Shown one piece after another: positions 1 through 64,000 of a stretch of DNA of 64,000 nucleotides. The notes beneath the pieces are model-generated. The model was not told where the DNA came from and searched no databases. It was given only the letters and a program-made list of their open reading frames with translations. The stretch lies in contig NZ_JPRM01000055.1 in the NCBI RefSeq assembly GCF_000737695.1, forward strand, positions 1 through 64,000, given 5' to 3'. Position 1 is the stretch's first letter, and every line of letters starts with the position of its first letter. Both the position numbers and the translations under genes were made by a program. Origin of the DNA: Flavobacterium hydatis. Its GTDB lineage: Bacteria; Bacteroidota; Bacteroidia; Flavobacteriales; Flavobacteriaceae.

Positions 1-545
1 AAATCCGTTTTTATCTGCGTTTTCGCCTTAGCGAATCTGCGTCATCCGCGTCCCATTTCTTAGCGTTTCTAAATCAATAGATTTATCAGCATTAAAATAA
101 AGCAGAAGAATCTCTTAATATGTTAATTAGTTTGTCTAAAATTCGGACGCGGATTAAACGGATTTACTAAAGTAAAGACGCGGATAAAAACAGATTTTAA
201 AAAACAGATTGATAAGAAAAAAATCCATTTTTATCTGCGTTTTCGCCTTAGCGAATCTGCGTCATCCGCGTTCCATTTCTTAGCGTTTCTAAACCAATAG
301 ATCTATCGGCATAAAAGTAAAGCAGAAGAATCTCTTAATATGTTAATTAGTTTGTCTAAAATTCGGACGCGGATTAAACAGTAAAGGCGCAGATAAAAAC
401 AGATTTTAAAGACAGATAGATAAGAACAAAATCCGTTTTTATCTGCGTTTTCGCTTAGCGAATCTGCGTCATCCGCGTCCCATTTCTTAGCGTTTCTAAA
501 CCAATAGATCCATCGGCATTAAAATAAAGCGGAAGAATCCCTTAA
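1..545. repeat. Tandem repeat, about 2.5 copies of a 208-220 bp unit
   Basis: Three copies start at about 1, 221 and 429, each opening with AAATCC(G/A)TTTTTATCTGCG. The first unit is 220 bp, the second 208 bp and the third is cut off near 545. Copies differ by scattered substitutions and small deletions. Words such as ATCTGCGT and GCGGATTAAAC occur in both orientations, so each unit can fold on itself. A related CTGCGT-rich stretch lies at 29570-29700. No open frame is supported here. This looks like a dispersed non-coding repeat family of the genome. Confidence 0.85.
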
Positions 546-570
546 TTAATTATTAGCCCTTTTGACTTAC

Positions 571-1020
571 TTATATTTTAACTTTAATCACGATTTTTTT
601 TAGTATTCCGTCACCAATCATTGCAGCGTGAACATCTTCGGGAAATAATATTGCAAACTGTTTTTCTTGTAATTGAAAAAACATATCGGGAGCATCATAA
701 AAAAAGCGCACATCTTTCTCATCACTATACTCTCCGTTTGGACTCGTGCAATTTTCTCTAGGTTTCCATGCAAAAGTTTCCGGTCCTTTTATAGAGATTT
801 GTATATCGATATTCTTATCATGGCATTCAAATCCTTTTATGCTTTCTTCTTTAGAGCTTCCTTCGCCTACAATAACTATAACTTTCAAGCCTTCGGCAAT
901 TTCAAATGCGCCTTCAGGAAGATTGCTAATGTCATTTTCATTTACATAATCAAATGCTTTTTTAAAATTAGGATGTAAACTATAATATTTTGCTGCATTG
1001 TTTAATGAATCTATAATCAT
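571..1020 (-). CDS. YhcH/YjgK/YiaL (DUF386) family protein
   Basis: The 149-residue protein matches the YhcH/YjgK/YiaL family in length and pattern, including the F-x-W-K-P stretch near residue 84, the F-F-Y-D-A-P stretch near 107 and the F-P-E-D-V-H-A-A segment near 127 that is typical of this cupin-like fold. Members sit in sugar-acid, sialate and beta-galactoside catabolic operons; E. coli YhcH (NanQ) has been described as a sialic-acid anomerase. No signal peptide is visible, so it should be cytoplasmic. It is transcribed away from the pectin genes but lies directly beside the hexuronate transporter, so a role in uronate handling, for example anomer interconversion, is a reasonable inference. 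Its own substrate cannot be read from the sequence. No LacI-type operator was found in front of it. Confidence 0.8.
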   Translation of the reverse strand: MIIDSLNNAAKYYSLHPNFKKAFDYVNENDISNLPEGAFEIAEGLKVIVIVGEGSSKEESIKGFECHDKNIDIQISIKGPETFAWKPRENCTSPNGEYSDEKDVRFFYDAPDMFFQLQEKQFAILFPEDVHAAMIGDGILKKIVIKVKI

Positions 1021-1502
1021 ATTCTAAGTTTTATATTGTTGAATGTTTTAATTACAAAGAAACGTAGTTTTTAAAGTTTTCATAAAGGCATTTCGCTTTT
1101 TCTAAAAACAAATTAGTTTATATAAAAGAAAAAGTCTTCTCAAAACCATTTTTGACAGAATAAATACTATGTTTCTATGTCTTGAATTTAATTTTAAGTA
1201 CTAAATTCTAGATCATTTTTTTATGATATCTAGCGTTTAGTTTTTGCATAATTTGGCTATTTTTCTATATTTTTCCATTTAACATATATATTAGTTAATA
1301 CGTGTTTATTGCTCTGTTTTTTTATGTGATGTGTTTATTTAAATAGATTATTCAAAAAAATATTTAAATTATTTGCTAAGTTAGTATTAAAAACTATATT
1401 TGTGCAATCGATTACATTAAAATTTATTTCTGCCTTAATTTTGAAATTTATCAGCATAAATAAAGAGAATAATTTTTTAACTATCCATAATAAACCAAAA
1501 CC
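1021..1502. other. Divergent intergenic region, yhcH-like / exuT
   Basis: This 482-bp AT-rich gap separates two divergent genes. It holds the exuT promoter and operator at 1373-1416. At roughly 1150-1180 there is an isolated TACTATGTTTCTATGT stretch that resembles one end of the repeats at 2981-3116 and 58488-58622. No small ORF stands out. Confidence 0.6.
1373..1416 (+). promoter_or_regulatory. exuT promoter with LacI-type operator
   Basis: A TTG at 1373-1375 (-33 box) is followed after 19 bp by TATATTTG at 1395-1402, an exact match to the Bacteroidota -7 consensus TAnnTTTG. TGCAATCGATTACA at 1403-1416 follows immediately. It differs by one base from the perfect palindrome seen in front of the other pectin operons. 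A repressor bound there would cover the expected transcription start. Confidence 0.8.
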
Positions 1503-2948
1503 ATGAACCAAACCACAAAATCCACTGGAAAGTATCGCTGGAGTATATGTGCATTGTTATTTTTTGCCACGACAATCAATTATTTAGACAGACAAGTTCT
1601 TTCATTGACATGGAGTGATTATATCGCCCCAGAGTTTCATTGGACAAATAACGATTACGGAAACATTACTGCTTTATTTTCTATATTTTATGCCGTTTCT
1701 TTATTGTTTGCAGGAAGATTTGTAGATTGGTTAGATACCAAAAAAGGATTTCTTTGGGCAATCGGAATTTGGTCATTAGGAGCTTGTTTGCACGCGTTTT
1801 GCGGTATTGCAACTTCAGGGATTATAACAGGTAATTGGTTTGTAGGATTTGAAGGTTCAAAAGAAATTATCAGTTCTATAAACGATACAGGAATGGTCAT
1901 TAATGTGAGTGTAACGTTGTTTATTTTTGCCCGTTTTATTTTAGCAATAGGAGAGGCGGGAAATTTTCCTGCAGCGATAAAAACTACAGCCGAATATTTT
2001 CCTAAAAAAGACAGAGCCTTCTCTACAAGTATATTTAATGCTGGCGCAACCGTTGGAGCATTGGCAGCACCAATATCGATTCCTTTTATAGCCAAGTCTT
2101 TTGGTTGGGAAATGGCATTTATTATTATAGGTGCGCTAGGTTTTGTATGGATGGGATTTTGGGTTTTTATGTATGATAAGCCCGAAAAACATCCTAAAGT
2201 TTCTGCCGCAGAGTTAGAATATATTCAGCAAGACGATATTGCCGATAGTAAACTAGAAGGTTATGTACCAGAAACAAGTACTAAAGTATCTTTTGTAGAT
2301 TGTTTTAAATACAAACAAACATGGGCGTTTGCTTTCGGAAAGTTTATGACCGATGGTGTTTGGTGGTTTTTCTTATTCTGGACACCAGCTTATTTAAGTT
2401 CAGTTTACGGAATGGATTCTACCCAAGCAGCTCTACCATTATTTGTTTTATATATGATTACGTTACTTTCGATTATTGGCGGTTGGTTGCCAACTTATTT
2501 TGTCGAAAAGAAAGGAATGAATCCGTACGAAGGCAGAATGAAAGCTATGTTGATTTTTGCATTCTTCCCGTTATTAGCTTTAATTGCTCAGCCATTAGGA
2601 TATATAAGTTATTGGTTACCCGTAATTATCATTGGTATTTCGGGAGCAGCACACCAATCTTGGTCGGCTAATATATTTACAACAGTGGGGGATATGTTTC
2701 CTAAAAAAGCAATCGCAACCATTACTGGAATTGGCGGATTAGCAGGAGGTGTTGGCTCTACATTAATTAACAAAGGATCAGGATTATTGTTTGATTATAG
2801 TAAAGAAACCAATATGTCTTTTATGGGCTTTCGCGGAATTGAAGCTGGGTATTTTATCATTTTCTCTATTTGCGCCATTTGTTACCTAACAGGTTGGACA
2901 GTAATGAAGCTTTTAGTACCAAAATATGCCCCTATCACCGATTTATAA
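1503..2948 (+). CDS. exuT: MFS hexuronate transporter, ExuT type
   Basis: This 481-residue major facilitator protein has about twelve hydrophobic segments. The N-terminal N-Y-L-D-R-Q motif at residues 26-31 marks the anion:cation symporter branch that includes ExuT and GudP. It should sit in the inner membrane and bring galacturonate, glucuronate and perhaps unsaturated uronate products into the cytoplasm by cation symport. It is slightly longer than E. coli ExuT because of an insert near residues 95-135. The gene is preceded by its own promoter and operator and leads the intracellular uronate genes. The start at 1503 fits the signature near the N-terminus. Assignment to hexuronate rather than another acidic sugar rests on context as well as on family. 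Confidence 0.88.
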   Translation: MNQTTKSTGKYRWSICALLFFATTINYLDRQVLSLTWSDYIAPEFHWTNNDYGNITALFSIFYAVSLLFAGRFVDWLDTKKGFLWAIGIWSLGACLHAFCGIATSGIITGNWFVGFEGSKEIISSINDTGMVINVSVTLFIFARFILAIGEAGNFPAAIKTTAEYFPKKDRAFSTSIFNAGATVGALAAPISIPFIAKSFGWEMAFIIIGALGFVWMGFWVFMYDKPEKHPKVSAAELEYIQQDDIADSKLEGYVPETSTKVSFVDCFKYKQTWAFAFGKFMTDGVWWFFLFWTPAYLSSVYGMDSTQAALPLFVLYMITLLSIIGGWLPTYFVEKKGMNPYEGRMKAMLIFAFFPLLALIAQPLGYISYWLPVIIIGISGAAHQSWSANIFTTVGDMFPKKAIATITGIGGLAGGVGSTLINKGSGLLFDYSKETNMSFMGFRGIEAGYFIIFSICAICYLTGWTVMKLLVPKYAPITDL

Positions 2949-2980
2949 ATAATAAATTATTGTTCTTAGAGTAATATCTC

Positions 2981-3116
2981 AACACATAGGAGCATAGATT
3001 TCTTTGATATTAAATAAGGCGGTTTCACTTATTTACAAACACAAAGATTATTATGTAAAAGAAATGAGTTTCTTTTTTGGGTTCTTTTTGCATATACAAC
3101 CTATGTTTCTATGTGG
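2981..3116. repeat. MITE-like repeat with CTATGTGT-type ends, copy 1
   Basis: The element begins AACACATAGGAGCATAG and ends CTATGTTTCTATGTGG, giving imperfect terminal inverted repeats around a roughly 100-bp core with TTCACTT and TTTCTTTTTTG words. A second copy with the same order of words lies at 58488-58622. No coding capacity is seen. Confidence 0.7.
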
Positions 3117-3176
3117 TAGAGAAGAAATATTTTGAATTTACGCTCTACAGATTATAACTAATTAGAATATATTATG

Positions 3177-3196
3177 TATTTTTGTAATCGATTACA
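3177..3196 (+). promoter_or_regulatory. kduI promoter and perfect LacI-type operator
   Basis: TATTTTTG at 3177-3184 matches the TAnnTTTG -7 element. The perfect 14-bp palindrome TGTAATCGATTACA at 3183-3196 overlaps its end. The kduI start codon follows 16 bp later, so the leader is very short. No clear -33 TTG was found at the usual distance. Confidence 0.82.
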
Positions 3197-3212
3197 TTTT
3201 TAAATAGAAATT

Positions 3213-4049
3213 ATGACAAACTTTGAATTTAGATACGCAACAAACCCAACAGATTTTAAAAAGTATGGCACTGATGAATTAAGAGAACAGTTTTTAATTG
3301 AAAAACTATTCATCGAAAACCAAATTCAGCTTACATATTCTATGTATGATAGATATATTGTTGGTGGAATTATGCCAGTAGGAAAAGTGTTGAAATTAGA
3401 AACGATTCCATATTTAAAATCAGAGAATTTTCTTGACAGAAGAGAATTAGGAATTATAAATGTTGGCGGAAAAGGAACTGTAACCGTTGATGGAGAAGTA
3501 TTCGAATTAGATAAAAAAGAAGCTTTATATGTAGGTCAGGGTTGCAAAGAAGTTTTATTTGCAAGTGCCACTGGAGAACAAGCTTTGTTTTATATCAACT
3601 CAGCTCCTGCTCATGCAAAATTTCCAAATAAAAAAGTAGGGAAAGAAAATGCCGAAGTAATTCAGTTAGGAGAAGAAAAGACAGCCAATCGCAGGGTTTT
3701 AAATAAATTGATCGTAAACAGCATTGTTCAGACATGCCAATTACAAATGGGATTAACAGAGTTATTACCAGGAAATGTTTGGAACACAATGCCAGCTCAC
3801 ACACATGACAGAAGGATGGAAGCGTATTTCTATTTTGATTTGGAAGCGCCACAAACGATTTGTCATTTCCTTGGAGAAACACAAAATACACGCCATATTT
3901 TCATGCAAAATCATCAGGCAGTTTTATCACCAGAATGGTCTATTCACTCTGGAGCAGGAACATCTAACTATTCTTTTATATGGGGAATGGCGGGAGAAAA
4001 TTTAGATTACGGAGATATGGACATCGTTGCACCAAACGAACTAAAATAA
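3213..4049 (+). CDS. kduI: 5-dehydro-4-deoxy-D-glucuronate isomerase KduI
   Basis: KduI converts 5-keto-4-deoxyuronate, formed from the unsaturated uronate released by pectate lyases and GH105 enzymes, to 2,5-diketo-3-deoxygluconate in the cytoplasm. The 278-residue length equals that of the E. coli enzyme. The four metal ligands known for the family are in place at the same numbers: His196, His198, Glu203 and His245. The ATG at 3213 lies just after the operator. kduD follows after 6 bp, so the two are co-transcribed and catalyse consecutive steps. Regulation by the LacI-type protein at 12084-13112 is inferred from the overlapping palindrome. Confidence 0.95.
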   Translation: MTNFEFRYATNPTDFKKYGTDELREQFLIEKLFIENQIQLTYSMYDRYIVGGIMPVGKVLKLETIPYLKSENFLDRRELGIINVGGKGTVTVDGEVFELDKKEALYVGQGCKEVLFASATGEQALFYINSAPAHAKFPNKKVGKENAEVIQLGEEKTANRRVLNKLIVNSIVQTCQLQMGLTELLPGNVWNTMPAHTHDRRMEAYFYFDLEAPQTICHFLGETQNTRHIFMQNHQAVLSPEWSIHSGAGTSNYSFIWGMAGENLDYGDMDIVAPNELK

Positions 4050-4055
4050 AGCATC

Positions 4056-4838
4056 ATGAAGTTATTTGATTTAAGCAATAAAAGAGCCTTAATAACCGGA
4101 GGAACACATGGTTTGGGCATGGCTATGGCCGAAGGTTTAGCACAAGCAGGAGCAGAACTTGTAATTAGCAGCACAACGCCAAGCAAATTAGAAGAAGCAC
4201 TTGCGTATTACAAAAGCAAAGGATACAAAGCATCAGGATATATTTTTGATGTAACTGATGAAAAAATTGCCGCAGAACAAATCGAAGCAATCGAGAAGAA
4301 TCAAGGACCAATTCATATTTTGGTAAACAACGCAGGAATCATCAAGAGAGAACCTGCGGTAAGTATGTCAATTGAAGATTTTCGTCGCGTTATAGATGTT
4401 GATTTAGTTGGAGCTTTTATCATGTCGCAATTAGTTGGACGAAAAATGATTGAGCGTAACGAAGGCAAAATCATTAATATTTGCTCGATGATGAGTGAGT
4501 TAGGACGAAATAGTGTTTCTGCTTACGCTGCCGCAAAAGGAGGTTTAAAAATGCTTACCAAAAACTTAGCTACCGAGTGGGCTAAACACAATATTCAGGT
4601 TAACGGAATCGGGCCGGGTTATTTTGCTACTTCGCAAACGGAACCTATTCGCGTAGACGGAAATCCATTTAATGAATTTATTATAAGCCGAACGCCTGCG
4701 GGACGTTGGGGAGATCCTGAAGATTTAGCCGGAACAGCAGTTTTCTTGGCTTCTGAAGCTAGCCGATTTGTAAACGGTCAAATCATATATGTTGATGGTG
4801 GAATCTTAGCCACAATCGGAAAACCATCAAACGAATAA
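4056..4838 (+). CDS. kduD: 2-deoxy-D-gluconate 3-dehydrogenase / KduD-type SDR
   Basis: This 260-residue short-chain dehydrogenase shows the cofactor-binding T-G-G-T-H-G-L-G at residues 14-21, N-N-A-G at 91-94, and a catalytic Ser144-Tyr157-Lys161 triad. Next to kduI it most likely reduces 2,5-diketo-3-deoxygluconate to 2-keto-3-deoxygluconate (KDG) with NAD(P)H. Gluconate 5-dehydrogenases belong to the same subfamily, so sequence alone does not prove the substrate; the 6-bp spacing from kduI and the downstream KDG genes favour KduD. The protein ends about 20 bp before uxaC, consistent with one operon running from 3213 to at least 6265. Confidence 0.92.
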   Translation: MKLFDLSNKRALITGGTHGLGMAMAEGLAQAGAELVISSTTPSKLEEALAYYKSKGYKASGYIFDVTDEKIAAEQIEAIEKNQGPIHILVNNAGIIKREPAVSMSIEDFRRVIDVDLVGAFIMSQLVGRKMIERNEGKIINICSMMSELGRNSVSAYAAAKGGLKMLTKNLATEWAKHNIQVNGIGPGYFATSQTEPIRVDGNPFNEFIISRTPAGRWGDPEDLAGTAVFLASEASRFVNGQIIYVDGGILATIGKPSNE

Positions 4839-4858
4839 TCACTTTTTAAATTACTAGT

Positions 4859-6265
4859 ATGAGCGCTACTCAACCTTTTATAAACGATAATTTTTTACTC
4901 GAAAATAAATTCGCCGAAGAATTATATCATAATTACTCTAAGAATCAACCGATAATAGATTACCATAATCACCTGAATCCGCAATTTATTGCTGAGAATA
5001 AAATTTTTGAAAACATAACTCAGGTTTGGATAAATGGCGATCATTACAAATGGCGTGCTATGCGTACATTGGGTATTAATGAGCAATTTATAACAGGAAA
5101 CGGCTCTGATAAAGATAAATTCATGAACTGGGCAAAAACAGTTCCGTACACGATGCGTAATCCTTTGTATCATTGGACACACTTAGAGTTGGCACGTTAT
5201 TTTGATATTTATGATTTATTGAATGAGAAATCGGCGGAGAGAATATATATCGAAACGTCGGAGAAAATAAATTCAGAAGCCTATAGCACTCAAAACTTGC
5301 TTAAAAAAGTAAATGCCGAAGTGGTTTGTACAACCGAAGATCCGATTGATAATTTAGAATATCATCAAAAACTAGCCAAGAATCCTATAGGAACTAAGAT
5401 GAGCACTGCTTTTCGACCAGATAAAGCAATCTTAATTTCTAACGATGGCTACAATCAATACATTGATACACTGGGAGAAGTTGCAGGAATTACAATAAGT
5501 TCTTATACTGATTTATGCAGTGCTTTAAAAAACAGAATTGAATATTTTGCTCAAAATGGTTGCAAACTTAGTGATCATGGATTAGATCAAATTTACTTTG
5601 AAAATTTCACTGAAAACGAGATTAATTCCATCTTCAAAAAGAAAAGAGAAAATCAAGCAATTACACCCGATGAAGCCTTAAAATTCCAAAGTGCTATATT
5701 GTTATTCTTGTCCGAAACCTATCATGAGTTTGGTTGGGTACAGCAATTTCACTTAGGAGCATTGCGAAATAATAATGCGAGAATGCACAGAATTTTAGGA
5801 CCAGATACAGGTTGGGATTCTATAGGAGATTATCCGCAAGCACAAAAACTATCTTCATTTTTAAATGCCTTAGATAGTAAAGACAAATTAACCAAAACTA
5901 TTATTTATAACCTGAATCCTGCTGATAATGAAGTTATGGCAACGATGATAGGAAATTTTAATGATGGTAGTATAAAAGGGAAAGTGCAGTTTGGATCAGG
6001 ATGGTGGTTTCTAGACCAAAAAGACGGAATGACCAAACAATTAAACGCCCTTTCGAACATGGGATTAATTAGTTGTTTCATAGGAATGTTAACCGATTCC
6101 AGAAGCTTTTTATCGTTCCCAAGACACGAATATTTCCGACGTATTCTTTGTAATCTTTTAGGTGATGAAATAAAACGCGGAGAACTTCCTAACGATATGG
6201 AATGGATAGGAAAAATGGTTCAGGATATCTCTTATAATAACGCAAAAGAATATTTTAAATTTTAA
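4859..6265 (+). CDS. uxaC: Glucuronate/galacturonate isomerase UxaC
   Basis: UxaC isomerises D-galacturonate to D-tagaturonate and D-glucuronate to D-fructuronate, the first cytoplasmic step for saturated uronates. The 468-residue protein has the family's typical length. Its metal-binding D-Y-H-N-H motif is at residues 34-38 and the W-V-Q-Q-F-H-L-G-A-L-R segment lies near 290-300, both expected for this amidohydrolase-related family. It follows kduD by 20 bp. Together with UxaB and UxaA further on, it supplies the saturated branch, while KduI and KduD supply the lyase branch; both branches meet at KDG. Confidence 0.95.
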   Translation: MSATQPFINDNFLLENKFAEELYHNYSKNQPIIDYHNHLNPQFIAENKIFENITQVWINGDHYKWRAMRTLGINEQFITGNGSDKDKFMNWAKTVPYTMRNPLYHWTHLELARYFDIYDLLNEKSAERIYIETSEKINSEAYSTQNLLKKVNAEVVCTTEDPIDNLEYHQKLAKNPIGTKMSTAFRPDKAILISNDGYNQYIDTLGEVAGITISSYTDLCSALKNRIEYFAQNGCKLSDHGLDQIYFENFTENEINSIFKKKRENQAITPDEALKFQSAILLFLSETYHEFGWVQQFHLGALRNNNARMHRILGPDTGWDSIGDYPQAQKLSSFLNALDSKDKLTKTIIYNLNPADNEVMATMIGNFNDGSIKGKVQFGSGWWFLDQKDGMTKQLNALSNMGLISCFIGMLTDSRSFLSFPRHEYFRRILCNLLGDEIKRGELPNDMEWIGKMVQDISYNNAKEYFKF

Positions 6266-6276
6266 AGGGAAAATTA

Positions 6277-6528
6277 ACCGCAAAGGAAGCAAAGGTTTAC
6301 ACAAAGTTCGCAAAGTTTTCCCAATATTGTCTTTTCGACGAAGGAGAAATCTCCGCAAGAAACTAACTGATAGTTTTTCTTAAATTGTCGAGCTACTCAT
6401 GGAGATTTCTCCTTCGTCGAAAAGACAAAAATTATAGTGATTTTGTGTAAATCTTAATTTTTCTTAATGTTTTAATGGTTCCAAACTTTGCGGACTTTGT
6501 GTAAATCTTTGCGCTCTCTGCGGTTAAA
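6277..6528. repeat. Nested inverted-repeat element between uxaC and kdgK
   Basis: The outer arms at 6277-6318 and 6486-6528 are imperfect inverted copies, starting TTAACCGCAAAGGAAGC and ending GCGCTCTCTGCGGTTAA. Inside are perfect 26-bp arms at 6329-6354 and 6401-6426, built on GACGAAGGAGAAATCTCC, around a 46-base loop. Partial copies of the outer arm occur at about 11577-11645 and 54297-54345. The element could act as a transcript-processing or partial termination structure inside the operon; that is inference. It also creates a false N-terminal extension of the next gene. Confidence 0.85.
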
Positions 6529-6568
6529 TTATCTTAATGGTAAAAAATTACTGGTAAATAAAAACAAT

Positions 6569-7591
6569 ATGAATAAAATAATTGCATTCGGTGAAATTAT
6601 GTTGCGTCTTTCGACAGAGAGGCATCTTCGTTTTTCTCAAGCTAAAACATTTGGATCCAATTATGGCGGAGGCGAATTTAATGTTTGTGTGTCTTTGGCT
6701 AATTATGGTTTAAATGCTGAGTTTGTTACCAGATTACCCGAAAATGAAATCGGTGCTTCGGCAGTAAAAGAAATGCGAAAAATGAACGTGGCATCCCAAA
6801 ATGTAATTTATGGAGGAGAACGTTTAGGGATTTATTTTCTGGAAACAGGCGCAGGAACACGAGGAAGTAATGTGGTTTATGACCGTGCTCATAGCTCGAT
6901 GGCAACTATTGAAAAAGGATTAATCGATTGGGAGAAAGTTTTGGAAGGTGCAAATTGGTTTCATTGGAGCGGAATTACTCCAGCGATTTCGCAAAGCGCT
7001 GCCGAAGCTTGTCTTGAAGCTATTAAAATAGCTCATAAAATGGGAATTCCTATTTCATGTGATTTAAATTATAGATCAAAATTATGGCAATATGGCAAAG
7101 CTCCGAGTGATGTTATGCCAGAGATGTTACAATATAGCAATGTTATTTTAGGAGATATTGATACGGCTTATTTTATGCTCGGAATCCCTAAAGTAAATCC
7201 TAATTATCAGGACGAGAAATCACTTCCTGTTTTGTACAGCAAGTTATTCGAATTAATTCCGAATTTAAAAACTGTAGCAACAACATTACGGTATTCTGTA
7301 AGTGCATCTCACCAAAGAATTGGCGGTGTTTTGTTTAACGGAAAAACAATTTACCATGCCGCAGTACAAGAGGTAACACCCGTTGTAGATCGTGTAGGTA
7401 GTGGTGATGCTTTTATGGGCGGATTAATTTACGGATTGTTGGAATACCCAAATAATAACCAAAGAGCATTAGATTTTGCAGTTGCGGCTTGTTGCTTAAA
7501 ACATACCATTGCAGGCGATTATAATTTGGTTACGTTAAAAGAAGTTGAAAATATGCTAGATGGTAATTCGGCAGGATTAGTATCAAGATAA
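6569..7591 (+). CDS. kdgK: 2-keto-3-deoxygluconate kinase, PfkB family
   Basis: KdgK phosphorylates KDG to KDPG in the cytoplasm. The 340-residue ribokinase-like protein begins M-N-K-I-I-A-F-G-E-I-M and carries the PfkB signature D-R-V-G-S-G-D-A-F-M-G-G about 50 residues before the C-terminus, which includes the catalytic Asp. An upstream ATG at 6488 would add 27 residues, but that segment is translated from the dispersed repeat ending at 6528 and does not look like protein. The ATG at 6569 places the conserved F-G-E motif at the family's normal N-terminus. The aldolase gene follows after 11 bp, so kinase and aldolase act and are expressed together. Confidence 0.92.
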   Translation: MNKIIAFGEIMLRLSTERHLRFSQAKTFGSNYGGGEFNVCVSLANYGLNAEFVTRLPENEIGASAVKEMRKMNVASQNVIYGGERLGIYFLETGAGTRGSNVVYDRAHSSMATIEKGLIDWEKVLEGANWFHWSGITPAISQSAAEACLEAIKIAHKMGIPISCDLNYRSKLWQYGKAPSDVMPEMLQYSNVILGDIDTAYFMLGIPKVNPNYQDEKSLPVLYSKLFELIPNLKTVATTLRYSVSASHQRIGGVLFNGKTIYHAAVQEVTPVVDRVGSGDAFMGGLIYGLLEYPNNNQRALDFAVAACCLKHTIAGDYNLVTLKEVENMLDGNSAGLVSR

Positions 7592-7602
7592 AAAATATAA
7601 AA

Positions 7603-8271
7603 ATGGCAAAATATTCAAGAATAGAAGTAGCTACAACAATGAAAGAAAACGGTATGATTCCGCTGTTTTTTCATTCGGATATAGAACTAAGCAAGAAAGT
7701 ATTAAAAGCTTGTTACGACGGAGGTTCTCGATTAATGGAATTTACGAGTCGAGGCGATTTTGCTTTTGAAGTATTTGGAGCTTTAAATAAATATGCTTTG
7801 GCTGAATTACCCGGAATGATTCTGGGTGTAGGATCAGTAACCGATGCTGCAGCGGCTTCTTTATACATGCAATTGGGAGCCAATTTTATTGTAACGCCAG
7901 TGCTTAGAGAAGATATTGCAATAGCTTGTAATCGTCGTAAAGTATTATGGTCGCCAGGTTGTGGTACGCTTACAGAGATTGCCAGAGCCGAAGAATTAGG
8001 CTGCGAAATCGTAAAATTATTTCCTGCAGATACGTACGGACCAGAATTTATAAAAGGAATAAAAGGACCATCGCCCTGGACGAGTATTATGCCTACGGGC
8101 GGAGTTTTTCCTACCGAAGAAAGTTTGTCATCTTGGCTTAATGCAGGGGCTACTTGCGTTGGACTTGGTTCGCAATTAATTTCAAAAGAAATATTAGATA
8201 AGAATGATTTTGAAGGATTAAAAAACAAAGTCAGTGAAGTTCTTGAGATTATAAAGAAAATTAGAAAATAA
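7603..8271 (+). CDS. eda: KDPG / 4-hydroxy-2-oxoglutarate aldolase
   Basis: This class I aldolase splits KDPG into pyruvate and glyceraldehyde 3-phosphate, the last step of the uronate route. At 222 residues it has the usual length. Glu46 (in M-E-F-T-S-R-G) and the Schiff-base Lys138 (in I-V-K-L-F-P-A) correspond to the catalytic Glu and Lys of the E. coli enzyme. The P-T-G-G-V loop near residue 165 would bind phosphate. It lies 11 bp after kdgK and is clearly part of the same unit. The name kdgA is also used for this enzyme. Confidence 0.94.
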   Translation: MAKYSRIEVATTMKENGMIPLFFHSDIELSKKVLKACYDGGSRLMEFTSRGDFAFEVFGALNKYALAELPGMILGVGSVTDAAAASLYMQLGANFIVTPVLREDIAIACNRRKVLWSPGCGTLTEIARAEELGCEIVKLFPADTYGPEFIKGIKGPSPWTSIMPTGGVFPTEESLSSWLNAGATCVGLGSQLISKEILDKNDFEGLKNKVSEVLEIIKKIRK

Positions 8272-8324
8272 AATAGGGAAGAGCGATTCCTAAAGATTGT
8301 TTTTAAATGTTTTTTTGATTTTTA

Positions 8325-8416
8325 AGTTGTAATAGAGCATTATTCTTGCAGAATAAAACCTGCCAGTCCTCACAACAAGTTTTGTTTGTAACAGGCATAA
8401 TGCTTCTTTTACAACT
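8325..8416. repeat. Interrupted inverted repeat in the eda-uxaB gap
   Basis: AGTTGTAATAGAGCATTAT at 8325-8343 pairs, with a few mismatches, with 8397-8416, which starts ATAATGCTTC and ends TTTTACAACT. About 50 bases separate the arms. No T-tract follows, so it is not a standard terminator. No LacI-type operator is present in this gap. It may be a small repeat element or an RNA structure that separates expression of uxaB-uxaA from the upstream genes. Confidence 0.6.
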
Positions 8417-8467
8417 GAAGGTACAAAGTATTTAATTCAATTATGTGCAACACTTTAAGTTATAATA

Positions 8468-9916
8468 ATGAAAAAACTAAATAGAGAAAATATAGGATTA
8501 TCCGACAAACTTCCAATAAAAATTGTTCAATTTGGAGAAGGAAATTTTTTGAGAGCATTTGTAGAATTTGCTTTTCAGAAACTGAATCAAGATGCCAATT
8601 TTAATGCGGGAATTGCTGTTGTACAACCTATCGATAAAGGGTTGGTAAACATGATAAATGACCAAGACGGTTTGTACACCTTATTCATGAAAGGGATAAA
8701 AAAAGGAGAAGAAATTCAAGAAAAAGAATTGATTACCAATATTGTAAAAGCAATAGATCCTTACGCTTCTTTTAATGAGTTTTTGGCTTTAGCCAAAGAA
8801 GAAGAATTAGCTTTTATCATTTCTAATACAACCGAAGCAGGCATAGAATACATTGCTGGTGATAAACCTACAATGCAACCACCAGTTTCATTTCCGGCTA
8901 AATTAACGGTGCTTTTACATGAAAGATTCAAGCATTTTAATGGTGATAAATCTAAAGGATTAACTATTATTCCTTGCGAATTAATCAATTATAACTCGGA
9001 CACTTTAAAAGAAATTATACTAAAATATTGTACTGATTGGAGTCTGGAAGTAGATTTTACATTATGGCTTTTAAATCATTGTACTTTTCATAATACACTT
9101 GTAGATCGTATTGTTCCCGGGTATCCAAAAGATGAAATCGAAGAATATAACAAACAGTTGGATTATTCCGATAATTTGATTGTAAGTGCCGAAACATTCT
9201 TTTTATGGGTTATAGAAGGCGATGATAAATTGAAAGCTAAACTTCCGTTTGAGAAAACAAATCTCGACGTGAAGATTGTTGCTGATATGCAACCGTACAG
9301 AACTCGTAAGGTTCGAATTTTAAACGGTGCACATACTGCAATGGTTCCGTTTTCTATCCTTTATGGAAATGAAACGGTAAAAGAAACAGTTGATAATCCA
9401 TTTACAGGAAGTTTTGTAAATAAAGCCGTTTTTGATGAAATAAACGAAACATTAAACATGGATAAGGACGAACTAATAAGCTTCTCAGATGAAGTTTTGG
9501 ATCGTTTTAGAAACCCATTTATCAAGCATTTATTATCTAGCATTGCATTAAACTCTATTTCGAAATTTAAAGTTCGTGTTTTGCCAAGTTTAGTCGAATA
9601 TGTAGCAATTCACAACAAGCTTCCAATTCATTTAACGTTTGCTTTTGCTTGTTTGATCCGTTTTTATAAAGGCACTTGGCAAAATCAGACTTTACCAATT
9701 AATGATAGTGAAGATATTGTTACTTTCTTTAATGGACTTTGGAAGTCTGATGATTATACCAAAATAGCACGACTTACTTTACAGAATAAAAGTTTCTGGG
9801 ATGAAGATTTAACGTTGATTTCTGGTTTAACAGAAGTTATTGCAATAGCATTAGAAGAAATTGATGTAAACGGAATTGAGCAAGGTTTTATCAATTATGA
9901 AAAGAAATTAAAATAA
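8468..9916 (+). CDS. uxaB: Tagaturonate reductase (altronate oxidoreductase) UxaB
   Basis: UxaB reduces D-tagaturonate to D-altronate with NADH. The 482-residue protein belongs to the polyol-specific long-chain dehydrogenase family. Its N-terminal I-V-Q-F-G-E-G-N-F-L-R-A-F at about residues 18-30 closely resembles E. coli UxaB rather than UxuB. The K-V-R-I-L-N-G-A-H-T motif near residue 280 carries the catalytic Lys and Asn/His residues of the family. uxaA follows 20 bp later. The 196-bp gap from eda holds only the inverted repeat described above, so it is uncertain whether uxaB-uxaA has its own promoter. Confidence 0.93.
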   Translation: MKKLNRENIGLSDKLPIKIVQFGEGNFLRAFVEFAFQKLNQDANFNAGIAVVQPIDKGLVNMINDQDGLYTLFMKGIKKGEEIQEKELITNIVKAIDPYASFNEFLALAKEEELAFIISNTTEAGIEYIAGDKPTMQPPVSFPAKLTVLLHERFKHFNGDKSKGLTIIPCELINYNSDTLKEIILKYCTDWSLEVDFTLWLLNHCTFHNTLVDRIVPGYPKDEIEEYNKQLDYSDNLIVSAETFFLWVIEGDDKLKAKLPFEKTNLDVKIVADMQPYRTRKVRILNGAHTAMVPFSILYGNETVKETVDNPFTGSFVNKAVFDEINETLNMDKDELISFSDEVLDRFRNPFIKHLLSSIALNSISKFKVRVLPSLVEYVAIHNKLPIHLTFAFACLIRFYKGTWQNQTLPINDSEDIVTFFNGLWKSDDYTKIARLTLQNKSFWDEDLTLISGLTEVIAIALEEIDVNGIEQGFINYEKKLK

Positions 9917-9936
9917 TAACCTCATACATTTTTACG

Positions 9937-11553
9937 ATGCAAAAAAAATTAATAAAAGTTCATCCTACCGATAATGTAGCGGTAGCGTTAGTAAATCTAG
10001 TTGCTGGAGAAACTATTCAGTTTGAGGGAGAAACTATTACAATAGTTTCTGATACTAAATCGAAACATAAAATTGCTTTGTCTGATTTTGCGTCAGGCGA
10101 AAAAATTATTATGTACGGTGTTTTGGTCGGAAGAGCAAGCCAGACTATTGTAAAAGGCGATGTACTTACCATAAATAATGTAAAACATGAAAGCGCCAAA
10201 GTATTCGAAAAAACAGAATCGATAGGTTGGACTGTTCCTAATGTTGATAAATGGAAAGACAGAACTTTTAATGGATATCATAGAGAAGATGGACAAGTAG
10301 GAACTGAGAATGTTTGGTTGTTTTTTCCATTGGTTTTTTGTGAAAACAGAAATATCGAAATATTAAAAGATATTTTTGAGAAAGAATTAATGAAGCCTAA
10401 AGAGAATGATTATCAGTTGTTATTGCGCTCTTTGGTAAAATCAGAAAGTGGCGGCGCGAGTAATGAAGCGGCTTCTAATGATTCAAATTTATTCAATAAT
10501 ATCGAAGTAAAATTTATCACGCATCAAGGCGGTTGTGGTGGTATTCGTCAGGATTCGCATAGTTTGGCCAAACTGTTGGCTGGTTATGTAAATAATCCTA
10601 ACGTTGCAGGAGCAACAGTATTGAGTTTGGGTTGTCAGAACTTGCAGATTCAGATATTTAAAGATGCCTTAGACGAGATAAATCCTAATAGTACAAAGCC
10701 AGTTTTAATTTACGATCAGCAACAAATAGGAACTATCGAGGCAATGCTTAGTAGTGTTGTAAAAGATACATTTGAAGCGATAAAAAAGGCAAATGAATTA
10801 CAACGTACACCAGCTCCGTTATCTAAATTGAAAATTGGATTGGAATGTGGTGGCTCTGATGGATTCTCAGGAATTTCGGCTAACCCAACATTAGGTATAA
10901 CATCTGATTTATTGGCCGCTTTGGGCGGAACTACAATTCTATCGGAATTTCCAGAATTATGTGGAGTAGAGCAGGAGTTGGTAAACCGTTGCGTGGAAGA
11001 TGAGAGCGGAAAACGTTTCTTGGAATTGATGAAATGGTACGAAAAAACAGTTGTCGATGCAGGTTCGGGATTTGACATGAACCCATCACCAGGAAACATA
11101 AAAGACGGTTTAATTACTGATGCAATGAAATCGGCTGGAGCTGCCAAAAAAGGAGGAACTTCGCCTATTACAGGTGTTTTTGATTATGGAGAATACATTT
11201 CGAAACCGGGATTAACCTTACTTTGTACACCAGGAAATGATGTAGAATGTACTACAGCAATGGTTGGTTCTGGAGCAAATATGGTTTTGTTTACAACAGG
11301 TTTAGGAACTCCAACAGGAAACCCAATCGCACCAGTTGTAAAAATTTCATCAAACTCTGAGTTGGCTGCAAAAATGTCCGATATTATCGATATTGATACT
11401 GGTGGAATCATCACAGGAGAAAAAACTATTGAAGAAATGGGTGACGAAATGCTTGAATTTATAATAAATGTAGCAAGTGGAAAGATAAAAACCAAAGCTG
11501 CAATTCTAAATCAAAACGATTTTATTCCTTGGAAAAGAGGGGTTTCACTTTAG
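9937..11553 (+). CDS. uxaA: Altronate dehydratase UxaA
   Basis: UxaA dehydrates D-altronate to KDG, joining the galacturonate branch to KdgK and the aldolase. The 538-residue chain has an N-terminal SAF-type domain (about 1-95) and a catalytic domain with the Cys-containing H-Q-G-G-C-G-G-I near residue 196 and G-L-E-C-G-G-S-D-G-F-S-G near 305. Both are expected for this Fe-dependent family. It is somewhat longer than the roughly 495-residue E. coli protein. It is the last gene of the intracellular uronate cluster and is followed by a repeat-rich non-coding region. Confidence 0.94.
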   Translation: MQKKLIKVHPTDNVAVALVNLVAGETIQFEGETITIVSDTKSKHKIALSDFASGEKIIMYGVLVGRASQTIVKGDVLTINNVKHESAKVFEKTESIGWTVPNVDKWKDRTFNGYHREDGQVGTENVWLFFPLVFCENRNIEILKDIFEKELMKPKENDYQLLLRSLVKSESGGASNEAASNDSNLFNNIEVKFITHQGGCGGIRQDSHSLAKLLAGYVNNPNVAGATVLSLGCQNLQIQIFKDALDEINPNSTKPVLIYDQQQIGTIEAMLSSVVKDTFEAIKKANELQRTPAPLSKLKIGLECGGSDGFSGISANPTLGITSDLLAALGGTTILSEFPELCGVEQELVNRCVEDESGKRFLELMKWYEKTVVDAGSGFDMNPSPGNIKDGLITDAMKSAGAAKKGGTSPITGVFDYGEYISKPGLTLLCTPGNDVECTTAMVGSGANMVLFTTGLGTPTGNPIAPVVKISSNSELAAKMSDIIDIDTGGIITGEKTIEEMGDEMLEFIINVASGKIKTKAAILNQNDFIPWKRGVSL

Positions 11554-11576
11554 ACTTGGTTCGTGGTTAAAAATTT

Positions 11577-11803
11577 AACCGCAAAGAAAGCAAAGATTTA
11601 CGCAAAGAGCGTGAAGATTTGAACCATTAAGGGATTAAGAAAAATTAAGTAAAAGGCTATCAGAAATGATGGTCTTTTTTTGTTTAATTCCCATTCAGTC
11701 TTGTCACCCTGAGGAACGAAGGGTTTCCATGAGTAGCTCGACAATCTAAAAAAAACTTTGTGTTAGTTTCTTGCGGAGACCCTTCGTTCCTCAGGGTGAC
11801 AAG
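11577..11803. repeat. Hairpin repeat complex after uxaA
   Basis: Positions 11577-11645 hold a partial copy of the TTAACCGCAAAG element seen at 6277-6528. Positions 11700-11803 form a long hairpin. Its 29-bp arms (11700-11728 and 11775-11803, built on CACCCTGAGGAACGAAGGGT) have one mismatch and enclose a 46-base loop. The loop matches, in reverse complement, the loop of the 6329-6426 hairpin although the arms differ. The hairpin may help end uxaA transcripts. Confidence 0.82.
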
Positions 11804-11853
11804 TTTGTGGTTGTTTTACTTAAAATAATAAGCTTTACAATTTGCTTCTTTAT

Positions 11854-12061
11854 GAAACTTATATTTTCTTAAATGACTTATATGTTTCAAATTTTTTTGA
11901 CCATATAAGCGATATAAGTTCATTTATGCGAAGTGTTTATAAAACTTATATTTCCTTAAATGACTTATATGGTTCAAAACGATTTGCTACAAAAAGGTAA
12001 CCATTTAAGTGATATAAGTTCATTTAAGCGAAGCGCTTATAAAACTTAATTTCTCTTAATC
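11854..12061. repeat. Tandem repeat, 88-bp unit, two copies plus a remnant
   Basis: Copies start near 11854 and 11941, each with AACTTATATTT, TTAAATGACTTATATG, GATATAAGTTCATTTA and GCGAAG words; a truncated third copy runs to about 12061. The unit includes inverted CTTATATG/CATATAAG words. A single related copy is at 40354-40422. The array lies between uxaA and the convergent lacI-type gene and has no coding potential. Confidence 0.78.
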
Positions 12062-12083
12062 TCTTAATGGTAAAAGAAAAAAC

Positions 12084-13112
12084 TTAATGAGTAGTTCTTG
12101 CAGATGATTTACGAATGTGTAATTCAGGTTTCAGGACTACCTTTTTTTCTATCATGATCTTATCAGTTTTCTCCATTTGTTCTAAGAAAACACGAGCCGC
12201 CATTTTGCCCATTTCTAATGGAGACTGATCTACAGAAGTTATAGATAATTCCATGAATTTAGTAAAAGGTTCGTTACTAAAACCAGCAACACAAAAATCG
12301 GCTGGAATAGTAATATCTCGGGCTCTTAATTCCTGAATTGCTCCTAAAGCAGCAAAATCACTCGAAGAAAATATAGCATCTGGTGGCGTATCGTATTGCA
12401 TCAAAACATCTAATGCTGCTTTACCTGCATCTACGCTACTTTTGGATTGAATAACATATTTTTCGTCAAACTGAATTCCGCTATCTAGCAAGGCTTGTTT
12501 GTAACCAAGAAACCTATTTTTGAAAATTTCAAGCGATTGATCTCCAGAAAAATGTGCAATACATTTACATCCTTGATTTATTAGATGTTTAGTAGTTTCG
12601 TATCCGCCCTTAAAGTCATCAATAGTTACAGAACTAACTCCGTTGATATCTTTTTTTCTGTCAAAAAATATTAGAGGAACGTTGTTATTAACGATATTCA
12701 TAAATGCTCCGTCATTTTCATTTGTAACATCGGTAACCGACATCAAAATCCCATCTACCTGAGCATCAAGTAATGTATGTAGATTTTCGTTTTCCCTTTT
12801 AGGATTCTCGTGTGTTTGACAAATAATTACATGAAAGCCATGAGGATGTAATTCTTCTTCGATACCTCTAATTACTGAGGCAAAAAAATTACTATCGATA
12901 CGAGGAACAATAACACCTACATTATTGCTTCTTCCGCTTTGTAATGCAAGAGCAAGTCTGTTTTGTTTATAGTTCATCGAAGCTGCAGTTTCCATAACTA
13001 ACTTACGCGTACTTTCTTTAATCTTAGGATTATTATTTAATGCTCTAGATACAGTAGCAGCTGTGATATTTAGTCTTTCGGCAATATCATAAATAGTTAT
13101 TTTTTCGCTCAT
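12084..13112 (-). CDS. LacI-family pectin/uronate regulator
   Basis: This 342-residue protein starts with the LacI-type helix-turn-helix (I-T-I-Y-D-I-A-E-R-L-N-I-T-A-A-T-V-S-R-A-L, about residues 4-24) and hinge. A periplasmic-binding-protein-like effector domain follows (G-V-I-V-P-R near 68, F-S-S-S-D-F-A-A-L-G near 240). It lies between the uronate-catabolic genes and the first SusCD unit. The palindrome TGTAATCGATTACA, with the central CG typical of LacI-family operators, occurs at the promoters on both sides. A related site at 13180-13193 lies 67 bp in front of its own start, with a minus-strand TATTTTTG element at 13142-13149, which suggests autoregulation. KDG or a related uronate intermediate would be a plausible inducer; the sequence does not show which. 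Repression is inferred from operator position. Confidence 0.9.
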   Translation of the reverse strand: MSEKITIYDIAERLNITAATVSRALNNNPKIKESTRKLVMETAASMNYKQNRLALALQSGRSNNVGVIVPRIDSNFFASVIRGIEEELHPHGFHVIICQTHENPKRENENLHTLLDAQVDGILMSVTDVTNENDGAFMNIVNNNVPLIFFDRKKDINGVSSVTIDDFKGGYETTKHLINQGCKCIAHFSGDQSLEIFKNRFLGYKQALLDSGIQFDEKYVIQSKSSVDAGKAALDVLMQYDTPPDAIFSSSDFAALGAIQELRARDITIPADFCVAGFSNEPFTKFMELSITSVDQSPLEMGKMAARVFLEQMEKTDKIMIEKKVVLKPELHIRKSSARTTH

Positions 13113-13179
13113 GCAGCAGTCGTCTTTTTATTAGTAAGTTACAAAAATAAGAATTTTTTTAACATTATCTAATGGTTGC

Positions 13180-13193
13180 TGTTATCGATTACT
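13180..13193. promoter_or_regulatory. Auxiliary LacI-type operator between lacI and GH28
   Basis: TGTTATCGATTACT differs at two positions from the perfect palindrome. It lies upstream of the putative minus-strand -7 element of the regulator gene (13142-13149) and exactly 164 bp before the main operator at 13344. The same 14 bases recur at 22134-22147. Confidence 0.7.
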
Positions 13194-13312
13194 TTATTTC
13201 TGTGTTAAGACTTTTAATACTGCATTATGGTAATAAATTGTTGCTTTTTTTGAACTAAATATAATTTTATTTGTGATTAAAAATTAAATATCTAATTTTT
13301 ATCTAAATATAT

Positions 13313-13357
13313 TTGGCGCATTCAAAGTAATTATATATTTTCGTGTAATCGATTACA
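13313..13357 (+). promoter_or_regulatory. GH28-SusCD promoter and perfect operator
   Basis: TTG at 13313-13315 is followed after 20 bp by TATTTTCG at 13336-13343, a near match to TAnnTTTG. The perfect palindrome TGTAATCGATTACA follows at 13344-13357. The layout (TTTGGC, then TTCAAA, then the -7 element, then the operator) is shared with 22267-22311. Confidence 0.82.
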
Positions 13358-13403
13358 TTAATTACGTAGTTGTTACAAACCGAATTCTAAAAACTATACC
13401 ACA

Positions 13404-14837
13404 ATGCTTATAAATAAACCAATACTTGCGAATACTAAATATATTTATGTAGTAATTACAGCTTTATTTTTATCATGTATTTCGTCTTCAAAATTACAAG
13501 CTCAAAAAAATCCCTGGAAGGAAATGGAAGAAATTATCAAAAAAATTCCTACCACAAAATTTCCCGATAAAAACTTTAACATAAACGAGTACGGAGCAAT
13601 CTCTGATGGAGTTACCGATAATACACAGGCATTTAAAAAAGCTATTGAAGCTTGTGTTGCAGGTGGCGGTGGAAAGGTAGTTGTTCCTGACGGAAAATAT
13701 TTAACTGGCGCAATACATTTAGATGATAATGTGAATTTATATCTTAATGATAACGCTGAGATTTTATTTAGTACAAATCCTAAAGATTATCCTATAGTTC
13801 ATACCTCTTTTGAAGGAACAGAAATGATGAATTATTCTCCTTTTATATATGCTTACAAAAAAACAAATGTTGCAGTAACTGGAAAAGGTACACTTAACGG
13901 ACAATCGAGTACCAAAAACTGGTGGACTTGGGCTGGTAAGGGCTATGGTTGGGAAAAAGGAATGCCAAGCCAGAATGATCCGTTAAATAGACCAACATTG
14001 GTAGAAATGGGAGAAATAGGAACACCAGTAGCAGAAAGAGTTTTTGGAGAAGGACATTATATACGTCCGAATTTCTTAGAATTCTTCGAGTGTAATACAG
14101 TATTAGTAAAAGATGTAAAAATTATCGATGTGCCTTCGTGGGTTATTCATCCTATGAAATCTAGAGATGTAATTGTAGATGGAGTTACAATAATAAGTCA
14201 TGGACCTAATAACGACGGTTGTGATCCAGAATATTCTCAGAATGTAATTATCAGAAACTGCACTTTTAATACAGGAGATGATTGTATTGCCATAAAATCT
14301 GGACGTGATGGTGATGGAAGAAGAGTAGGAATCCCGAGTAAAAATATCATTGTTCAGAATTGTAAAATGATAGATGGTCACGGAGGAGTTGTAATGGGAA
14401 GTGAGATATCTGCGGGTGTAAGCAACGTTTTTGTTGAAAATTGCATCATGGATAGTCCAAATCTTGATAGAGCTATACGAATTAAAACCAACTCAAAACG
14501 AGGTGGGCTTACTGAGAATGTTTACGTAAGAAACATTGAAGTAGGAACTGTTGCCGAAAGTGTTTTGAGAGTTACTATGTTTTACGACATCTACGGTAGC
14601 CAAGTAGGAGATTTTATCCCTGCAATACGAAATATTAATCTAGAAAATATTAAAGTTAAAAACGGAGGGAAATATGGTATCCTGGCAGATGGATATAAAG
14701 AATCGCCTATAGAAAACATCACGTTTACAAATGTTGTAATAGACAAAGTAGGTGAGCCGTACTCGCTAAAACATGTAAAGAATATAAAATTTAATAATAC
14801 CTACATCAATGGGGTTAAAATGAAAAACATAAAATGA
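13404..14837 (+). CDS. GH28 polygalacturonase
   Basis: This 477-residue GH28 glycoside hydrolase has an N-terminal signal peptide (hydrophobic stretch at about 13-27, likely cleavage after L-Q-A near residue 33). It should be periplasmic or surface-exposed and cleave galacturonan. All four family motifs are present: N-N-D-G at 269-272, G-D-D at 291-293, G-H-G at 325-327 and R-I-K at 359-361, covering the catalytic Asp residues and the substrate-binding Arg and Lys. The protein is longer than simple endo-polygalacturonases, and an exo-acting enzyme or one with a special substrate is possible. It is the first gene after the operator-controlled promoter, 56 bp before susC. A short direct repeat of ATGAAAAACATA spans its stop codon. 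Confidence 0.9.
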   Translation: MLINKPILANTKYIYVVITALFLSCISSSKLQAQKNPWKEMEEIIKKIPTTKFPDKNFNINEYGAISDGVTDNTQAFKKAIEACVAGGGGKVVVPDGKYLTGAIHLDDNVNLYLNDNAEILFSTNPKDYPIVHTSFEGTEMMNYSPFIYAYKKTNVAVTGKGTLNGQSSTKNWWTWAGKGYGWEKGMPSQNDPLNRPTLVEMGEIGTPVAERVFGEGHYIRPNFLEFFECNTVLVKDVKIIDVPSWVIHPMKSRDVIVDGVTIISHGPNNDGCDPEYSQNVIIRNCTFNTGDDCIAIKSGRDGDGRRVGIPSKNIIVQNCKMIDGHGGVVMGSEISAGVSNVFVENCIMDSPNLDRAIRIKTNSKRGGLTENVYVRNIEVGTVAESVLRVTMFYDIYGSQVGDFIPAIRNINLENIKVKNGGKYGILADGYKESPIENITFTNVVIDKVGEPYSLKHVKNIKFNNTYINGVKMKNIK

Positions 14838-14893
14838 AAAACATAGAATAAACAACTTAAAACAAACAAACCTTAACTATTAAAACTAAATTT

Positions 14894-17800
14894 ATGAACA
14901 ATAACCATATATTAAAAAAAGGGGCAAGAAGTTATTTTGTCTGGACTTTTTTTCTGGTATTTCTCCTGAGCAATCAAATATTTGCTCAGAGTGTAACAGT
15001 AGAAGGTGTCATTAAAGACGGCTCGGGTTTAACCTTACCCGGTGTAAATGTATTAGAAAAAGGGTCGAGCAATGGTGTTTCTACCGACTTTGACGGACAT
15101 TATAAAATCAAGCTCACAAATTCGAATTCAGTATTAACTTTCTCCTTTATAGGGTTTAAAACTAAAGAGATTGCTGCTGGAGGAAAAACTAAAATAGATA
15201 TTGTATTAAGCGAAGATGCTAATACATTAAACGAGGTGGTTGTTATCGGATACGGATCTGTAAAAAAAGGGGATGTAACTGGTGCTGTTTCTACTTTATC
15301 TGGTAATGATGTAAGAAAGACGCCAATTGCAAACGTAGCCGAAGCATTAACAGGACGTATAGCAGGGGTTCAGGTAATATCTTCAGAAGGATCGCCAGAT
15401 TCAGAAGTTAAAATCAGAATTCGTGGTGGAGGATCTTTAACACAAGATAGCTCTCCTTTAATAATAGTAGATGGATTTCCTGTAAATAGCATGAGTGATA
15501 TTTCTCCATCTGATATTGAAACGATTACTACTTTAAAAGATGCTGCTTCTACAGCTATTTATGGTTCCAGAGGTGCAAATGGAGTAATTATTATTACGAC
15601 CAAAAGTGGTAAAGATGGTAAAATTTCGGTGAACTTTAATATGTTCTACGGAATGAAAAAGATGGCTAATGAAATTGATGTTCTTGCGCCAGATGATTTT
15701 GTAAAATGGCAATATGAATATGCTTTATTAGCAAAAGGAAATGCAGATTCTTATGAAAAATATTTTGGATCATGGCAAGATTATGACATGTACAAAGGGG
15801 TAAAAGGAGATAATTGGCAAAAACAAATTTATGGTCGTACTGGCGAAGTACAAAGCCGTGATTTAGCCATACGTGGAGGTTCGGATAAAATTAATTTCAA
15901 TTTTAATTATGCTCATTATGACGAAACTGCCATTATGCAAGGTTCAGATTTTAAAAGAGATAACTTATCGCTTGCGCTAAAAAGCAAGGCGAGTGAAAAA
16001 GTTGATCTTACCTTTACGATGCGTTATTCTAATGCAGAGATAAATGGAGGAGGAGCTAATGAGCAAAATGAAGTTTCATCAAACGATTCTCGTTTAAAAC
16101 ACGCTGTGGGTTATTCGCCAATACCAATGCCAGGATTAACAACAGATGATACAGATGAGGCAGTATCGGGATATCTTGTAAATCCTTTTGTGGCTGTAGC
16201 CGATAACGACCGTCAGCAGTTTAGAAAAAACTTTAATATGTTAGGTAGTTTTTCTTGGAAAATTACTGATAAACTGGTTTTTAAAACAGATTTAGGACTT
16301 GATAATTATAACTATTTAGATTCTCGTTTTTACGGACGTTCTACTTATTATGTTGCTAATAAACCTGCAGCTACATTACAAGGAATGCCAGCGCTTATTA
16401 TGAGTGATCGTAAAGATGTTCGTTTTAGAAATGCAAATACTCTTAATTATGATTTTAAAAAATCATTAGGAGATAATCATAATTTAAAAATACTTGTGGG
16501 AGAAGAATCTATTAATTCTCAAAGAAATGATGTAAATACAACTTTACAAGGATTCCCTAAGTTTTTTGATTTTGACCAAGCAAAAAAACTGACATCACAA
16601 GGAAAACCGATCTCTGTAGATAATTATTATTTTGCTGATGATAAATTACTTTCGTTCTTTGGACGTATAAACTACGATTATAAAGATCGCTATATTTTTA
16701 CAGCAACATATCGTGCCGATGGTTCGAGCAAGTTTGCCGATGGTAACAAATGGGGATATTTTCCAGCAGCAGCAGCAGCATGGAAAATATCTGAAGAAAG
16801 TTTCCTGAAAGAAGTTTCTTGGATAAACTCACTTAAAGTAAGATTAAGTTATGGAGAGGCAGGAAATAATAATATCCCAACTGGACAAACAGTTAAAATT
16901 TTAGAATCAACTCCATCCGCTTGGATAGATGGCACTGAGAATTATTGGGCTGCACCAAATATTTTATATAATCCAGACCTAAAATGGGAAACTACTGTAA
17001 CGCAAAACTTAGGATTAGATTTTGATTTCTTCAAAAGTCGCGTAAATGGATCTTTTGAAATGTATAAAAATGTAACAAAAGATCTTTTGATAAATTTCCT
17101 TATTGCAGGATCAGGTTATTCTAGCCAATATAGAAATATGGGAGAAACTCAGAACACAGGTTTTGAGGCAACATTAAATGTTGTGGCGATACAAAAACAG
17201 AATTATGGTTTGAATTTCTCTTTTAACGTAGGTATAAATAAAAACCGTATTAACTCACTTGGGGTTATGAATGGATTTAATCCTTCGAGCACTTGGAACT
17301 CTGCAATAGATGGAGATTATCAGGTAAAAGTAGGTCAGCCTATAGGTGTGATGTACGGCTTTAAAAATGATGGTCGTTACGAAGTATCTGATTTTGATTT
17401 TGATGGAACGAAGTATACTTTAAAACCAGGAATTGCAAACAGCTCAGGTATTGTTGGGGCTGTGCAGCCAGGTAGTATGAAACTAAAAGATTTAAATGGT
17501 GATGGTGTTGTAACTGTAGATGATCGTGCAATAATTGGAGATTCTAATCCAAAATATAGCGGAGGATTTGTAATTAATGGAAACGCTTATGGATTCGATC
17601 TTTCGGCTTCTTTTAACTATAGTATTGGTAATGACGTTTATAATGCTAATAAAGTTGAATTTACTACATCTACGCCAAACGGACAATATAGAAATTTAAG
17701 TACAGATATGGCCGATGGAAACAGATGGACAAATCTTGATCCAGCTTCAGGACAATTAGTAACAGATCCTGCTGCACTAACAGCGCTTAATGCAAACACT

Positions 17801-18103
17801 ACAATGTGGTCGCCTTATATGAATCGTTATGTATTTAGTGATTGGGCTGTCGAAGATGGTTCTTTTTTAAGACTTAACACGCTAACATTAGGATATACAT
17901 CTCCAAATTCACTTATTTCTGCATTGGGAGTTTCTAAATTAAGATTTTACCTTACTGCTACTAATGTTTTCCTTCTTACAAACTATTCGGGACCAGATCC
18001 AGAGGTTTCTACAAGAAGAAAAACACCACTAACTCCGGGTGTAGATTATTCTGCATATCCGCGTAGCAGACAATTGGTTTTTGGTTTAAACCTTAATTTT
18101 TAA
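14894..18103 (+). CDS. SusC/RagA-type TonB-dependent receptor 1
   Basis: This 1069-residue outer-membrane transporter of the SusC class should import pectic oligosaccharides with TonB energy, under the SusD lid encoded next. In order it shows a signal peptide ending F-A-Q near residue 32, a carboxypeptidase-regulatory-like domain (about 35-110), the N-E-V-V-V-I-G-Y-G TonB-box/plug start near residue 113, a plug with G-A-N-G-V-I-I-I-T-T-K near 228, and a C-terminal beta-barrel ending in an aromatic residue (N-L-N-F). It is preceded by GH28 and followed 17 bp later by susD. Its specificity for galacturonan is inferred from the operon. Confidence 0.95.
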   Translation: MNNNHILKKGARSYFVWTFFLVFLLSNQIFAQSVTVEGVIKDGSGLTLPGVNVLEKGSSNGVSTDFDGHYKIKLTNSNSVLTFSFIGFKTKEIAAGGKTKIDIVLSEDANTLNEVVVIGYGSVKKGDVTGAVSTLSGNDVRKTPIANVAEALTGRIAGVQVISSEGSPDSEVKIRIRGGGSLTQDSSPLIIVDGFPVNSMSDISPSDIETITTLKDAASTAIYGSRGANGVIIITTKSGKDGKISVNFNMFYGMKKMANEIDVLAPDDFVKWQYEYALLAKGNADSYEKYFGSWQDYDMYKGVKGDNWQKQIYGRTGEVQSRDLAIRGGSDKINFNFNYAHYDETAIMQGSDFKRDNLSLALKSKASEKVDLTFTMRYSNAEINGGGANEQNEVSSNDSRLKHAVGYSPIPMPGLTTDDTDEAVSGYLVNPFVAVADNDRQQFRKNFNMLGSFSWKITDKLVFKTDLGLDNYNYLDSRFYGRSTYYVANKPAATLQGMPALIMSDRKDVRFRNANTLNYDFKKSLGDNHNLKILVGEESINSQRNDVNTTLQGFPKFFDFDQAKKLTSQGKPISVDNYYFADDKLLSFFGRINYDYKDRYIFTATYRADGSSKFADGNKWGYFPAAAAAWKISEESFLKEVSWINSLKVRLSYGEAGNNNIPTGQTVKILESTPSAWIDGTENYWAAPNILYNPDLKWETTVTQNLGLDFDFFKSRVNGSFEMYKNVTKDLLINFLIAGSGYSSQYRNMGETQNTGFEATLNVVAIQKQNYGLNFSFNVGINKNRINSLGVMNGFNPSSTWNSAIDGDYQVKVGQPIGVMYGFKNDGRYEVSDFDFDGTKYTLKPGIANSSGIVGAVQPGSMKLKDLNGDGVVTVDDRAIIGDSNPKYSGGFVINGNAYGFDLSASFNYSIGNDVYNANKVEFTTSTPNGQYRNLSTDMADGNRWTNLDPASGQLVTDPAALTALNANTTMWSPYMNRYVFSDWAVEDGSFLRLNTLTLGYTSPNSLISALGVSKLRFYLTATNVFLLTNYSGPDPEVSTRRKTPLTPGVDYSAYPRSRQLVFGLNLNF

Positions 18104-18120
18104 TTTAACACGTATCAAAG

Positions 18121-19935
18121 ATGAAACATAAAATAATAATAGCAGGACTAGTATTAGCAAGCCTATTTAGTGCTTGCCAAGAGTTTTCAGAAGATTATTT
18201 AGACGCTCCCGGAAAATCAACATTAGATCAAGAACAAATTTTCTCTAATGAAGGTTTAACTAAAGGCGCAGTTGATGGAATTAAAGTTGCATTTGCAGAA
18301 ACTAATGGACACAGAGGTCGTTTCCTTCCTTTTTATGGCTTTAATACTGATGTAGAATGGTATAATGCTTCAGAATCAGTTTCGGATGATAAAGCTGGTT
18401 TAAGTATTTATGATGCTAAACCTACCAATAGTCAGATGAATGTTGAAGTAACCGATGGAGGTGGTGGTAACCCATGGACATCAATGTATACAGGAATCGA
18501 ACGCGCGAATATTTGTATCAATGGAATTCGTAAATATGGTAACCCAAAACCAGGAACCGAGTTTGGTTATTTGTTAGGAGAAGCTTTAACACTACGTGCT
18601 GTATTTTATGCAGATTTAGTTAAAGCGCATGGAGATGTGCCAGCTCGTTTTGAGCCTGTTACTACCGAAACAATTTATTTAGCAAAATCTAGTCGTGATG
18701 TAATTTATAAGCAAATTATTCAGGATTTAGGAGAAGCAGCAACATTGGTGCCTTGGCCTAACGAAAGCTCTGCTACCACAAGTGTAGAACGAGTTAATAA
18801 AGCTTTTGTAAAAGGTTTACGTGCCCGATTAGCATTAGTTGCAAGTGGATTTCAGCAATATCCTGACGGAGTTCGCAGAAGCAATGACGCAGAACTTTCG
18901 GCAGATAAAATGTATAAATTAGCATTAGACGAATCTCGTTCAGTAATTCAGAGCGGAAAAGCTAGATTAGAGCCTTCATTTGAAACATTCTGGAGAAAAT
19001 ACAACCAAGAAAACACTGCAGCAGGAGGAGAATCTCTTTGGGAAATTCCTTTTGCCGATGGTAGAGGAAGAATGTTATATAGTTTTGCTGTAAAGCATAC
19101 CGATAGCGATCAGTTTCATGCCAATGGATCTAATCGTGGCGGTTCTGCAGGACCACTTCCTTTTATGTATTATGACTACGATAAGTCAGATAGTCGTCGT
19201 GATGTTACTTGTGTTCCTTACATATACGGCAGACCTGTAAACGGAATTGCAAAGCAAGAATTGGGAGCATTAAATAAATGGTGTTTTGGTAAATACCGTT
19301 ACGAATGGATGACTCGTTTTGTAACATCTACAAATGATGATGGAGTAAATAAAATTTATATGCGTTATGCGGAGGTACTTTTAATTGCTGCAGAAGCGGC
19401 TAACGAATTAGAAGGCCCTGCTGCTGCTGCACCTTATTTAAAAGAAGTACGCCGAAGAGCATTTGCTACTGCTACAGATCAAAGTCTAAAAGTAGATATT
19501 TATATAAATAATTTAAGCAGTAAATCGGCTATGTTTGATGCTATTGTAAATGAAAATAAATTTGAATTTACAGGAGAAATGGAACGTAAGCAAGCACTTA
19601 TTCGTTGGAATTTACTTAAAGTAAAATTAGACGAAGCCAAGCGAAAAATGTTCAGTTTACAACAGCACAAAGATGAATATGTTGATGTGCCAACTACGTT
19701 GTATTATAAATATAAAGCAGATAATGTTACACTTGATATTTACGGATTAAATCGTGGAGAAAATACAAACCCAGGAGCAGATTATACCTCTTTTGCTTGG
19801 AGTACACTTACCGATAGTAAGATAAATTCTATATACAAGATTGGGATAGATCCTGATACAAGACAGTTCTGGCCAATATGGCAAAAGCTTATTGAAGGAA
19901 GCAATGGGAAATTGTTTAATGATTATGGCTATTAA
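18121..19935 (+). CDS. SusD/RagB-type glycan-binding lipoprotein 1
   Basis: This 604-residue SusD-like protein has a lipoprotein signal with lipobox L-F-S-A-C (Cys19), so it should be anchored on the outer membrane and exported to the surface with SusC. TPR-like helical stretches fit the family (A-L-T-L-R-A-V-F-Y-A-D-L near 155 and Y-M-R-Y-A-E-V-L-L-I-A-A-E near 415). The C-terminal part with R-W-N-L and the terminal R-Q-F-W-P-I-W are also typical. It lies directly after its susC partner. Confidence 0.94.
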   Translation: MKHKIIIAGLVLASLFSACQEFSEDYLDAPGKSTLDQEQIFSNEGLTKGAVDGIKVAFAETNGHRGRFLPFYGFNTDVEWYNASESVSDDKAGLSIYDAKPTNSQMNVEVTDGGGGNPWTSMYTGIERANICINGIRKYGNPKPGTEFGYLLGEALTLRAVFYADLVKAHGDVPARFEPVTTETIYLAKSSRDVIYKQIIQDLGEAATLVPWPNESSATTSVERVNKAFVKGLRARLALVASGFQQYPDGVRRSNDAELSADKMYKLALDESRSVIQSGKARLEPSFETFWRKYNQENTAAGGESLWEIPFADGRGRMLYSFAVKHTDSDQFHANGSNRGGSAGPLPFMYYDYDKSDSRRDVTCVPYIYGRPVNGIAKQELGALNKWCFGKYRYEWMTRFVTSTNDDGVNKIYMRYAEVLLIAAEAANELEGPAAAAPYLKEVRRRAFATATDQSLKVDIYINNLSSKSAMFDAIVNENKFEFTGEMERKQALIRWNLLKVKLDEAKRKMFSLQQHKDEYVDVPTTLYYKYKADNVTLDIYGLNRGENTNPGADYTSFAWSTLTDSKINSIYKIGIDPDTRQFWPIWQKLIEGSNGKLFNDYGY

Positions 19936-19971
19936 TATCTAACTTAAAACTAATTATAAATTATTAAGTTT

Positions 19972-21528
19972 ATGAAAATAAAATATATACTAAAAGGATT
20001 AATAGCCACATTATTACTCATGCTTACAGTTTCTGGCTGCGAAAGTTATAATGAAGGATTGCTAGACGGAATAGGAGCTACGAGAGAGTTTTCTCCTATA
20101 GGACTTACAGCAGTAGTTAGAAATCAAACCGCTGTCGATTTAAACTGGACAGTAAATGAAAATACAGATCATTATACAGTAGAGTTCAGTGCAGATGATC
20201 CTAAATTTACAACTATTTACAAAACCATTCAGGTAAGTCCAAAAGAGTTGCCAATCAGAGTACAATTAGAAGGTGAAACAGTTTACTCAATACGAATAAA
20301 AGCTGTAAGCACAACAGGATTAGAAGATTCTAAATGGACTGAAACTAAAGCAACAACATTATCGGAGCAAATTTTCTTGCCTATTAAAGATGAAGATGTA
20401 GCAGCAAAACAAGTTACCTTAAGATGGCTAGCTAATAGTAATGTAACACAAATTGTTGTTAATCCGGGTTCGATTACTCATACGATTACTGCAGAAGAAA
20501 AAGTTAACGGATTTGCTACAATAACTGATTTAAAAAGCGAAACTCCATATACGGCTGAGTTGTTTAATGGCAGTAAAAAAAGAGGATTGGTAGCTTTTAC
20601 TACAGGAATTGATATTGGAACCGGAATTTTGGTAAAACCAGAAGATGATTTGCAAGCCAAAATAAATGAAGCTGCACCAGGAGCTACATTAGTATTAATG
20701 CCGGGAGATTATACCGTTTTTAAAGGTTCAATAAGTTTGAATAAATCAATCACAATTAGAGGATTGTATAATTATAAAAAGCCATTATTACACGTAAGCT
20801 TCTCACTTAATAACGGATCTTCATTCCTTAATTTGATAGATTTAGATTTAAATGGAGATACAACGCTTACCGATGTTGTTAAATACAATGAAGGCAATGC
20901 AACTTACGGTCCGCTTTTAATAAGTGGTTGTAATATTCATGATTTTGCAAAAGCATTGATATCTTCAAGTCAGGCAAATACAAAAGTTACATCTACAATA
21001 GTAGAAAACTCTATTGTAACAAATGTATTAACGAATAATGGTGATTTTATCGATTTTAGAATTGCTCATATCGGGCAAATAACACTTAAAAACAGTACGT
21101 TTAATAATTGTGCATTAGGGCGTGATTTTATCCGTATCGATAATGCAAAAGACTTAACGGGAACAGGTTTAAGTACTAATATATTAATCGATGGTTGTAC
21201 GATTTACAACAAGGCTATGACAGCTTCTAATAGAATTTTGTATATACGTTTTGTTAGTAATACAACGACTATTCGTAACACATTGTTCGGACAAACGGCA
21301 GCGATCTATGCAAATCAAGCGGTTACAGTTCTTCCTACGTTTGCAAACAATAATTATTATAATTCAGGAGCACTTTTCGCGACAGCAGCAACTCCTATAA
21401 AATTTGATAACTCTGGAAATTACACCACATTAGATCCTAATTTTGCGAATGCTGCAAATGGTGATTTTACAGTTGGAAATCAAACAATAAAAGATAATAA
21501 TATAGGCGACCCTCGCTGGTTTAAATAA
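19972..21528 (+). CDS. Surface lipoprotein: FnIII-like domains plus beta-helix (DUF4957/DUF5123 type)
   Basis: This 518-residue protein has a lipobox V-S-G-C (Cys23). The N-terminal half contains two fibronectin-III-like domains (about 35-125 and 130-210). The C-terminal half (about 215-518) is a parallel beta-helix-like region of the DUF4957/DUF5123 sort, ending with N-N-Y-Y-N-S-G and a D-P-N-F-A-N-A-A-N-G-D-F-T motif. Such proteins recur as the third gene after susCD in pectin loci of Bacteroidota. There they are thought to be surface glycan-binding proteins or pectate-lyase-like proteins. No catalytic residues could be assigned, so binding is favoured over catalysis. A strong terminator follows the gene. 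Confidence 0.8.
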   Translation: MKIKYILKGLIATLLLMLTVSGCESYNEGLLDGIGATREFSPIGLTAVVRNQTAVDLNWTVNENTDHYTVEFSADDPKFTTIYKTIQVSPKELPIRVQLEGETVYSIRIKAVSTTGLEDSKWTETKATTLSEQIFLPIKDEDVAAKQVTLRWLANSNVTQIVVNPGSITHTITAEEKVNGFATITDLKSETPYTAELFNGSKKRGLVAFTTGIDIGTGILVKPEDDLQAKINEAAPGATLVLMPGDYTVFKGSISLNKSITIRGLYNYKKPLLHVSFSLNNGSSFLNLIDLDLNGDTTLTDVVKYNEGNATYGPLLISGCNIHDFAKALISSSQANTKVTSTIVENSIVTNVLTNNGDFIDFRIAHIGQITLKNSTFNNCALGRDFIRIDNAKDLTGTGLSTNILIDGCTIYNKAMTASNRILYIRFVSNTTTIRNTLFGQTAAIYANQAVTVLPTFANNNYYNSGALFATAATPIKFDNSGNYTTLDPNFANAANGDFTVGNQTIKDNNIGDPRWFK

Positions 21529-21553
21529 GATTATTATACAATTAGGCTAAAAG

Positions 21554-21583
21554 AGGCGTGCAATTTATTGCATGCCTTTTTTT
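21554..21583 (+). terminator. Rho-independent terminator of SusCD unit 1
   Basis: A 10-bp stem (AGGCGTGCAA at 21554-21563 with TTGCATGCCT at 21568-21577, one G-U pair) with a TTTA loop is followed by a T-tract. It lies 25 bp after the stop at 21528. Confidence 0.88.
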
Positions 21584-21584
21584 G

Positions 21585-21675
21585 TTTCATTTTTTAGTAC
21601 CCGTTTACAGTCTCAGTTTTCAGTGCCAGTTTTTAGTACCAGTTTTTAGTACCAGTCTCAGTTGCAGTATTCAGG
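21585..21675. repeat. CAGTTTTTAGTAC / CAGTCTCAG minisatellite
   Basis: Short, degenerate repeats of CAGTTTTTAGTACCAGT and CAGTCTCAGTT follow each other for about 90 bp. The same words recur at 54348-54390 and, inverted, at 55577-55615. A truncated hairpin arm related to the one at 34269-34297 lies at 21729-21757. No ORF is present. Confidence 0.65.
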
Positions 21676-21766
21676 TTTTATAATTGAGTGATTTAGTAAT
21701 TGCATTTCAGATTCTCATCTTTCTCAAACTTGTCTTCCCTACGTAGGAGGGATCTCCGCATGTATT

Positions 21767-22071
21767 ACACGGTTGAAACTGTTAGTTATGGCTCGTATAA
21801 ATAAAATACCATCTAGACAACTAATTAAAACCGAAAATAATACGCTATAAACATTGCCAACGGTTTCAACCGTTGGAGCGCAATCTATTGTCGTAATCTG
21901 TATCACACGGTTGAAACCGTGTGCTATGGCTGATATAAATCAAACTACCATCTATTCAATTTATTAAAAATACAAATATCACACTGCAAACATTGCCAAC
22001 GGTTTCAACCTTTGGAGCGCAATCTATTATCATAATCTGTTTCAAACGGTTGAAACCGTGAGCTATGGCTA
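21767..22071. repeat. Tandem repeat, 138-139 bp unit, with palindromic cores
   Basis: Copies start at 21767, 21905 and 22044 (the last truncated), each with ACGGTTGAAAC(C/T)GT followed by CTATGGCT or a variant. In the middle of the two full units is a second palindrome, best seen as CCAACGGTTTCAACCGTTGG at 21857-21876. Both palindromes share the core GGTTGAAACC/GGTTTCAACC. Spacers diverge more than the cores. There is no gene in 21529-22628, so this array fills most of the region before promoter 2. Confidence 0.8.
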
Positions 22072-22133
22072 AAAACTGAATATTTATAACACCAAGACTG
22101 TAAACTGCCTCTGAATACTGCTACTTATTGTTA

Positions 22134-22147
22134 TGTTATCGATTACT
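22134..22147. promoter_or_regulatory. Auxiliary LacI-type operator before SusCD unit 2
   Basis: TGTTATCGATTACT is identical to the site at 13180-13193 and again lies exactly 164 bp before a perfect palindrome. Here there is no divergent regulator gene to control. Confidence 0.7.
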
Positions 22148-22266
22148 TTAATGTAATATTAGAATCTTATATAAACTATTATACTAACAAATTATCACTT
22201 TTTTTACACTTATTGTAATTTTAATACTATATATGAATTAAATATATAATTTTTATTTAATTTAAT

Positions 22267-22311
22267 TTGGCTCGTTCAAACTAATTTAATACTTTCGTGT
22301 AATCGATTACA
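22267..22311 (+). promoter_or_regulatory. SusCD unit 2 promoter and perfect operator
   Basis: TTG at 22267-22269, 20 bp, then TACTTTCG at 22290-22297 (near TAnnTTTG), then TGTAATCGATTACA at 22298-22311. The arrangement copies that of 13313-13357. Confidence 0.82.
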
Positions 22312-22628
22312 TAAAAGTTGTTTTTTGCCAAGAATAATGATAATAATTGATGTAGATGATTGTAAGCAAGTTTATAACATCGTGAATAGTTGCAGTCTTT
22401 AATGTGATTATAATGTTAGTTTTTCATGTAGGAAAATAAGTTCGTAATGTTTCTGAAGCCAAACGATGGAAAAAGAGGGATTAATAGCAAAAAAGGCAGA
22501 TTAGGTTTATTTACTAAAGAATATTAAAAGCATAAATTTTATTAATATCTATCTATATAAATGATAAAAAAGTAGAATCAATTATGAATTAAAATACTAT
22601 CAATTAACCAAACCATTAAAACCAAACT
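22312..22628 (+). other. Long untranslated leader of susC 2
   Basis: From the operator at 22298-22311 to the susC start at 22629 there are about 317 bases, against 46 bases for the GH28 gene at the parallel promoter. No ORF with a recognisable product was found. The stretch is AT-rich and could hold a second promoter or a regulatory RNA, but no defined fold was recognised. Confidence 0.5.
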
Positions 22629-25600
22629 ATGAACATTAAACCATTATTAAAGAAAAAAATAAAATACAATCTTGTATTTTTATTTTTCCTGAATTTCCTG
22701 TTGAGCAATACAATAAATGCTCAATCAACTGTAATAGAAGGAAAAATTACCGATGCCGCTGGATTATCTCTGCCAGGAGTGAATATTCAAGAAAAAGGAA
22801 CTAAAAACGGAACTTCTACAGATTTTGAGGGAAGTTTTAAAATAAATGTATCAAACAGTAAAGCCATTTTAGTATTTAGCTACTTAGGTTTCCAGACCCA
22901 AGAAGTGAGTGTTGCAGGAAAAACAAAAATTAATATAAGTCTTAGCGAAGACACAAATTCTCTAAAAGAGGTAGTTGTTGTAGGATACGGAACGGTTAAG
23001 AAAGCTGATCTTACAGGAGCAGTAAACACATTATCGTCTGCCAAAATAACCGAAAGAAATGTTACCAATCCTATGGAAGCAATTCAGGGAAGTATTGCAG
23101 GGGTTCAGGTAACCTCAAATTCTGGACGTATAGGAGATGGTTTTAACGTAATTATTAGAGGAACAAACTCTATCAATAAAGATGGGTCTAAACCACTGTT
23201 TGTCGTTGATGGCGTACCAACTGATAACATCGACTTTTTGAATCCGCAGGATATTGCCAGAATGGATGTATTGAAAGACGCTTCTTCTGCAGCAATTTAC
23301 GGTTCAAGAGGTGGAAGCGGGGTTATCATCGTTACCACTAAAAGCGGAACAAATGCAAAAGCAGGGGTTACAGTTTCATTCGATACTTCTTACGGTAACA
23401 AACAAGCAGTAAGATTACCAAAATTAATGAGCCCTGAAAAGTGGTGGTATTACCATCAATCGGCATTTTTAGCTACTACAATTTCAGCAACAAATCCAAC
23501 ATATAATGATATCGATGCAGCAGAATTAAGCGCGGCAGTAGGTCAGTCAAATTCTAATCCTGTTTTATTTCAGAGAGTTGCAAAAAATCAAAGTTATAAT
23601 TGGCAGGATAATATCCTTAAAGGCGGAATGACCCAAAATAATTATTTAAATGTTTCTGGTCGTGCCGATAACGGATTATCTTATAATATTGGTTTGGGAG
23701 AACAAAAAGAAACGGGAGTTATTGATAATGAAGGTATCGATAAGTACAATTTTAAAGCAGGTTTAAATCATAAAGTAAATGATAAGATTTCATTTGGTGT
23801 AAATCTAACCATATCAAAAACAAAAGAGCAGTTAGGAAGTCCGACAGCAATGCAGGAGGCTTTTAGACAAAATCCATTTACTTCACCTTGGGCAATTGAT
23901 GCAGCCGGAAACGAAATCGTAGGCACTTATGCACAACAACCAGGTACATTAAAATATCCAAACGGAACGTCTGCAATTAATAAAACAGGATCTTATAACC
24001 CATTTTTAGAAATTGCTAATTCTGCTGACGAAATAAACAGATTTACTACAATTGGGAATGTATTTGCAGAATATAAAGTTAATAGTTGGTTATCATTTAA
24101 ATCTACTTTTTCAGCAGGAAAAATGGATGCCAGAGAAGGAAGATCGTTTGGAGCACAAACAGATTTTGGACTTAAAAACAAGAGCTTACCATCTGGTGAT
24201 GTAACTAACGTACAAAACTTTAATTATACTTGGGATAACCAATTTAATATCAACTATACGCTTAAAAATGATCACGTATTTAGTTTCTTAGGACTTCAGA
24301 GTTTTTACTCTAATACTACAGAAACTTATTTTGCGGCATCAAGAGAAAACCCTTTCGAAACCAGTTTTTATAATTTAGGATCAGGAGCACAGTCTTCTTA
24401 TACTTTGACACCAGGAAGCGGGAATATCGCTTTAATTCCTTCTGGTGTATTTACTCCATATTCTAAAAACACTTTAGAATCTTATGCAGGCCGTTTTAAT
24501 TATGCTTACAAAGGTCGTTATTTATTGACAGCTTCAGTAAGATATGATGGATCATCAGTTTTGGCTGATGGAAATAAATGGACAGCTTTCCCTTCAGTCG
24601 CTTTAGGATGGAATCTTCATCAGGAAACATTCATGCAAAAAATAGCTTTTGTTTCAAATTTTAAACTTAGAGGAAGTATTGGTTATACAGGAAATGATAA
24701 TGTTAATCCTTATTCAAGTTTAAGCCTTTTAAAAACACCAACGTATTATGAATATGGATCTACAGTAGCAAATGGTTATACAGCGGCTAGTTTAGGAAAT
24801 CCAAATTTAGGTTGGGAAAAAACAAAAGAGGTGAACTTAGGTTTAGATTTCGGATTTATTAATAATAGAATTTCAGGTAGTGTAGATGTGTACAATCGTT
24901 TATCTAAAGATTTATTGTTTCAACAAGCTTTACCATTAGAAATTGGAGTTCCTACTATTACTTCAAATGTAGGTTCTATTAGAAATAAAGGTGTCGAGGT
25001 AGGATTAGTAACTAAAAATATTCAGACAAAAAATGTGTCTTGGGAAACCAGTTTTACATTTACTAAAAACGTAAATAAATTAGAGTCTATTTATGGTCAA
25101 GATAAAGTAGACGATGTTGGTAACAACTTATTTATTGGCGAAAATGTTCACTCTTACTACAACTTTGTTTTTGATGGAGTTTGGCAAGAAAGTGAAGCTG
25201 CTCAAGCACTTTCTTATGGACAGAAACCAGGAGAAGCAAGAGTAAAAGATTTAAATAATGATGGTAAAATAGATGCTAATAACGATAGAGCTATTTTAGG
25301 AAATTATGACCCTAAATGGTCAGGAAGTTTTTCTACAACATTAAAAGTCAAACAATTTGATTTTTCATTGTCTTTAATCACAAATCAGGGAATGACAGTC
25401 TTTAGCGGATTCCACGATAATTTTGCAGATGTTACCGATAGAGGTCGTCAAAAATTAGATCTTGGTGATTGGTATGTTCCTGCAAATGGAGCTGGTCTTC
25501 CTGCTCAATATTCTAATACAAACCCGTTACCGCGAGGAGCAGGAGTTTATTACGATACTAATAATGTAGCTTTTTACAAAGACGCTTCATTCGTAAAAGT

Positions 25601-25805
25601 TCAAAACATTGCTTTAGGATATAGTTTTAACGATGAATTACTAAATACATTAAAACTTAAAAGCTTACGTCTTTATGTAAATGTCCTTAATCCGTTTGTA
25701 TTTACAGATTATGAAGGATACGACCCAGAATGGGCAACTGCGGCACTTGCAGTTAACCGCGTGTCTACAATGACTGTTCAGATGGGATTAAGTTTAAAAT
25801 TTTAA
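22629..25805 (+). CDS. SusC/RagA-type TonB-dependent receptor 2
   Basis: This second SusC-class receptor has 1058 residues with the same order of parts as the first: signal peptide ending N-A-Q near residue 32, carboxypeptidase-regulatory-like domain, K-E-V-V-V-V-G-Y-G plug start near 115, G-S-G-V-I-I-V-T-T-K near 230, and a beta-barrel ending S-L-K-F. The N-terminal 120 residues are similar to those of the first receptor, but the barrels differ clearly, so the two pairs probably import different pectic fragments, for example homogalacturonan and rhamnogalacturonan pieces. That split is inference. susD follows after 11 bp. Confidence 0.95.
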   Translation: MNIKPLLKKKIKYNLVFLFFLNFLLSNTINAQSTVIEGKITDAAGLSLPGVNIQEKGTKNGTSTDFEGSFKINVSNSKAILVFSYLGFQTQEVSVAGKTKINISLSEDTNSLKEVVVVGYGTVKKADLTGAVNTLSSAKITERNVTNPMEAIQGSIAGVQVTSNSGRIGDGFNVIIRGTNSINKDGSKPLFVVDGVPTDNIDFLNPQDIARMDVLKDASSAAIYGSRGGSGVIIVTTKSGTNAKAGVTVSFDTSYGNKQAVRLPKLMSPEKWWYYHQSAFLATTISATNPTYNDIDAAELSAAVGQSNSNPVLFQRVAKNQSYNWQDNILKGGMTQNNYLNVSGRADNGLSYNIGLGEQKETGVIDNEGIDKYNFKAGLNHKVNDKISFGVNLTISKTKEQLGSPTAMQEAFRQNPFTSPWAIDAAGNEIVGTYAQQPGTLKYPNGTSAINKTGSYNPFLEIANSADEINRFTTIGNVFAEYKVNSWLSFKSTFSAGKMDAREGRSFGAQTDFGLKNKSLPSGDVTNVQNFNYTWDNQFNINYTLKNDHVFSFLGLQSFYSNTTETYFAASRENPFETSFYNLGSGAQSSYTLTPGSGNIALIPSGVFTPYSKNTLESYAGRFNYAYKGRYLLTASVRYDGSSVLADGNKWTAFPSVALGWNLHQETFMQKIAFVSNFKLRGSIGYTGNDNVNPYSSLSLLKTPTYYEYGSTVANGYTAASLGNPNLGWEKTKEVNLGLDFGFINNRISGSVDVYNRLSKDLLFQQALPLEIGVPTITSNVGSIRNKGVEVGLVTKNIQTKNVSWETSFTFTKNVNKLESIYGQDKVDDVGNNLFIGENVHSYYNFVFDGVWQESEAAQALSYGQKPGEARVKDLNNDGKIDANNDRAILGNYDPKWSGSFSTTLKVKQFDFSLSLITNQGMTVFSGFHDNFADVTDRGRQKLDLGDWYVPANGAGLPAQYSNTNPLPRGAGVYYDTNNVAFYKDASFVKVQNIALGYSFNDELLNTLKLKSLRLYVNVLNPFVFTDYEGYDPEWATAALAVNRVSTMTVQMGLSLKF

Positions 25806-25816
25806 ATTAAAGAAAA

Positions 25817-27523
25817 ATGAAAAAATTAATAATAATTATAGCAATTCTGGCAACGACACTTAATTCATGTTCAGATTTTATTGAAGAAGAAAATCTTGCT
25901 TTTGGTTCAGCAGAAGAATATTTTCTTACAGCTCCAGGGTTTGAGTCATTGATAAATACAAATTATGCAGCCTTAAAAGATATTTATGGTGGTGACCCGT
26001 GGTTATTTGAAGCGGGAACAGATATGTATTCTGAAGGAAGAAATCAGGAACCAGAAGGATTAGCTAAATATTTAACTTTATCGTCATCATCTGCGGGAGT
26101 TGATTTATTGTACAGAACTTGTTACATGGCTATTCAACAAGCGAATAAGGGAATTTATTATTCTACTATTACAGAAAAAACAAGTACGTTAGATACAAGA
26201 GTAGGTGAACTTAAATTTTTAAGAGCTAATGCCTATTTTCTTTTAGTTCAGACATACGGAGGCGTACCAGTTGTATTAGAAAATTTCAACAGTGCCGTAA
26301 CTTCTTTTGACAGAAATACAGCAGAACAAGTATATGCTCAAATTTTTAAAGATCTTAATGAAGCTCTTCCCGTAGTTGCTGCAGGCGCTTACACAGGAAG
26401 AGTTAATAAAAGAGCCGTACAGGATTTATTAGCAAAAGTGTATCTAACTAAAGGATACGAAACTTTTGGAACACCAACAGATTTTACAACGGCAGCAGCT
26501 CTGGCAGATCAGGTTATTGCGGGTCAGGGATTAAATATTTCTTTTGAAGATGTTGTAAAACCGGGTAATGAAATGAATGCTGAAACATTATTTTCAGTTC
26601 AGTTTTCTATAGCCTCTAATGCAACTGGAACAACTTCTCTTGGAAACTCCCAAAATTATTGGTTTGGTCCTTACTTAGGTGCTGCAGCTGCAGGAAATCC
26701 TTATCCTAACAGAAGTTATACACTTTGTCCTACTGTTTATGCATTATCATTATATGAAAAAGGAGATAAACGCTGGGAAAGCACTTTTATGACAGAAATT
26801 TTTGCACGATATTATGATTACTATACAGCTACAGCAGATAAATCAGCTTCGAAAGTAAGTCATTTTTACGAGCCAAAGTGGTTTACTCCAGCAGATAGAG
26901 CCGCGTATTTGGCTTCGCATACCAATTTGGGTAAAATCACTGCTCCGGCAACAACGCCTGCAGGTTATCATGTTTGGGGATCTTATTCTTCATCAGCTCC
27001 TTCAGGTGGAGATTATAATTTAATTCCTGTGCGTAAATTTGATGATCCTAATGCTCCGTATAGTGGAGCAACAAGTGCCAATTACAATACAACACCTATT
27101 ACAGCTGCAACAAACAGAAGTAGTACACGTGATTTTATAGTAGCTAGACTTGGAGAAACGTATTTAATTGCAGCCGAAGCTTATTTTAAAGCAGGAAATT
27201 CACCAACAGCTTTAGCACGTATAAACGAAGTAAGAAGAAGAGCTGGTGGTGGCGTAGTGGGAGCAATTCCGGTAGTAACAACAGTTGATATCAATACAAT
27301 ATTAGATGAAAGAGGAAGAGAATTATTAGGAGAATATCACCGTTGGTTCGACTTAAAACGTACAGGAACATTGGTAGATAGAACTGTTTTGTACAATCCT
27401 AAAGTTACAACTACTAATGCTTTTCTTGGGGCAAATGGTCAGCAAAAAATCTTAAGACCAATACCACAATCAGCATTAGATTTGAACAGAAATAAAGATT
27501 TCCCTCAAAATCCAGCATATTAA
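25817..27523 (+). CDS. SusD/RagB-type glycan-binding lipoprotein 2
   Basis: This 568-residue SusD-like protein has the lipobox L-N-S-C (Cys18) and should be an outer-surface lipoprotein pairing with SusC 2. Family hallmarks are L-K-F-L-R-A-N-A-Y-F-L-L-V near residue 134, R-L-G-E-T-Y-L-I-A-A-E-A-Y near 445, and the C-terminal R-G-R-E-L-L-G-E-Y-H-R-W-F-D-L-K-R near 505 with a final N-P-A-Y. It is shorter than SusD 1 and has the more standard C-terminus. A hairpin at 27581-27622 separates it from the enzyme genes. Confidence 0.94.
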   Translation: MKKLIIIIAILATTLNSCSDFIEEENLAFGSAEEYFLTAPGFESLINTNYAALKDIYGGDPWLFEAGTDMYSEGRNQEPEGLAKYLTLSSSSAGVDLLYRTCYMAIQQANKGIYYSTITEKTSTLDTRVGELKFLRANAYFLLVQTYGGVPVVLENFNSAVTSFDRNTAEQVYAQIFKDLNEALPVVAAGAYTGRVNKRAVQDLLAKVYLTKGYETFGTPTDFTTAAALADQVIAGQGLNISFEDVVKPGNEMNAETLFSVQFSIASNATGTTSLGNSQNYWFGPYLGAAAAGNPYPNRSYTLCPTVYALSLYEKGDKRWESTFMTEIFARYYDYYTATADKSASKVSHFYEPKWFTPADRAAYLASHTNLGKITAPATTPAGYHVWGSYSSSAPSGGDYNLIPVRKFDDPNAPYSGATSANYNTTPITAATNRSSTRDFIVARLGETYLIAAEAYFKAGNSPTALARINEVRRRAGGGVVGAIPVVTTVDINTILDERGRELLGEYHRWFDLKRTGTLVDRTVLYNPKVTTTNAFLGANGQQKILRPIPQSALDLNRNKDFPQNPAY

Positions 27524-27580
27524 GAAGAGTTAGTAATTAGTAATTCCATAATTTTTTTAAATTATTAGTTTTTTGAGTTA

Positions 27581-27622
27581 GTTAAAAAGGAGTTTGATTA
27601 TATATCGGACTCCTTTCTTAAC
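27581..27622 (+). terminator. Hairpin between susD 2 and the enzyme genes
   Basis: GTTAAAAAGGAGT at the left and ACTCCTTTCTTAAC at the right pair around a loop of about 15 bases. There is no continuous T-tract directly after the stem (ACTAAAAATTATTTTTTT), so it may give only partial termination and lower expression of the downstream enzymes relative to SusCD. The next start codon is 21 bp away. Confidence 0.6.
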
Positions 27623-27642
27623 TAAAAATTATTTTTTTATAG

Positions 27643-28578
27643 ATGATAAGAATATTGCTTTTTTGTTTGTTTTTTTTCAAAGCTATTGTTGTACAAAGTC
27701 AGTATAGCATTGATACATCATATACTATAAAAAGCACATACGCCAAATTAATTAAGCGATATCCGTCTATAACAATTGCTCAGGCACAAAAGAATAAAGA
27801 TATTAATGAGATACATAACATAGTTTACAATCAAGAGAAAATCAGACCATTGCATTTGGATGCTTTTATCAATAAAAAACAAAAATTAAATCCAGCTGTA
27901 ATCATGATACATGGCGGAGGATGGAAATCAGGTAATAAAAATCAGATGCAGGTTTTAGGGCAAGAAATAGCTCAGAAAGGGTATTCTTGTTTTACAATAG
28001 AGTACAGATTATCGCTTGAAGCGAAATATCCTCAGGCAATTTATGATGTGAAAAATGCGATTAAGTTTATAAAAGATAATGCCAAAAGATTCCGAGTGGA
28101 TCCAAACAAAATAGCTATTTTAGGATGTTCTTCGGGAGGTCAAATGGCTGCCTTGATTGGTACAACAAATAAGGATGCAGCTTATGAAGACGCTTTGTAT
28201 AAAAGTAAATCATCGGAAACAGTAAATGCAATTATCGATATAGATGGAATTTTAGCTTTTAAACATCCAGAATCCGAAGAAGGAGAAATGGCAGCTTTAT
28301 GGTTAAATGGTTCCTATCAGGAAAATCCTGAGAATTGGGAAAAAGCTTCGGCATTAACGCATACCAATAAAAACACACCGCCAACATTGTTTATAAATAG
28401 CAGTCTGGACAGGTTTCATGCAGGAAGAGACGATATGATTGCCATTTTGAACCAAAATAAGATATATAACGAGGTAAAAACAATCGAAAATTCACCACAT
28501 TCGTTTTGGTTCTTTAATCCATGGTTTGATAAAACAGTAGAATACACAACACAATTTTTAGCTACAATATTTAAATAA
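27643..28578 (+). CDS. Secreted alpha/beta-hydrolase, probable pectin/acetyl esterase
   Basis: This 311-residue protein has a signal peptide (cleavage after V-V-Q-S-Q near residue 20) and a BD-FAE/HSL-like alpha/beta-hydrolase fold. The oxyanion motif H-G-G-G-W is at 90-94, the nucleophile elbow G-C-S-S-G at 161-165 (Ser163), a candidate acid Asp in S-S-L-D-R-F near 255, and the catalytic His in S-P-H-S-F-W near 285. It should hydrolyse ester groups on oligosaccharides in the periplasm or at the surface. In a pectin locus O-acetyl removal from galacturonate is the likely task. The exact carbohydrate esterase family could not be assigned. It starts the enzyme block after the SusCD 2 pair. Confidence 0.78.
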   Translation: MIRILLFCLFFFKAIVVQSQYSIDTSYTIKSTYAKLIKRYPSITIAQAQKNKDINEIHNIVYNQEKIRPLHLDAFINKKQKLNPAVIMIHGGGWKSGNKNQMQVLGQEIAQKGYSCFTIEYRLSLEAKYPQAIYDVKNAIKFIKDNAKRFRVDPNKIAILGCSSGGQMAALIGTTNKDAAYEDALYKSKSSETVNAIIDIDGILAFKHPESEEGEMAALWLNGSYQENPENWEKASALTHTNKNTPPTLFINSSLDRFHAGRDDMIAILNQNKIYNEVKTIENSPHSFWFFNPWFDKTVEYTTQFLATIFK

Positions 28579-28589
28579 ATTAGAATAAA

Positions 28590-29558
28590 ATGAAAACAAT
28601 AATAACAGTATCGACAGCATTAATTTTAGGACTTTCTAGTTGTAAAGCACAAAAGAAATACGATATAAAAACAGCCAAAACCTATGCCGAGATATCGGTA
28701 AAAACAGACGGAAAATGGGAAGGACGCAAGTACATAGGAGGAACTGTATTTAAAAATGTGGACAAACTAAAATTAGCACCAGAGCATACCGATCATTCAT
28801 TTGATATTCGTTACGAAGGCCCAGGCTGGGAAAGCAACAGAATAGGATATCGTTTGTATTTAGACTGGAGAAATGCTATTGATATTTTTGGAAAAAAAAC
28901 ATCAGAAATGATTTTACCTCTGGTAGGGCAGGACAATTTTGACTCGTATCATGAAATGAGCGATTGGGGAGCAGATATTTTAAAAGCAGGAAAAGGAATC
29001 GGAATCGGTTCTATAGACCGTTATTTAGATAATAAAAAATTGCATTTTTATGAAGTTGATTCAACATTGGCGTATGTAGAGAATAAGGTAAATGAATCTA
29101 GGGTAAAAGTGAATTATTTTGGATGGAAAACAGCTTCGGATAAAATTGATTTTACATCGGAGTTAACTATTAAGCCAGACCAATTATATACACAACATAC
29201 AATTAAAGCTTCTAAAGAAATTCAAGGAATTTGTACAGGAATTGTAAAACAGAAAAACGCTGAATTGCTTAAAAAAGAAAGCAAAAATAAAAAGTGGGCA
29301 TACCTTGCAACATACGGAACACAATCATTAGTTCCAGATAAATTAGGAATGGCAATTTTTTATGAAACCGGCACAATCGAAAATGTAGCTGATACAGATT
29401 TAGATTATTTATTGGTTTTTAAACCAACCACAAAACCAACATCGTTTTATTTCTTAGGCGCTTGGGAACAAGAAAAAGATGGTATTAAAAACAAAGAAGA
29501 ATTTATAAAATACCTTGACGAAAGATTAGAAGTATTGAATAAAAAAGGTAAAATGTAG
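28590..29558 (+). CDS. DUF4861 family lipoprotein
   Basis: This 322-residue protein has a lipobox G-L-S-S-C (Cys19) and the DUF4861 pattern: W-E-G-R-K-Y-I-G-G near 43, H-S-F-D-I-R-Y-E-G-P-G-W-E near 67, the L-D-W-R-N-A-I-D-I-F-G-K segment near 92, and Y-H-E-M-S-D-W-G-A-D-I-L near 117. The family occurs widely in pectin and ulvan loci of Bacteroidota, often beside GH105 and esterases, as here. To my knowledge its reaction is not settled. The many conserved Trp, Asp and His residues in the N-terminal half suggest a carbohydrate-active enzyme. It starts 11 bp after the esterase gene, in the same operon. Confidence 0.85.
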   Translation: MKTIITVSTALILGLSSCKAQKKYDIKTAKTYAEISVKTDGKWEGRKYIGGTVFKNVDKLKLAPEHTDHSFDIRYEGPGWESNRIGYRLYLDWRNAIDIFGKKTSEMILPLVGQDNFDSYHEMSDWGADILKAGKGIGIGSIDRYLDNKKLHFYEVDSTLAYVENKVNESRVKVNYFGWKTASDKIDFTSELTIKPDQLYTQHTIKASKEIQGICTGIVKQKNAELLKKESKNKKWAYLATYGTQSLVPDKLGMAIFYETGTIENVADTDLDYLLVFKPTTKPTSFYFLGAWEQEKDGIKNKEEFIKYLDERLEVLNKKGKM

Positions 29559-29738
29559 TTTTCGTTTAATAGCCACAGATTAAAAGAGTTTTGTTTCACG
29601 CAGATTCTGCAGATTGTAGCAGATTTAATTTTAAAAATCAATAATGGATAATTATCTGCGTAGATCAGCTTAAATTTTTTTAAAATCTGCGTGCAAGAAA
29701 AAATACTATACATTAAAGTATTAAAAATATAATTATTA
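29559..29738. repeat. CTGCGT-type dispersed repeat before GH105 1
   Basis: Between the DUF4861 gene and GH105 lies a stretch with CACGCAGATTCTGCAGATT and ATCTGCGTAGATC / AAAATCTGCGTGC words in opposite orientations. It is related to the array at 1-545 and can fold back on itself. It interrupts an otherwise tightly packed gene series. Confidence 0.6.
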
Positions 29739-30923
29739 ATGATTCAAACTAATTCTAACAAATTGCATTTTCATAAACTGGTAATTATCGTATTGGTGTT
29801 ATTTTGTTGTAAAGCGAATGCTCAAGGCAAATGGTCTGAAAAAACAGCGCTTTCAATCATAAACAAATACCCAAAAGCATGGCAAATTGATGGAGCCGAA
29901 AAACCAAAATGGGATTATAAAATAGGATTTGCATTGCTTTCTTTTGAAAAATTATATCAAAAGACCAAAAATCCAAAGTATCTGGATTATGTAAAAGAAT
30001 ACACAAATGAATTGATAGATAGTTCTGGAAACATTACAGGTTACGATGCGAGGGAATATAATATCGATTATATAAATCCGGGGAAAATCCTTTTTGATTT
30101 GTATGATTTAACCAAAGAAGAGCGCTATCGTAAAGCATTGGTTCTTTTGAGAAATCAAATAGAAAACCAGCGCAGGAATGCAAGCGGAGGATTTTGGCAC
30201 AAGCAAATTTATCCCAATCAAATGTGGTTAGATGGCTTGTATATGGCAGAACCTTTTTATGCACGATATACAGTTGAGTTTGAAAAAGGTAAAGGTTTAG
30301 ATGATATTGCTAAACAATTTGAGTTGGTACAGAATCATTTTGTCGATAAAAAAACAGGATTGTTATATCACGCTTGGGATGAAAGCAAACAAATAGCTTG
30401 GGCAAATCCTGAGAGTGGAACATCACCAACAATCTGGTCAAGAGGAATGGGTTGGTACATGATGGCTCTGGTAGATGCATTGGATTATTATCCAAAAAAT
30501 CACCCGAAAAGAAAAGTATTAGTTGGGTATTTAAATCAATTAGCGAAAGCCTTGCTTACCTATAAAGACAAGTCGGGATTATGGTTTCAGGTTACGGATA
30601 AACCAATGCTAAAAGACAATTATCTAGAACCATCGGGATCGGCAATGTTTATTTATGCTTTTGCAAAAGGAGTAAATAAAGGGTATTTATCTTCGGAGTA
30701 TAAAACGATAGCCGAAAAATCATTTGATGGATTTATAAAAGAGTTTGTTAGATTTGGAGATAATCAAGAATTAAACATAATTAATGTCTCGCCAAATGTA
30801 GGATTAGGAGGAAATCCGTTTAGAGATGGGACAAATGAATATTACGTTAAAGGAAAAAAGAAAGATAACAGTTCGATTGCTTTAACAGCATTTATGTTGA
30901 GCGCGATAGAGTTGGATAAATAA
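29739..30923 (+). CDS. GH105 unsaturated (rhamno)galacturonyl hydrolase 1
   Basis: GH105 enzymes remove the unsaturated galacturonate left at the non-reducing end by pectate or rhamnogalacturonan lyases. The released sugar feeds KduI and KduD. The 394-residue protein has a signal peptide (cleavage near K-A-N-A-Q, residue 29). The two family Asp positions are visible as Asp110 in Y-N-I-D-Y-I-N-P-G-K and Asp165 in M-W-L-D-G-L-Y-M, corresponding to the catalytic region of YteR. The W-S-R-G-M-G-W motif near 234 is also present. It lies 21 bp before a second GH105 gene with a highly similar sequence. Confidence 0.93.
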   Translation: MIQTNSNKLHFHKLVIIVLVLFCCKANAQGKWSEKTALSIINKYPKAWQIDGAEKPKWDYKIGFALLSFEKLYQKTKNPKYLDYVKEYTNELIDSSGNITGYDAREYNIDYINPGKILFDLYDLTKEERYRKALVLLRNQIENQRRNASGGFWHKQIYPNQMWLDGLYMAEPFYARYTVEFEKGKGLDDIAKQFELVQNHFVDKKTGLLYHAWDESKQIAWANPESGTSPTIWSRGMGWYMMALVDALDYYPKNHPKRKVLVGYLNQLAKALLTYKDKSGLWFQVTDKPMLKDNYLEPSGSAMFIYAFAKGVNKGYLSSEYKTIAEKSFDGFIKEFVRFGDNQELNIINVSPNVGLGGNPFRDGTNEYYVKGKKKDNSSIALTAFMLSAIELDK

Positions 30924-30944
30924 AAATATAAAGCATATTTTAAA

Positions 30945-32168
30945 ATGAAGCATATTATAAAACGAAATTATTTGGGGTCGATAGCATTAGTTTGTGTAAT
31001 GACATTAATGAGTTGTAAAATTATTTCTCAAGAACCAGCAAAAACTACTGTAGCGATTTCTAAAGACCTAAAATGGTCAGAAAGAATGGCTTTATCAATC
31101 ATGAAACGCCATCCCGAAGCTTATATGATTGATGATTTAAAAGAACCAAAATGGGATTATGTACACGGATTGGTACTTACATCATTTGAAGAATTGTATA
31201 AAAAGACAAGCGATGTTAAATATTACAATTACATAAAAAAGTATGTAGACGATTTAGTGCAAGAAGATGGTAGCATTAAAAGCTATAAATTTGAAACCTA
31301 TAATATAGACATGGTTACGGCTGGTCGTTTGTTATTTAATTTATACGACACAACAAAAGATCAAAAATATTTAAAAGCATTAGAGCTTTTAAGAAAACAA
31401 ATAAAAGAGCAACCAAGAACAGCAAGTGGCGGATTCTGGCATAAAAAAATATATCCAGACCAAATGTGGCTAGACGGATTGTATATGGGAGAACCATTTT
31501 ATGCACAATATACAACCCAGTTTGAAAAAGGAGCAGAACTTAATGATATCGCCAAACAGTTTGAATTAATTCAGAAAAACGATTTGGATAAAAAAACAGG
31601 ATTGCTTTTTCATGCTTGGGACGAAAGTAAAAAAATGCCTTGGGCAAATCCAGAAACAGGAACATCACCAAATTTCTGGTCACGTTCATTAGGTTGGTAC
31701 GCAATGGCATTGGTAGATGTATTAGATTATTTTCCTAAAGATCACCCGAAACAAAAAGAACTGGTTGTGTATTTAAACCAACTTGCAGAAACTTTGGTAA
31801 AATTTCAAGATAAGAAAACAGGGCTTTGGTATCAAGTAACGGATAAGGGTAATAAAGAAGGAAACTATCTAGAATCATCAGGATCATCAATGTTTATTTA
31901 TGCTTTTGCAAAAGGAGCAAACAAAGGATATCTGCCAAAAAAATATAAAGACATTGCAAACAAATCTTTTGACGGATTAACGAAACAATTGATTAAAGTC
32001 GATGCCAATGGGGAGATTACAATTACTAATGCTTGCGCAGTTGCAGGATTAGGAGGAAAACCATACAGAGACGGTTCGTATGAGTATTATATAAACGAAA
32101 GAAAAAAAGACAACGATCCTAAAGCAACAGGTCCATTTATCTTGGCAGCATTAGAATTAAATAGATAA
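30945..32168 (+). CDS. GH105 unsaturated (rhamno)galacturonyl hydrolase 2
   Basis: This 407-residue paralogue of the preceding gene is clearly a tandem duplicate. Blocks such as S-G-G-F-W-H-K, M-W-L-D-G-L-Y-M and Y-R-D-G-(S/T)-x-E-Y-Y are shared. The catalytic Asp positions are kept in Y-N-I-D-M-V-T-A-G-R and M-W-L-D-G-L-Y-M. Unlike the first copy it has a lipoprotein signal (lipobox L-M-S-C, Cys24), so one copy is predicted soluble in the periplasm and the other membrane-anchored. W-S-R-S-L-G-W replaces W-S-R-G-M-G-W. Different localisation or chain-length preference may explain keeping both. The pectate lyase follows after 6 bp. Confidence 0.92.
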   Translation: MKHIIKRNYLGSIALVCVMTLMSCKIISQEPAKTTVAISKDLKWSERMALSIMKRHPEAYMIDDLKEPKWDYVHGLVLTSFEELYKKTSDVKYYNYIKKYVDDLVQEDGSIKSYKFETYNIDMVTAGRLLFNLYDTTKDQKYLKALELLRKQIKEQPRTASGGFWHKKIYPDQMWLDGLYMGEPFYAQYTTQFEKGAELNDIAKQFELIQKNDLDKKTGLLFHAWDESKKMPWANPETGTSPNFWSRSLGWYAMALVDVLDYFPKDHPKQKELVVYLNQLAETLVKFQDKKTGLWYQVTDKGNKEGNYLESSGSSMFIYAFAKGANKGYLPKKYKDIANKSFDGLTKQLIKVDANGEITITNACAVAGLGGKPYRDGSYEYYINERKKDNDPKATGPFILAALELNR

Positions 32169-32174
32169 TTTGAA

Positions 32175-33299
32175 ATGAAACATATTAAATTCATAGTATT
32201 AAATCTAGTAATAGTATTGGGCTGTAGCGTAATGGTGCAAGCTCAAAATAATTATAAAAACTGGAGTGATATTATTCGCAAAAGCGATGCGGCTTGGTTT
32301 GCAACGCCCGAAGCTCAAGCCATAGCCGAGAACGTGTTATTGTACCAACGCAACATTGGTGGATGGCCAAAGAATATCGAAATGCAGAAACCACTATCTG
32401 ATACTGAAAAACAAAGTCTAATCGCACTAAAAAGTGACCTACATGATATCACAACTGATAATGGAGCGACCTGTCAGGAAATGCTTTTTCTGGCAAAAAT
32501 GTACAAGCAAAAACCAGACGAAAGATATAAAAAAGCATTTCTTTTAGGACTGGATTATTTGCTAGAAGCACAATATGACAATGGAGGATGGCCACAATTT
32601 TATCCCTTAAAAAAAGGATATTATACCCACATAACGTACAATGACGATTCGATGTTTCATATCCTATCGATACTAAAACAAGTAGCAGAAACCTCTGATT
32701 ATAACGGTATTCCTATATCGCAAGATTATGTTACCAAAGCCAAAACAGCTTTTGATAAAGGAATAACCTGCATCATAAAAACACAATACAAACAAAACGG
32801 AGTTTTAACGGCTTGGTGTGCGCAACATGACGAAAATACTTTGGCTCCAGCCAAAGCAAGAGCTTACGAATTACCATCTTTAAGCGGGAAAGAATCGGCT
32901 AAAATAGTATTGTTGCTAATGTCTATCGATAAACCATCACCAGAAGTAATTACAGCTGTAAAAAGTGCTTGTGCATGGTTTGAAAAAACGAAGATTACAA
33001 ATCTCGAAGAAAAACGAATTCTAAATGATGCGGGGAAAATTATCGATAAAAAAATGATTCCAGCTACAAATGCTTCACCAATTTGGGCAAGGTTTATGGA
33101 GCTAGACACTAACGAACCATTTTTTTGTGATAGAGATGGAGTCAAAAAGAAATCTCTGGATGAGATAGGAGCAGAACGAAAAAACGGATACGCTTGGTAC
33201 ACCGATGAGCCAAAAGAACCTTTAAAAAAATACCCAAGTTGGGAGAAAAAATACGCTTTTGAAAAAAGCGAAAAAAAAAAGCTGAATCCGAAAACGTAA
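32175..33299 (+). CDS. PL10 pectate lyase
   Basis: This 374-residue pectate lyase of the PelA/Pel-15E (PL10) family has a signal peptide ending V-Q-A-Q near residue 24. Family hallmarks are N-I-G-G-W-P-K-N near 56, D-N-G-A-T near 93, the G-G-W-P-Q-F-Y-P motif near 137 followed by H-I-T-Y-N-D-D near 152, and W-A-R-F near 300. It cleaves de-esterified polygalacturonate by beta-elimination. The reading frame ends with a Lys/Glu-rich tail (E-K-S-E-K-K-K) encoded by ten As at 33271-33280 and stops 16 bases later. The sequence just downstream encodes, in the -1 frame, a CE8 pectin methylesterase domain without its own start. PL10 and CE8 were therefore probably one polypeptide, or still become one by frameshifting at A AAA AAG (33275-33281). 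Confidence 0.92.
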   Translation: MKHIKFIVLNLVIVLGCSVMVQAQNNYKNWSDIIRKSDAAWFATPEAQAIAENVLLYQRNIGGWPKNIEMQKPLSDTEKQSLIALKSDLHDITTDNGATCQEMLFLAKMYKQKPDERYKKAFLLGLDYLLEAQYDNGGWPQFYPLKKGYYTHITYNDDSMFHILSILKQVAETSDYNGIPISQDYVTKAKTAFDKGITCIIKTQYKQNGVLTAWCAQHDENTLAPAKARAYELPSLSGKESAKIVLLLMSIDKPSPEVITAVKSACAWFEKTKITNLEEKRILNDAGKIIDKKMIPATNASPIWARFMELDTNEPFFCDRDGVKKKSLDEIGAERKNGYAWYTDEPKEPLKKYPSWEKKYAFEKSEKKKLNPKT

Positions 33300-34156
33300 T
33301 TACCGTAGCCCAAGATGGATCTGGTGATTTTAAGTTAATTCAGGAAGCGATAAATGCGACCAAAGCTTTTCCCTATGAGAAAGTAACGATTCATATTAAA
33401 AACGGAACGTATTATGAAAAAATAAGGATTCCTGAATTTAATAACAACATTTCGTTAATTGGCGAGAGCAAAGAAAAGACAATCATTACCTACGATGATT
33501 ATTTTGGGAAAATGAATTTAGGCAGAAACAGCACTTTTTACACCTACACAATGTTGGTAGAAGGAAATGATTTTTCGGCATCAAATTTAACGATTCAAAA
33601 TTCATCTGGCGATATAGGACAAGCAGTTGCTTTATCGATTATGGGCGACAGAGCGTATGTTTTTAATTGTAATATATTAGGAAACCAAGATACATTATAC
33701 GCATCGGGAAACAACTCAAGGCAATATTTTAAAGATTGTTATATCGAAGGAACAACCGATTTTATTTTTGGGAAAGCCACAGTATTTTTCGAGAATTGCC
33801 AAATTCATAGCCTTAAGAATTCATATATAACAGCAGCATCAACACCCGAAGGAATAGCGTTTGGGTTTGTGTTTAAAAATTGTAATCTAACCGCTGATAA
33901 AAATGCAACACAAGTTTACCTAGGAAGACCGTGGCGTATTTATGCCAAAACCGTTTTTATAGAGTGTAAAATGGGAAATCATATTGTACCACAGGGCTGG
34001 GAAAATTGGTCTAAACCCGAAGCCGAAAAAACTGCTTTTTATGCCGAATATAATTGCAGTGGTGAAGGATACAAACCAAAAGATAGAGTTACATGGTCGC
34101 ATCAATTAAGTAAAAAAGAGGTTAAAAAATATACGGTTGGGAATGTTTTTTTTTAA
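33263..34156 (+). CDS. CE8 pectin methylesterase domain without its own start (frame -1 to PL10)
   Basis: The frame is open from 33263 to 34156, but its first ATG is at 33512, inside the domain. Translation from 33281 gives A-E-S-E-N-V-I-T-V-A-Q-D-G-S-G-D-F and so the complete CE8 N-terminus. Starting at 33512 would lose about 75 residues of the beta-helix. Catalytic motifs are intact: G-N-Q-D-T-L-Y, G-T-T-D-F-I-F-G-K (catalytic Asp) and Y-L-G-R-P-W (Arg). Intact motifs argue against an old pseudogene. The simplest readings are a C-terminal half made by -1 slippage on the A10 run, a recent single-base change, or a sequencing error in a homopolymer. The enzyme would demethylate pectin and produce the substrate of the adjacent pectate lyase. 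A signal peptide exists only if it is joined to PL10. Confidence 0.8.
   Translation, partial: KKRKKKAESENVITVAQDGSGDFKLIQEAINATKAFPYEKVTIHIKNGTYYEKIRIPEFNNNISLIGESKEKTIITYDDYFGKMNLGRNSTFYTYTMLVEGNDFSASNLTIQNSSGDIGQAVALSIMGDRAYVFNCNILGNQDTLYASGNNSRQYFKDCYIEGTTDFIFGKATVFFENCQIHSLKNSYITAASTPEGIAFGFVFKNCNLTADKNATQVYLGRPWRIYAKTVFIECKMGNHIVPQGWENWSKPEAEKTAFYAEYNCSGEGYKPKDRVTWSHQLSKKEVKKYTVGNVFF
33271..33281 (+). promoter_or_regulatory. Candidate -1 frameshift site, A10 G
   Basis: In the PL10 frame the codons read GAA AAA AAA AAG, so the heptamer A AAA AAG at 33275-33281 is in the exact phase of the E. coli dnaX slippery site. A shift of -1 there enters the CE8 frame at GCT (33282 read from base 33281 onward). 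The PL10 stop lies at 33297-33299. The run of ten As would also allow RNA-polymerase slippage. No convincing downstream stem-loop was recognised by eye. Confidence 0.55.
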
Positions 34157-34208
34157 GGGACAAAGGTTCTTTTTTAAGGTTCAAAGAAACAAAGGTTCAA
34201 AGGTTTTC

Positions 34209-34728
34209 TGTAGAGACGCACCGCAGTGCGTCTACGTAATATAGGTTTACCCATGATGTAACCCCAAACTTGTCTTTCTGACGCAGGAAGAATCTCCGTG
34301 AGTAGCTCGACAATTTAGGACAAGTTTGTGTTAGTTTCTTGTGGAGACCCTTCGTTCCTCAGGGTGACAAGATTGGGGAGAAAAGGAACAAAGGTTTGGA
34401 GCCACAAAGGTTTTCTGTAGAGACGCAGCGCAGTGCGTCTACGCAATATAGGTTTCTCTTAAGAACAAAGGTTCTGAGAGGTAATAGGTTCTAATTATAG
34501 AGTATTTACTCTATTTTATACATAAAGTAATCCATGTCAGGCTGAGCGGAGTCGAAGCCCGTATGCCCTTCGACTCCGCTCAGGGTGACAAAATTGAGCA
34601 CAAAGGTTTTCCGTAGAGACGCACCGCAGTGCGTCTTAGATATAATACCAGTAGTCATCAAGTCTAAGAAATCTAACATTCTAAGCAGTCTAAAAATCTA
34701 AGTAGTCTAAAATTCTAAGCAATCTAAA
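34209..34728. repeat. Repeat-rich spacer between CE8 and GH28 2
   Basis: This 574-bp spacer has no gene. It holds three copies of the GACGCACCGCAGTGCGTC hairpin (34209-34236, 34416-34444 with an AGCGCA variant, 34611-34637). There is a long hairpin with mismatched arms at 34269-34371, whose loop is shared with 11729-11774. A GAGCGGAGTCGAAG / CTTCGACTCCGCTC inverted repeat is at 34536-34590. AAAGGTTC-type words fill the gaps. Three 17-bp repeats at 34681-34731 run up to the GH28 start codon. Confidence 0.82.
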
Positions 34729-34731
34729 AAA
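34681..34731 (+). repeat. 17-bp minisatellite abutting the GH28 2 start codon
   Basis: CTAAGCAGTCTAAAAAT, CTAAGTAGTCTAAAATT and CTAAGCAATCTAAAAAA follow directly on each other. The last base is the A of the ATG at 34731. A degenerate earlier unit lies at 34661-34680. The array forms the immediate leader of the gene. Confidence 0.85.
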
Positions 34732-36086
34732 TGAAATACAGTTTTCTTTTCTTTCTATTATTATCATTGAATTGTTTTGCACAAACGGTTGATTTTCCAA
34801 CAACGAAAGTCGATTCTATTGTAAGTAGAATCAAGTTACCCGTAATTCCTTCATATCAAATAAATGTTGTTACGCTTGGCGCGAAAGGAGATTCTGTGAG
34901 CGATAGCAAGCCAGCTTTTGATAAAGCGATGGCATTATGCAAGAAAAATAAAGGCGGAACAATTGTCGTTCCGAGAGGAATTTACAAACTCAACGGACCA
35001 ATACATTTTGTTAGCAATGTAAAGCTAGTAATAGAAAAAGATGCTAAAATTAAATTTAGCGATAATCCCGATCATTATTTACCATTGGTACTTACAAGTT
35101 GGGAGGGAACAATGCTTTACAATTATAGTCCGCTTATATATGCGTACGGATGTACAGATATTGCTATTACAGGTGAAGGAACAATTGATGGCGAAGGAGG
35201 AAATACTTGGCGTAGTTTTAAAGCAAAAGAAAATGCGGGTAAAAAATTAAGCCGCGAAATGAATCATAATAATATTCCGTTGAAAGATAGAAAATTCGGA
35301 AAGGGATATTTTTTAAGACCACAAATGATTCAGTTTTTCAATTGCAAAAATATTTTGGTTGAGAAAATCCGAATCGAAAACTCCCCATTTTGGTGCTTAC
35401 ATTTATTAAAATCAGAAAGTATAACCGTTAGAGATGTAAGTTATAAATCTTTAAATCATAACAATGACGGAATCGACCCAGAGTACGCCAAAGATGTTTT
35501 GATAGAGCGGATTACATTTAATAATGGGGATGATAATATTGCTATTAAAGCAGGTAGAGATCATGAAGGAAGAGCCAACTCGGACACACCCAGCGAGAAC
35601 ATTGTAATTAGAAATTGCAATTTTAAAGGACTACATGGTGTCGTTTTAGGAAGCGAAATGTCGGCTGGAATTAAAAATGTATATGTGGAGAATTGCAAAA
35701 CGGTTGGTTACTTAAAAAGAGGAATTTATTTAAAGACAAATGCAGATAGAGGAGGTTATATAAAAAATGTTTTTGTTCGAAATATCCAATTAGACGAAGT
35801 AGAAGATTGCTTGTATATTACTGCCAATTATCATGGTGAGGGAAGCGGTTTTCCATCTGAAATATCAAATATTTCATTCTCTAATATTTCGTCTAATAAA
35901 GTAACGGGAACAGGAATTGTGATTCAGGGATTCCCTGAGAAAAAAGTTAGGAATATTACATTGGATAACATTGAAATCAAATCGGCTAAGAATGCAATTT
36001 CGAATAGTAATGCTGAAAATGTTACTATAAATGAGGTTTATATTGGTGAAAAAGCAACAGTTCCTACGGCGGTTTCGAAGGGTTAA
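34731..36086 (+). CDS. GH28 family hydrolase 2
   Basis: This 451-residue GH28 protein has a signal peptide ending C-F-A-Q near residue 18. Catalytic Asp motifs are present: N-N-D-G at 244-247 and G-D-D at 266-268, with H-G at 302-303. The family's R-I-K motif reads Y-L-K at 333-335, so the usual Arg is replaced by Tyr. The first GH28 enzyme of the locus keeps R-I-K. This points to a different subsite preference, for example rhamnogalacturonan or modified galacturonan; that is inference. It shares a G-S-E-M-S-A-G block and similar length with the first GH28 enzyme. It is isolated by repeats on both sides and may have its own promoter. Confidence 0.87.
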   Translation: MKYSFLFFLLLSLNCFAQTVDFPTTKVDSIVSRIKLPVIPSYQINVVTLGAKGDSVSDSKPAFDKAMALCKKNKGGTIVVPRGIYKLNGPIHFVSNVKLVIEKDAKIKFSDNPDHYLPLVLTSWEGTMLYNYSPLIYAYGCTDIAITGEGTIDGEGGNTWRSFKAKENAGKKLSREMNHNNIPLKDRKFGKGYFLRPQMIQFFNCKNILVEKIRIENSPFWCLHLLKSESITVRDVSYKSLNHNNDGIDPEYAKDVLIERITFNNGDDNIAIKAGRDHEGRANSDTPSENIVIRNCNFKGLHGVVLGSEMSAGIKNVYVENCKTVGYLKRGIYLKTNADRGGYIKNVFVRNIQLDEVEDCLYITANYHGEGSGFPSEISNISFSNISSNKVTGTGIVIQGFPEKKVRNITLDNIEIKSAKNAISNSNAENVTINEVYIGEKATVPTAVSKG

Positions 36087-36133
36087 AGGAACAAATGTTC
36101 AAAGGGACAGAGATTCAAAGAGGCAAAGGTTTT

Positions 36134-36440
36134 CTGTAGAGACGCACCGCAGTGCGTCTACGTAATATGGGTTTGTCTAAAAAGTAGGGAGGAAAGAAGA
36201 AAAAGAACAAAGAAAGGAACAAAGGGGCAAAGGTTTTCTGTAGAGACGCACCGCAGTGCGTCTACGTAATATGGGTTTATTATAATGTAATCATATGTCA
36301 GGCTGAGCGGAGTCGAAGCCCCGTACGCCCTTCGACTCGGCTCAGGGTGACAAGACTGTGGAGAAGAGGACAAAGATTCAGAGGAACAAAGGAACAAAGA
36401 CACAAAGGTATTCCGTAGAGACGCACCGCAGTGCGTCTAC
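36134..36440. repeat. Repeat-rich spacer between GH28 2 and CE12
   Basis: This gene-free stretch holds three further GACGCACCGCAGTGCGTC hairpins (36134-36162, 36239-36266, 36413-36440) and a second copy of the GAGCGGAGTCGAAG inverted repeat at 36297-36352. Between them are purine-rich GGAACAAAGG words like those at 34157-34200 and 55500-55570. Confidence 0.82.
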
Positions 36441-36465
36441 ACAATATGAGGATTACACATAATAA

Positions 36466-36532
36466 AAATCTAAGCAGTCTAAAAATAACAAGAAGTCTAA
36501 AAAAAGAAGTCTAAAAAAAGAAATCTAAAAAA
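36466..36532 (+). repeat. AGAAGTCTAAAAAA minisatellite before CE12
   Basis: About four units of a 14-bp AGAAGTCTAAAAAA-type repeat run directly up to the ATG at 36533, with an initial TCTAAGCAGTCTAAAAAT like the 17-bp unit before GH28 2. The two genes thus share the same kind of leader repeat. Confidence 0.8.
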
Positions 36533-37279
36533 ATGAAATATTATCTATTAATTATATTACTGATTACCCTTAATGTCTCGGCACAAAAAACTACTTTGTA
36601 TTGTATTGGAGACTCAACTATGGCGAATAAAATAGATCCGGATAAAAACCCTGAGCATGGTTGGTGTCAGGTATTACAGCCATTTTTTGGAGAAAGTGTT
36701 ATTGTAGCAAATAAGGCTGTAAACGGACGAAGTACAAAAAGTTTTATAGCGACTAAGCTTTGGGATTCGGTATATAAATCACTTAAAAAAGGAGATTATG
36801 TTTTTATTCAGTTTGGACATAATGATGGAAAAGTAACCGATTCACTTCGATATACAAATCCGCATACTGCATATCGTTATAATCTGATTCGTTTTGTAAC
36901 CGAAAGCAGAGCCAAAGGAGCGATTCCGATTTTATTTTCGTCTATTGCCAGAAGAAAATTTAACGAGCAAGGTGTCCTTATAAGTTCACATGGAGATTAT
37001 CCTCTAGAAGCCAGATTGGTTGCTAAGGAACTGAATGTACCATTTATAGATTTAGAATATTACACAGAAATATTAGAACAATCTTATGGTCCTGAAAAAT
37101 CGAAAATATTGCATTTGCATTATAAGGCAGGGGAGATTGCTTATTATCCAGAAGGTAAGGTTGATGATACGCACCTTTCATTATTAGGCGCAACTGAAAT
37201 TGCAAAATTAGCAATAGAACAAATTAAACTTTCGGATAATCCGTTGCTTAAAAAACTAAAAAAGGGAATTAAGAATTAA
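36533..37279 (+). CDS. Rhamnogalacturonan acetylesterase, CE12 (SGNH hydrolase)
   Basis: This 248-residue SGNH hydrolase has a signal peptide ending V-S-A-Q at residue 18. Its four blocks fit CE12: G-D-S-T at 26-29 with nucleophile Ser28, the block II Gly at N-G-R-S-T (64-68), G-H-N-D at 95-98 with Asn97, and D-D-T-H-L-S at 211-216 with the Asp/His pair. CE12 enzymes remove acetyl groups from rhamnogalacturonan I, opening it to lyases and hydrolases. It is the last gene of the pectin locus. Its end overlaps by 4 bp the end of the convergent metal transporter gene. Confidence 0.9.
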   Translation: MKYYLLIILLITLNVSAQKTTLYCIGDSTMANKIDPDKNPEHGWCQVLQPFFGESVIVANKAVNGRSTKSFIATKLWDSVYKSLKKGDYVFIQFGHNDGKVTDSLRYTNPHTAYRYNLIRFVTESRAKGAIPILFSSIARRKFNEQGVLISSHGDYPLEARLVAKELNVPFIDLEYYTEILEQSYGPEKSKILHLHYKAGEIAYYPEGKVDDTHLSLLGATEIAKLAIEQIKLSDNPLLKKLKKGIKN

Positions 37280-37962
37280 ACGTTAACTCCAAAAAGGTAA
37301 CCAACTAATGCTGATATTCCCATTGCAAAAGTGCCCCATATAGTAATCCTTAATATGGCTGTAATAGTACTAGAACCTCCAGCTTTGGCGGCTAATGCTC
37401 CAGAAAGAGCAAGGAAGATTATTGCAAAAGTATATTGACATAGTACAATTTCTTTTAGGGGAGCAAAAATAGAAACAAAGAGAGGTAAAATTCCTCCAGC
37501 AATAAATGATGCAGCCGATGCAAAAGCAGCTTGTAATGGTTTTGCCTGAGTAATTTCGTTAATGCCTAATTCATCTCTGGCATGAGTTTCCAGAGCATCG
37601 TGAGCGGTTAATTGTATAGCAACTTCTTTGGCAAGTTCAGGAGTTAAACCTCTATTTTCATAGATTTCTGCTAGTTCTTCTAATTCTACTTCAGGCATAG
37701 TTTTTAGCGCTATGAGTTCTCTTTCCAGATCTGCAGTTTCTATATCAGACTGAGAACTTACAGAAACATATTCGCCGGCAGCCATAGACAAAGCACCAGC
37801 AACTAAACCAGCAATAGTAGCCAGAATTATAGGTTCACGAGTGGTGCTAGCTGCAGCAATACCAATGGCTAAACTTGTAGTTGATAAAATACCATCATTA
37901 GCACCAAGAACTGCTGCTCGTAACCATCCACTTCTGTTTATATAATGATGTTCTGCTTCCAT
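37276..37962 (-). CDS. VIT1/CCC1-family Fe2+/Mn2+ transporter
   Basis: This 228-residue inner-membrane protein has the VIT-family layout. The N-terminus A-E-H-H-Y-I-N-R-S-G-W-L-R-A-A-V-L-G-A-N-D-G-I leads into the first two membrane segments. A-G-A-L-S-M-A-A-G-E-Y-V-S-V follows, then an acidic cytoplasmic metal-binding helical region (about 75-130), then three C-terminal membrane segments. It probably exports or stores Fe2+/Mn2+. It is transcribed after a small unknown gene with only 5 bp between them, so the two form an operon pointing toward the pectin locus. No functional link with pectin use is apparent. Confidence 0.9.
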   Translation of the reverse strand: MEAEHHYINRSGWLRAAVLGANDGILSTTSLAIGIAAASTTREPIILATIAGLVAGALSMAAGEYVSVSSQSDIETADLERELIALKTMPEVELEELAEIYENRGLTPELAKEVAIQLTAHDALETHARDELGINEITQAKPLQAAFASAASFIAGGILPLFVSIFAPLKEIVLCQYTFAIIFLALSGALAAKAGGSSTITAILRITIWGTFAMGISALVGYLFGVNV

Positions 37963-37967
37963 AAAAT

Positions 37968-38372
37968 TTAGTTGTTTTTCGGGATAGTTTTAATGTATTC
38001 TTCCTGAACTTTCTGAACACCTCCAAAACTATCTTTTAGAGCATTTTTTATTTGTAAATGTGTCTTGTTACCAAAAGCTTTTTTCCAATCATTAAAGTCG
38101 TAGATATGTATTTCTTTGGCGTAAACATTTGTAACAAAAGTGATTCTGGATATTGAATATTTATATGGTTTAAGTTCATGCGATACTTGTCGGTTTGGTA
38201 CAACAATAAGAATTGTTTCCCATTGTAGGTAATCTTTTGGGATATCTTGGCGGGCGTTAAGACCTATTGCATTGAAAAAAAGCTTGATTTTTTCATCATT
38301 AAGCTTATTTAATTTCTTGTCTATCACTGAAAGTTCCCTCCTCAACAAGGTTTCATTTTCAATAGTACTCAT
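37968..38372 (-). CDS. Unrecognised 134-residue protein upstream of VIT transporter
   Basis: I do not recognise a family. The protein has no signal peptide or membrane segment. The first 40 residues are charged and probably helical (L-R-R-E-L-S-V-I-D-K-K-L-N-K-L-N-D-E-K), perhaps a coiled coil. The remainder alternates hydrophobic and polar residues like a small alpha/beta domain with several aromatic residues. It has few cysteines or histidines that could bind metal. It lies 5 bp upstream of the VIT transporter gene on the same strand, so they are expressed together and could be functionally linked. Confidence 0.6.
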   Translation of the reverse strand: MSTIENETLLRRELSVIDKKLNKLNDEKIKLFFNAIGLNARQDIPKDYLQWETILIVVPNRQVSHELKPYKYSISRITFVTNVYAKEIHIYDFNDWKKAFGNKTHLQIKNALKDSFGGVQKVQEEYIKTIPKNN

Positions 38373-38693
38373 GGCAATAATTTTATAATTAAAAGATAAA
38401 ATTAATATTAAAAAATGGCAAAGGCCTTTGTTAGTCGGTTAGACTGGTTCTAAATTTTAGTAAGGAAATATTTTAAGTTTTTTTATAAAAAAGCAATAGG
38501 GATAAAAAGGCTGATTACTGTCATTTTGTTAGAATATAAGGCTTTTGTTTTGAGTTTTTATGTCAATAATTCAGTTATTTATGAAAAAATGACAGTTTTT
38601 GTGCTTTGGTATTTGTTTTGTTATATGCATGGTGTTGATCAACATTTTTAATGATTATTAAATTATTTGTATAACTATTAAAAGTAAATCATC
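38373..38693. other. Divergent gap before hsp20
   Basis: This 321-bp AT-rich region has no ORF. CTGTCATTTT at 38518-38527 and its exact inverse AAAATGACAG at 38586-38595 form a widely spaced 10-bp inverted repeat upstream of hsp20 that could be a regulator site. Confidence 0.45.
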
Positions 38694-39146
38694 ATGTTAA
38701 GTATCAGAAAAAACGGAAACAATGCACAGTCATTCCCATCATTATTAGACGATTTTTTTGGACGTGAACTTTTTAACTGGGAAAACAGCAATTTTTCATC
38801 TACAAGCACAACTATACCATCAATAAATGTTAAAGAAACAGATGAAAATTTTGAAGTAGAAGTAGCTGCTCCAGGGATGGATAAAAAAGATTTTAATATT
38901 ACTCTTAATGATAATTTATTAACGATATCTTCTGTTAAGGAGAATGAAAAAGAAACCGTTGAAGATAATTATACTCGAAAAGAATTTAGTTATCAATCAT
39001 TTCAACGAAGTTTTGAATTACCAAACAATGTTGTTGATGAAGAAAAAATAAAAGCACATTATGATAATGGACTTTTACACCTTGTTATTCCTAAAAAAGA
39101 AGAAGCAAAGGAAAGTAAATCTCCAAGAGTAATTGAAATTAGTTAA
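38694..39146 (+). CDS. Hsp20/alpha-crystallin small heat-shock protein
   Basis: This 150-residue protein has the alpha-crystallin domain at about 40-140: D-E-N-F-E-V-E-V-A-A-P-G-M-D-K-K-D-F-N near 53, and the characteristic A-x-x-x-N-G-L-L sort of motif as H-Y-D-N-G-L-L-H-L near 123, ending with a polymerisation-type I-P-K and the C-terminal I-E-I-S. It acts in the cytoplasm as an ATP-independent holdase for unfolding proteins. It stands alone with a terminator 50 bp downstream. A 10-bp inverted repeat about 100-175 bp upstream may be regulatory. Confidence 0.95.
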   Translation: MLSIRKNGNNAQSFPSLLDDFFGRELFNWENSNFSSTSTTIPSINVKETDENFEVEVAAPGMDKKDFNITLNDNLLTISSVKENEKETVEDNYTRKEFSYQSFQRSFELPNNVVDEEKIKAHYDNGLLHLVIPKKEEAKESKSPRVIEIS

Positions 39147-39193
39147 TGCTAAATTCTAACACTCTAAACAATTACATTTAGTTTTTTTGATAG

Positions 39194-39225
39194 AGGTCGT
39201 CTCGTTATGAGGCGGCCTTTATTTA
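39194..39225 (+). terminator. Terminator after hsp20
   Basis: Stem AGGTCGTCTC (39194-39203) with GAGGCGGCCT (39209-39218), two wobble pairs, loop GTTAT, followed by TTATTT. It lies between hsp20 and a convergent gene. Confidence 0.8.
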
Positions 39226-39238
39226 TATTATTTGGTTT

Positions 39239-39655
39239 CTACTTCCAAATTAACACTACAGTACCTCCGATAATTAATAGTGCTCCAATGGCAGTTTTTA
39301 GGGTTAAACTTTCGCCTAGAAAAGTAACTGAAAGAATAATTGTTAATGCAAGACTTAATTTATCGATAGGAGCTACCTGAGATACATCGGCCATTTTTAG
39401 CGCTTTAAAATAAAACATCCAAGACAATCCTGTTGCTACTCCTGAGATAACAAGAAAAATGATATTCTGTTTTGATAAAGTTAGTATTCCTTTTGCTTCA
39501 GAGCGAAACAAGACGATACTCCATATCATGATAAGTACCACCACAGTTCTTATAGCAGTTGCAAGGTTTGAATTTACATTTGCCATTCCGACTTTGGCAA
39601 AAATAGCAGTCAAAGCTGCAAAAATTGCCGATAACACTGCATATACCCACCACAT
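39239..39655 (-). CDS. EamA-domain membrane protein, half size
   Basis: This 138-residue protein has about five hydrophobic segments covering a single EamA/DMT repeat. It begins W-W-V-Y-A-V-L-S-A-I-F-A-A-L-T-A-I-F-A-K-V-G. The family end motif E-x-L-T-x-x-x-x-x-G-x-x-L-I-x-x-G appears near 108-128. Full-size EamA transporters have ten segments, so this one must dimerise to transport, like small multidrug-resistance proteins. Stand-alone proteins of this length are common and the frame shows no sign of truncation. The substrate is unknown. It ends 13 bp from the hsp20 terminator. Confidence 0.85.
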   Translation of the reverse strand: MWWVYAVLSAIFAALTAIFAKVGMANVNSNLATAIRTVVVLIMIWSIVLFRSEAKGILTLSKQNIIFLVISGVATGLSWMFYFKALKMADVSQVAPIDKLSLALTIILSVTFLGESLTLKTAIGALLIIGGTVVLIWK

Positions 39656-39882
39656 AGTACTTTTTTTAATTCATTGAAACACTCAAAAGTAAGCATTACA
39701 AATGAATATTTTTTGTATAAATAATAATACAATTGTATTAAAAAAAAATTAAGTCAGACCTATTATGGATATAATAAAGTCTTTGCACTTTAATTTTAAT
39801 TCACTAAATTTAAGTAATCTTTAAAATTTAAAGATTTATTTCAAAAATAAAATTATTATTAACTCAATTAATACTTTTTACT

Positions 39883-40275
39883 ATGAATTATATCCCTTTA
39901 ATCGGCAGAATCCTATTTAGTACAATTTTCATGTATTCTTCTATCGCAAATTTTTCAGATTATTTTGTTTACGAAGCGACAGCCAAAGGAATACCATATT
40001 CTTGCGTTATAGTTCCATTTGTCGGAATTTTAGAATTATTAGCAGGATTAAGTATTTTAACGGGATTCATGGCCAAATGGGGGGCATGGTTAATAATTCT
40101 TATTATGTTACCAGTAACATTTATAATGCATGATTTTTGGAATATTGATGACCCTGTTAAACATCAATTGGTTCTTATGACTTTTATGAGAAACCTATCA
40201 ATTATTGGGGCTGCATTAATGATTTCTTTCTTTGGAGCTGGTCCTTATAGTTTTGATGTATATAAGGCTAGATAA
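39883..40275 (+). CDS. DoxX-family membrane protein
   Basis: This 130-residue protein has four predicted membrane helices. The DoxX pattern I-G-R-I-L-F-S-x-I-F-M-Y-S-S-I opens the protein, and F-V-G-I-L-E-L-L-A-G-L-S-I-L-T-G sits in the second helix, followed by A-K-W-G-A-W-L. DoxX proteins are small inner-membrane proteins linked in various species to redox balance or detoxification. No partner gene is nearby to refine the role. The gene stands alone between an EamA gene on the other strand and a convergent ABC transporter. Confidence 0.85.
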   Translation: MNYIPLIGRILFSTIFMYSSIANFSDYFVYEATAKGIPYSCVIVPFVGILELLAGLSILTGFMAKWGAWLIILIMLPVTFIMHDFWNIDDPVKHQLVLMTFMRNLSIIGAALMISFFGAGPYSFDVYKAR

Positions 40276-40353
40276 GAGACATATTATCTGTATTTTATTT
40301 GAAGTAAACTTTAGTAATTATATTTTATAAAGTTGCGATTGCAATCAAAAAAT

Positions 40354-40422
40354 AAACCATATAAGTAAGGTAAGTTCATTTAAGTTTTAGACTTATATTT
40401 TCTTATAATACTTATATGGTTT
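40354..40422. repeat. Inverted-repeat element between doxX-like and ABC genes
   Basis: Perfect 12-bp ends AAACCATATAAG and CTTATATGGTTT enclose TAAGTTCATTTAAG and ACTTATATTTTCTTA words. It is a single relative of the array at 11854-12061. Its position between two convergent genes suggests use as a bidirectional terminator. Confidence 0.7.
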
Positions 40423-40428
40423 AAAAAA

Positions 40429-42249
40429 TCAATTGGTTTTATTATGTTTTTTAGAAGAAGGTAAATCGTCTTTACGTTCCCCTATTTGTTGTCTCCACAT
40501 GGCATAATACAATCCTTTTTTGTCTACAAGTTCGTTATGATTTCCTTGTTCAATAATTTTTCCGCGTTCTAGTACAAATATGATATCGGCATGCATTATG
40601 GTCGATAATCTATGCGCAATGAGAATAGTAATTTGCTGTTTATCTGCAGATATTTCTCTAACAGTTTCTGTAATTTGAGATTCTGTAAGAGAATCTAATG
40701 CCGAAGTAGCTTCATCAAATATCAATATCTTTGGTTTACGCAATAAAGCTCTGGCTATTGAAAGGCGTTGTTTCTCGCCACCCGAAAGTTTTTTGCCTCC
40801 TTCGCCAAGAACAGTATCAAGACCTTTCCCTGAATTGATTATAATAGGAGTTGCAGAAGCTTTCTCTATTGCCGAAAGCATTTCTTCGTCTGTTGCATCG
40901 GGTTTAACAAAAAGCAGATTTTCACGAATAGATCCTGAGAATAGTTGTGTATCTTGAGTTACAAACCCCATTTGTCTGCGAACACGATTGTATCGCAAAT
41001 CTTTAATCGATATATCATCATAAAGAATATCGCCTTCTACAGGACGGTATAAACCCACCAATAGTTTTACAAGAGTAGATTTTCCTGAACCAGATGGCCC
41101 TACAAATGCAATATTATCACCAAGTTTTGCTTTAAATGAAATATTCTGAATGGCATTATAACTGGCATTTTTATGTCTGAAAACCACATCATTAAAATGT
41201 AATTGACTAATTGCACCAACTTCTACAGGATCTTCGGGACTATATTCTGGTTGTTTTTGCATTAGCTCATTAAAAAGAAACAAAGCAGTTTCGGCTTCGC
41301 GGTACGATATAATTATGCTCCCAAGATCTTGTAATGGACTTATAATTCCAGACGATATAAATTGCATAGAAATTAGTTCGCCAGGAGATAAAACGTTTTT
41401 AAAAATAAGCCATAACAAGATGAATAGTATGGATTGTTTTAAAAATATCAAAATACTACCCTGAAGAAAAGTAAGAGTTCGCATTTTCTTGACCTTTTCC
41501 ATTTCCAGATCATATATTTCCTGCGTATGAACTTTTAGGCGTCGAATTTCGGGATATGTAAGACCTAAACTTTTTACAAGTTCTATGTTACGCAAACTTT
41601 CGGTTATAGTACCGCTCATTTGGCGGTTTTGCCTAATTAATGAGCGCTGTAATGTTTTTATCGAGCGACTTAAAATACTTGTTAATCCGCCAAGGACAAC
41701 TACACCAATAAAAAATACAGGAATAAGCGCCCAATGTTTGGTAACAGCATACCACATCAAAAAACCGATACCAACTACCGAAGTAAATAAGATATTTATA
41801 AAAGACGAAATAAACTTCTCTGTATCTGTACGTACTTTTTGTAATACAGATAAGATTTCTCCGCTACTTTGATCCTCAAATTCCTGAAAAGGTAATCTTA
41901 ATGTTTGTCGCAAACCATCATTAAAAATTTGCATACCAAATTTTTGTACAATCATTCGTAATACATAATCTTTAAGCGAAAGGAATAAACGAGCAGCAAG
42001 GGCAACAATTACAGCTATTATCAATAGTTTAATAACACCTTCTTCTTTGCTACCGTTGCCTTGTTTATTGTTTAATGCGTAATCATCGATAATTTTTCCA
42101 AAAATAATTGGGTCATAAAGGGAGAGTATCTGCGATATACCAGCAAAGAATAAAACAAGTACAATAAGCCAACTATACGGTTTAAGGTATTTCCAGAATA
42201 AAATCATATTAAATCTTAATTGAAATGAATGTACAGTTATAACAAACAA
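40429..42249 (-). CDS. ABC-type exporter, fused permease-ATPase
   Basis: This 606-residue half-transporter has an N-terminal six-helix ABC membrane domain (about 15-310) and a C-terminal nucleotide-binding domain (about 350-590). Walker A G-P-S-G-S-G-K-S-T, Q-loop, signature L-S-G-G-E-K-Q-R and Walker B I-L-I-F-D-E-A-T-S-A-L-D are all visible, followed by the H-loop A-H-R-L-S-T. It would work as a homodimer in the inner membrane and export lipid or hydrophobic compounds, as in the MsbA/LmrA group. The substrate is not indicated. A start at the internal M-I-L-F-W-K-Y-L-K (residue 15) would also be plausible and more typical for the family. Confidence 0.92.
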   Translation of the reverse strand: MFVITVHSFQLRFNMILFWKYLKPYSWLIVLVLFFAGISQILSLYDPIIFGKIIDDYALNNKQGNGSKEEGVIKLLIIAVIVALAARLFLSLKDYVLRMIVQKFGMQIFNDGLRQTLRLPFQEFEDQSSGEILSVLQKVRTDTEKFISSFINILFTSVVGIGFLMWYAVTKHWALIPVFFIGVVVLGGLTSILSRSIKTLQRSLIRQNRQMSGTITESLRNIELVKSLGLTYPEIRRLKVHTQEIYDLEMEKVKKMRTLTFLQGSILIFLKQSILFILLWLIFKNVLSPGELISMQFISSGIISPLQDLGSIIISYREAETALFLFNELMQKQPEYSPEDPVEVGAISQLHFNDVVFRHKNASYNAIQNISFKAKLGDNIAFVGPSGSGKSTLVKLLVGLYRPVEGDILYDDISIKDLRYNRVRRQMGFVTQDTQLFSGSIRENLLFVKPDATDEEMLSAIEKASATPIIINSGKGLDTVLGEGGKKLSGGEKQRLSIARALLRKPKILIFDEATSALDSLTESQITETVREISADKQQITILIAHRLSTIMHADIIFVLERGKIIEQGNHNELVDKKGLYYAMWRQQIGERKDDLPSSKKHNKTN

Positions 42250-42651
42250 AATGAATTATAAAGATATTAAATAAAGAAATGAATAATTGTGATATATAAA
42301 ATCAATTTCTTGAGTAGGTATTTTTTGCAATTATTTATTTTCAGACTATAATAATTATGCAAACTTTAAAATTATTTTATTTTAATTTAAGATGTTGTAA
42401 TTCAGGTAATTGTTGTTTTGTTTGTGATGATTTACTTGTTCTTATACGGGAATTTGTTTATATCTTTATAAGACCCAAATCTTATCATTATGAAACGAAT
42501 TATCATATTAATACAATTAGGTTGTTTGTTGCATTGAAAAGTTTGTGATGCTTAATTGGGTATTATAAACTCTTAATTAAAAAGATACTTAGAGTTACTT
42601 TATTCAATAAGCTTTTTATTATTATTTAATAATTAAAAGTTTCAAAACTAT
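42250..42651. other. Divergent gap, ABC exporter / ThDP enzyme
   Basis: This 402-bp AT-rich region should hold promoters for both divergent genes. A 63-codon frame at 42357-42548 has no recognisable features. No repeat or operator pattern stood out. Confidence 0.5.
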
Positions 42652-44358
42652 ATGGATAGCAATCAGTTAATAGTAAATACTCTCGAAAGTTGGGGAATAT
42701 CACTATATACCGGTGTTACTGGCGGTGGTGTTATTCATTTTCTTAAATACCTCAATCCTTATAAAAGAGACTCTTTTAATGCAACAGAGTTTTTAACTTT
42801 TGGGGAGTATAGCGCAGGTTTTGTTCCGTTGGGTTATTATTTAAGTACAGGTAGGATAGCAGCAACAGTGGCAACCACAGGAGCTGCTACAAAACTTATT
42901 AGTTGTGGCCTGAGCGATGCAAAATTACATGATATTCCAGCTGTATATATTGTACCTGTTTCAGGGAATAGTACAGTAGGTTTTTCTCCTTTGCAGGACT
43001 CCACACAATATGGTAGCAATATTGTGGAGCAATTAAAAGCCGAATTGCCAGATTCTGTTTTTATATTAAATAGTCAAGCTACATTAAAAGAAACTTTAGC
43101 TCATGCAAAAAGTCAATTAGATCGTTTTAAACCAGTTGTTTTAGTTCTTGATAACGAAGGATTGAATAGTACTTATACAGAGTGCAAATCTCCATATCTG
43201 AATCAGTCAAATGTTTTTAAGAATACAAACTTAGATAGTTTTATAACTAGTTTTAAGGCAACAATAAAAGGTAAACGATTAGTGCTACTTGTAGGCGAAG
43301 AGATGGCACGTTATCCAGATGCAATACATTATACATCTGAGTTAAGTAAACTTTTATGCCCAGCAGTTATTTGGAGCATTAATGGCGCAAATGCTGTAAA
43401 TCGTGATAATCCTTATGGTTACGGATATGTATCGTTTGGCGGAAATGATAAAGCCTTATCATTAATAAACTCTCTGAATAAAAATGATGTTTTAATGATA
43501 CTTGGTGCATGTCCAGATGAATACACGGTTAATTTTAATAAATTCCCTGTTGCTCATACCTTTTTTATTGGCAATATTCCCGATGCATACGGACTGGTTG
43601 ATAATAGTTTAGAACATATTGTAGAAAGTAAATATGATCATGTTTATGCTCCTTTAGATTTAGTAATTCAAAAAATAATTGACGCTGCTCATTTTTTGCC
43701 TTTCGAGAACCTCCCATTTGAGTCTGCACCAAAAGATTTAAATAATCTGCCATTTGCCTTTGCCCGTGATAATTATGTAGATATGGTCACTTTATATCAA
43801 AGGCTTGATAATTGGTGGCCTGCACGCTCTATAGGGATTGATGATGTCTGTCAAGCCTATAAAGACCGCCAATATGTAACTCAACGTCCTAATAATAATA
43901 TTCAATTTTATTCACTTTATCGAGGCTCGGCTATGGGTGGCGCATTTGGTGTTGCTGTGGGGGCAAAACTAGCTAGTCCTGATCGCTCTGTTTTTTTATT
44001 TACAGGAGATGGCTGCTTTCGCCTATTTTCTGGTAGCATGGGAGAGGTTCATGATCTTGGTTTGGTTTTATTTTTATTAAATAATGAAACATTAGGAATT
44101 GTCGAACAAGGATTGGGCAAAATTATGCCAGATGTTGATAATGAGCGTTATCATGCCCGATTAAAATCTCTTGATTATTGCAGTATTGCGAGGGCATGTG
44201 GTTGGAATGCCGAAATATTAAATACCGATTTATCTAATCTAGATGATCTGTTAGATAGTATGATGATAAAAAATAAACCGCCTCAATCTTTGCTTATAGA
44301 AATTACTATCGATTCTATGCAATTGTTAGGAAGTAATCCCCGTCTTAAGAACCTATAA
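42652..44358 (+). CDS. Thiamine-diphosphate-dependent enzyme, decarboxylase/acetolactate-synthase-like
   Basis: This 568-residue protein has the three-domain plan of ThDP enzymes. The N-terminal PYR domain carries G-E-Y-S-A-G-F with a candidate activating Glu52. A central Rossmann-like domain spans about 190-350. The C-terminal PP domain has the metal/ThDP motif from G-D-G at 452-454 to N-N at 477-478. The usual A-H-E-Q/A-x-x-A-x-G-Y pattern is altered, so it is a divergent member and not a clear acetolactate synthase, indolepyruvate decarboxylase or phosphonopyruvate decarboxylase. A 2-oxo acid is the likely substrate. It is followed after 10 bp by a MEKHLA-domain gene, so the two form a small operon of unknown purpose. 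Confidence 0.82.
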   Translation: MDSNQLIVNTLESWGISLYTGVTGGGVIHFLKYLNPYKRDSFNATEFLTFGEYSAGFVPLGYYLSTGRIAATVATTGAATKLISCGLSDAKLHDIPAVYIVPVSGNSTVGFSPLQDSTQYGSNIVEQLKAELPDSVFILNSQATLKETLAHAKSQLDRFKPVVLVLDNEGLNSTYTECKSPYLNQSNVFKNTNLDSFITSFKATIKGKRLVLLVGEEMARYPDAIHYTSELSKLLCPAVIWSINGANAVNRDNPYGYGYVSFGGNDKALSLINSLNKNDVLMILGACPDEYTVNFNKFPVAHTFFIGNIPDAYGLVDNSLEHIVESKYDHVYAPLDLVIQKIIDAAHFLPFENLPFESAPKDLNNLPFAFARDNYVDMVTLYQRLDNWWPARSIGIDDVCQAYKDRQYVTQRPNNNIQFYSLYRGSAMGGAFGVAVGAKLASPDRSVFLFTGDGCFRLFSGSMGEVHDLGLVLFLLNNETLGIVEQGLGKIMPDVDNERYHARLKSLDYCSIARACGWNAEILNTDLSNLDDLLDSMMIKNKPPQSLLIEITIDSMQLLGSNPRLKNL

Positions 44359-44368
44359 AAAAAATACT

Positions 44369-44845
44369 ATGTCTTTAAAAAATGAACACATTCTGCTGAA
44401 ACAAATTGACGATTGTTTTTTAGCTTTAAATGGAAAAAAACTTCCATCTCCGCCCAATATTTCAGACCGTTACCAATGGTTACATGAAAATGCACCTTAT
44501 AGTATATTGGCACAAAATGCCAATGTTGATTCTTATTTTATTTACGCAAATAAATATGCTTTATCTTGTTTTAAATATTCGAAAGAAGAAATCTTATCCA
44601 TACCATCCAGATTTAGTGCTGCTATAGAAAACAGACATGAGCGTGATTTGCTATTTAATAAAGTAGCAATTGAGGGTATTGTATATAATTATAAAGGAGA
44701 ACGAGTCGATAAGTTCGAAAACAGTTTTACTATTCATGATACTATAGTCTGGCAATTACAAAATAGTAATGGTGATGTATGGGGGCAAGGTGCCTTATTT
44801 TGGCGTGAAGAAAAACAACGACCAGATTGGTATTTTGATGTATGA
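44369..44845 (+). CDS. MEKHLA-domain protein
   Basis: This 158-residue protein consists almost entirely of a MEKHLA domain, a relative of PAS sensor domains first described in plant HD-ZIP III proteins and found alone in bacteria. Typical elements are Y-I-(Y)-A-N-K-Y-A-L-x-C-F near 58, the L-P-S/I-P-S-R-(F)-S-A segment near 78, G-V/I-V-Y-N-Y-K-G-x-R near 108, and W-x-L/W-G-Q-G-A-L-F near 140. It has no output domain, so it may bind a small molecule and act on a partner. The adjacent ThDP enzyme is the obvious candidate. The gene is followed by a terminator. Confidence 0.85.
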   Translation: MSLKNEHILLKQIDDCFLALNGKKLPSPPNISDRYQWLHENAPYSILAQNANVDSYFIYANKYALSCFKYSKEEILSIPSRFSAAIENRHERDLLFNKVAIEGIVYNYKGERVDKFENSFTIHDTIVWQLQNSNGDVWGQGALFWREEKQRPDWYFDV

Positions 44846-44904
44846 CTAAAAAAAATAGTACAAAACTATACCAGTTTGTAGCTAAAAAGAATGAAATTAA
44901 CTTA

Positions 44905-44935
44905 AAGCCATTTTTAGAAAAATGGTTTTTTTATG
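44905..44935 (+). terminator. Terminator after ThDP-MEKHLA operon
   Basis: CCATTTTT at 44908-44915 pairs with AAAATGG at 44919-44925 around a short loop and runs into TTTTTTT. It marks the end of the two-gene unit 60 bp after the stop at 44845. The rest of the gap to 45251 is AT-rich and featureless. Confidence 0.75.
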
Positions 44936-45251
44936 GATTTATTTTTTAGATAATCTAAGGTATTATGTCTGTGTTTATTGATGTAACGAGGTATTGATAT
45001 GATGAAATTATTAATAAACATTATTTAGACAAAGTTCTAATTTTAGTAAATTAAATCTAGATGTTTTTAAAACTAGTAGGTACTAGTAGGATTATTTTAT
45101 TTTAGTATTTATTTTTGAATTTCTGTATAATTGCAAATAATTTAATAAAAGTTGTTTTTCTTTACCTTATAAGTTTCTTTTTGTTGGATTTTGTAAATAT
45201 TTGAAAAGTTTGAATAAGTTAACCCATCAACTATTTAATTAGTAAATAATA

Positions 45252-46418
45252 ATGAATGATATTTTAATACAAAACACGACCCTTTTTTTTAAAGAAAAAT
45301 TTGGTAACGAACCACAAAAAGTTGTCCTTTCGCCAGGAAGAATTAATATTATTGGCGAACATATTGATTATAATGATGGTTATGTTTTGCCTGCTGCTAT
45401 AGATAAGATTATTTGTTTTGCTTTTGAAAAAAACAATTCTAAAAAATCAAGAATTTTTGCAATAGATTTGAATGACGAGTTTGAAGTTGATTTAACAAAA
45501 GAGATTCAATTAAGTAATGTCGTATGGACAAATTATATCCTAGGAGTTATAAAACAACTTCAGGATAATGGTTTTTCTTTTGAGGGATTTAATTGTGTTT
45601 TTAGCAGTAATATTCCAGTTGGTTCTGGATTGTCTTCTTCGGCAGCATTAGAATGTGGGATGCTTTTTGGGATTGCAGCACTTTTTAATCTTACTATTAA
45701 TAAAGTTGATATTGCTTTATTAGGACAAAAAGCGGAGCATTGGGTTGGGATTAATTGCGGTATAATGGATCAGTTCTCCAGTGTACATGGCTTGGAAAAT
45801 AAAGTAATCAAATTAGATTGTAAAACATTGGAGTTTGAATATCATGATGCTAATTTTAGCGATTATGTTTTAGTTTTATTTGATAGCAATGTAAAACATT
45901 CCTTATTTACATCAGAATATAATACGCGTCGTGAAGAATGCGGGACGGGTTTATCGATAATTAAAAATTATTTCCCTGAAGTAAAAAGCTTTAGAGATTG
46001 TACAGAAGATCAGTTATTAAGCATTCAGGATAAAATGGATGCAACTGTTTTTAAAAGAGTGCACTATGTTATAAAAGAGATTAGTCGTGTTGCACAGGCT
46101 TGTAATGCTCTTGATAAAGGTAATATTGAGCTTTTAGGACAATTACTTTTTGAAACTCATGATGGCTTGTCTAAAGAATATGAAGTGAGTTGTCCAGAAC
46201 TAGATATGCTTGTTGCTATTGCAAAAGAGGATGATTCTATAATAGGTTCTCGATTGATGGGTGGCGGTTTTGGAGGCTGTACTATTAATTTAATTAAAAA
46301 AGGAGAAGAAAATGAAGTAAAAAATAAGTTTTCGTCCCTTTATTTAGATATATTTGGGATTGAATTAAAATTTTACGACGTAAAAATAGCGAATGGAACA
46401 TCACTTTACAACTTATAG
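45252..46418 (+). CDS. galK: Galactokinase GalK
   Basis: GalK phosphorylates galactose to galactose 1-phosphate in the cytoplasm (Leloir route). The 388-residue GHMP kinase shows all three family motifs: P-G-R-I-N-I-I-G-E-H-I-D-Y-N near residue 27, the ATP-binding P-V-G-S-G-L-S-S-S-A-A-L-E near 118, and L-M-G-G-G-F-G-G-C near 336. galT follows 6 bp later. Galactose is a common side-chain sugar of pectin, so the pair may use sugar freed from rhamnogalacturonan I. The operon is far from the pectin operators and no TGTAATCGATTACA site was found in front of it. Confidence 0.95.
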   Translation: MNDILIQNTTLFFKEKFGNEPQKVVLSPGRINIIGEHIDYNDGYVLPAAIDKIICFAFEKNNSKKSRIFAIDLNDEFEVDLTKEIQLSNVVWTNYILGVIKQLQDNGFSFEGFNCVFSSNIPVGSGLSSSAALECGMLFGIAALFNLTINKVDIALLGQKAEHWVGINCGIMDQFSSVHGLENKVIKLDCKTLEFEYHDANFSDYVLVLFDSNVKHSLFTSEYNTRREECGTGLSIIKNYFPEVKSFRDCTEDQLLSIQDKMDATVFKRVHYVIKEISRVAQACNALDKGNIELLGQLLFETHDGLSKEYEVSCPELDMLVAIAKEDDSIIGSRLMGGGFGGCTINLIKKGEENEVKNKFSSLYLDIFGIELKFYDVKIANGTSLYNL

Positions 46419-46424
46419 AATTAA

Positions 46425-47477
46425 ATGAGAAATTTTAATATTAGCGAAGACCCACACAGACGTTATAATCCATTACTTAACGAATGGGTTTTGGTTTCAC
46501 CTCATAGAGCAAAACGTCCGTGGCAGGGACAAAATGAGTTAGTTACTACCGAACCTTTACCTAAATATGACCCAACTTGTTATTTGTGTCCAGATAACGT
46601 AAGGGCTAACGGGATGAGCAATCCCAGATACGAAGACAGTTTTGTTTTCGAAAATGATTTTGCTGCCATGAAACAGGATGAAATCATTTATGAAGAAGAT
46701 ATTAAATACACCTTTTTTCTAGCTAAACCAGAAAGAGGAATCTCACGAGTTGTTTGTTTTTCGCCAAGACATGATCTTACATTACCAGAAATGGAAGTAA
46801 AGGATATTAAAAATATCGTAAAAACATGGCAAAGAGAATATGCTGATTTAGGTGCTATTAAATATATAAACCACGTTCAGATTTTTGAAAATAAAGGAAG
46901 TGTAATGGGATGTAGCAATCCACATCCTCACGGACAAATTTGGGCACAATCCTCGTTACCAACACAAGTTGAAAAAACTCAAAATAGTTTAAAGAATTAT
47001 TTTGATAAATATAAGGCTACTCTTTTACAAGATTATCTTCAGGCCGAACTAAGAAAAGATGAACGCATCGTTATCGAAAACGACCACTTTGTAGCTTTGG
47101 TTCCGTTTTGGGCAATATGGCCTTATGAAACGATGATTATAAGCAAAAGACATTTTGGTAGAATAACTGATTTTACGGATGAAGAAGATACTGCTTTTTC
47201 TAAAATTTTAAAACAGTTAACAACAAAATACGATAATCTTTTTAAAACATCTTTTCCTTACTCATCCGGAATCCATCAGGCTCCTACAGATGGTAATGAG
47301 CATCCAGAATGGCATTTCCACATGCATTTTTACCCACCTTTATTACGATCAGCATCAGTAAAGAAATTTATGGTAGGTTACGAAATGTTAGGCGAATCTC
47401 AACGAGATATCACACCAGAGAGAAGCGCTGCAACTTTAAGAGAGCAGTCTGATGTGCATTATAAACTAGAATCATAA
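46425..47477 (+). CDS. galT: Galactose-1-phosphate uridylyltransferase GalT
   Basis: GalT exchanges galactose 1-phosphate with UDP-glucose. The 350-residue protein has the zinc-binding C-Y-L-C near residue 53, the conserved C-S-N-P-H-P-H-G-Q-I-W active-site motif near 160 with the nucleophilic His, and the C-terminal E-W-H-F-H-M-H-F-Y-P-P near 293. All match the HIT-superfamily GalT family, and the length is normal. It lies 6 bp after galK, and a strong terminator follows. galE is not in the window and must be elsewhere if the pathway is complete. Confidence 0.95.
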   Translation: MRNFNISEDPHRRYNPLLNEWVLVSPHRAKRPWQGQNELVTTEPLPKYDPTCYLCPDNVRANGMSNPRYEDSFVFENDFAAMKQDEIIYEEDIKYTFFLAKPERGISRVVCFSPRHDLTLPEMEVKDIKNIVKTWQREYADLGAIKYINHVQIFENKGSVMGCSNPHPHGQIWAQSSLPTQVEKTQNSLKNYFDKYKATLLQDYLQAELRKDERIVIENDHFVALVPFWAIWPYETMIISKRHFGRITDFTDEEDTAFSKILKQLTTKYDNLFKTSFPYSSGIHQAPTDGNEHPEWHFHMHFYPPLLRSASVKKFMVGYEMLGESQRDITPERSAATLREQSDVHYKLES

Positions 47478-47623
47478 TTTTTAAATTACTTTTTGTCTTA
47501 TTATGTGAGTTAAATGACGTTTTGAGGCTTAATTACTTTCAGAATAAGGGGATATTTGCTTTAGATTTTTCATTTGTCTTTTCCATAAAGACAAGTAATT
47601 TTTTAAATAAGTTCTTTTCAAGA

Positions 47624-47654
47624 TTAAGGAAGCTTCGGCTTCCTTATTTTTTTT
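47624..47654 (+). terminator. Terminator after galKT, UUCG tetraloop
   Basis: AAGGAAGC at 47626-47633, loop TTCG, GCTTCCTT at 47638-47645, then A and a run of Ts. It is a very stable hairpin and lies between galT and the convergent cysteine desulfurase gene. Confidence 0.92.
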
Positions 47655-47691
47655 ATAACACTTATTATTTACTTCAATATCGCCAGTTTAC

Positions 47692-48864
47692 TTAGTTCAA
47701 TTTTACAGGACGTAAGGAGTTTAAAATTTCTTCAACTTTATTAATTGCAAAATCAATATCGTCTTTGGTTGTATATTTCCCTATTGAAAACCGTATTGTA
47801 GATTGAGCCGTTTCATTATCGATTCCCATCGCTTTTAAAACATGACTTGTATCTAGCGATGCCGATGAACATGCAGAACCTGAACTTACTGCTAAGAATT
47901 TATTTAATGATTTTAATAAACGCTTTCCATCAGTATTAAAAAAGGAAATATTTGTAACATGAGGGAGTCTGTTTACATTTTCTCCATTTAGTTTAACTTC
48001 TTCTAAACCTATCAAAAAATCTTCCAAACGGTTCCGGAGTGCCACTATTTTTAAGTCTGTATTTAGTTCTAGTTCCTTCATTGCATTCTCTGCAGCTTTG
48101 CCAAAGCCTACAATTGCAGGAACATTTAGTGTTCCGCTTCTCATTCCGTTTTCATGCCCACCACCCGTTATTTGCGGCATTATACCTGTTTTACTACCAT
48201 CTTTTATATAAACAGCACCAACACCTTTAGGACCATACATTTTATGAGATGAGAAAGTTAAAATATCTATTGGACCATTCTTAACATTAATTGGCACTTT
48301 ACCAACAGCTTGAGTTGCATCACACATAAACAATATTTTGTTCTTTCGGCATAATTCTCCAATTTCTGCAATAGGGTGGATTACTCCAGTTTCATTGTTA
48401 GCATACATTAAGCTTACTAAAATAGTTTCTTCAGTTATTTTGTTTTCTAATTCATCCAGATCAATCATACCGTTATGATCTACATCAAGAAAAGTCACTT
48501 TTGCACCTGTGCTTTGTAAATATTCTAAAGTATCTAAGGTTGCTTTATGTTCTGTTTTGCAAGTAATAAAATGATTTCCTTTTGCTTTGCAAGCTTCATA
48601 AACACCTCTAATTGCCAGATTGTTTCCCTCAGTGGCACCAGATGTAAATATAATTTCGAGAGGATCTGCATTTATCAATTTAGCAATTTGCTTTCTGGCA
48701 TTATCTACGGCAGTTTTACTATACCATCCTAAATCATAATGTACACTTGCAGCATTGCCATACATTTCTGTAAAATAAGGAAACATTTCATCGACTACAT
48801 CTCTATCGCAAGGCGTAGTAGCATTATAATCCATGTAGATTAATTGTGATTTAATAGTCTCCAT
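47692..48864 (-). CDS. Cysteine desulfurase, NifS/IscS-like
   Basis: This 390-residue PLP enzyme should take sulfur from cysteine as an enzyme-bound persulfide. It begins with Y-M-D-Y-N-A-T-T-P near residue 10. It shows His106 in T-E-H-K-A, the PLP-binding Lys208 in S-S-H-K-M-Y-G-P-K-G, and the active Cys332 in S-S-G-S-A-C-S-S near the C-terminal side, as in group I (IscS/NifS) desulfurases. Its neighbours are not Fe-S assembly genes (no iscU, iscA or suf genes). Instead an unrecognised gene lies only 3 bp upstream on the same strand. This points to a dedicated sulfur donor for a specific process and not the general Fe-S system. Confidence 0.92.
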   Translation of the reverse strand: METIKSQLIYMDYNATTPCDRDVVDEMFPYFTEMYGNAASVHYDLGWYSKTAVDNARKQIAKLINADPLEIIFTSGATEGNNLAIRGVYEACKAKGNHFITCKTEHKATLDTLEYLQSTGAKVTFLDVDHNGMIDLDELENKITEETILVSLMYANNETGVIHPIAEIGELCRKNKILFMCDATQAVGKVPINVKNGPIDILTFSSHKMYGPKGVGAVYIKDGSKTGIMPQITGGGHENGMRSGTLNVPAIVGFGKAAENAMKELELNTDLKIVALRNRLEDFLIGLEEVKLNGENVNRLPHVTNISFFNTDGKRLLKSLNKFLAVSSGSACSSASLDTSHVLKAMGIDNETAQSTIRFSIGKYTTKDDIDFAINKVEEILNSLRPVKLN

Positions 48865-48867
48865 AAT

Positions 48868-49707
48868 CTAAGTATTTAGAAGATGAGATTTAGAAAAAGT
48901 ATTCGCTATCGTGTATTGGTTATCTCCATAATCCGTCATAAAAACATTGTGGATGTTTACTCTTTCGGTATTAAGAATTGTTGGGATGTACATATCAAAA
49001 GCAACTTCTACACCTCTGGTAACCTTATTCATATCATCACTTTCAGAAAAGTCAATAATAGTTATGTCAGTAGCATCACTAAAACGTTTTAAAATTTTAT
49101 CAGTAATATTTGTGTAATGTTGCGCCATAATCGACGGACATTTTGCAATCCATACCACATCATTTTTTATTTCTGCCAACTGAATGTATTGATTGTCTCG
49201 AGCGTGATATAGTATCGATAAAATATCATTTTTGTTCTCTATACTAATAGAATCATGATTTGTTTTTGTGTTTTTTTTCAAAAACGAAATAGTTTTATTC
49301 TTGCAATTTCTTTCATTCGATATTATGATTTTCTCTTTCTTAACAATTATATAGCTATCTAATACTTTTTCGATTTCAATAGGCAATGTGTCAATGTTTT
49401 TATCAGAGAGGTTTTTATCAGTAATCTCACAACTAGTTTCACTACAAGCAAGTCCTAAATTATCTATTAAAATTCCGATAACAATCTTAATATTCCCTTT
49501 GTGTTTTACAATTAGATTGTTAGAAATATTAAGAACATGTGTAAGAGAGTTTAAGGAGAAATCGCTAATCTCATAACGTGGGTCATAATGCCCGCCTTCT
49601 AGGTATATTATGGGCGGAGTTATAAATTGATTTTCCGAAAGATACTTTTCAATTAGCTGAAAAACATCATTTTCTAGTAGGTTTAGTTTAAAAAGTTCTA
49701 GTTTCAT
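48868..49707 (-). CDS. Unrecognised 279-residue protein paired with cysteine desulfurase
   Basis: I do not recognise a family. The protein has no signal peptide or membrane segment and looks cytoplasmic. Near residue 36 is a L-E-G-G-H-Y-D-P-R-Y-E motif rich in potential ligands. Cysteines occur near 108 and 113 (A-C-S-E-T-S-C), near 160 (R-N-C-K-N-K) and near 209 (A-K-C-P-S), any of which could accept sulfur or bind a metal. The middle region (about 115-180) is lysine- and asparagine-rich. The C-terminal 70 residues contain I-I-D-F-S-E-S-D-D and M-T-D-Y-G-D-N-Q-Y-T. The stop lies 3 bp before the desulfurase start, so the two are co-expressed and probably work together. Confidence 0.7.
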   Translation of the reverse strand: MKLELFKLNLLENDVFQLIEKYLSENQFITPPIIYLEGGHYDPRYEISDFSLNSLTHVLNISNNLIVKHKGNIKIVIGILIDNLGLACSETSCEITDKNLSDKNIDTLPIEIEKVLDSYIIVKKEKIIISNERNCKNKTISFLKKNTKTNHDSISIENKNDILSILYHARDNQYIQLAEIKNDVVWIAKCPSIMAQHYTNITDKILKRFSDATDITIIDFSESDDMNKVTRGVEVAFDMYIPTILNTERVNIHNVFMTDYGDNQYTIANTFSKSHLLNT

Positions 49708-50574
49708 TTTCTTTTGTTTTAAGTTATGTAAATCTGGGGATATAAATAAAGTCGACAGTTATAATAATTAATGCTTAGGTTTTGCAATGAGAATGTTTAT
49801 TATTTAGATAGGTTAATAAAAACAAAATTGTTATAACATGTCATGAGCAGACTGGTGAGCTATATATAGGTAATAATTATAATGGTGAAAGCGGAATGAC
49901 TTTGTTGAATTGCTTTTAAATTTAATTCTTAGAATAAATTAAATTTTCATTCCTTAAATTTTTATAGACTTCTACATATAATTGTATCAAAGCAAAAAGC
50001 ATCGATTATACTTTTACTTCAAAAAAACAATATCATACTTATATGTAAAATTAATCGTGGTATTTGTAAAACTACTTGTACTTGATAGTAAGTGGTTCAA
50101 TTTTAAGGGTTTATACAATATAAAAGTAACGCATTTTTCTGAAATTCAGTACTTTAGGAACAAACAATTGTTATATTATTAACAATTACGGTACTCTAAT
50201 GAGTTTATTTAATAAAGATAAATTTTCAAGAAATCATATTTGTAGCCATTATAGGATTTAAAAGATAGTCTATTATCCTAATCCCATGCATATTTACTCA
50301 TATAGTATTAATTTGTAAGATTATATATCGGATTATATTGTTAAAACACTTTGTAAACAAAATATGTCTTAATCTGTTTATTTAAAGGCTTTTGGTGTTT
50401 ATAGAAAATAATGTTTTATAGGGACATTTGCATGTTTTCTTTTAGTAAAATTTATGTTGTTTTATGTGGAAATTTATAGGACCTATAGAAGAATAATTGA
50501 TTTTATTAAAGTAGAAATTATAGCAGAAAACAACTTTATTTAAAAACTAGAATAAAATTTAAAACAAAAAAATT
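49708..50574. other. Long non-coding stretch upstream of gldL
   Basis: These 867 bp are very AT-rich. A 66-codon frame at 49982-50182 lacks features of a real protein. The region contains the divergent promoters for the 279-residue gene and gldL, but no dispersed hairpins, operators or gldK remnant were recognised. It is the longest featureless gap in the window. Confidence 0.5.
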
Positions 50575-51228
50575 ATGGCATTATTAAGTAAAAAAGTAAT
50601 GAATTTCGCTTATGGTATGGGAGCAGCAGTAGTAATTATTGGTGCTTTATTCAAAATTACCCACTTTGAAATCGGACCGTTAACAGGAACTTTGATGCTT
50701 TCAATCGGATTAGTAACAGAGGCATTAATCTTTGCTCTTTCCGCTTTTGAACCTGTTGAAAAGGATTTGGATTGGACAATTGTATATCCAGAATTAGCCG
50801 ATGGTAAAGCTAGAAATGAACGAAAAATTGCTAAAGTTGAAACTCCAACGGAAACACAAGGTTTATTATCTCAAAAATTAGATACAATGCTTAAAGAAGC
50901 TAAAATTGACGGAGAGTTAATGTCAAGTTTAGGTAACAGCATCAAGAATTTTGAATCTGCTGCAAAAAGTATCTCTCCAACAATTGACTCAATTGCTTCT
51001 ACAAAAAAATACAGTGAAGAGTTATTTACAGCTGCTTCTCAGATGGAATCATTAAATAGTTTATATAAAGTTCAATTAGAAAGTGCTACAAGAAATGCAG
51101 AAGCTAATAAAGAAATCGCTGAAAATGCAACTAAATTAAAAGAGCAAATGCAATCTATGACTGCAAATATTGCTTCTTTAAATAATGTATATGGTGGTAT
51201 GCTTACAGCTATGGGAAACAAAGGATAA
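50575..51228 (+). CDS. gldL: Gliding motility / type IX secretion motor protein GldL
   Basis: GldL forms with GldM the proton-driven inner-membrane motor of gliding and type IX secretion. The 217-residue protein has two N-terminal membrane helices (about 10-30 and 35-57). They include Glu49 in L-V-T-E-A-L, the position of the conserved protonatable Glu of F. johnsoniae GldL. A coiled-coil cytoplasmic tail (about 100-210) follows. Sequence and length are close to the canonical protein. Normally the order is gldK-L-M-N, but no gldK precedes it. gldM follows after 45 bp. Confidence 0.93.
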   Translation: MALLSKKVMNFAYGMGAAVVIIGALFKITHFEIGPLTGTLMLSIGLVTEALIFALSAFEPVEKDLDWTIVYPELADGKARNERKIAKVETPTETQGLLSQKLDTMLKEAKIDGELMSSLGNSIKNFESAAKSISPTIDSIASTKKYSEELFTAASQMESLNSLYKVQLESATRNAEANKEIAENATKLKEQMQSMTANIASLNNVYGGMLTAMGNKG

Positions 51229-51273
51229 TTAGTTAAAAGCAATTATTAATTAAGAACTAATTATTTAGAAAAT

Positions 51274-52815
51274 ATGGCAGGAGGAAAATTAACCCCTAGG
51301 CAGAAGATGATAAACCTAATGTATCTGGTTTTTATCGCGATGTTAGCAATGAATATGTCAAAAGAAGTATTATCGGCTTTTGGCTTGATGAATGAAAAAT
51401 TTGAAAGTGCCAATGCATCATCTAATGAAAGTAATGCAGAAATGTTGGCTTCATTAGATAGTAAGGCGGAAGAAGCAAAGGGAGAATTTGCAGCGGCAGC
51501 TCAAACAGCTCATAAAGTTGAGGCTATATCCAAAGATTTTTATAACTATATAAGTACACTAAAGGCTGATGTTGTAAAAGGATTTGATAAAGATGCAGCA
51601 ACAGGAAAATTACCTTATGAAGAAATGGAGAAAGGTGATAATACTGATAATTGGTTTACTGGAGAAGGATATACTGCAAAAGGAAACGAAATTATAGCAA
51701 AAATCAATCAGTATAAAACCAATATGAAAGCTTTACTAAGCGACAAAAAGTACAAAGCAATTGTAGCAGAGATTGATAGTAAATTTGATATTTCGGATGT
51801 TAAAAACAAAGAAGGTTTAAAAGATAAATTTTTAGCATATCATTTTAAAGGTTTCCCTGCAGTTGCATCAGTTGCAAAATTATCTGCTTGGCAAAATGAT
51901 GTTCAAAAAGCAGAATCAGATGTTTATAGTGCTGCTTTAGGAAAAGCTGCAATTGCGACTACATCTTATAACAATTATAAAGCAATTGTAGTTCTTGATA
52001 AAAATGCATACTTTCAGGGAGAAACAGTTACAGGTAAAGTTGTTTTAGGTCGTTATGACGAAAATACAAAACCAACTTCATTCTCTGGTCCTGGTAAAAT
52101 TGATAGCAATGGTCAGGCAATTATTTCGATAACTGCTGGCGGAGTAGGAGAACAAAGTATTAATGGACAATTTACTTTCTTAGAAGACGGAAAAACAATT
52201 CCTCTTAAATTTGATGGTAAATATGTTGTAGTACCTAAACCAAATTCAGCAACAATATCTGCTGATAAAATGAATGTAGTTTATAGAGGAGTGGTTAACC
52301 CAATTTCGGTATCATTTGCTGGAGTTGCTGATAATAAAGTTGTAGCAAGTGCTCCAGGATTATCTTCTGCAGGTAAACCAGGTAAATATAATATGAGCCC
52401 AGGTACAGGAACAGAAACTACAATTACGGTTACTGGTACTTTACCAAATGGTTCTACAGTTTCTGATAAGAAAACTTTCAGAATTAAAGGTATTCCTGCA
52501 CCAGTTGGAACTATTAGAGGAGAGATGGGTATTGTAAAAGGACCTAAATCGAATCTGGAAGTGGTTACAATTGGAGCTAAATTGGTAGACTTTGATTTTG
52601 AAGTAGGGTTAGATGTTGTTGGATTTAATTTTAAAATTCCTGGACAAGCTACAGTTGTAGTTTCTGGGGATAAATTAAATGCACAATGTAAAGCTGCACT
52701 TTCAAAAGCAGGTAGAGGAGACCAAGTTACTATCTCTGAGATTAAAACTAGACTTGTAGGAGGAGGAAATTATTCTGTATCTAGAACAGCTCCAGTAATT
52801 TTTGAAATACAATAA
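51274..52815 (+). CDS. gldM: Gliding motility / type IX secretion motor protein GldM
   Basis: GldM couples the GldL motor to the periplasmic GldK/GldN ring. The 513 residues match the usual length. The N-terminus M-A-G-G-K-L-T-P-R-Q carries Arg9, which is thought to face the GldL Glu. A single membrane helix (about 15-36) follows, then the helical D1 domain and three Ig-like periplasmic domains (about 220-513) with blocks such as N-A-Y-F-Q-G-E-x-V-T-G-K-V-V-L-G-R-Y-D near 250. The gene ends at a terminator and no gldN follows; the next gene is on the other strand and unrelated. Confidence 0.94.
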   Translation: MAGGKLTPRQKMINLMYLVFIAMLAMNMSKEVLSAFGLMNEKFESANASSNESNAEMLASLDSKAEEAKGEFAAAAQTAHKVEAISKDFYNYISTLKADVVKGFDKDAATGKLPYEEMEKGDNTDNWFTGEGYTAKGNEIIAKINQYKTNMKALLSDKKYKAIVAEIDSKFDISDVKNKEGLKDKFLAYHFKGFPAVASVAKLSAWQNDVQKAESDVYSAALGKAAIATTSYNNYKAIVVLDKNAYFQGETVTGKVVLGRYDENTKPTSFSGPGKIDSNGQAIISITAGGVGEQSINGQFTFLEDGKTIPLKFDGKYVVVPKPNSATISADKMNVVYRGVVNPISVSFAGVADNKVVASAPGLSSAGKPGKYNMSPGTGTETTITVTGTLPNGSTVSDKKTFRIKGIPAPVGTIRGEMGIVKGPKSNLEVVTIGAKLVDFDFEVGLDVVGFNFKIPGQATVVVSGDKLNAQCKAALSKAGRGDQVTISEIKTRLVGGGNYSVSRTAPVIFEIQ

Positions 52816-52845
52816 TTAAAGCATTTACTTTTTTTAAAATAGACT

Positions 52846-52880
52846 AAAACCTGTTCATTATATTGAGCAGGTTTTTTTTT
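52846..52880 (+). terminator. Terminator after gldLM
   Basis: AAAACCTGTTCA at 52846-52857 pairs with TGAGCAGGTTTT at 52864-52875 (one wobble) and runs into further Ts. It lies 30 bp after the gldM stop and closes a two-gene operon. Confidence 0.9.
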
Positions 52881-52903
52881 GCTAAAGTTGTACTGTTTAA
52901 ATC

Positions 52904-53281
52904 CTATATAGCTTCATCCCATTTGCCATTACTTTTTGCAATATCAATTAGCTTCTGGCCATGTTCGGTCATTAAACCTTGTTCTATCATTCGTTCCGCT
53001 CGTTCTCTGTTAGGTTTGCTCCATTTACTTTTTTTGGGGTTTCGAGGAGAGAAGGTCAAATAAAAACTTTCGGTGTCCCGTTTTTTACATAAACTGTCTA
53101 TCCAACCATAACATAATGCTTCCTCGGTAGCATCGTTGAGATTAACACTTTGAGTAGTACTTTTTTTGTGATATAGTATCAACCAAACAGATTTTTCGGC
53201 TTGACTATTTTCTTTTAGCCAATTTCGCCACTCTGCTCTTGTAATAGCATAGATTGCTAGCTTTCCATCTTTAGTTTCCAT
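52904..53281 (-). CDS. YdeI-family protein (bacteriocin-protection-like)
   Basis: This 125-residue protein fits the YdeI/OmpD-associated family. It shows W-R-N-W-L-x-E-N near 19, the V-W-L-I-L-Y-H-K-K segment near 31, the characteristic E-A-L-C-Y-G-W-I-D-S near 53, and the F-S-P-R-N-P-K-K-S-K-W-S-K near 77 with N-x-E-R-A-E-R-M near 93. Members are small cytoplasmic proteins of uncertain function, some annotated as involved in bacteriocin or stress resistance. The gene stands alone, convergent with gldM. Confidence 0.85.
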   Translation of the reverse strand: METKDGKLAIYAITRAEWRNWLKENSQAEKSVWLILYHKKSTTQSVNLNDATEEALCYGWIDSLCKKRDTESFYLTFSPRNPKKSKWSKPNRERAERMIEQGLMTEHGQKLIDIAKSNGKWDEAI

Positions 53282-53499
53282 AATTAATGTTTTTATTAGC
53301 GAGGTTAATGAGATTTTATAATTGTAATATATTACTTAACACATTGACATCTTATAATATAATAAAGGCAGGGTATAAAACCGTTTTATTTTTTTTAACC
53401 TATTTTTACTTAAATAGTATTAATTATCAGCTTGTTTACATTCTAAAATTAAAAAAAATAGAAATAAAAATAAGCTGAAAACCATTTAAATTTAAAATT

Positions 53500-54255
53500 A
53501 TGAAAATAGGACTAATAGGATTTGGAAAAACAGGAAAGTCGGTTGCTTCAGTACTACTTGAGAATAAAAATTTTTGTTTAGAATGGGTATTAAGACAAAG
53601 TACAGTTTTAGAACATCGATCAGTACCTGAATTTTTTGGTGTTCCTTCAGATGAACCGGGATTAATTTATTCTAGTTCCAAAACAACTATTAAAGAGCTT
53701 CTGGACAAACATCCTGTCGATGTTATAATTGATTTTTCTTCGAGTTTAGGGATTCATACTTATGGCGAAGCTGCTGCGCAAAGAGGAATTAAGATTATAT
53801 CGGCAATATCACATTATAAAGATAAAGAGCTGAAATTATTAAAGGAATTAGCGATTAAAACAACTGTGTTTTGGTCTCCTAATATTACTCTGGGAGTTAA
53901 CTATTTGTTATTTGCTGCTAAATTTTTGAAGAAAATTGCTCCTTGGGTAGATATTGAGGTTAATGAAGAACATTTTAAATTAAAAGAAGGAACATCGGGT
54001 ACGGCTATAAAAATTGCTGAAGCTTTAGATATAGAGAAAGAAAGTATAAATTCGGTTAGAGCAGGAGGTATCGTAGGAAAGCATGAAGTAATATTTGGGT
54101 TTCCTTACCAAACTGTACGGCTTATTCATGAATCGATATCAAGAGAAGCATTTGGAACAGGTGTTATTTTTGTTACCGAAAACATAGAAAACAAAGCAAT
54201 TGGATTGTATAATTTTGAAGATCTTTTAGCCCCTTATTTTCAATTAGATAAATAG
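53500..54255 (+). CDS. DapB-like dihydrodipicolinate reductase paralogue
   Basis: This 251-residue protein has the DapB fold pattern. An NAD(P)-binding G-L-I-G-F-G-K-T-G-K starts near residue 4, V-I-I-D-F-S lies near 75, and W-S-P-N-I-T-L-G-V-N precedes the catalytic region. That region reads E-E-H-F-K-L-K-E-G-T-S-G-T-A. Relative to the DapB consensus E-x-H-H-x-x-K-x-D-x-P-S-G-T-A, the first His and the Lys are kept, but the second His is Phe, the Asp is lost and one residue is missing. It may therefore be a reductase with another substrate and not the housekeeping lysine-pathway enzyme. It stands alone; no dap or lys genes are nearby. Confidence 0.8.
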   Translation: MKIGLIGFGKTGKSVASVLLENKNFCLEWVLRQSTVLEHRSVPEFFGVPSDEPGLIYSSSKTTIKELLDKHPVDVIIDFSSSLGIHTYGEAAAQRGIKIISAISHYKDKELKLLKELAIKTTVFWSPNITLGVNYLLFAAKFLKKIAPWVDIEVNEEHFKLKEGTSGTAIKIAEALDIEKESINSVRAGGIVGKHEVIFGFPYQTVRLIHESISREAFGTGVIFVTENIENKAIGLYNFEDLLAPYFQLDK

Positions 54256-54296
54256 AGTTAAAGAATAACTGCAAAGGTTTTAATTTGCTTGGGGTA

Positions 54297-54430
54297 TGGA
54301 AAATTAACCGCAAAGAACACAAAGGTTTACGCTAGGTTCGCAAAGTTTTCAGTCTCAGTTTTCAGTCTCAGTTTTCAGTCTCAGTTTCTTAGCACCTCAG
54401 AACCTTTGCACCTCTGCCTCTTAAAGCCTT
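54297..54430. repeat. Repeat cluster: TTAACCGCAAAG arm plus CAGTCTCAGTTTT units
   Basis: 54297-54345 matches the outer arm of the 6277-6528 element. It is followed at 54348-54390 by three 14-bp units of TTTTCAGTCTCAGT and then AGCACCTCAGAACCTTTGC. The last part is the inverse of 55500-55615, so the two genes between them are flanked by inverted repeats. Confidence 0.75.
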
Positions 54431-54436
54431 TGGAAC

Positions 54437-55039
54437 TCAAAATTCTTTCCATCTCCACAAATGCAGGCATGCAAATGTTCTGTATGGACTCCAAGGTTTC
54501 GAGAGACGAATAATGTCTTCGTTAAATTTTTTCTTATCGGTTTTATCTAGATTAAACAAGATTGCCATTTTATTACGAATTATTAAATCGTCGGCCGAAA
54601 AAACATCTTCACGCCCTAAGGCAAACATGAGTAAGTTTTGTGCAGACCATTTGCCAATACCTTTTATAGAAGTTACTAAATCGATAATTTCCTGATCAGT
54701 CATTTCGATAAATTTGTTGTATTCTAACCCGAAATCAGCATCAAATTGTGCTACATTTTTTATATAGCTCACTTTTGGTTTTGATAAACCTATTGCTTGT
54801 AATGTTTCATCTGGAGTTTCAAGAATTTGAGATGAATTAGGTTCTAATCCGTTGTATATATCCAGAAAACGTTTTAAAAAGACATCACCAACTTTAGCTG
54901 ATAATTGCTGATTAATGATTGAAGTATATAAAAACTGAGCAAGATTAGTATTTGTTTTAAGTTCGCGATGTTCTGCGTTTACAAGTACTTTTTGAAATGC
55001 AGTATCTTTTGATAGATGTAATATATATGGATGTGACAT
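54437..55039 (-). CDS. DNA-3-methyladenine glycosylase, AlkA-like HhH-GPD
   Basis: This 200-residue base-excision-repair glycosylase has the helix-hairpin-helix and GPD core (I-K-G-I-G-K-W-S-A-Q-N-L-L-M near residue 130). This is followed by D-V-F-S-A-D-D-L-I-I-R with the catalytic Asp expected for the AlkA branch. N-Q-Q-L-S-x-K near 43 is a further family motif. It lacks the N-terminal beta domain of E. coli AlkA, as is usual for the short bacterial forms. It would remove alkylated purines such as 3-methyladenine from DNA. A DUF3052-like gene lies upstream on the same strand, then a DNA alkylation repair protein. Confidence 0.9.
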   Translation of the reverse strand: MSHPYILHLSKDTAFQKVLVNAEHRELKTNTNLAQFLYTSIINQQLSAKVGDVFLKRFLDIYNGLEPNSSQILETPDETLQAIGLSKPKVSYIKNVAQFDADFGLEYNKFIEMTDQEIIDLVTSIKGIGKWSAQNLLMFALGREDVFSADDLIIRNKMAILFNLDKTDKKKFNEDIIRLSKPWSPYRTFACLHLWRWKEF

Positions 55040-55072
55040 TGTAGAGATATTAAATTTTAGGAATAAGAAATA

Positions 55073-55453
55073 TTACGTACCAACCTTTTCGATGGGTCTA
55101 AATCGTAATGCGCTCCAAGTTTCATCTATAGAAATCGCAGTCACAGTCTTTAATCCAAATTCTTTGCCAGTTACATGAATGGTATCTCTATTAATATCGG
55201 TTTTAATCTTAGAAGTTCCTTTAGGATAAGCAAACCATAACACACTATCGGACTCGATGTTTTCTAAATCATTTTTAAGGTAACTTAAAAATTCTTCGTT
55301 ATTATTGATGAAAATTAGTGTGTTTGTGCTTTTTATCTCTTTATCAAAAGATGTTTTCATACCAAGCTGAATAAACTCTTCTTCTATTGCTTTTGGGGCA
55401 TTAAGGACCGTTCCTTTGTCCTTAAATTTTAGTTTTTTGATAACGTCTAGCAT
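55073..55453 (-). CDS. DUF3052-like small protein
   Basis: From the ATG at 55453 this gives a 126-residue protein with the pattern of the DUF3052 family: L-N-A-P-K near residue 17, S-V-L-W-F-A-Y-P-K-G-T-S-K near 73, and the C-terminal I-S-I-D-E-T-W-S-A-L-R-F-R-P. The function of the family is unknown. A longer reading from 55528 adds 25 residues translated from the start of an AAAGG-type repeat, so the internal ATG is preferred. It lies between two DNA-alkylation repair genes on the same strand (33 bp before the glycosylase gene), and a link to that process is possible but unproven. Confidence 0.78.
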   Translation of the reverse strand: MLDVIKKLKFKDKGTVLNAPKAIEEEFIQLGMKTSFDKEIKSTNTLIFINNNEEFLSYLKNDLENIESDSVLWFAYPKGTSKIKTDINRDTIHVTGKEFGLKTVTAISIDETWSALRFRPIEKVGT

Positions 55454-55499
55454 TATTTGTAAATTACTTGGTTTGTTTAATGCTAATGTAGGTGTTTTT

Positions 55500-55615
55500 T
55501 TTAAAGGTTCAAAGAGGCAAAGGGACAAAGGTTCAAAGGTTCATAGCTGCAAAGGGACAAAGGTTCTGAGGGACTAAGAAACTAAGACTGAAAACCGAAA
55601 CTGAGACTGAATACT
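55500..55615. repeat. AAAGG / GACTGAAAAC repeat, inverse of 54348-54430
   Basis: GAGGCAAAGGGACAAAGG-type words are followed by TTCTGAGGGACTAAGAAAC and ACTGAGACTGAATAC. Read on the other strand this reproduces the word order of 54348-54420. Similar AAAGGTTC words occur at 34157-34200, 34470-34490 and 36087-36130. Confidence 0.75.
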
Positions 55616-55628
55616 TTTCCGGCATAGA

Positions 55629-56432
55629 TCACTTTTCAATAGTACGAAGTGCTTTTTTTATTATGTATGCAGTTTCTTTTGTGGGGCTAATGTTTTTCCA
55701 ATTTTCGCAAATAGCAATTACAAATTCGGGATTGGTTTTGCTAGCATCATTCAGCCAGTTGCCAACACTATCTTGTACATATTTTGATTTATCCGATTTT
55801 AGAGATTCCAAGATGATTAAACCTAATTTAGGATTTTGCTTTAATTCTTCGATATGTTCACACCAAACTCCTCTTGGTCTTGTGGCTTCACTAGCAAATC
55901 GTCTAACGTTTTCGTCAGCGTGTTTTGTCCATTTAGACAAGATTGTTAGACTTTCATTTAGATTTCTGGCTATCGTTTGTCTTACAGCTAGCCAGGAAAT
56001 CTCTCTGACACCAAAATGTTTATCGGCTGCAAAAAACTGAATTTCTTCTAACATTTCATCAATAGATCTTTCAGTGTTTTTTCCTATTGTATAGGTTGCC
56101 CAACATCTAATTAAATCTGAAGTATGTTTTGAAAGTATTGCAAACAGCTCGATATCACCTTCGGATTTGGCTAATTTAAAAAGACTTGTTCCAATAGCTT
56201 CATTAATAGTATTGACAGTTTGTTTCTTTAATGTATCGATAGTAGCAATGATTGGCTCTAAATAATTTAATCGGTTATTTTGCTCAAGAAAGTTCTTAAG
56301 TAATAGTTTTTGGTCTATTGCGAGCCATTCGACTAAATTGGCAGTTTCGATTTCTCCTTTATTTAATTTCTCTAAAATATCTTTGGGTATGTCTTTTGTT
56401 GAGCGTGAGCCTTTTCGTTTTATTTCTGTCAT
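55629..56432 (-). CDS. DNA alkylation repair protein, HEAT-repeat (AlkC/AlkD-like)
   Basis: This 267-residue, almost fully helical protein matches the AlkC/AlkD-like DNA alkylation repair family. Tandem HEAT-like repeats are visible, for example R-C-W-A-T-Y-T-I-G near 110, V-R-E-I-S-W-L-A-V-R near 143, N-V-R-R-F-A-S-E-A-T-R-P-R-G-V-W near 175, and V-Q-D-S-V-G-N-W-L-N-D near 220. The family excises bulky or charged alkylated bases by wrapping DNA on its HEAT solenoid. It starts 152 bp from a divergent HxlR regulator gene, which is a candidate controller. The nearby AlkA-like glycosylase belongs to an unrelated fold with overlapping substrates. Confidence 0.88.
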   Translation of the reverse strand: MTEIKRKGSRSTKDIPKDILEKLNKGEIETANLVEWLAIDQKLLLKNFLEQNNRLNYLEPIIATIDTLKKQTVNTINEAIGTSLFKLAKSEGDIELFAILSKHTSDLIRCWATYTIGKNTERSIDEMLEEIQFFAADKHFGVREISWLAVRQTIARNLNESLTILSKWTKHADENVRRFASEATRPRGVWCEHIEELKQNPKLGLIILESLKSDKSKYVQDSVGNWLNDASKTNPEFVIAICENWKNISPTKETAYIIKKALRTIEK

Positions 56433-56584
56433 ACTTATTTTGTTTATTGTTTAAATAAAGATGTATTAGCACAGTTTCTCATTTGCTTTGCTAAAATGTT
56501 TATTAATTTTACAAAGGTTTAAAACAAAGTTCATATGTGCAATAACGCATATTATTGTCACATGGGGATAAAAAAGTCACTATT

Positions 56585-56932
56585 ATGAAAACAAAGGAGA
56601 GAAGCATAGAAAGTAAAATTTGTCCATTAGAAGTAGCAGTTAACTCTATTAGCGGAAAATGGAAAATTCCTATTGTTTGGCAAATAAATGAAGGTAAAAA
56701 GCGTCCAAGTGAATTTTTGAGAGGTATTGGCAAGGTTGATAGAAGAGTTTTGAACCAACAATTAAAAGAAATGGAGCAGGATGGTATTTTAACTAAGGTT
56801 TCGTTTAATGAACTTCCTCCAAGAGTAGAGTATTCACTCACGGAACTTGGGGAGAAGCTAGTGAATATTCTATGGATGTTAAACGATTGGGGAAAATTAA
56901 TGATTCCTGATGAGGAGTTGCATATTAGCTAA
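56585..56932 (+). CDS. HxlR-family transcriptional regulator
   Basis: From the ATG at 56585 this is a 115-residue winged-helix protein. HxlR hallmarks are C-P-L-E-V-A-V-N-S-I-S-G-K-W-K-I-P-I near residue 13, P-S-E-F-L-R-G-I near 41, R-V-L-N-Q-Q-L-K-E-M-E-Q-D-G near 54, and P-P-R-V-E-Y-S-L-T-E-L-G near 78. The Cys at the start of the domain is the redox- or electrophile-sensing residue in several family members. An upstream TTG/ATG reading from 56555 adds ten residues not typical of the family. Divergence from the alkylation repair gene suggests it senses alkylating or electrophilic stress; that is inference. Confidence 0.9.
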   Translation: MKTKERSIESKICPLEVAVNSISGKWKIPIVWQINEGKKRPSEFLRGIGKVDRRVLNQQLKEMEQDGILTKVSFNELPPRVEYSLTELGEKLVNILWMLNDWGKLMIPDEELHIS

Positions 56933-57106
56933 AGGCGTTCCAAATTTTAAAATGAAACACTTCTTGATATAAAAAGCATGAGGCTTTAAAAAAGTAGATT
57001 TAATTTTAAGCATAGTTAAATCCGAAAGAAAATTTAATATAAACGACTATTTATTTTAGTTTTTTAATGTTCTGTTTATGTCATTTAATTGACCTTAAAG
57101 AGAATC

Positions 57107-57538
57107 ATGTTTTATTACTTTCGAAAGAACAATTTGACCAAATCACTCATGGCAAAAATAAAGGACTCCATACACAAAAAGCAACTATATCATTTTTCAT
57201 TTGATACCATCGATTGTGAAAATGATTTTACAGATTATGCGGAGGCCAAAGAATATTTGTTATGTGTATTGGTTAATACTAAAGTTTTGGATGTTCTGGC
57301 AATTAATGAGCGCTCTTTGATTCTTGAATTTGATAGTGAACAGCCTAAATTGTTTGCTTATCTAAAAACTAATTTAGAGAAGTATTTTTATTTTACTGTT
57401 TCTCAAATACCAATAAGCGACAAAAATAGCCCTACGATTCAAATCAATAGGGATATTATGCTGGCTATACATCAAAAAATGCTGCTAAAAAACTTAAAAT
57501 GTTCTACTAGTATTCTACGAAAAATATCTATTTACTAG
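57107..57538 (+). CDS. Unrecognised 143-residue protein
   Basis: The ATG at 57107 gives 143 residues; a TTG at 57089 would add six. I recognise no family. It has a mixed alpha/beta pattern with Y-H-F-S-F-D near 28 and D-Y-A-E-A-K-E-Y-L-L-C-V-L-V-N near 43, then F-D-S-E-Q-P-K-L-F-A-Y-L near 78, and a basic C-terminal tail. No signal peptide or membrane helix is present. It is a single gene between the HxlR regulator and a convergent acetyltransferase, without an obvious partner. Base composition is like that of its neighbours. Confidence 0.55.
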   Translation: MFYYFRKNNLTKSLMAKIKDSIHKKQLYHFSFDTIDCENDFTDYAEAKEYLLCVLVNTKVLDVLAINERSLILEFDSEQPKLFAYLKTNLEKYFYFTVSQIPISDKNSPTIQINRDIMLAIHQKMLLKNLKCSTSILRKISIY

Positions 57539-57558
57539 TTTGTAAGTAGTTTTTAAAA

Positions 57559-58065
57559 TTAGATTAGAGGTCTTTTAGTTATAAAATAAGCGATTTCTTC
57601 ATCATCTCTTATTATGTTATCTAATCGCTCAAATCCTACTTTTTGTAATACATTTTGTGATCCACTATTGTTAAGGTCAGTTATAGCAACTACTTCATTA
57701 GTATCAGTATTTGCGAAACAATATTGAGTCATTCCTTTGCATACTTCTGTAGCAATACCTTTTCCCCAATATTCCTTACTAAGTACATATCCAATTTCTA
57801 TTTGATTGGTGTTGTGTACAAAAACGCGAGCAACACACATACCTATAAAATTATTATTTGTAGTATCAAAAATCGCCCATCGGCTTAAATTTCCTTTGGC
57901 ATAATTTTCAAGAAGCTCATTAAACATTTCTATATATCTCTCTGGAGAAACTTGGGGTAAATATTGAGTTACTTCGTCGTCTTTAAACAGATTTAAAAAT
58001 GTTTGTTTTTCTTCTGGTAAGAATTCGCGAATAATAATTCTAGAGGTTTCGTGTAGATTCGGCAT
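57559..58065 (-). CDS. GNAT-family N-acetyltransferase, RimJ/RimL-like
   Basis: This 168-residue GNAT protein starts E-T-S-R-I-I-I-R-E-F near residue 5 and shows W-A-I-F-D-x-x-N-N-x-F-I-G-M near 62. The acetyl-CoA region E-I-G-Y-V-L-S-K-E-Y-W-G-K-G-I-A-T-E-V near 90-108 follows, and then N-x-x-S-x-x-V-L-Q-K-V-G-F-E near 136. These mark the RimJ/RimL (acetyltransf_3) group, which acetylates ribosomal proteins, peptides or small amines. The substrate cannot be read from the sequence. It stands alone. Confidence 0.9.
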   Translation of the reverse strand: MPNLHETSRIIIREFLPEEKQTFLNLFKDDEVTQYLPQVSPERYIEMFNELLENYAKGNLSRWAIFDTTNNNFIGMCVARVFVHNTNQIEIGYVLSKEYWGKGIATEVCKGMTQYCFANTDTNEVVAITDLNNSGSQNVLQKVGFERLDNIIRDDEEIAYFITKRPLI

Positions 58066-58288
58066 ATTATTTTTTTGTATATATCAAAAGTAAAAAAAAT
58101 ATTATTTAGGCGTAAGGATGAATGTTAATTTAATTATTTGCTTCAGCTTTTTTTTACTTATTTGAGAGCATTATGCTATTGTTATTTGATAAATTTAGCA
58201 TACATATATTCATAAAATTCAATTAAGGAAGATGCTATTATATTTATGAATTAGTATGTTTGTTTAAAGTAATTAATTAAAATTTAAA

Positions 58289-58465
58289 ATGAGAATAGAA
58301 GAAATAGTTAGGTTAATAATTCCTTTGATAAGTATTGTTATGGGATTTGCAATAAGGAATTCAAAAAATGAGAATTATAATTCGATGAAAAAATATTGGT
58401 GGTTTTTTGTTGTCATCGGAATGCTTTTATTCTCTTACCGATTATACAAGTTTTTATACAATTAG
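58289..58465 (+). CDS. Small membrane protein, 58 residues
   Basis: An ATG at 58289 opens a 58-codon frame ending at TAG 58463-58465. The product has two hydrophobic segments (about 6-22 and 37-49), separated by a polar N-S-K-N-E-N-Y-N-S-M-K-K loop, and a basic, aromatic end. This is a credible two-helix inner-membrane protein. AAAATTTAAA lies just before the start, an AT-rich leader of the type common in this window. No homologue family is recognised and there is no operon partner. Confidence 0.5.
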   Translation: MRIEEIVRLIIPLISIVMGFAIRNSKNENYNSMKKYWWFFVVIGMLLFSYRLYKFLYN

Positions 58466-58894
58466 CTCATTTAGTGCAATTAATTTAAACACATAGAAAG
58501 ATAGTCTGCACTCTCCAAAAAGGGTTTTCACTTGTTTAAAATACATAAAGCAAGCTATGCGAAAGGAATGTATTTCTTTTTTGCGCTCTTTTTACACACA
58601 AAATCTATGTTTCTATGTGTTAAATGAAACTTTTATGAACCCGAGTAAAGGGAATAGACGAAAGAATTATTCCCAACGGATATAGTTACTTGAAATAGAT
58701 TAGTCACTAATAATTATAGAGTACTACCAAAAGATTGTTTATATTTATTGTAAGATTAGTTCAGAAATAAGTAAATGACCATACTCATGACTAATGCTTT
58801 GTATAAAGAGTTAGTTTATATAGATATAGGTTGTTTGCTGATTTTCAATTTCTAATCTGGATTATTATCATTAATAAATTAACATCTTGTCTTT
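58466..58894. other. Non-coding gap with repeat, before lipase gene
   Basis: This 429-bp gap contains the second copy of the CTATGTGT-ended repeat (58488-58622) and then about 270 bp of AT-rich sequence that should include the lipase promoter. Nothing else was recognised. Confidence 0.5.
58488..58622. repeat. MITE-like repeat with CTATGTGT-type ends, copy 2
   Basis: It begins AACACATAGAAAGATAG and ends CTATGTTTCTATGTGTT, a near-perfect terminal inverted repeat. The core shares TTTTCACTTGTTT, GAATGTATTTCTTTTTTG and CTCTTTTTACA words with 2981-3116. Both copies are about 135 bp long. Confidence 0.72.
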
Positions 58895-59998
58895 ATGAAA
58901 TTTTTAAAATCACTTTTAGTTACTTTATGTTTTTTGCTTTCTTTTTCAAACAGCATTGCACAAGATTTAAAACCAGGATTTGATAAAGCTGAATATCGTG
59001 AGTTAATTTATATCGCTACTCAATCGACAGAATCACCAGAAAAAGCTAAACTTATTCCGCAACCAGAACATTCTAAGTTGGTGTACAAAGGCAAATCAAT
59101 TGGTCTGGATAATCAGTGGGAATTATGGTTAAAGGACGGTAATACAGGTGTATTGTGTACAAGAGGAACTACAGAAAAAGGAGAAAGCTGGCTTGCTAAT
59201 CTTTATGCAGCAATGACTCCAGCAAAGGGAGAATTAAAGATATCTAATACAGAAACGTTTAAATATGAGTTGTCGACTAATAAAGATGCAGCTGTACATA
59301 CAGGTTATCTTTTAAGCACTGCTTTTATTTCTAAAGAAATGCTTCCGAAAATTGATTCCTGTTATAAAGCGGGAATTAAGAATTTCATTATTATGGGACA
59401 TAGTCAGGGTGGAGGAATAAGTTATTTGCTTACAGCTCATTTTTATAATTTGCAAAGTAAAGGTATTATACCTGCCGATATTCATTTTAAAACCTATTGT
59501 AGCGCAGCTCCTAAACCGGGGAACTTATATTTTGCGTATGATTACGAGCGTAAAACTCAAAACGGTTGGGCATATAATGTTGTAAGTGCTGCAGACTGGG
59601 TTCCTCAAACCCCATTTTCTGTCGAGATTCCTGAAGATTTACCTACAGTAAGCCCAATAGGATTGGTAGAAGAAACAATAAAGAAGCAAAATTTCTTTAA
59701 GAGAATGTTTTTAAACATGGTTTATGATAAGGCAACTAGTCCATCACGCAAAACAGTAAAAACGTATCAAAAGTTATTGGGGAAAGAAATGGCTAAGAGA
59801 GTAAAAGAATTCTTGCCAGAGTTTGTACCACCTCCTTTTTATAATAGTAATAATTATGTGCGTACTGGTAACACTATTGTTCTTTATCCTAAACAAGATG
59901 ATGCTACATATTATGAGAAGTTTCCAAATAATAGTAAGGATTTAATGATTCATCATTCATTTCCGCCTTATTTATACCTTCTAGATCAGTTGGAGTAA
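58895..59998 (+). CDS. Secreted lipase, class-3 type alpha/beta-hydrolase
   Basis: This 367-residue protein has a signal peptide (cleavage after S-I-A-Q near residue 23) and a fungal-lipase-like (class 3) domain at about 70-250. The nucleophile elbow reads G-H-S-Q-G-G near 168-173, preceded by I-K-N-F-I-I-M. Y-C-S-A-A-P-K-P-G-N near 210 and V-V-S-A-A-D-W-V-P near 233 (candidate acid Asp) follow, as in the family. The C-terminal extension of about 110 residues ends near H-H-S-F-P-P-Y-L-Y, where the His could complete the triad. It should act on lipids or esters in the periplasm or outside. It stands alone upstream of the response regulator gene. Confidence 0.87.
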   Translation: MKFLKSLLVTLCFLLSFSNSIAQDLKPGFDKAEYRELIYIATQSTESPEKAKLIPQPEHSKLVYKGKSIGLDNQWELWLKDGNTGVLCTRGTTEKGESWLANLYAAMTPAKGELKISNTETFKYELSTNKDAAVHTGYLLSTAFISKEMLPKIDSCYKAGIKNFIIMGHSQGGGISYLLTAHFYNLQSKGIIPADIHFKTYCSAAPKPGNLYFAYDYERKTQNGWAYNVVSAADWVPQTPFSVEIPEDLPTVSPIGLVEETIKKQNFFKRMFLNMVYDKATSPSRKTVKTYQKLLGKEMAKRVKEFLPEFVPPPFYNSNNYVRTGNTIVLYPKQDDATYYEKFPNNSKDLMIHHSFPPYLYLLDQLE

Positions 59999-60127
59999 TG
60001 CATTTAGCCTTATCTTGTTATAAAAATAACTTTTATAGGTGTTAAAATTTTGGTTTAATCGTATTGATTTATCATAAATGTTTTTAGTTCAATCAAATAA
60101 TTGTAATTTTGAAGTGTAAAATTTCCT

Positions 60128-60760
60128 ATGAAAAAAGACTTCAATATATTATTAGCAGATGACCATAGTGTTGTACGACATGGGATTTCTTTGTTATTAA
60201 AAGAAGCTTTTCGCAGTATAAACATTACTCATGCTGATAGTTTTGACGAAGTTGTAAGTAAGCTGCGCCAAAAACAAGATTTAATATTTTTAGATATTAA
60301 TCTTCCTGGAGGTAATAGCACCAAAATGGTAGAAAAAATCAAGCAAAATCATCCTAATTTGTTGATCTTAATGTTTTCGGCATATGATGAAACGCAATAT
60401 GCTTTACGCTATATTCATGCTGGTGCCAATGGTTTTTTGAATAAAGACAGCAGCGACGAAGAAATTATTAAAGCTGTTCGTTCCGTTATCGAAACAGGAA
60501 AATATATTAGTGATGTTGTAAAAGAAAAAATTCTAGAAAACGCCCTAAATAAAACCCCAATAAATCCATTAGAAATTCTTTCGGATAGAGAGATTGAAGT
60601 TGCTGAACTTCTTGTTAATGGCGAAGGAAATCTCGAAATTTCGAATAAACTGAATATTCAGATGACAACTGTAAGTACTTTTAAAAATAGAATTTTTGAA
60701 AAACTTGGAATAAATAATGTTGTCAGACTAGTCGAAATTTTAAAAATTTATAAAAATTAG
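60128..60760 (+). CDS. NarL/LuxR-family response regulator
   Basis: This 210-residue response regulator has a receiver domain (about 1-125) and a LuxR-type helix-turn-helix (about 145-205). Acidic pocket residues Asp11-Asp12, the phosphoacceptor Asp56 in F-L-D-I-N-L-P-G, and the conserved Lys in F-L-N-K-D-S are in place. The output domain has L-S-D-R-E-I-E-V-A-E-L-L and the recognition region T-V-S-T-F-K-N-R-I-F-E-K-L. It faces a sensor kinase gene tail to tail, with 36 bp between the stops. Together they should form a two-component system, although a convergent arrangement prevents co-transcription. Targets are not evident. Confidence 0.93.
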   Translation: MKKDFNILLADDHSVVRHGISLLLKEAFRSINITHADSFDEVVSKLRQKQDLIFLDINLPGGNSTKMVEKIKQNHPNLLILMFSAYDETQYALRYIHAGANGFLNKDSSDEEIIKAVRSVIETGKYISDVVKEKILENALNKTPINPLEILSDREIEVAELLVNGEGNLEISNKLNIQMTTVSTFKNRIFEKLGINNVVRLVEILKIYKN

Positions 60761-60796
60761 ACGAGCTTTCTAGTTCTGTAATTCAAAAAGCTATAT

Positions 60797-63787
60797 TTAT
60801 TTGGTGTTCAAAAATGTAATTGTAATTTTTGTACCGATATTTATAGTGCTTTCAATCTCCATTTTAGCTTTCATTATCTCCAAAAGCTCAGTTACAATTT
60901 GTAACCCCATTCCTGATTTTTCTTGAGTTTGTGTTAATTTTAGGGCATCGTGTTTATTGTAAAGATTTACAATATCGCCAGACATTCCGCTTCCTGTATC
61001 TTTAATAGTAAAGAAAACCTTATTGTCTTTTAATCCTGAAATTAAAGTAATTTTTCCTGATGAAGTATTTTTTATAGCATTATCCAGAAGATTATGTACA
61101 ACTATAGAAAACAATAATCTATTGTTGTTAATGGTTTGGTTTGCATCAATAAGATTTTCAATTACAATTTTTTTAGAGGAAGCAATGGTAAGGAAAATTT
61201 TTATTTTTTCTTCGATTAAATCATATAAGCAATAGGTACTGGATAAATTTTCTTGTTTAGATACTTTGGTATATTCTAATATATTATTTACAAAATTATA
61301 GAGTTGGAAAGATGAGGTATGTAATGATTTTATGCCATCCTGAACTGCATCTGGATCATTTGGGTTTTGATAAACGTGCTTAGCAGTCATTGCCAGAAAC
61401 CGCAAAGGGCTTTTTATATCATGCGTAATTGTTCCTATAAGTTTTTTATGATTTGTTATTTGCTCACGTAAATTTTCGGTTGTATCCTTTAGTGTCGTAA
61501 TTGTATTTCGGAGCTGAAAAGTTTGTTCGGCTATTTTTTTCTCTAAATGAATGTTTTTCAATCGAACATATTTTAGTCTCAATTTGACAACATAATATAG
61601 TGTAGTGAAGGCTAAAATAAAGACTAATACATTAAACCAAATTGTTTGATAAAAAGCAGGAGCGATTATAATAGTTAGTGTTTTGTATCGGTATTCTGAA
61701 TCACGTCCAGTCATTTTTCTGGCTGTTACGTAATAAGTTCCGTGTGGTAAAGTCGTAAAGTAAATGTTATTGTCTGTTAGAGATTCCCATTTTTGAGTTA
61801 TAGGACCTTCTACTTTAGTTTCTATATTTAAATTATTAGAATTACCGTAATATGGACTATTTACAAAAAGCCTGAGTCGCTCAAAATTATTGTCTAAATT
61901 GAGCGTGTCATTTTTAATATAAACATTTGAGTTATTGACTTCTGCTTGTTCAAAATAAATATCCCCTTTAGGCAAAAGTCTTTTTATTTTTTGAGAATCA
62001 AATACAATATTTCCTTTTATCGAGGGGAAAGTCACATAATTATTCTTTAATAATAATCCGCAAGGCTGGCATCCTCCATTAAATTCATTGGTTGCAAAAC
62101 CATCAGATTTATCATAGTATTGATAATAAACGTTTTTTACTGTTTTGTTGGAATAATCCAGCAGATTTTTTTTAGAAACCTGAAAAAGACCTTTGTTAGT
62201 AGTAATCCAAAAATATCCATTTTTGTCTTCTATTATGCAATGAGAAGTCAGTAAGTACTTGTTTTTATCTACAGGAAAAGAGGTTGTTTTTTTAGTAGAT
62301 TGGTCATAAAGATAAAAACCATTTCCATAAGTTGTTATCCATATTTCATTAGGGTTGCCAATATAAAAGCTCCTCACATAATTGCCTTCTATCTCTTTTA
62401 CATTTTCAATTTTTTTCTCTTTAAAAAGGACTTTATGAAATCCTAAATGTGATCCTGTCCAGATAATATTATCCTTTATCTGAAGCATATAAGTTACATT
62501 AAAAGGAACATCCATATAAAAATTAAAACGAGGCTTATCTTTAGTACCTCCTAATCTATATAATTTTCCATTTGGAGAACCTCCCACGCTCATTCCAACT
62601 ATTATTTCGTCGTTACTCATCTGGAAAATTTGAGTAATTCTATCCTCAAAACTCCATTTATTATAGGTTTTAAAATTGCTTTTTTTATGAAAACAGTAAA
62701 CAATATTACTAGATTTTGTCCAAATGTTTCCCTCTTTATCAAACATGAGGTTGTAATTATCATTTGGAGATTTAAATAAAATAGTATTAGATGTTTGACC
62801 ATTTGTTGTAAAAACCTCACCCGTTGTGGTTAGGAATTGATTATTCTGGTAAGCAACCTGCGCATAATACACACCATCTTTATTTTTTCCAGGAATGGTT
62901 GTAAAGCGCTTTTCTTTTACGACAAGTAACCCGTCAGTACTACTTCCTATATATAAAATTTCATCTTCTAAGTTGTAATATGCCGATACAATATTTTTTT
63001 TAGAAAGGTCATAATTCTTTAATAGTAACCTAAGTTTAAGTTTTCCTTGTTTTTTTTCAAGAATGTAAAAGTCACCTTCAATGACAAAAAAGGTTTGTTG
63101 TGAAACGTTGTTTATGATAATAGAAAAATTATCAGGTTTAAGTCCCTCTATTTTTACAGGATCAATTTTACCATTCTCAAATTTTATGAATTTCTCTCCA
63201 TCATAATTGTAAATAACATTGTTCAGGATGAAAAAGTTTTGGTACTCATCATAAGTATATTTAACCTGCCATAATAGTTTGTTTTCATTTTGATACAGCC
63301 CGACATACTTTTTTGATAGTGAAAAATATTTGTTATCGGTTCTGTGAATTTTGTTGCTATAAAACCGTCTTTTTTTATAAAGAGCATTACTGATTTTAAA
63401 TTGCTCAGGAATTTTATTTTTTGGAATTACTGATGGCGTATTGTTTTTTATCAGAATATAATCGGCTAGATCATTGAGTAAATAAATTTTGTCTTTATGT
63501 GCATTTCCTCTAAAAATACTCATTCTGTTTGTAGTCATTCCTGCTACATTTTCAATATTGAATGTCTTAAATTGATTTCCATCATATCGAACTAATCCAT
63601 TTTCGGTAGCCATCCATATAAAACCATTATTATCTTTTATTATAGATTTTACACTGTTTTGAGGAAGAATATTATTGTCTGCAGAATACCAAATAAGAGT
63701 GTAGTCTTTATTATCTATTTGAGAATAAAGGGAATTGACAAAAAAAAATGTCAGAAATAATGTTATGAAATTATAAAAATGTTTAAT
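60797..63787 (-). CDS. Beta-propeller (two-component regulator propeller/Y_Y_Y) sensor histidine kinase
   Basis: The sensor consists of a large periplasmic domain of propeller repeats (W-x-T-T-N-K-G-L-F, W-I-T-T-Y-G-N-G-F and similar), a Y_Y_Y domain, one membrane helix (F-N-V-L-V-F-I-L-A-F), a coiled coil and a kinase core. The kinase has the H-box T-H-D-I-K-S-P-L-R (His near 731 counted from 63613), the N-box N-L-L-D-N-A-I-K, G1 D-T-G-S-G-M and G2 G-M-G-L-Q-I-V. It lacks receiver and AraC domains, so it is not a one-piece hybrid system. The first ATG is at 63611-63613 (938 residues). However, the frame is open upstream and encodes a signal peptide (F-I-T-L-F-L-T-F-F-F-V-N-S-L-Y-S-Q) and the start of the first propeller repeat, so translation must begin further up. 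No ATG, GTG or TTG is available there. The ATT at 63785-63787 is the best guess (996 residues). The partner is the convergent response regulator. Confidence 0.82.
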   Translation of the reverse strand: MKHFYNFITLFLTFFFVNSLYSQIDNKDYTLIWYSADNNILPQNSVKSIIKDNNGFIWMATENGLVRYDGNQFKTFNIENVAGMTTNRMSIFRGNAHKDKIYLLNDLADYILIKNNTPSVIPKNKIPEQFKISNALYKKRRFYSNKIHRTDNKYFSLSKKYVGLYQNENKLLWQVKYTYDEYQNFFILNNVIYNYDGEKFIKFENGKIDPVKIEGLKPDNFSIIINNVSQQTFFVIEGDFYILEKKQGKLKLRLLLKNYDLSKKNIVSAYYNLEDEILYIGSSTDGLLVVKEKRFTTIPGKNKDGVYYAQVAYQNNQFLTTTGEVFTTNGQTSNTILFKSPNDNYNLMFDKEGNIWTKSSNIVYCFHKKSNFKTYNKWSFEDRITQIFQMSNDEIIVGMSVGGSPNGKLYRLGGTKDKPRFNFYMDVPFNVTYMLQIKDNIIWTGSHLGFHKVLFKEKKIENVKEIEGNYVRSFYIGNPNEIWITTYGNGFYLYDQSTKKTTSFPVDKNKYLLTSHCIIEDKNGYFWITTNKGLFQVSKKNLLDYSNKTVKNVYYQYYDKSDGFATNEFNGGCQPCGLLLKNNYVTFPSIKGNIVFDSQKIKRLLPKGDIYFEQAEVNNSNVYIKNDTLNLDNNFERLRLFVNSPYYGNSNNLNIETKVEGPITQKWESLTDNNIYFTTLPHGTYYVTARKMTGRDSEYRYKTLTIIIAPAFYQTIWFNVLVFILAFTTLYYVVKLRLKYVRLKNIHLEKKIAEQTFQLRNTITTLKDTTENLREQITNHKKLIGTITHDIKSPLRFLAMTAKHVYQNPNDPDAVQDGIKSLHTSSFQLYNFVNNILEYTKVSKQENLSSTYCLYDLIEEKIKIFLTIASSKKIVIENLIDANQTINNNRLLFSIVVHNLLDNAIKNTSSGKITLISGLKDNKVFFTIKDTGSGMSGDIVNLYNKHDALKLTQTQEKSGMGLQIVTELLEIMKAKMEIESTINIGTKITITFLNTK

Positions 63788-64000
63788 GATTATTGGGTTA
63801 TTTCTTTGAGAAAAGCATTCAAATACCTTGAAAATTTACTATTCAATATTACGAAAGATTAGTCTGAAAAAGAGAAGCTGTACTTGTAGAATTAATTCTA
63901 CAGTACTAATCTGTATTCTTTACATGCCTTCTTAATGATAAGAAAGAAATTCGCACCTAAATTACTCTAATATGGAAGTCGTTGTTTATCAGTTAAAAAT
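63788..64000. other. Window end, no gene recognised
   Basis: The last 213 bases are AT-rich with no convincing ORF. They should contain the promoter and leader of the sensor kinase gene on the minus strand. Confidence 0.4.

Follow-up and report, generated by a model that had tools for sequence, protein, structure and literature searches.

An adenine run at the pectate lyase-methylesterase junction of Flavobacterium as a candidate site of programmed transcriptional slippage

In the dnaX gene of Thermus thermophilus, a sense-strand run of nine As underlies two products with a common N-terminus, tau and gamma, according to the accessible portions of two articles (PMC5009743, PMC1088944), and the first of these, a review, places stop codons near the run in both non-zero frames. 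A second precedent is provided by the homologous tssM genes, where slippage yields the long form in one gene and the short form in the other, at about 15-25%; the runs comprise 11 As in tssM1 of Citrobacter rodentium and nine in tssM3 of Yersinia pseudotuberculosis, the evidence includes blots, reporters and, for tssM1, cDNA mass spectrometry, and slippage sites cited in the same article yield about 15-55% (PMC4256274, accessible text). In the IS630 transposase of Roseiflexus, a nascent stem-loop adjoining the slippage motif U5C5 enables the loss of one base (PMC5009743, as above). Insertions predominate in homopolymeric runs, as stated in the available part of Traverse and Ochman (PMC5574713), and the available part of PMC1088944 reports that, in a large share of bacterial genomes, runs of this kind are visibly selected against at a length of nine, and uses ORF layout together with run conservation as a test of function. 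In the open-access literature we found no account of a PL10-CE8 gene that slips or shifts frame, and the words 'pectate', 'pectinesterase' and 'Flavobacterium' are all absent from the main text of a survey of frame transitions (PMC3711429). Programmed transcriptional slippage is a known kind of device.

The gene considered here lies in a stretch of 64,000 bases (the window), which constitutes the start of contig C55 in a 99-contig, 5.88-Mb draft assembly of Flavobacterium hydatis. Its neighbourhood looks like a pectin locus, with two GH88 genes, a GH28, a DUF4861, a BD-FAE-type esterase and a GDSL esterase recognized by Pfam. The PL10 pectate lyase ORF (32175..33299, + strand, 374 aa) matches PF09492 with an E value of 1.2e-110 over profile positions 1-290 of 292, that is, as a full-length domain; its matches in the structure database are pectate lyases (1r76, E 1.2e-59), and its N-terminus carries a signal-peptide-like segment, as judged by eye. 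In the -1 frame relative to the lyase follows a CE8 pectin methylesterase of 291 aa (33281..34156, + strand; PF01095, E 3.7e-76), nearly complete at profile positions 2-293 of 298. In profile searches of the whole genome, each domain is the sole match of its family. The CE8 frame is open from 33263 to 34156, the preceding stop occupying 33260-33262, and holds no ATG, GTG or TTG upstream of the conserved N-terminus, the earliest such codon being the ATG at 33512; CE8 also has no signal peptide of its own. When aligned with the pectinesterase 1gq8, it is identical at Gln113, Gln135, Asp136, Asp157, Arg225 and Trp227, residues that we presume to be catalytic. An earlier, sequence-only reading of this DNA had described CE8 as having intact motifs and no start codon, and the Pfam match, the 1gq8 alignment and the codon scan all agree with it.

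CE8 is under strong purifying selection. Among six members of the clade to which the window belongs (the window clade), its dN/dS is 0.038-0.078 at dS 0.47-1.59 (15 pairs), which is close to the values for the lyase (0.033-0.089; 10 pairs from five window-clade species) and similar to those for CE8 in control fusions with a single frame (0.029-0.086; 21 pairs). Since CE8 is constrained and has neither a standard start nor a signal peptide, the simplest view is that translation runs on into it from the lyase. As the comparisons in this and the following paragraphs indicate, the frame junction is real, conserved and under selection.

The lyase frame at 33270-33281 reads GAA AAA AAA AAG and continues CTG AAT CCG AAA ACG TAA, the TAA (33297..33299, + strand) lying five codons past those of the run and ending the lyase-only product. 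The candidate slippage tract comprises exactly ten As (33271..33280, + strand) followed by G33281, and overlaps the heptamer A_AAA_AAG (33275..33281, + strand), a rival, ribosomal slip site in phase with the lyase. Checked against the sequence, the ORFs and the translations, the coordinates, the -1 phase and the in-phase heptamer given by the sequence-only reading are correct; its statement that 9 or 12 As would make one continuous frame is not, as with either number reading runs into a TGA, and the frames are joined by 11 As (one gained) or 8 (two lost) in the mRNA. Apart from the A10 tract, neither strand of the window has an A/T 10-mer, and dinucleotide shuffles average 9.3. Directly upstream lies a perfect 7-bp RNA hairpin, CGCUUUU-GAA-AAAAGCG (33254..33270, + strand), with a folding energy of -5.2 to -5.8 kcal/mol (-5.8 with flanks), whose last base adjoins the run. 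It is found in all six window-clade members, a count that reflects shared descent, with 6 bp in L004 and one G.U pair in L005, and against synonymous shuffles it reaches p 0.005-0.010 in five members and 0.07 in L005; it is perhaps also present in L012 (p 0.05). As a general feature of such junctions it was rejected, in that in-frame fusions with nine or more As give a mean z of -0.17, with 4 of 45 at p<=0.05, and in a second group of out-of-phase junctions (group 2, below) it is inconsistent. The hairpin thus appears specific to the clade, where it is a possible enhancer or pause site.

We consider it probable that the A10 tract is a programmed transcriptional slippage site, on which RNA polymerase would slip to give mRNAs differing in the number of As, possibly assisted by the abutting hairpin. 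An mRNA with 10 As would encode the secreted lyase alone (374 aa), and one with 11 (or 8) a single secreted protein, lyase joined to CE8, of about 660 aa, which would be the only evident route by which the genome's only CE8 could be made and exported. The slippage itself, RNA polymerase as its agent and the ratio of products are what we infer. Like Thermus dnaX, this gene would combine a sense-strand run of 9-10 As with two products sharing an N-terminus, and the nearby stops in both other frames recur in its in-frame relatives with nine or more As; however, the templated product is the long one in Thermus and the short one in the window clade, and the Thermus gene encodes a DNA polymerase, whereas secreted pectin enzymes, known from sequence, are concerned here. 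Both polarities occur in PL10-CE8, as in tssM, but here a single genus shows them repeatedly and the C-terminal part forms an enzyme domain in its own right, and slippage has been demonstrated for tssM and is inferred for PL10-CE8. The hairpin directly 5' of the run recalls the stem-loop of the Roseiflexus transposase; it is, by contrast, AU-rich and weak, and A10 would gain one base or lose two, whereas U5C5 loses one.

Within the window clade, A10G recurs in the same phase, with a lyase-frame stop no more than five codons away, in four relatives with otherwise intact genes, referred to as clean: Flavobacterium sp. KMS (L002/L031), F. frigoritolerans (L003/L032), F. shii (L005/L033) and G276 (L006). 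The sixth member, L004 (G284, single contig), has A10 in the same phase, yet its frame is broken a second time upstream, at a T-run, in a region that also has a shorter A-run; it is included among the out-of-phase junctions and in the tree and excluded from the clean counts. The lyase-frame stop lies 3-5 codons past the run in all five clean members, the window included, and 8 codons past it in L004. All six have exactly ten As, although one more would fuse the frames, and the bases just 3' of the run vary among these species while the run and phase are constant. The A-run and the out-of-phase layout are therefore conserved in close relatives. Codon conservation within the run was set aside as proof of selection: elsewhere in the lyase, variation touches 11 of the 34 conserved Lys codons and 11 of the 20 conserved Glu codons, so that four codons without change are no rarity and, taken by themselves, weak evidence.

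A wider census was compiled from a search of 398 Flavobacterium genomes drawn from a larger group, at least 136 of which gave a match. The loci from this search, 80 named loci and 70 fetched junction-spanning regions (from which lyase-only and CE8-only genus matches were left out) amounted to 180 loci among the matches listed; removal of copies with identical CE8 left 136 distinct loci, again among the matches listed, 129 of them with the lyase directly upstream and seven without an adjacent lyase match and hence without an assigned phase. Loci L111-L140 were left out, as they are junction matches in genomes already counted. One genome was used per species, and species are not independent, a kinship that thinning and the tree address in part. 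Among the matches listed, 112 of the 129 junctions are in frame, every one of them open through both domains, 16 are in phase 2 (CE8 in -1) and one is in phase 1. The 17 out-of-phase junctions comprise the window clade (6), L012, L176, L197, group 2 (seven rows) and L061, and their longest A-run is 9 (seven junctions), 10 (nine) or 11 (one), followed by G, C or T. Outside the window clade, A10G occurs elsewhere in the linker in L012 and L176, and A10T in L197; group 2 has TGG-A9-C, with a CE8 dN/dS of 0.050-0.136; and L061, a metagenome assembly, has A11 in the other phase. An A/T run of about nine or more thus sits at the frame junction both in the window (A10) and in 17 of 17 out-of-phase cases (A9-A11).

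Placed on a FastTree phylogeny, the label in or out of phase has to change at least seven times, as starred branches require. One starred out-of-phase subclade unites six of the group-2 rows, with A9 in 6/6, which holds by definition, as group 2 was delimited by its shared out-of-phase A9. The 13-row clade around group 2 includes eight out-of-phase and five in-frame junctions, and its run lengths, taken over both phases, range from under 7 to 10. Beyond the genus, 25 of 299 genomes in a family search had PL10; comparison of coordinates and frames by eye revealed 14 in-frame fusions and one out-of-phase junction outside Flavobacterium, the latter in G702, from another genus, again in phase 2, where A9G is followed after one codon by a stop. 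G060 and G1007 were rejected as slippage junctions, their lyase and CE8 being neighbouring yet separate genes. The separate CE8 ORF of G1007 has a standard start and, by eye, a signal-like N-terminus, the appearance of a CE8 that truly stands alone.

The in-frame relatives fall into 45 with at least nine As in the linker and 67 without, so slippage is not needed in every species. In the former, a stop occurs at a median of 3 codons in the deletion frame and 1 codon in the insertion frame, within 20 codons in both frames in 45/45; in the latter the medians are 10 and 6 codons, with 61/67 and 56/67 within 20. Against synonymous shuffles of the codons 3' of the run, linkers with nine or more As, thinned at 85% CE8 identity (17 rows), have mean distances of 4.0 and 3.65 codons in the deletion and insertion frames, respectively, versus 8.06 and 6.04 expected (p 0.0025 and 0.0135); at 90% (31 rows) 0/2000 shuffles reach the observed values, and with thinning at 80% (7 rows) the two p values are 0.019 and 0.048. 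Linkers with fewer than nine As lack the early-stop effect at 90% and 85% (p 0.30-0.84; at 85%, 20 rows, 0.69 and 0.32) and also at 80%, except for a borderline value in the insertion frame (0.0575). The genus therefore appears, on this analysis, to hold the slippage device in two polarities, and in the opposite one an in-frame A9-A10 run would encode the fusion, with slippage giving the lyase alone through the nearby stops.

How exceptional such runs are was assessed in a background of 308 ORFs (316 kb; ATG start, at least 150 aa) from the window and from sequence flanking L031-L110, a local set made up mostly of neighbours of the PL10-CE8 gene in relatives rather than a whole-genome sample. 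Relative to synonymous shuffles, runs of seven As occur as expected (264 versus 262, ratio 1.01), runs of eight at 0.66 of expectation, and runs of nine or more once versus 44 expected; such runs are thus avoided elsewhere, at least in this local 316-kb sample. In the in-frame fusion genes (209 kb), A9 occurs six times away from the linker, more than the single run of nine or more in the 316-kb background, which speaks against a clean avoidance rule. Triple Lys is written AAA AAA AAA in 1 of 52 background cases versus 33 of 39 in in-frame linkers. The idea that in-frame linkers are enriched in A>=9 was rejected, given 45 observed versus 47.3 by synonymous shuffle, and avoidance is lifted there, not reversed. 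The layout of ORFs and the conservation of the run, the combination by which function was tested in the available part of PMC1088944, are both found at the PL10-CE8 junction.

A dnaX-type -1 ribosomal frameshift at A_AAA_AAG, by which both proteins would arise from an unedited mRNA, was the machine favoured by the sequence-only reading, and we regard it as unlikely, though ribosomal shifting could contribute in the window, where the heptamer is exactly in phase, as in Escherichia coli dnaX, and the lyase stop follows soon after it. PL10-CE8 differs from E. coli dnaX in its longer A-run and in having neither a Shine-Dalgarno-like stimulator nor a significant downstream structure: by eye, none is seen at the right distance, a GGGAG about 30 bases before the heptamer being too far, and the 54 bases downstream fold no better than shuffles in five of five clade members (z -0.53, -0.01, 1.01, 0.32 and -0.23; for the downstream fold of the window itself z is -0.66, without significance). 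A small local downstream hairpin in the window is missing from the five-sequence consensus, which itself shows nothing significant. The longer fragment 33253-33330, which opens within the upstream hairpin and contains both the run and that local hairpin, folds better than most shuffles (z -2.28, 5/200). Of the 17 out-of-phase junctions, only 7 place A_AAA_AAG in phase and the other ten place A_AAA_AAA there, a heptamer that the accessible text of PMC3711429 also names among ribosomal slip sites; this minority, the varying base after the run and the null result of downstream folding favour RNA polymerase over the ribosome. So does length. All 17 runs have 9-11 As, although 6-7 would suffice for the heptamer, and in background runs shorter than nine the in-phase A_AAA_AAG is not avoided (43 versus 31.6 expected), with A_AAA_AAA and A_AAA_AAT at 0.94 and 0.88 of expectation and A_AAA_AAC somewhat low (45 versus 57.9, sd 8.3; 0.78). 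The cost in coding sequence starts at 8-9 As, which fits an RNA:DNA hybrid better than a heptamer. Finally, 16 of the 17 out-of-phase junctions and that of G702 need one A gained or two lost, and the predominance of insertions in homopolymeric runs likewise points to RNA polymerase. The sequence-only reading was right in its logic of products and probably wrong about the machine: the layout, by which a single mRNA would yield both the lyase by itself and its fusion with CE8, is supported, the run and phase being conserved and CE8 under selection, and ribosomal shifting as the leading mechanism is not, in view of the folding, the unseen stimulator and the length bias.

Phase variation, in which the run would change length in the DNA and thereby switch CE8 on or off in subpopulations, is very unlikely. 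Homopolymers are hypermutable, as stated in the accessible part of PMC2831843, and both in-frame and out-of-frame runs exist in the genus, with phases and lengths mixed across the 13 rows of the clade that surrounds group 2. Free switching, however, should scatter lengths, whereas the length is kept in the five clean window-clade members, in L004 and, by the definition of the group, in the six rows of the group-2 subclade; moreover, the close stops past in-frame runs fit slippage during expression.

That the gene is simply broken, either through misassembly or through the recent loss of one base, with CE8 a dying pseudogene in this strain, is extremely improbable. The assembly is a 99-contig draft, 112 of 129 relatives' junctions are in frame among the matches listed, and L004 shows that such lesions or errors occur; yet relatives in separate assemblies share A10G and the phase, and dN/dS for CE8 resembles that of the in-frame controls, which together make a sequencing error or fresh lesion unlikely and weigh against the homopolymer error or strain-specific frame change that the sequence-only reading had kept as alternatives. 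Re-initiation of CE8 at a non-standard codon after the lyase stop is just as improbable: an ATT does stand in the CE8 frame just past that stop in the window, and three of the 17 out-of-phase junctions (L109, L185, L197) have a TTG or GTG in that frame upstream of the domain, but ATG, GTG and TTG are absent in all six window-clade members, L006 lacks even the ATT, the product would have no signal peptide, and the separate CE8 of G1007 begins at a standard codon, with what looks like a signal at its N-terminus.

Under transcriptional slippage, the reading we prefer, the PL10-CE8 linker may further act as an evolvable dial throughout Flavobacterium, and in at least one genus besides, a genus-wide and repeatedly re-tuned control of the ratio of free lyase to tethered methylesterase, which we propose tentatively, as slightly short of an even chance. 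The gain or loss of one A would flip the default product between the fusion and the lyase alone, and the close stops, together in some lineages with a hairpin at the run, would keep both products made. CE8 enzymes strip the methyl esters that hinder pectate lyases; the fusion would hold both activities together, and the free lyase would act on demethylated stretches. Automatic annotation would probably record such a gene as a lyase accompanied by a startless fragment or pseudogene. If the slippage reading is right, one gene would provide, through RNA polymerase, a secreted bifunctional pectinase as well as a lyase-only form in several lineages, with its polarity repeatedly switched, and the genus would offer both a natural series on the origin of slippage sites and on the scarcity of runs of nine or more As in other genes, and a test case for the benefit of mixing free lyase with tethered methylesterase.

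The CE8 (pectin methylesterase) frame of the window runs at its extreme end into a second homopolymer, a T9 run at 34146-34154, and the encoded protein terminates in ...GNVFF. The CE8 tails of two members of the window's clade, L002 and L003, are longer (e.g. ...NVFSKVQRFF). Because the frame with one T fewer would continue into a tail resembling these, the CE8 C-terminus may be set by the T9 run. Two intergenic stretches either side of the GH28 gene, at 34213-34637 and 36139-36439, carry six copies of the near-palindromic repeat GAGACGCACCGCAGTGCGTCT, one of them with a mismatch. The repeat was absent from shuffled sequences (0 copies), and we read its copies as REP-like.

In L004 (genome G284), another clade member, the lyase frame is interrupted at a T7 run whose counterpart in L006 is T8, and A5 replaces A6 upstream of the A10 run at its lyase/CE8 junction. 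These differences, at about 2440-2460 on the strand bearing the fusion, may represent either homopolymer error in a single-contig assembly or genuine decay.

Among relatives encoding both domains in one continuous frame, A9 runs also occur at places other than the linker, two in the lyase of L007 and four in CE8 of L025, L078, L177, and L181 (near +751/+727), the latter four apparently at one common spot near the C-terminus, EAEKKT. Across the 316-kb background coding set, the sole run of at least nine As is an A11 at base 631 of L066 ORF 52-751, which might constitute a further slippage site.
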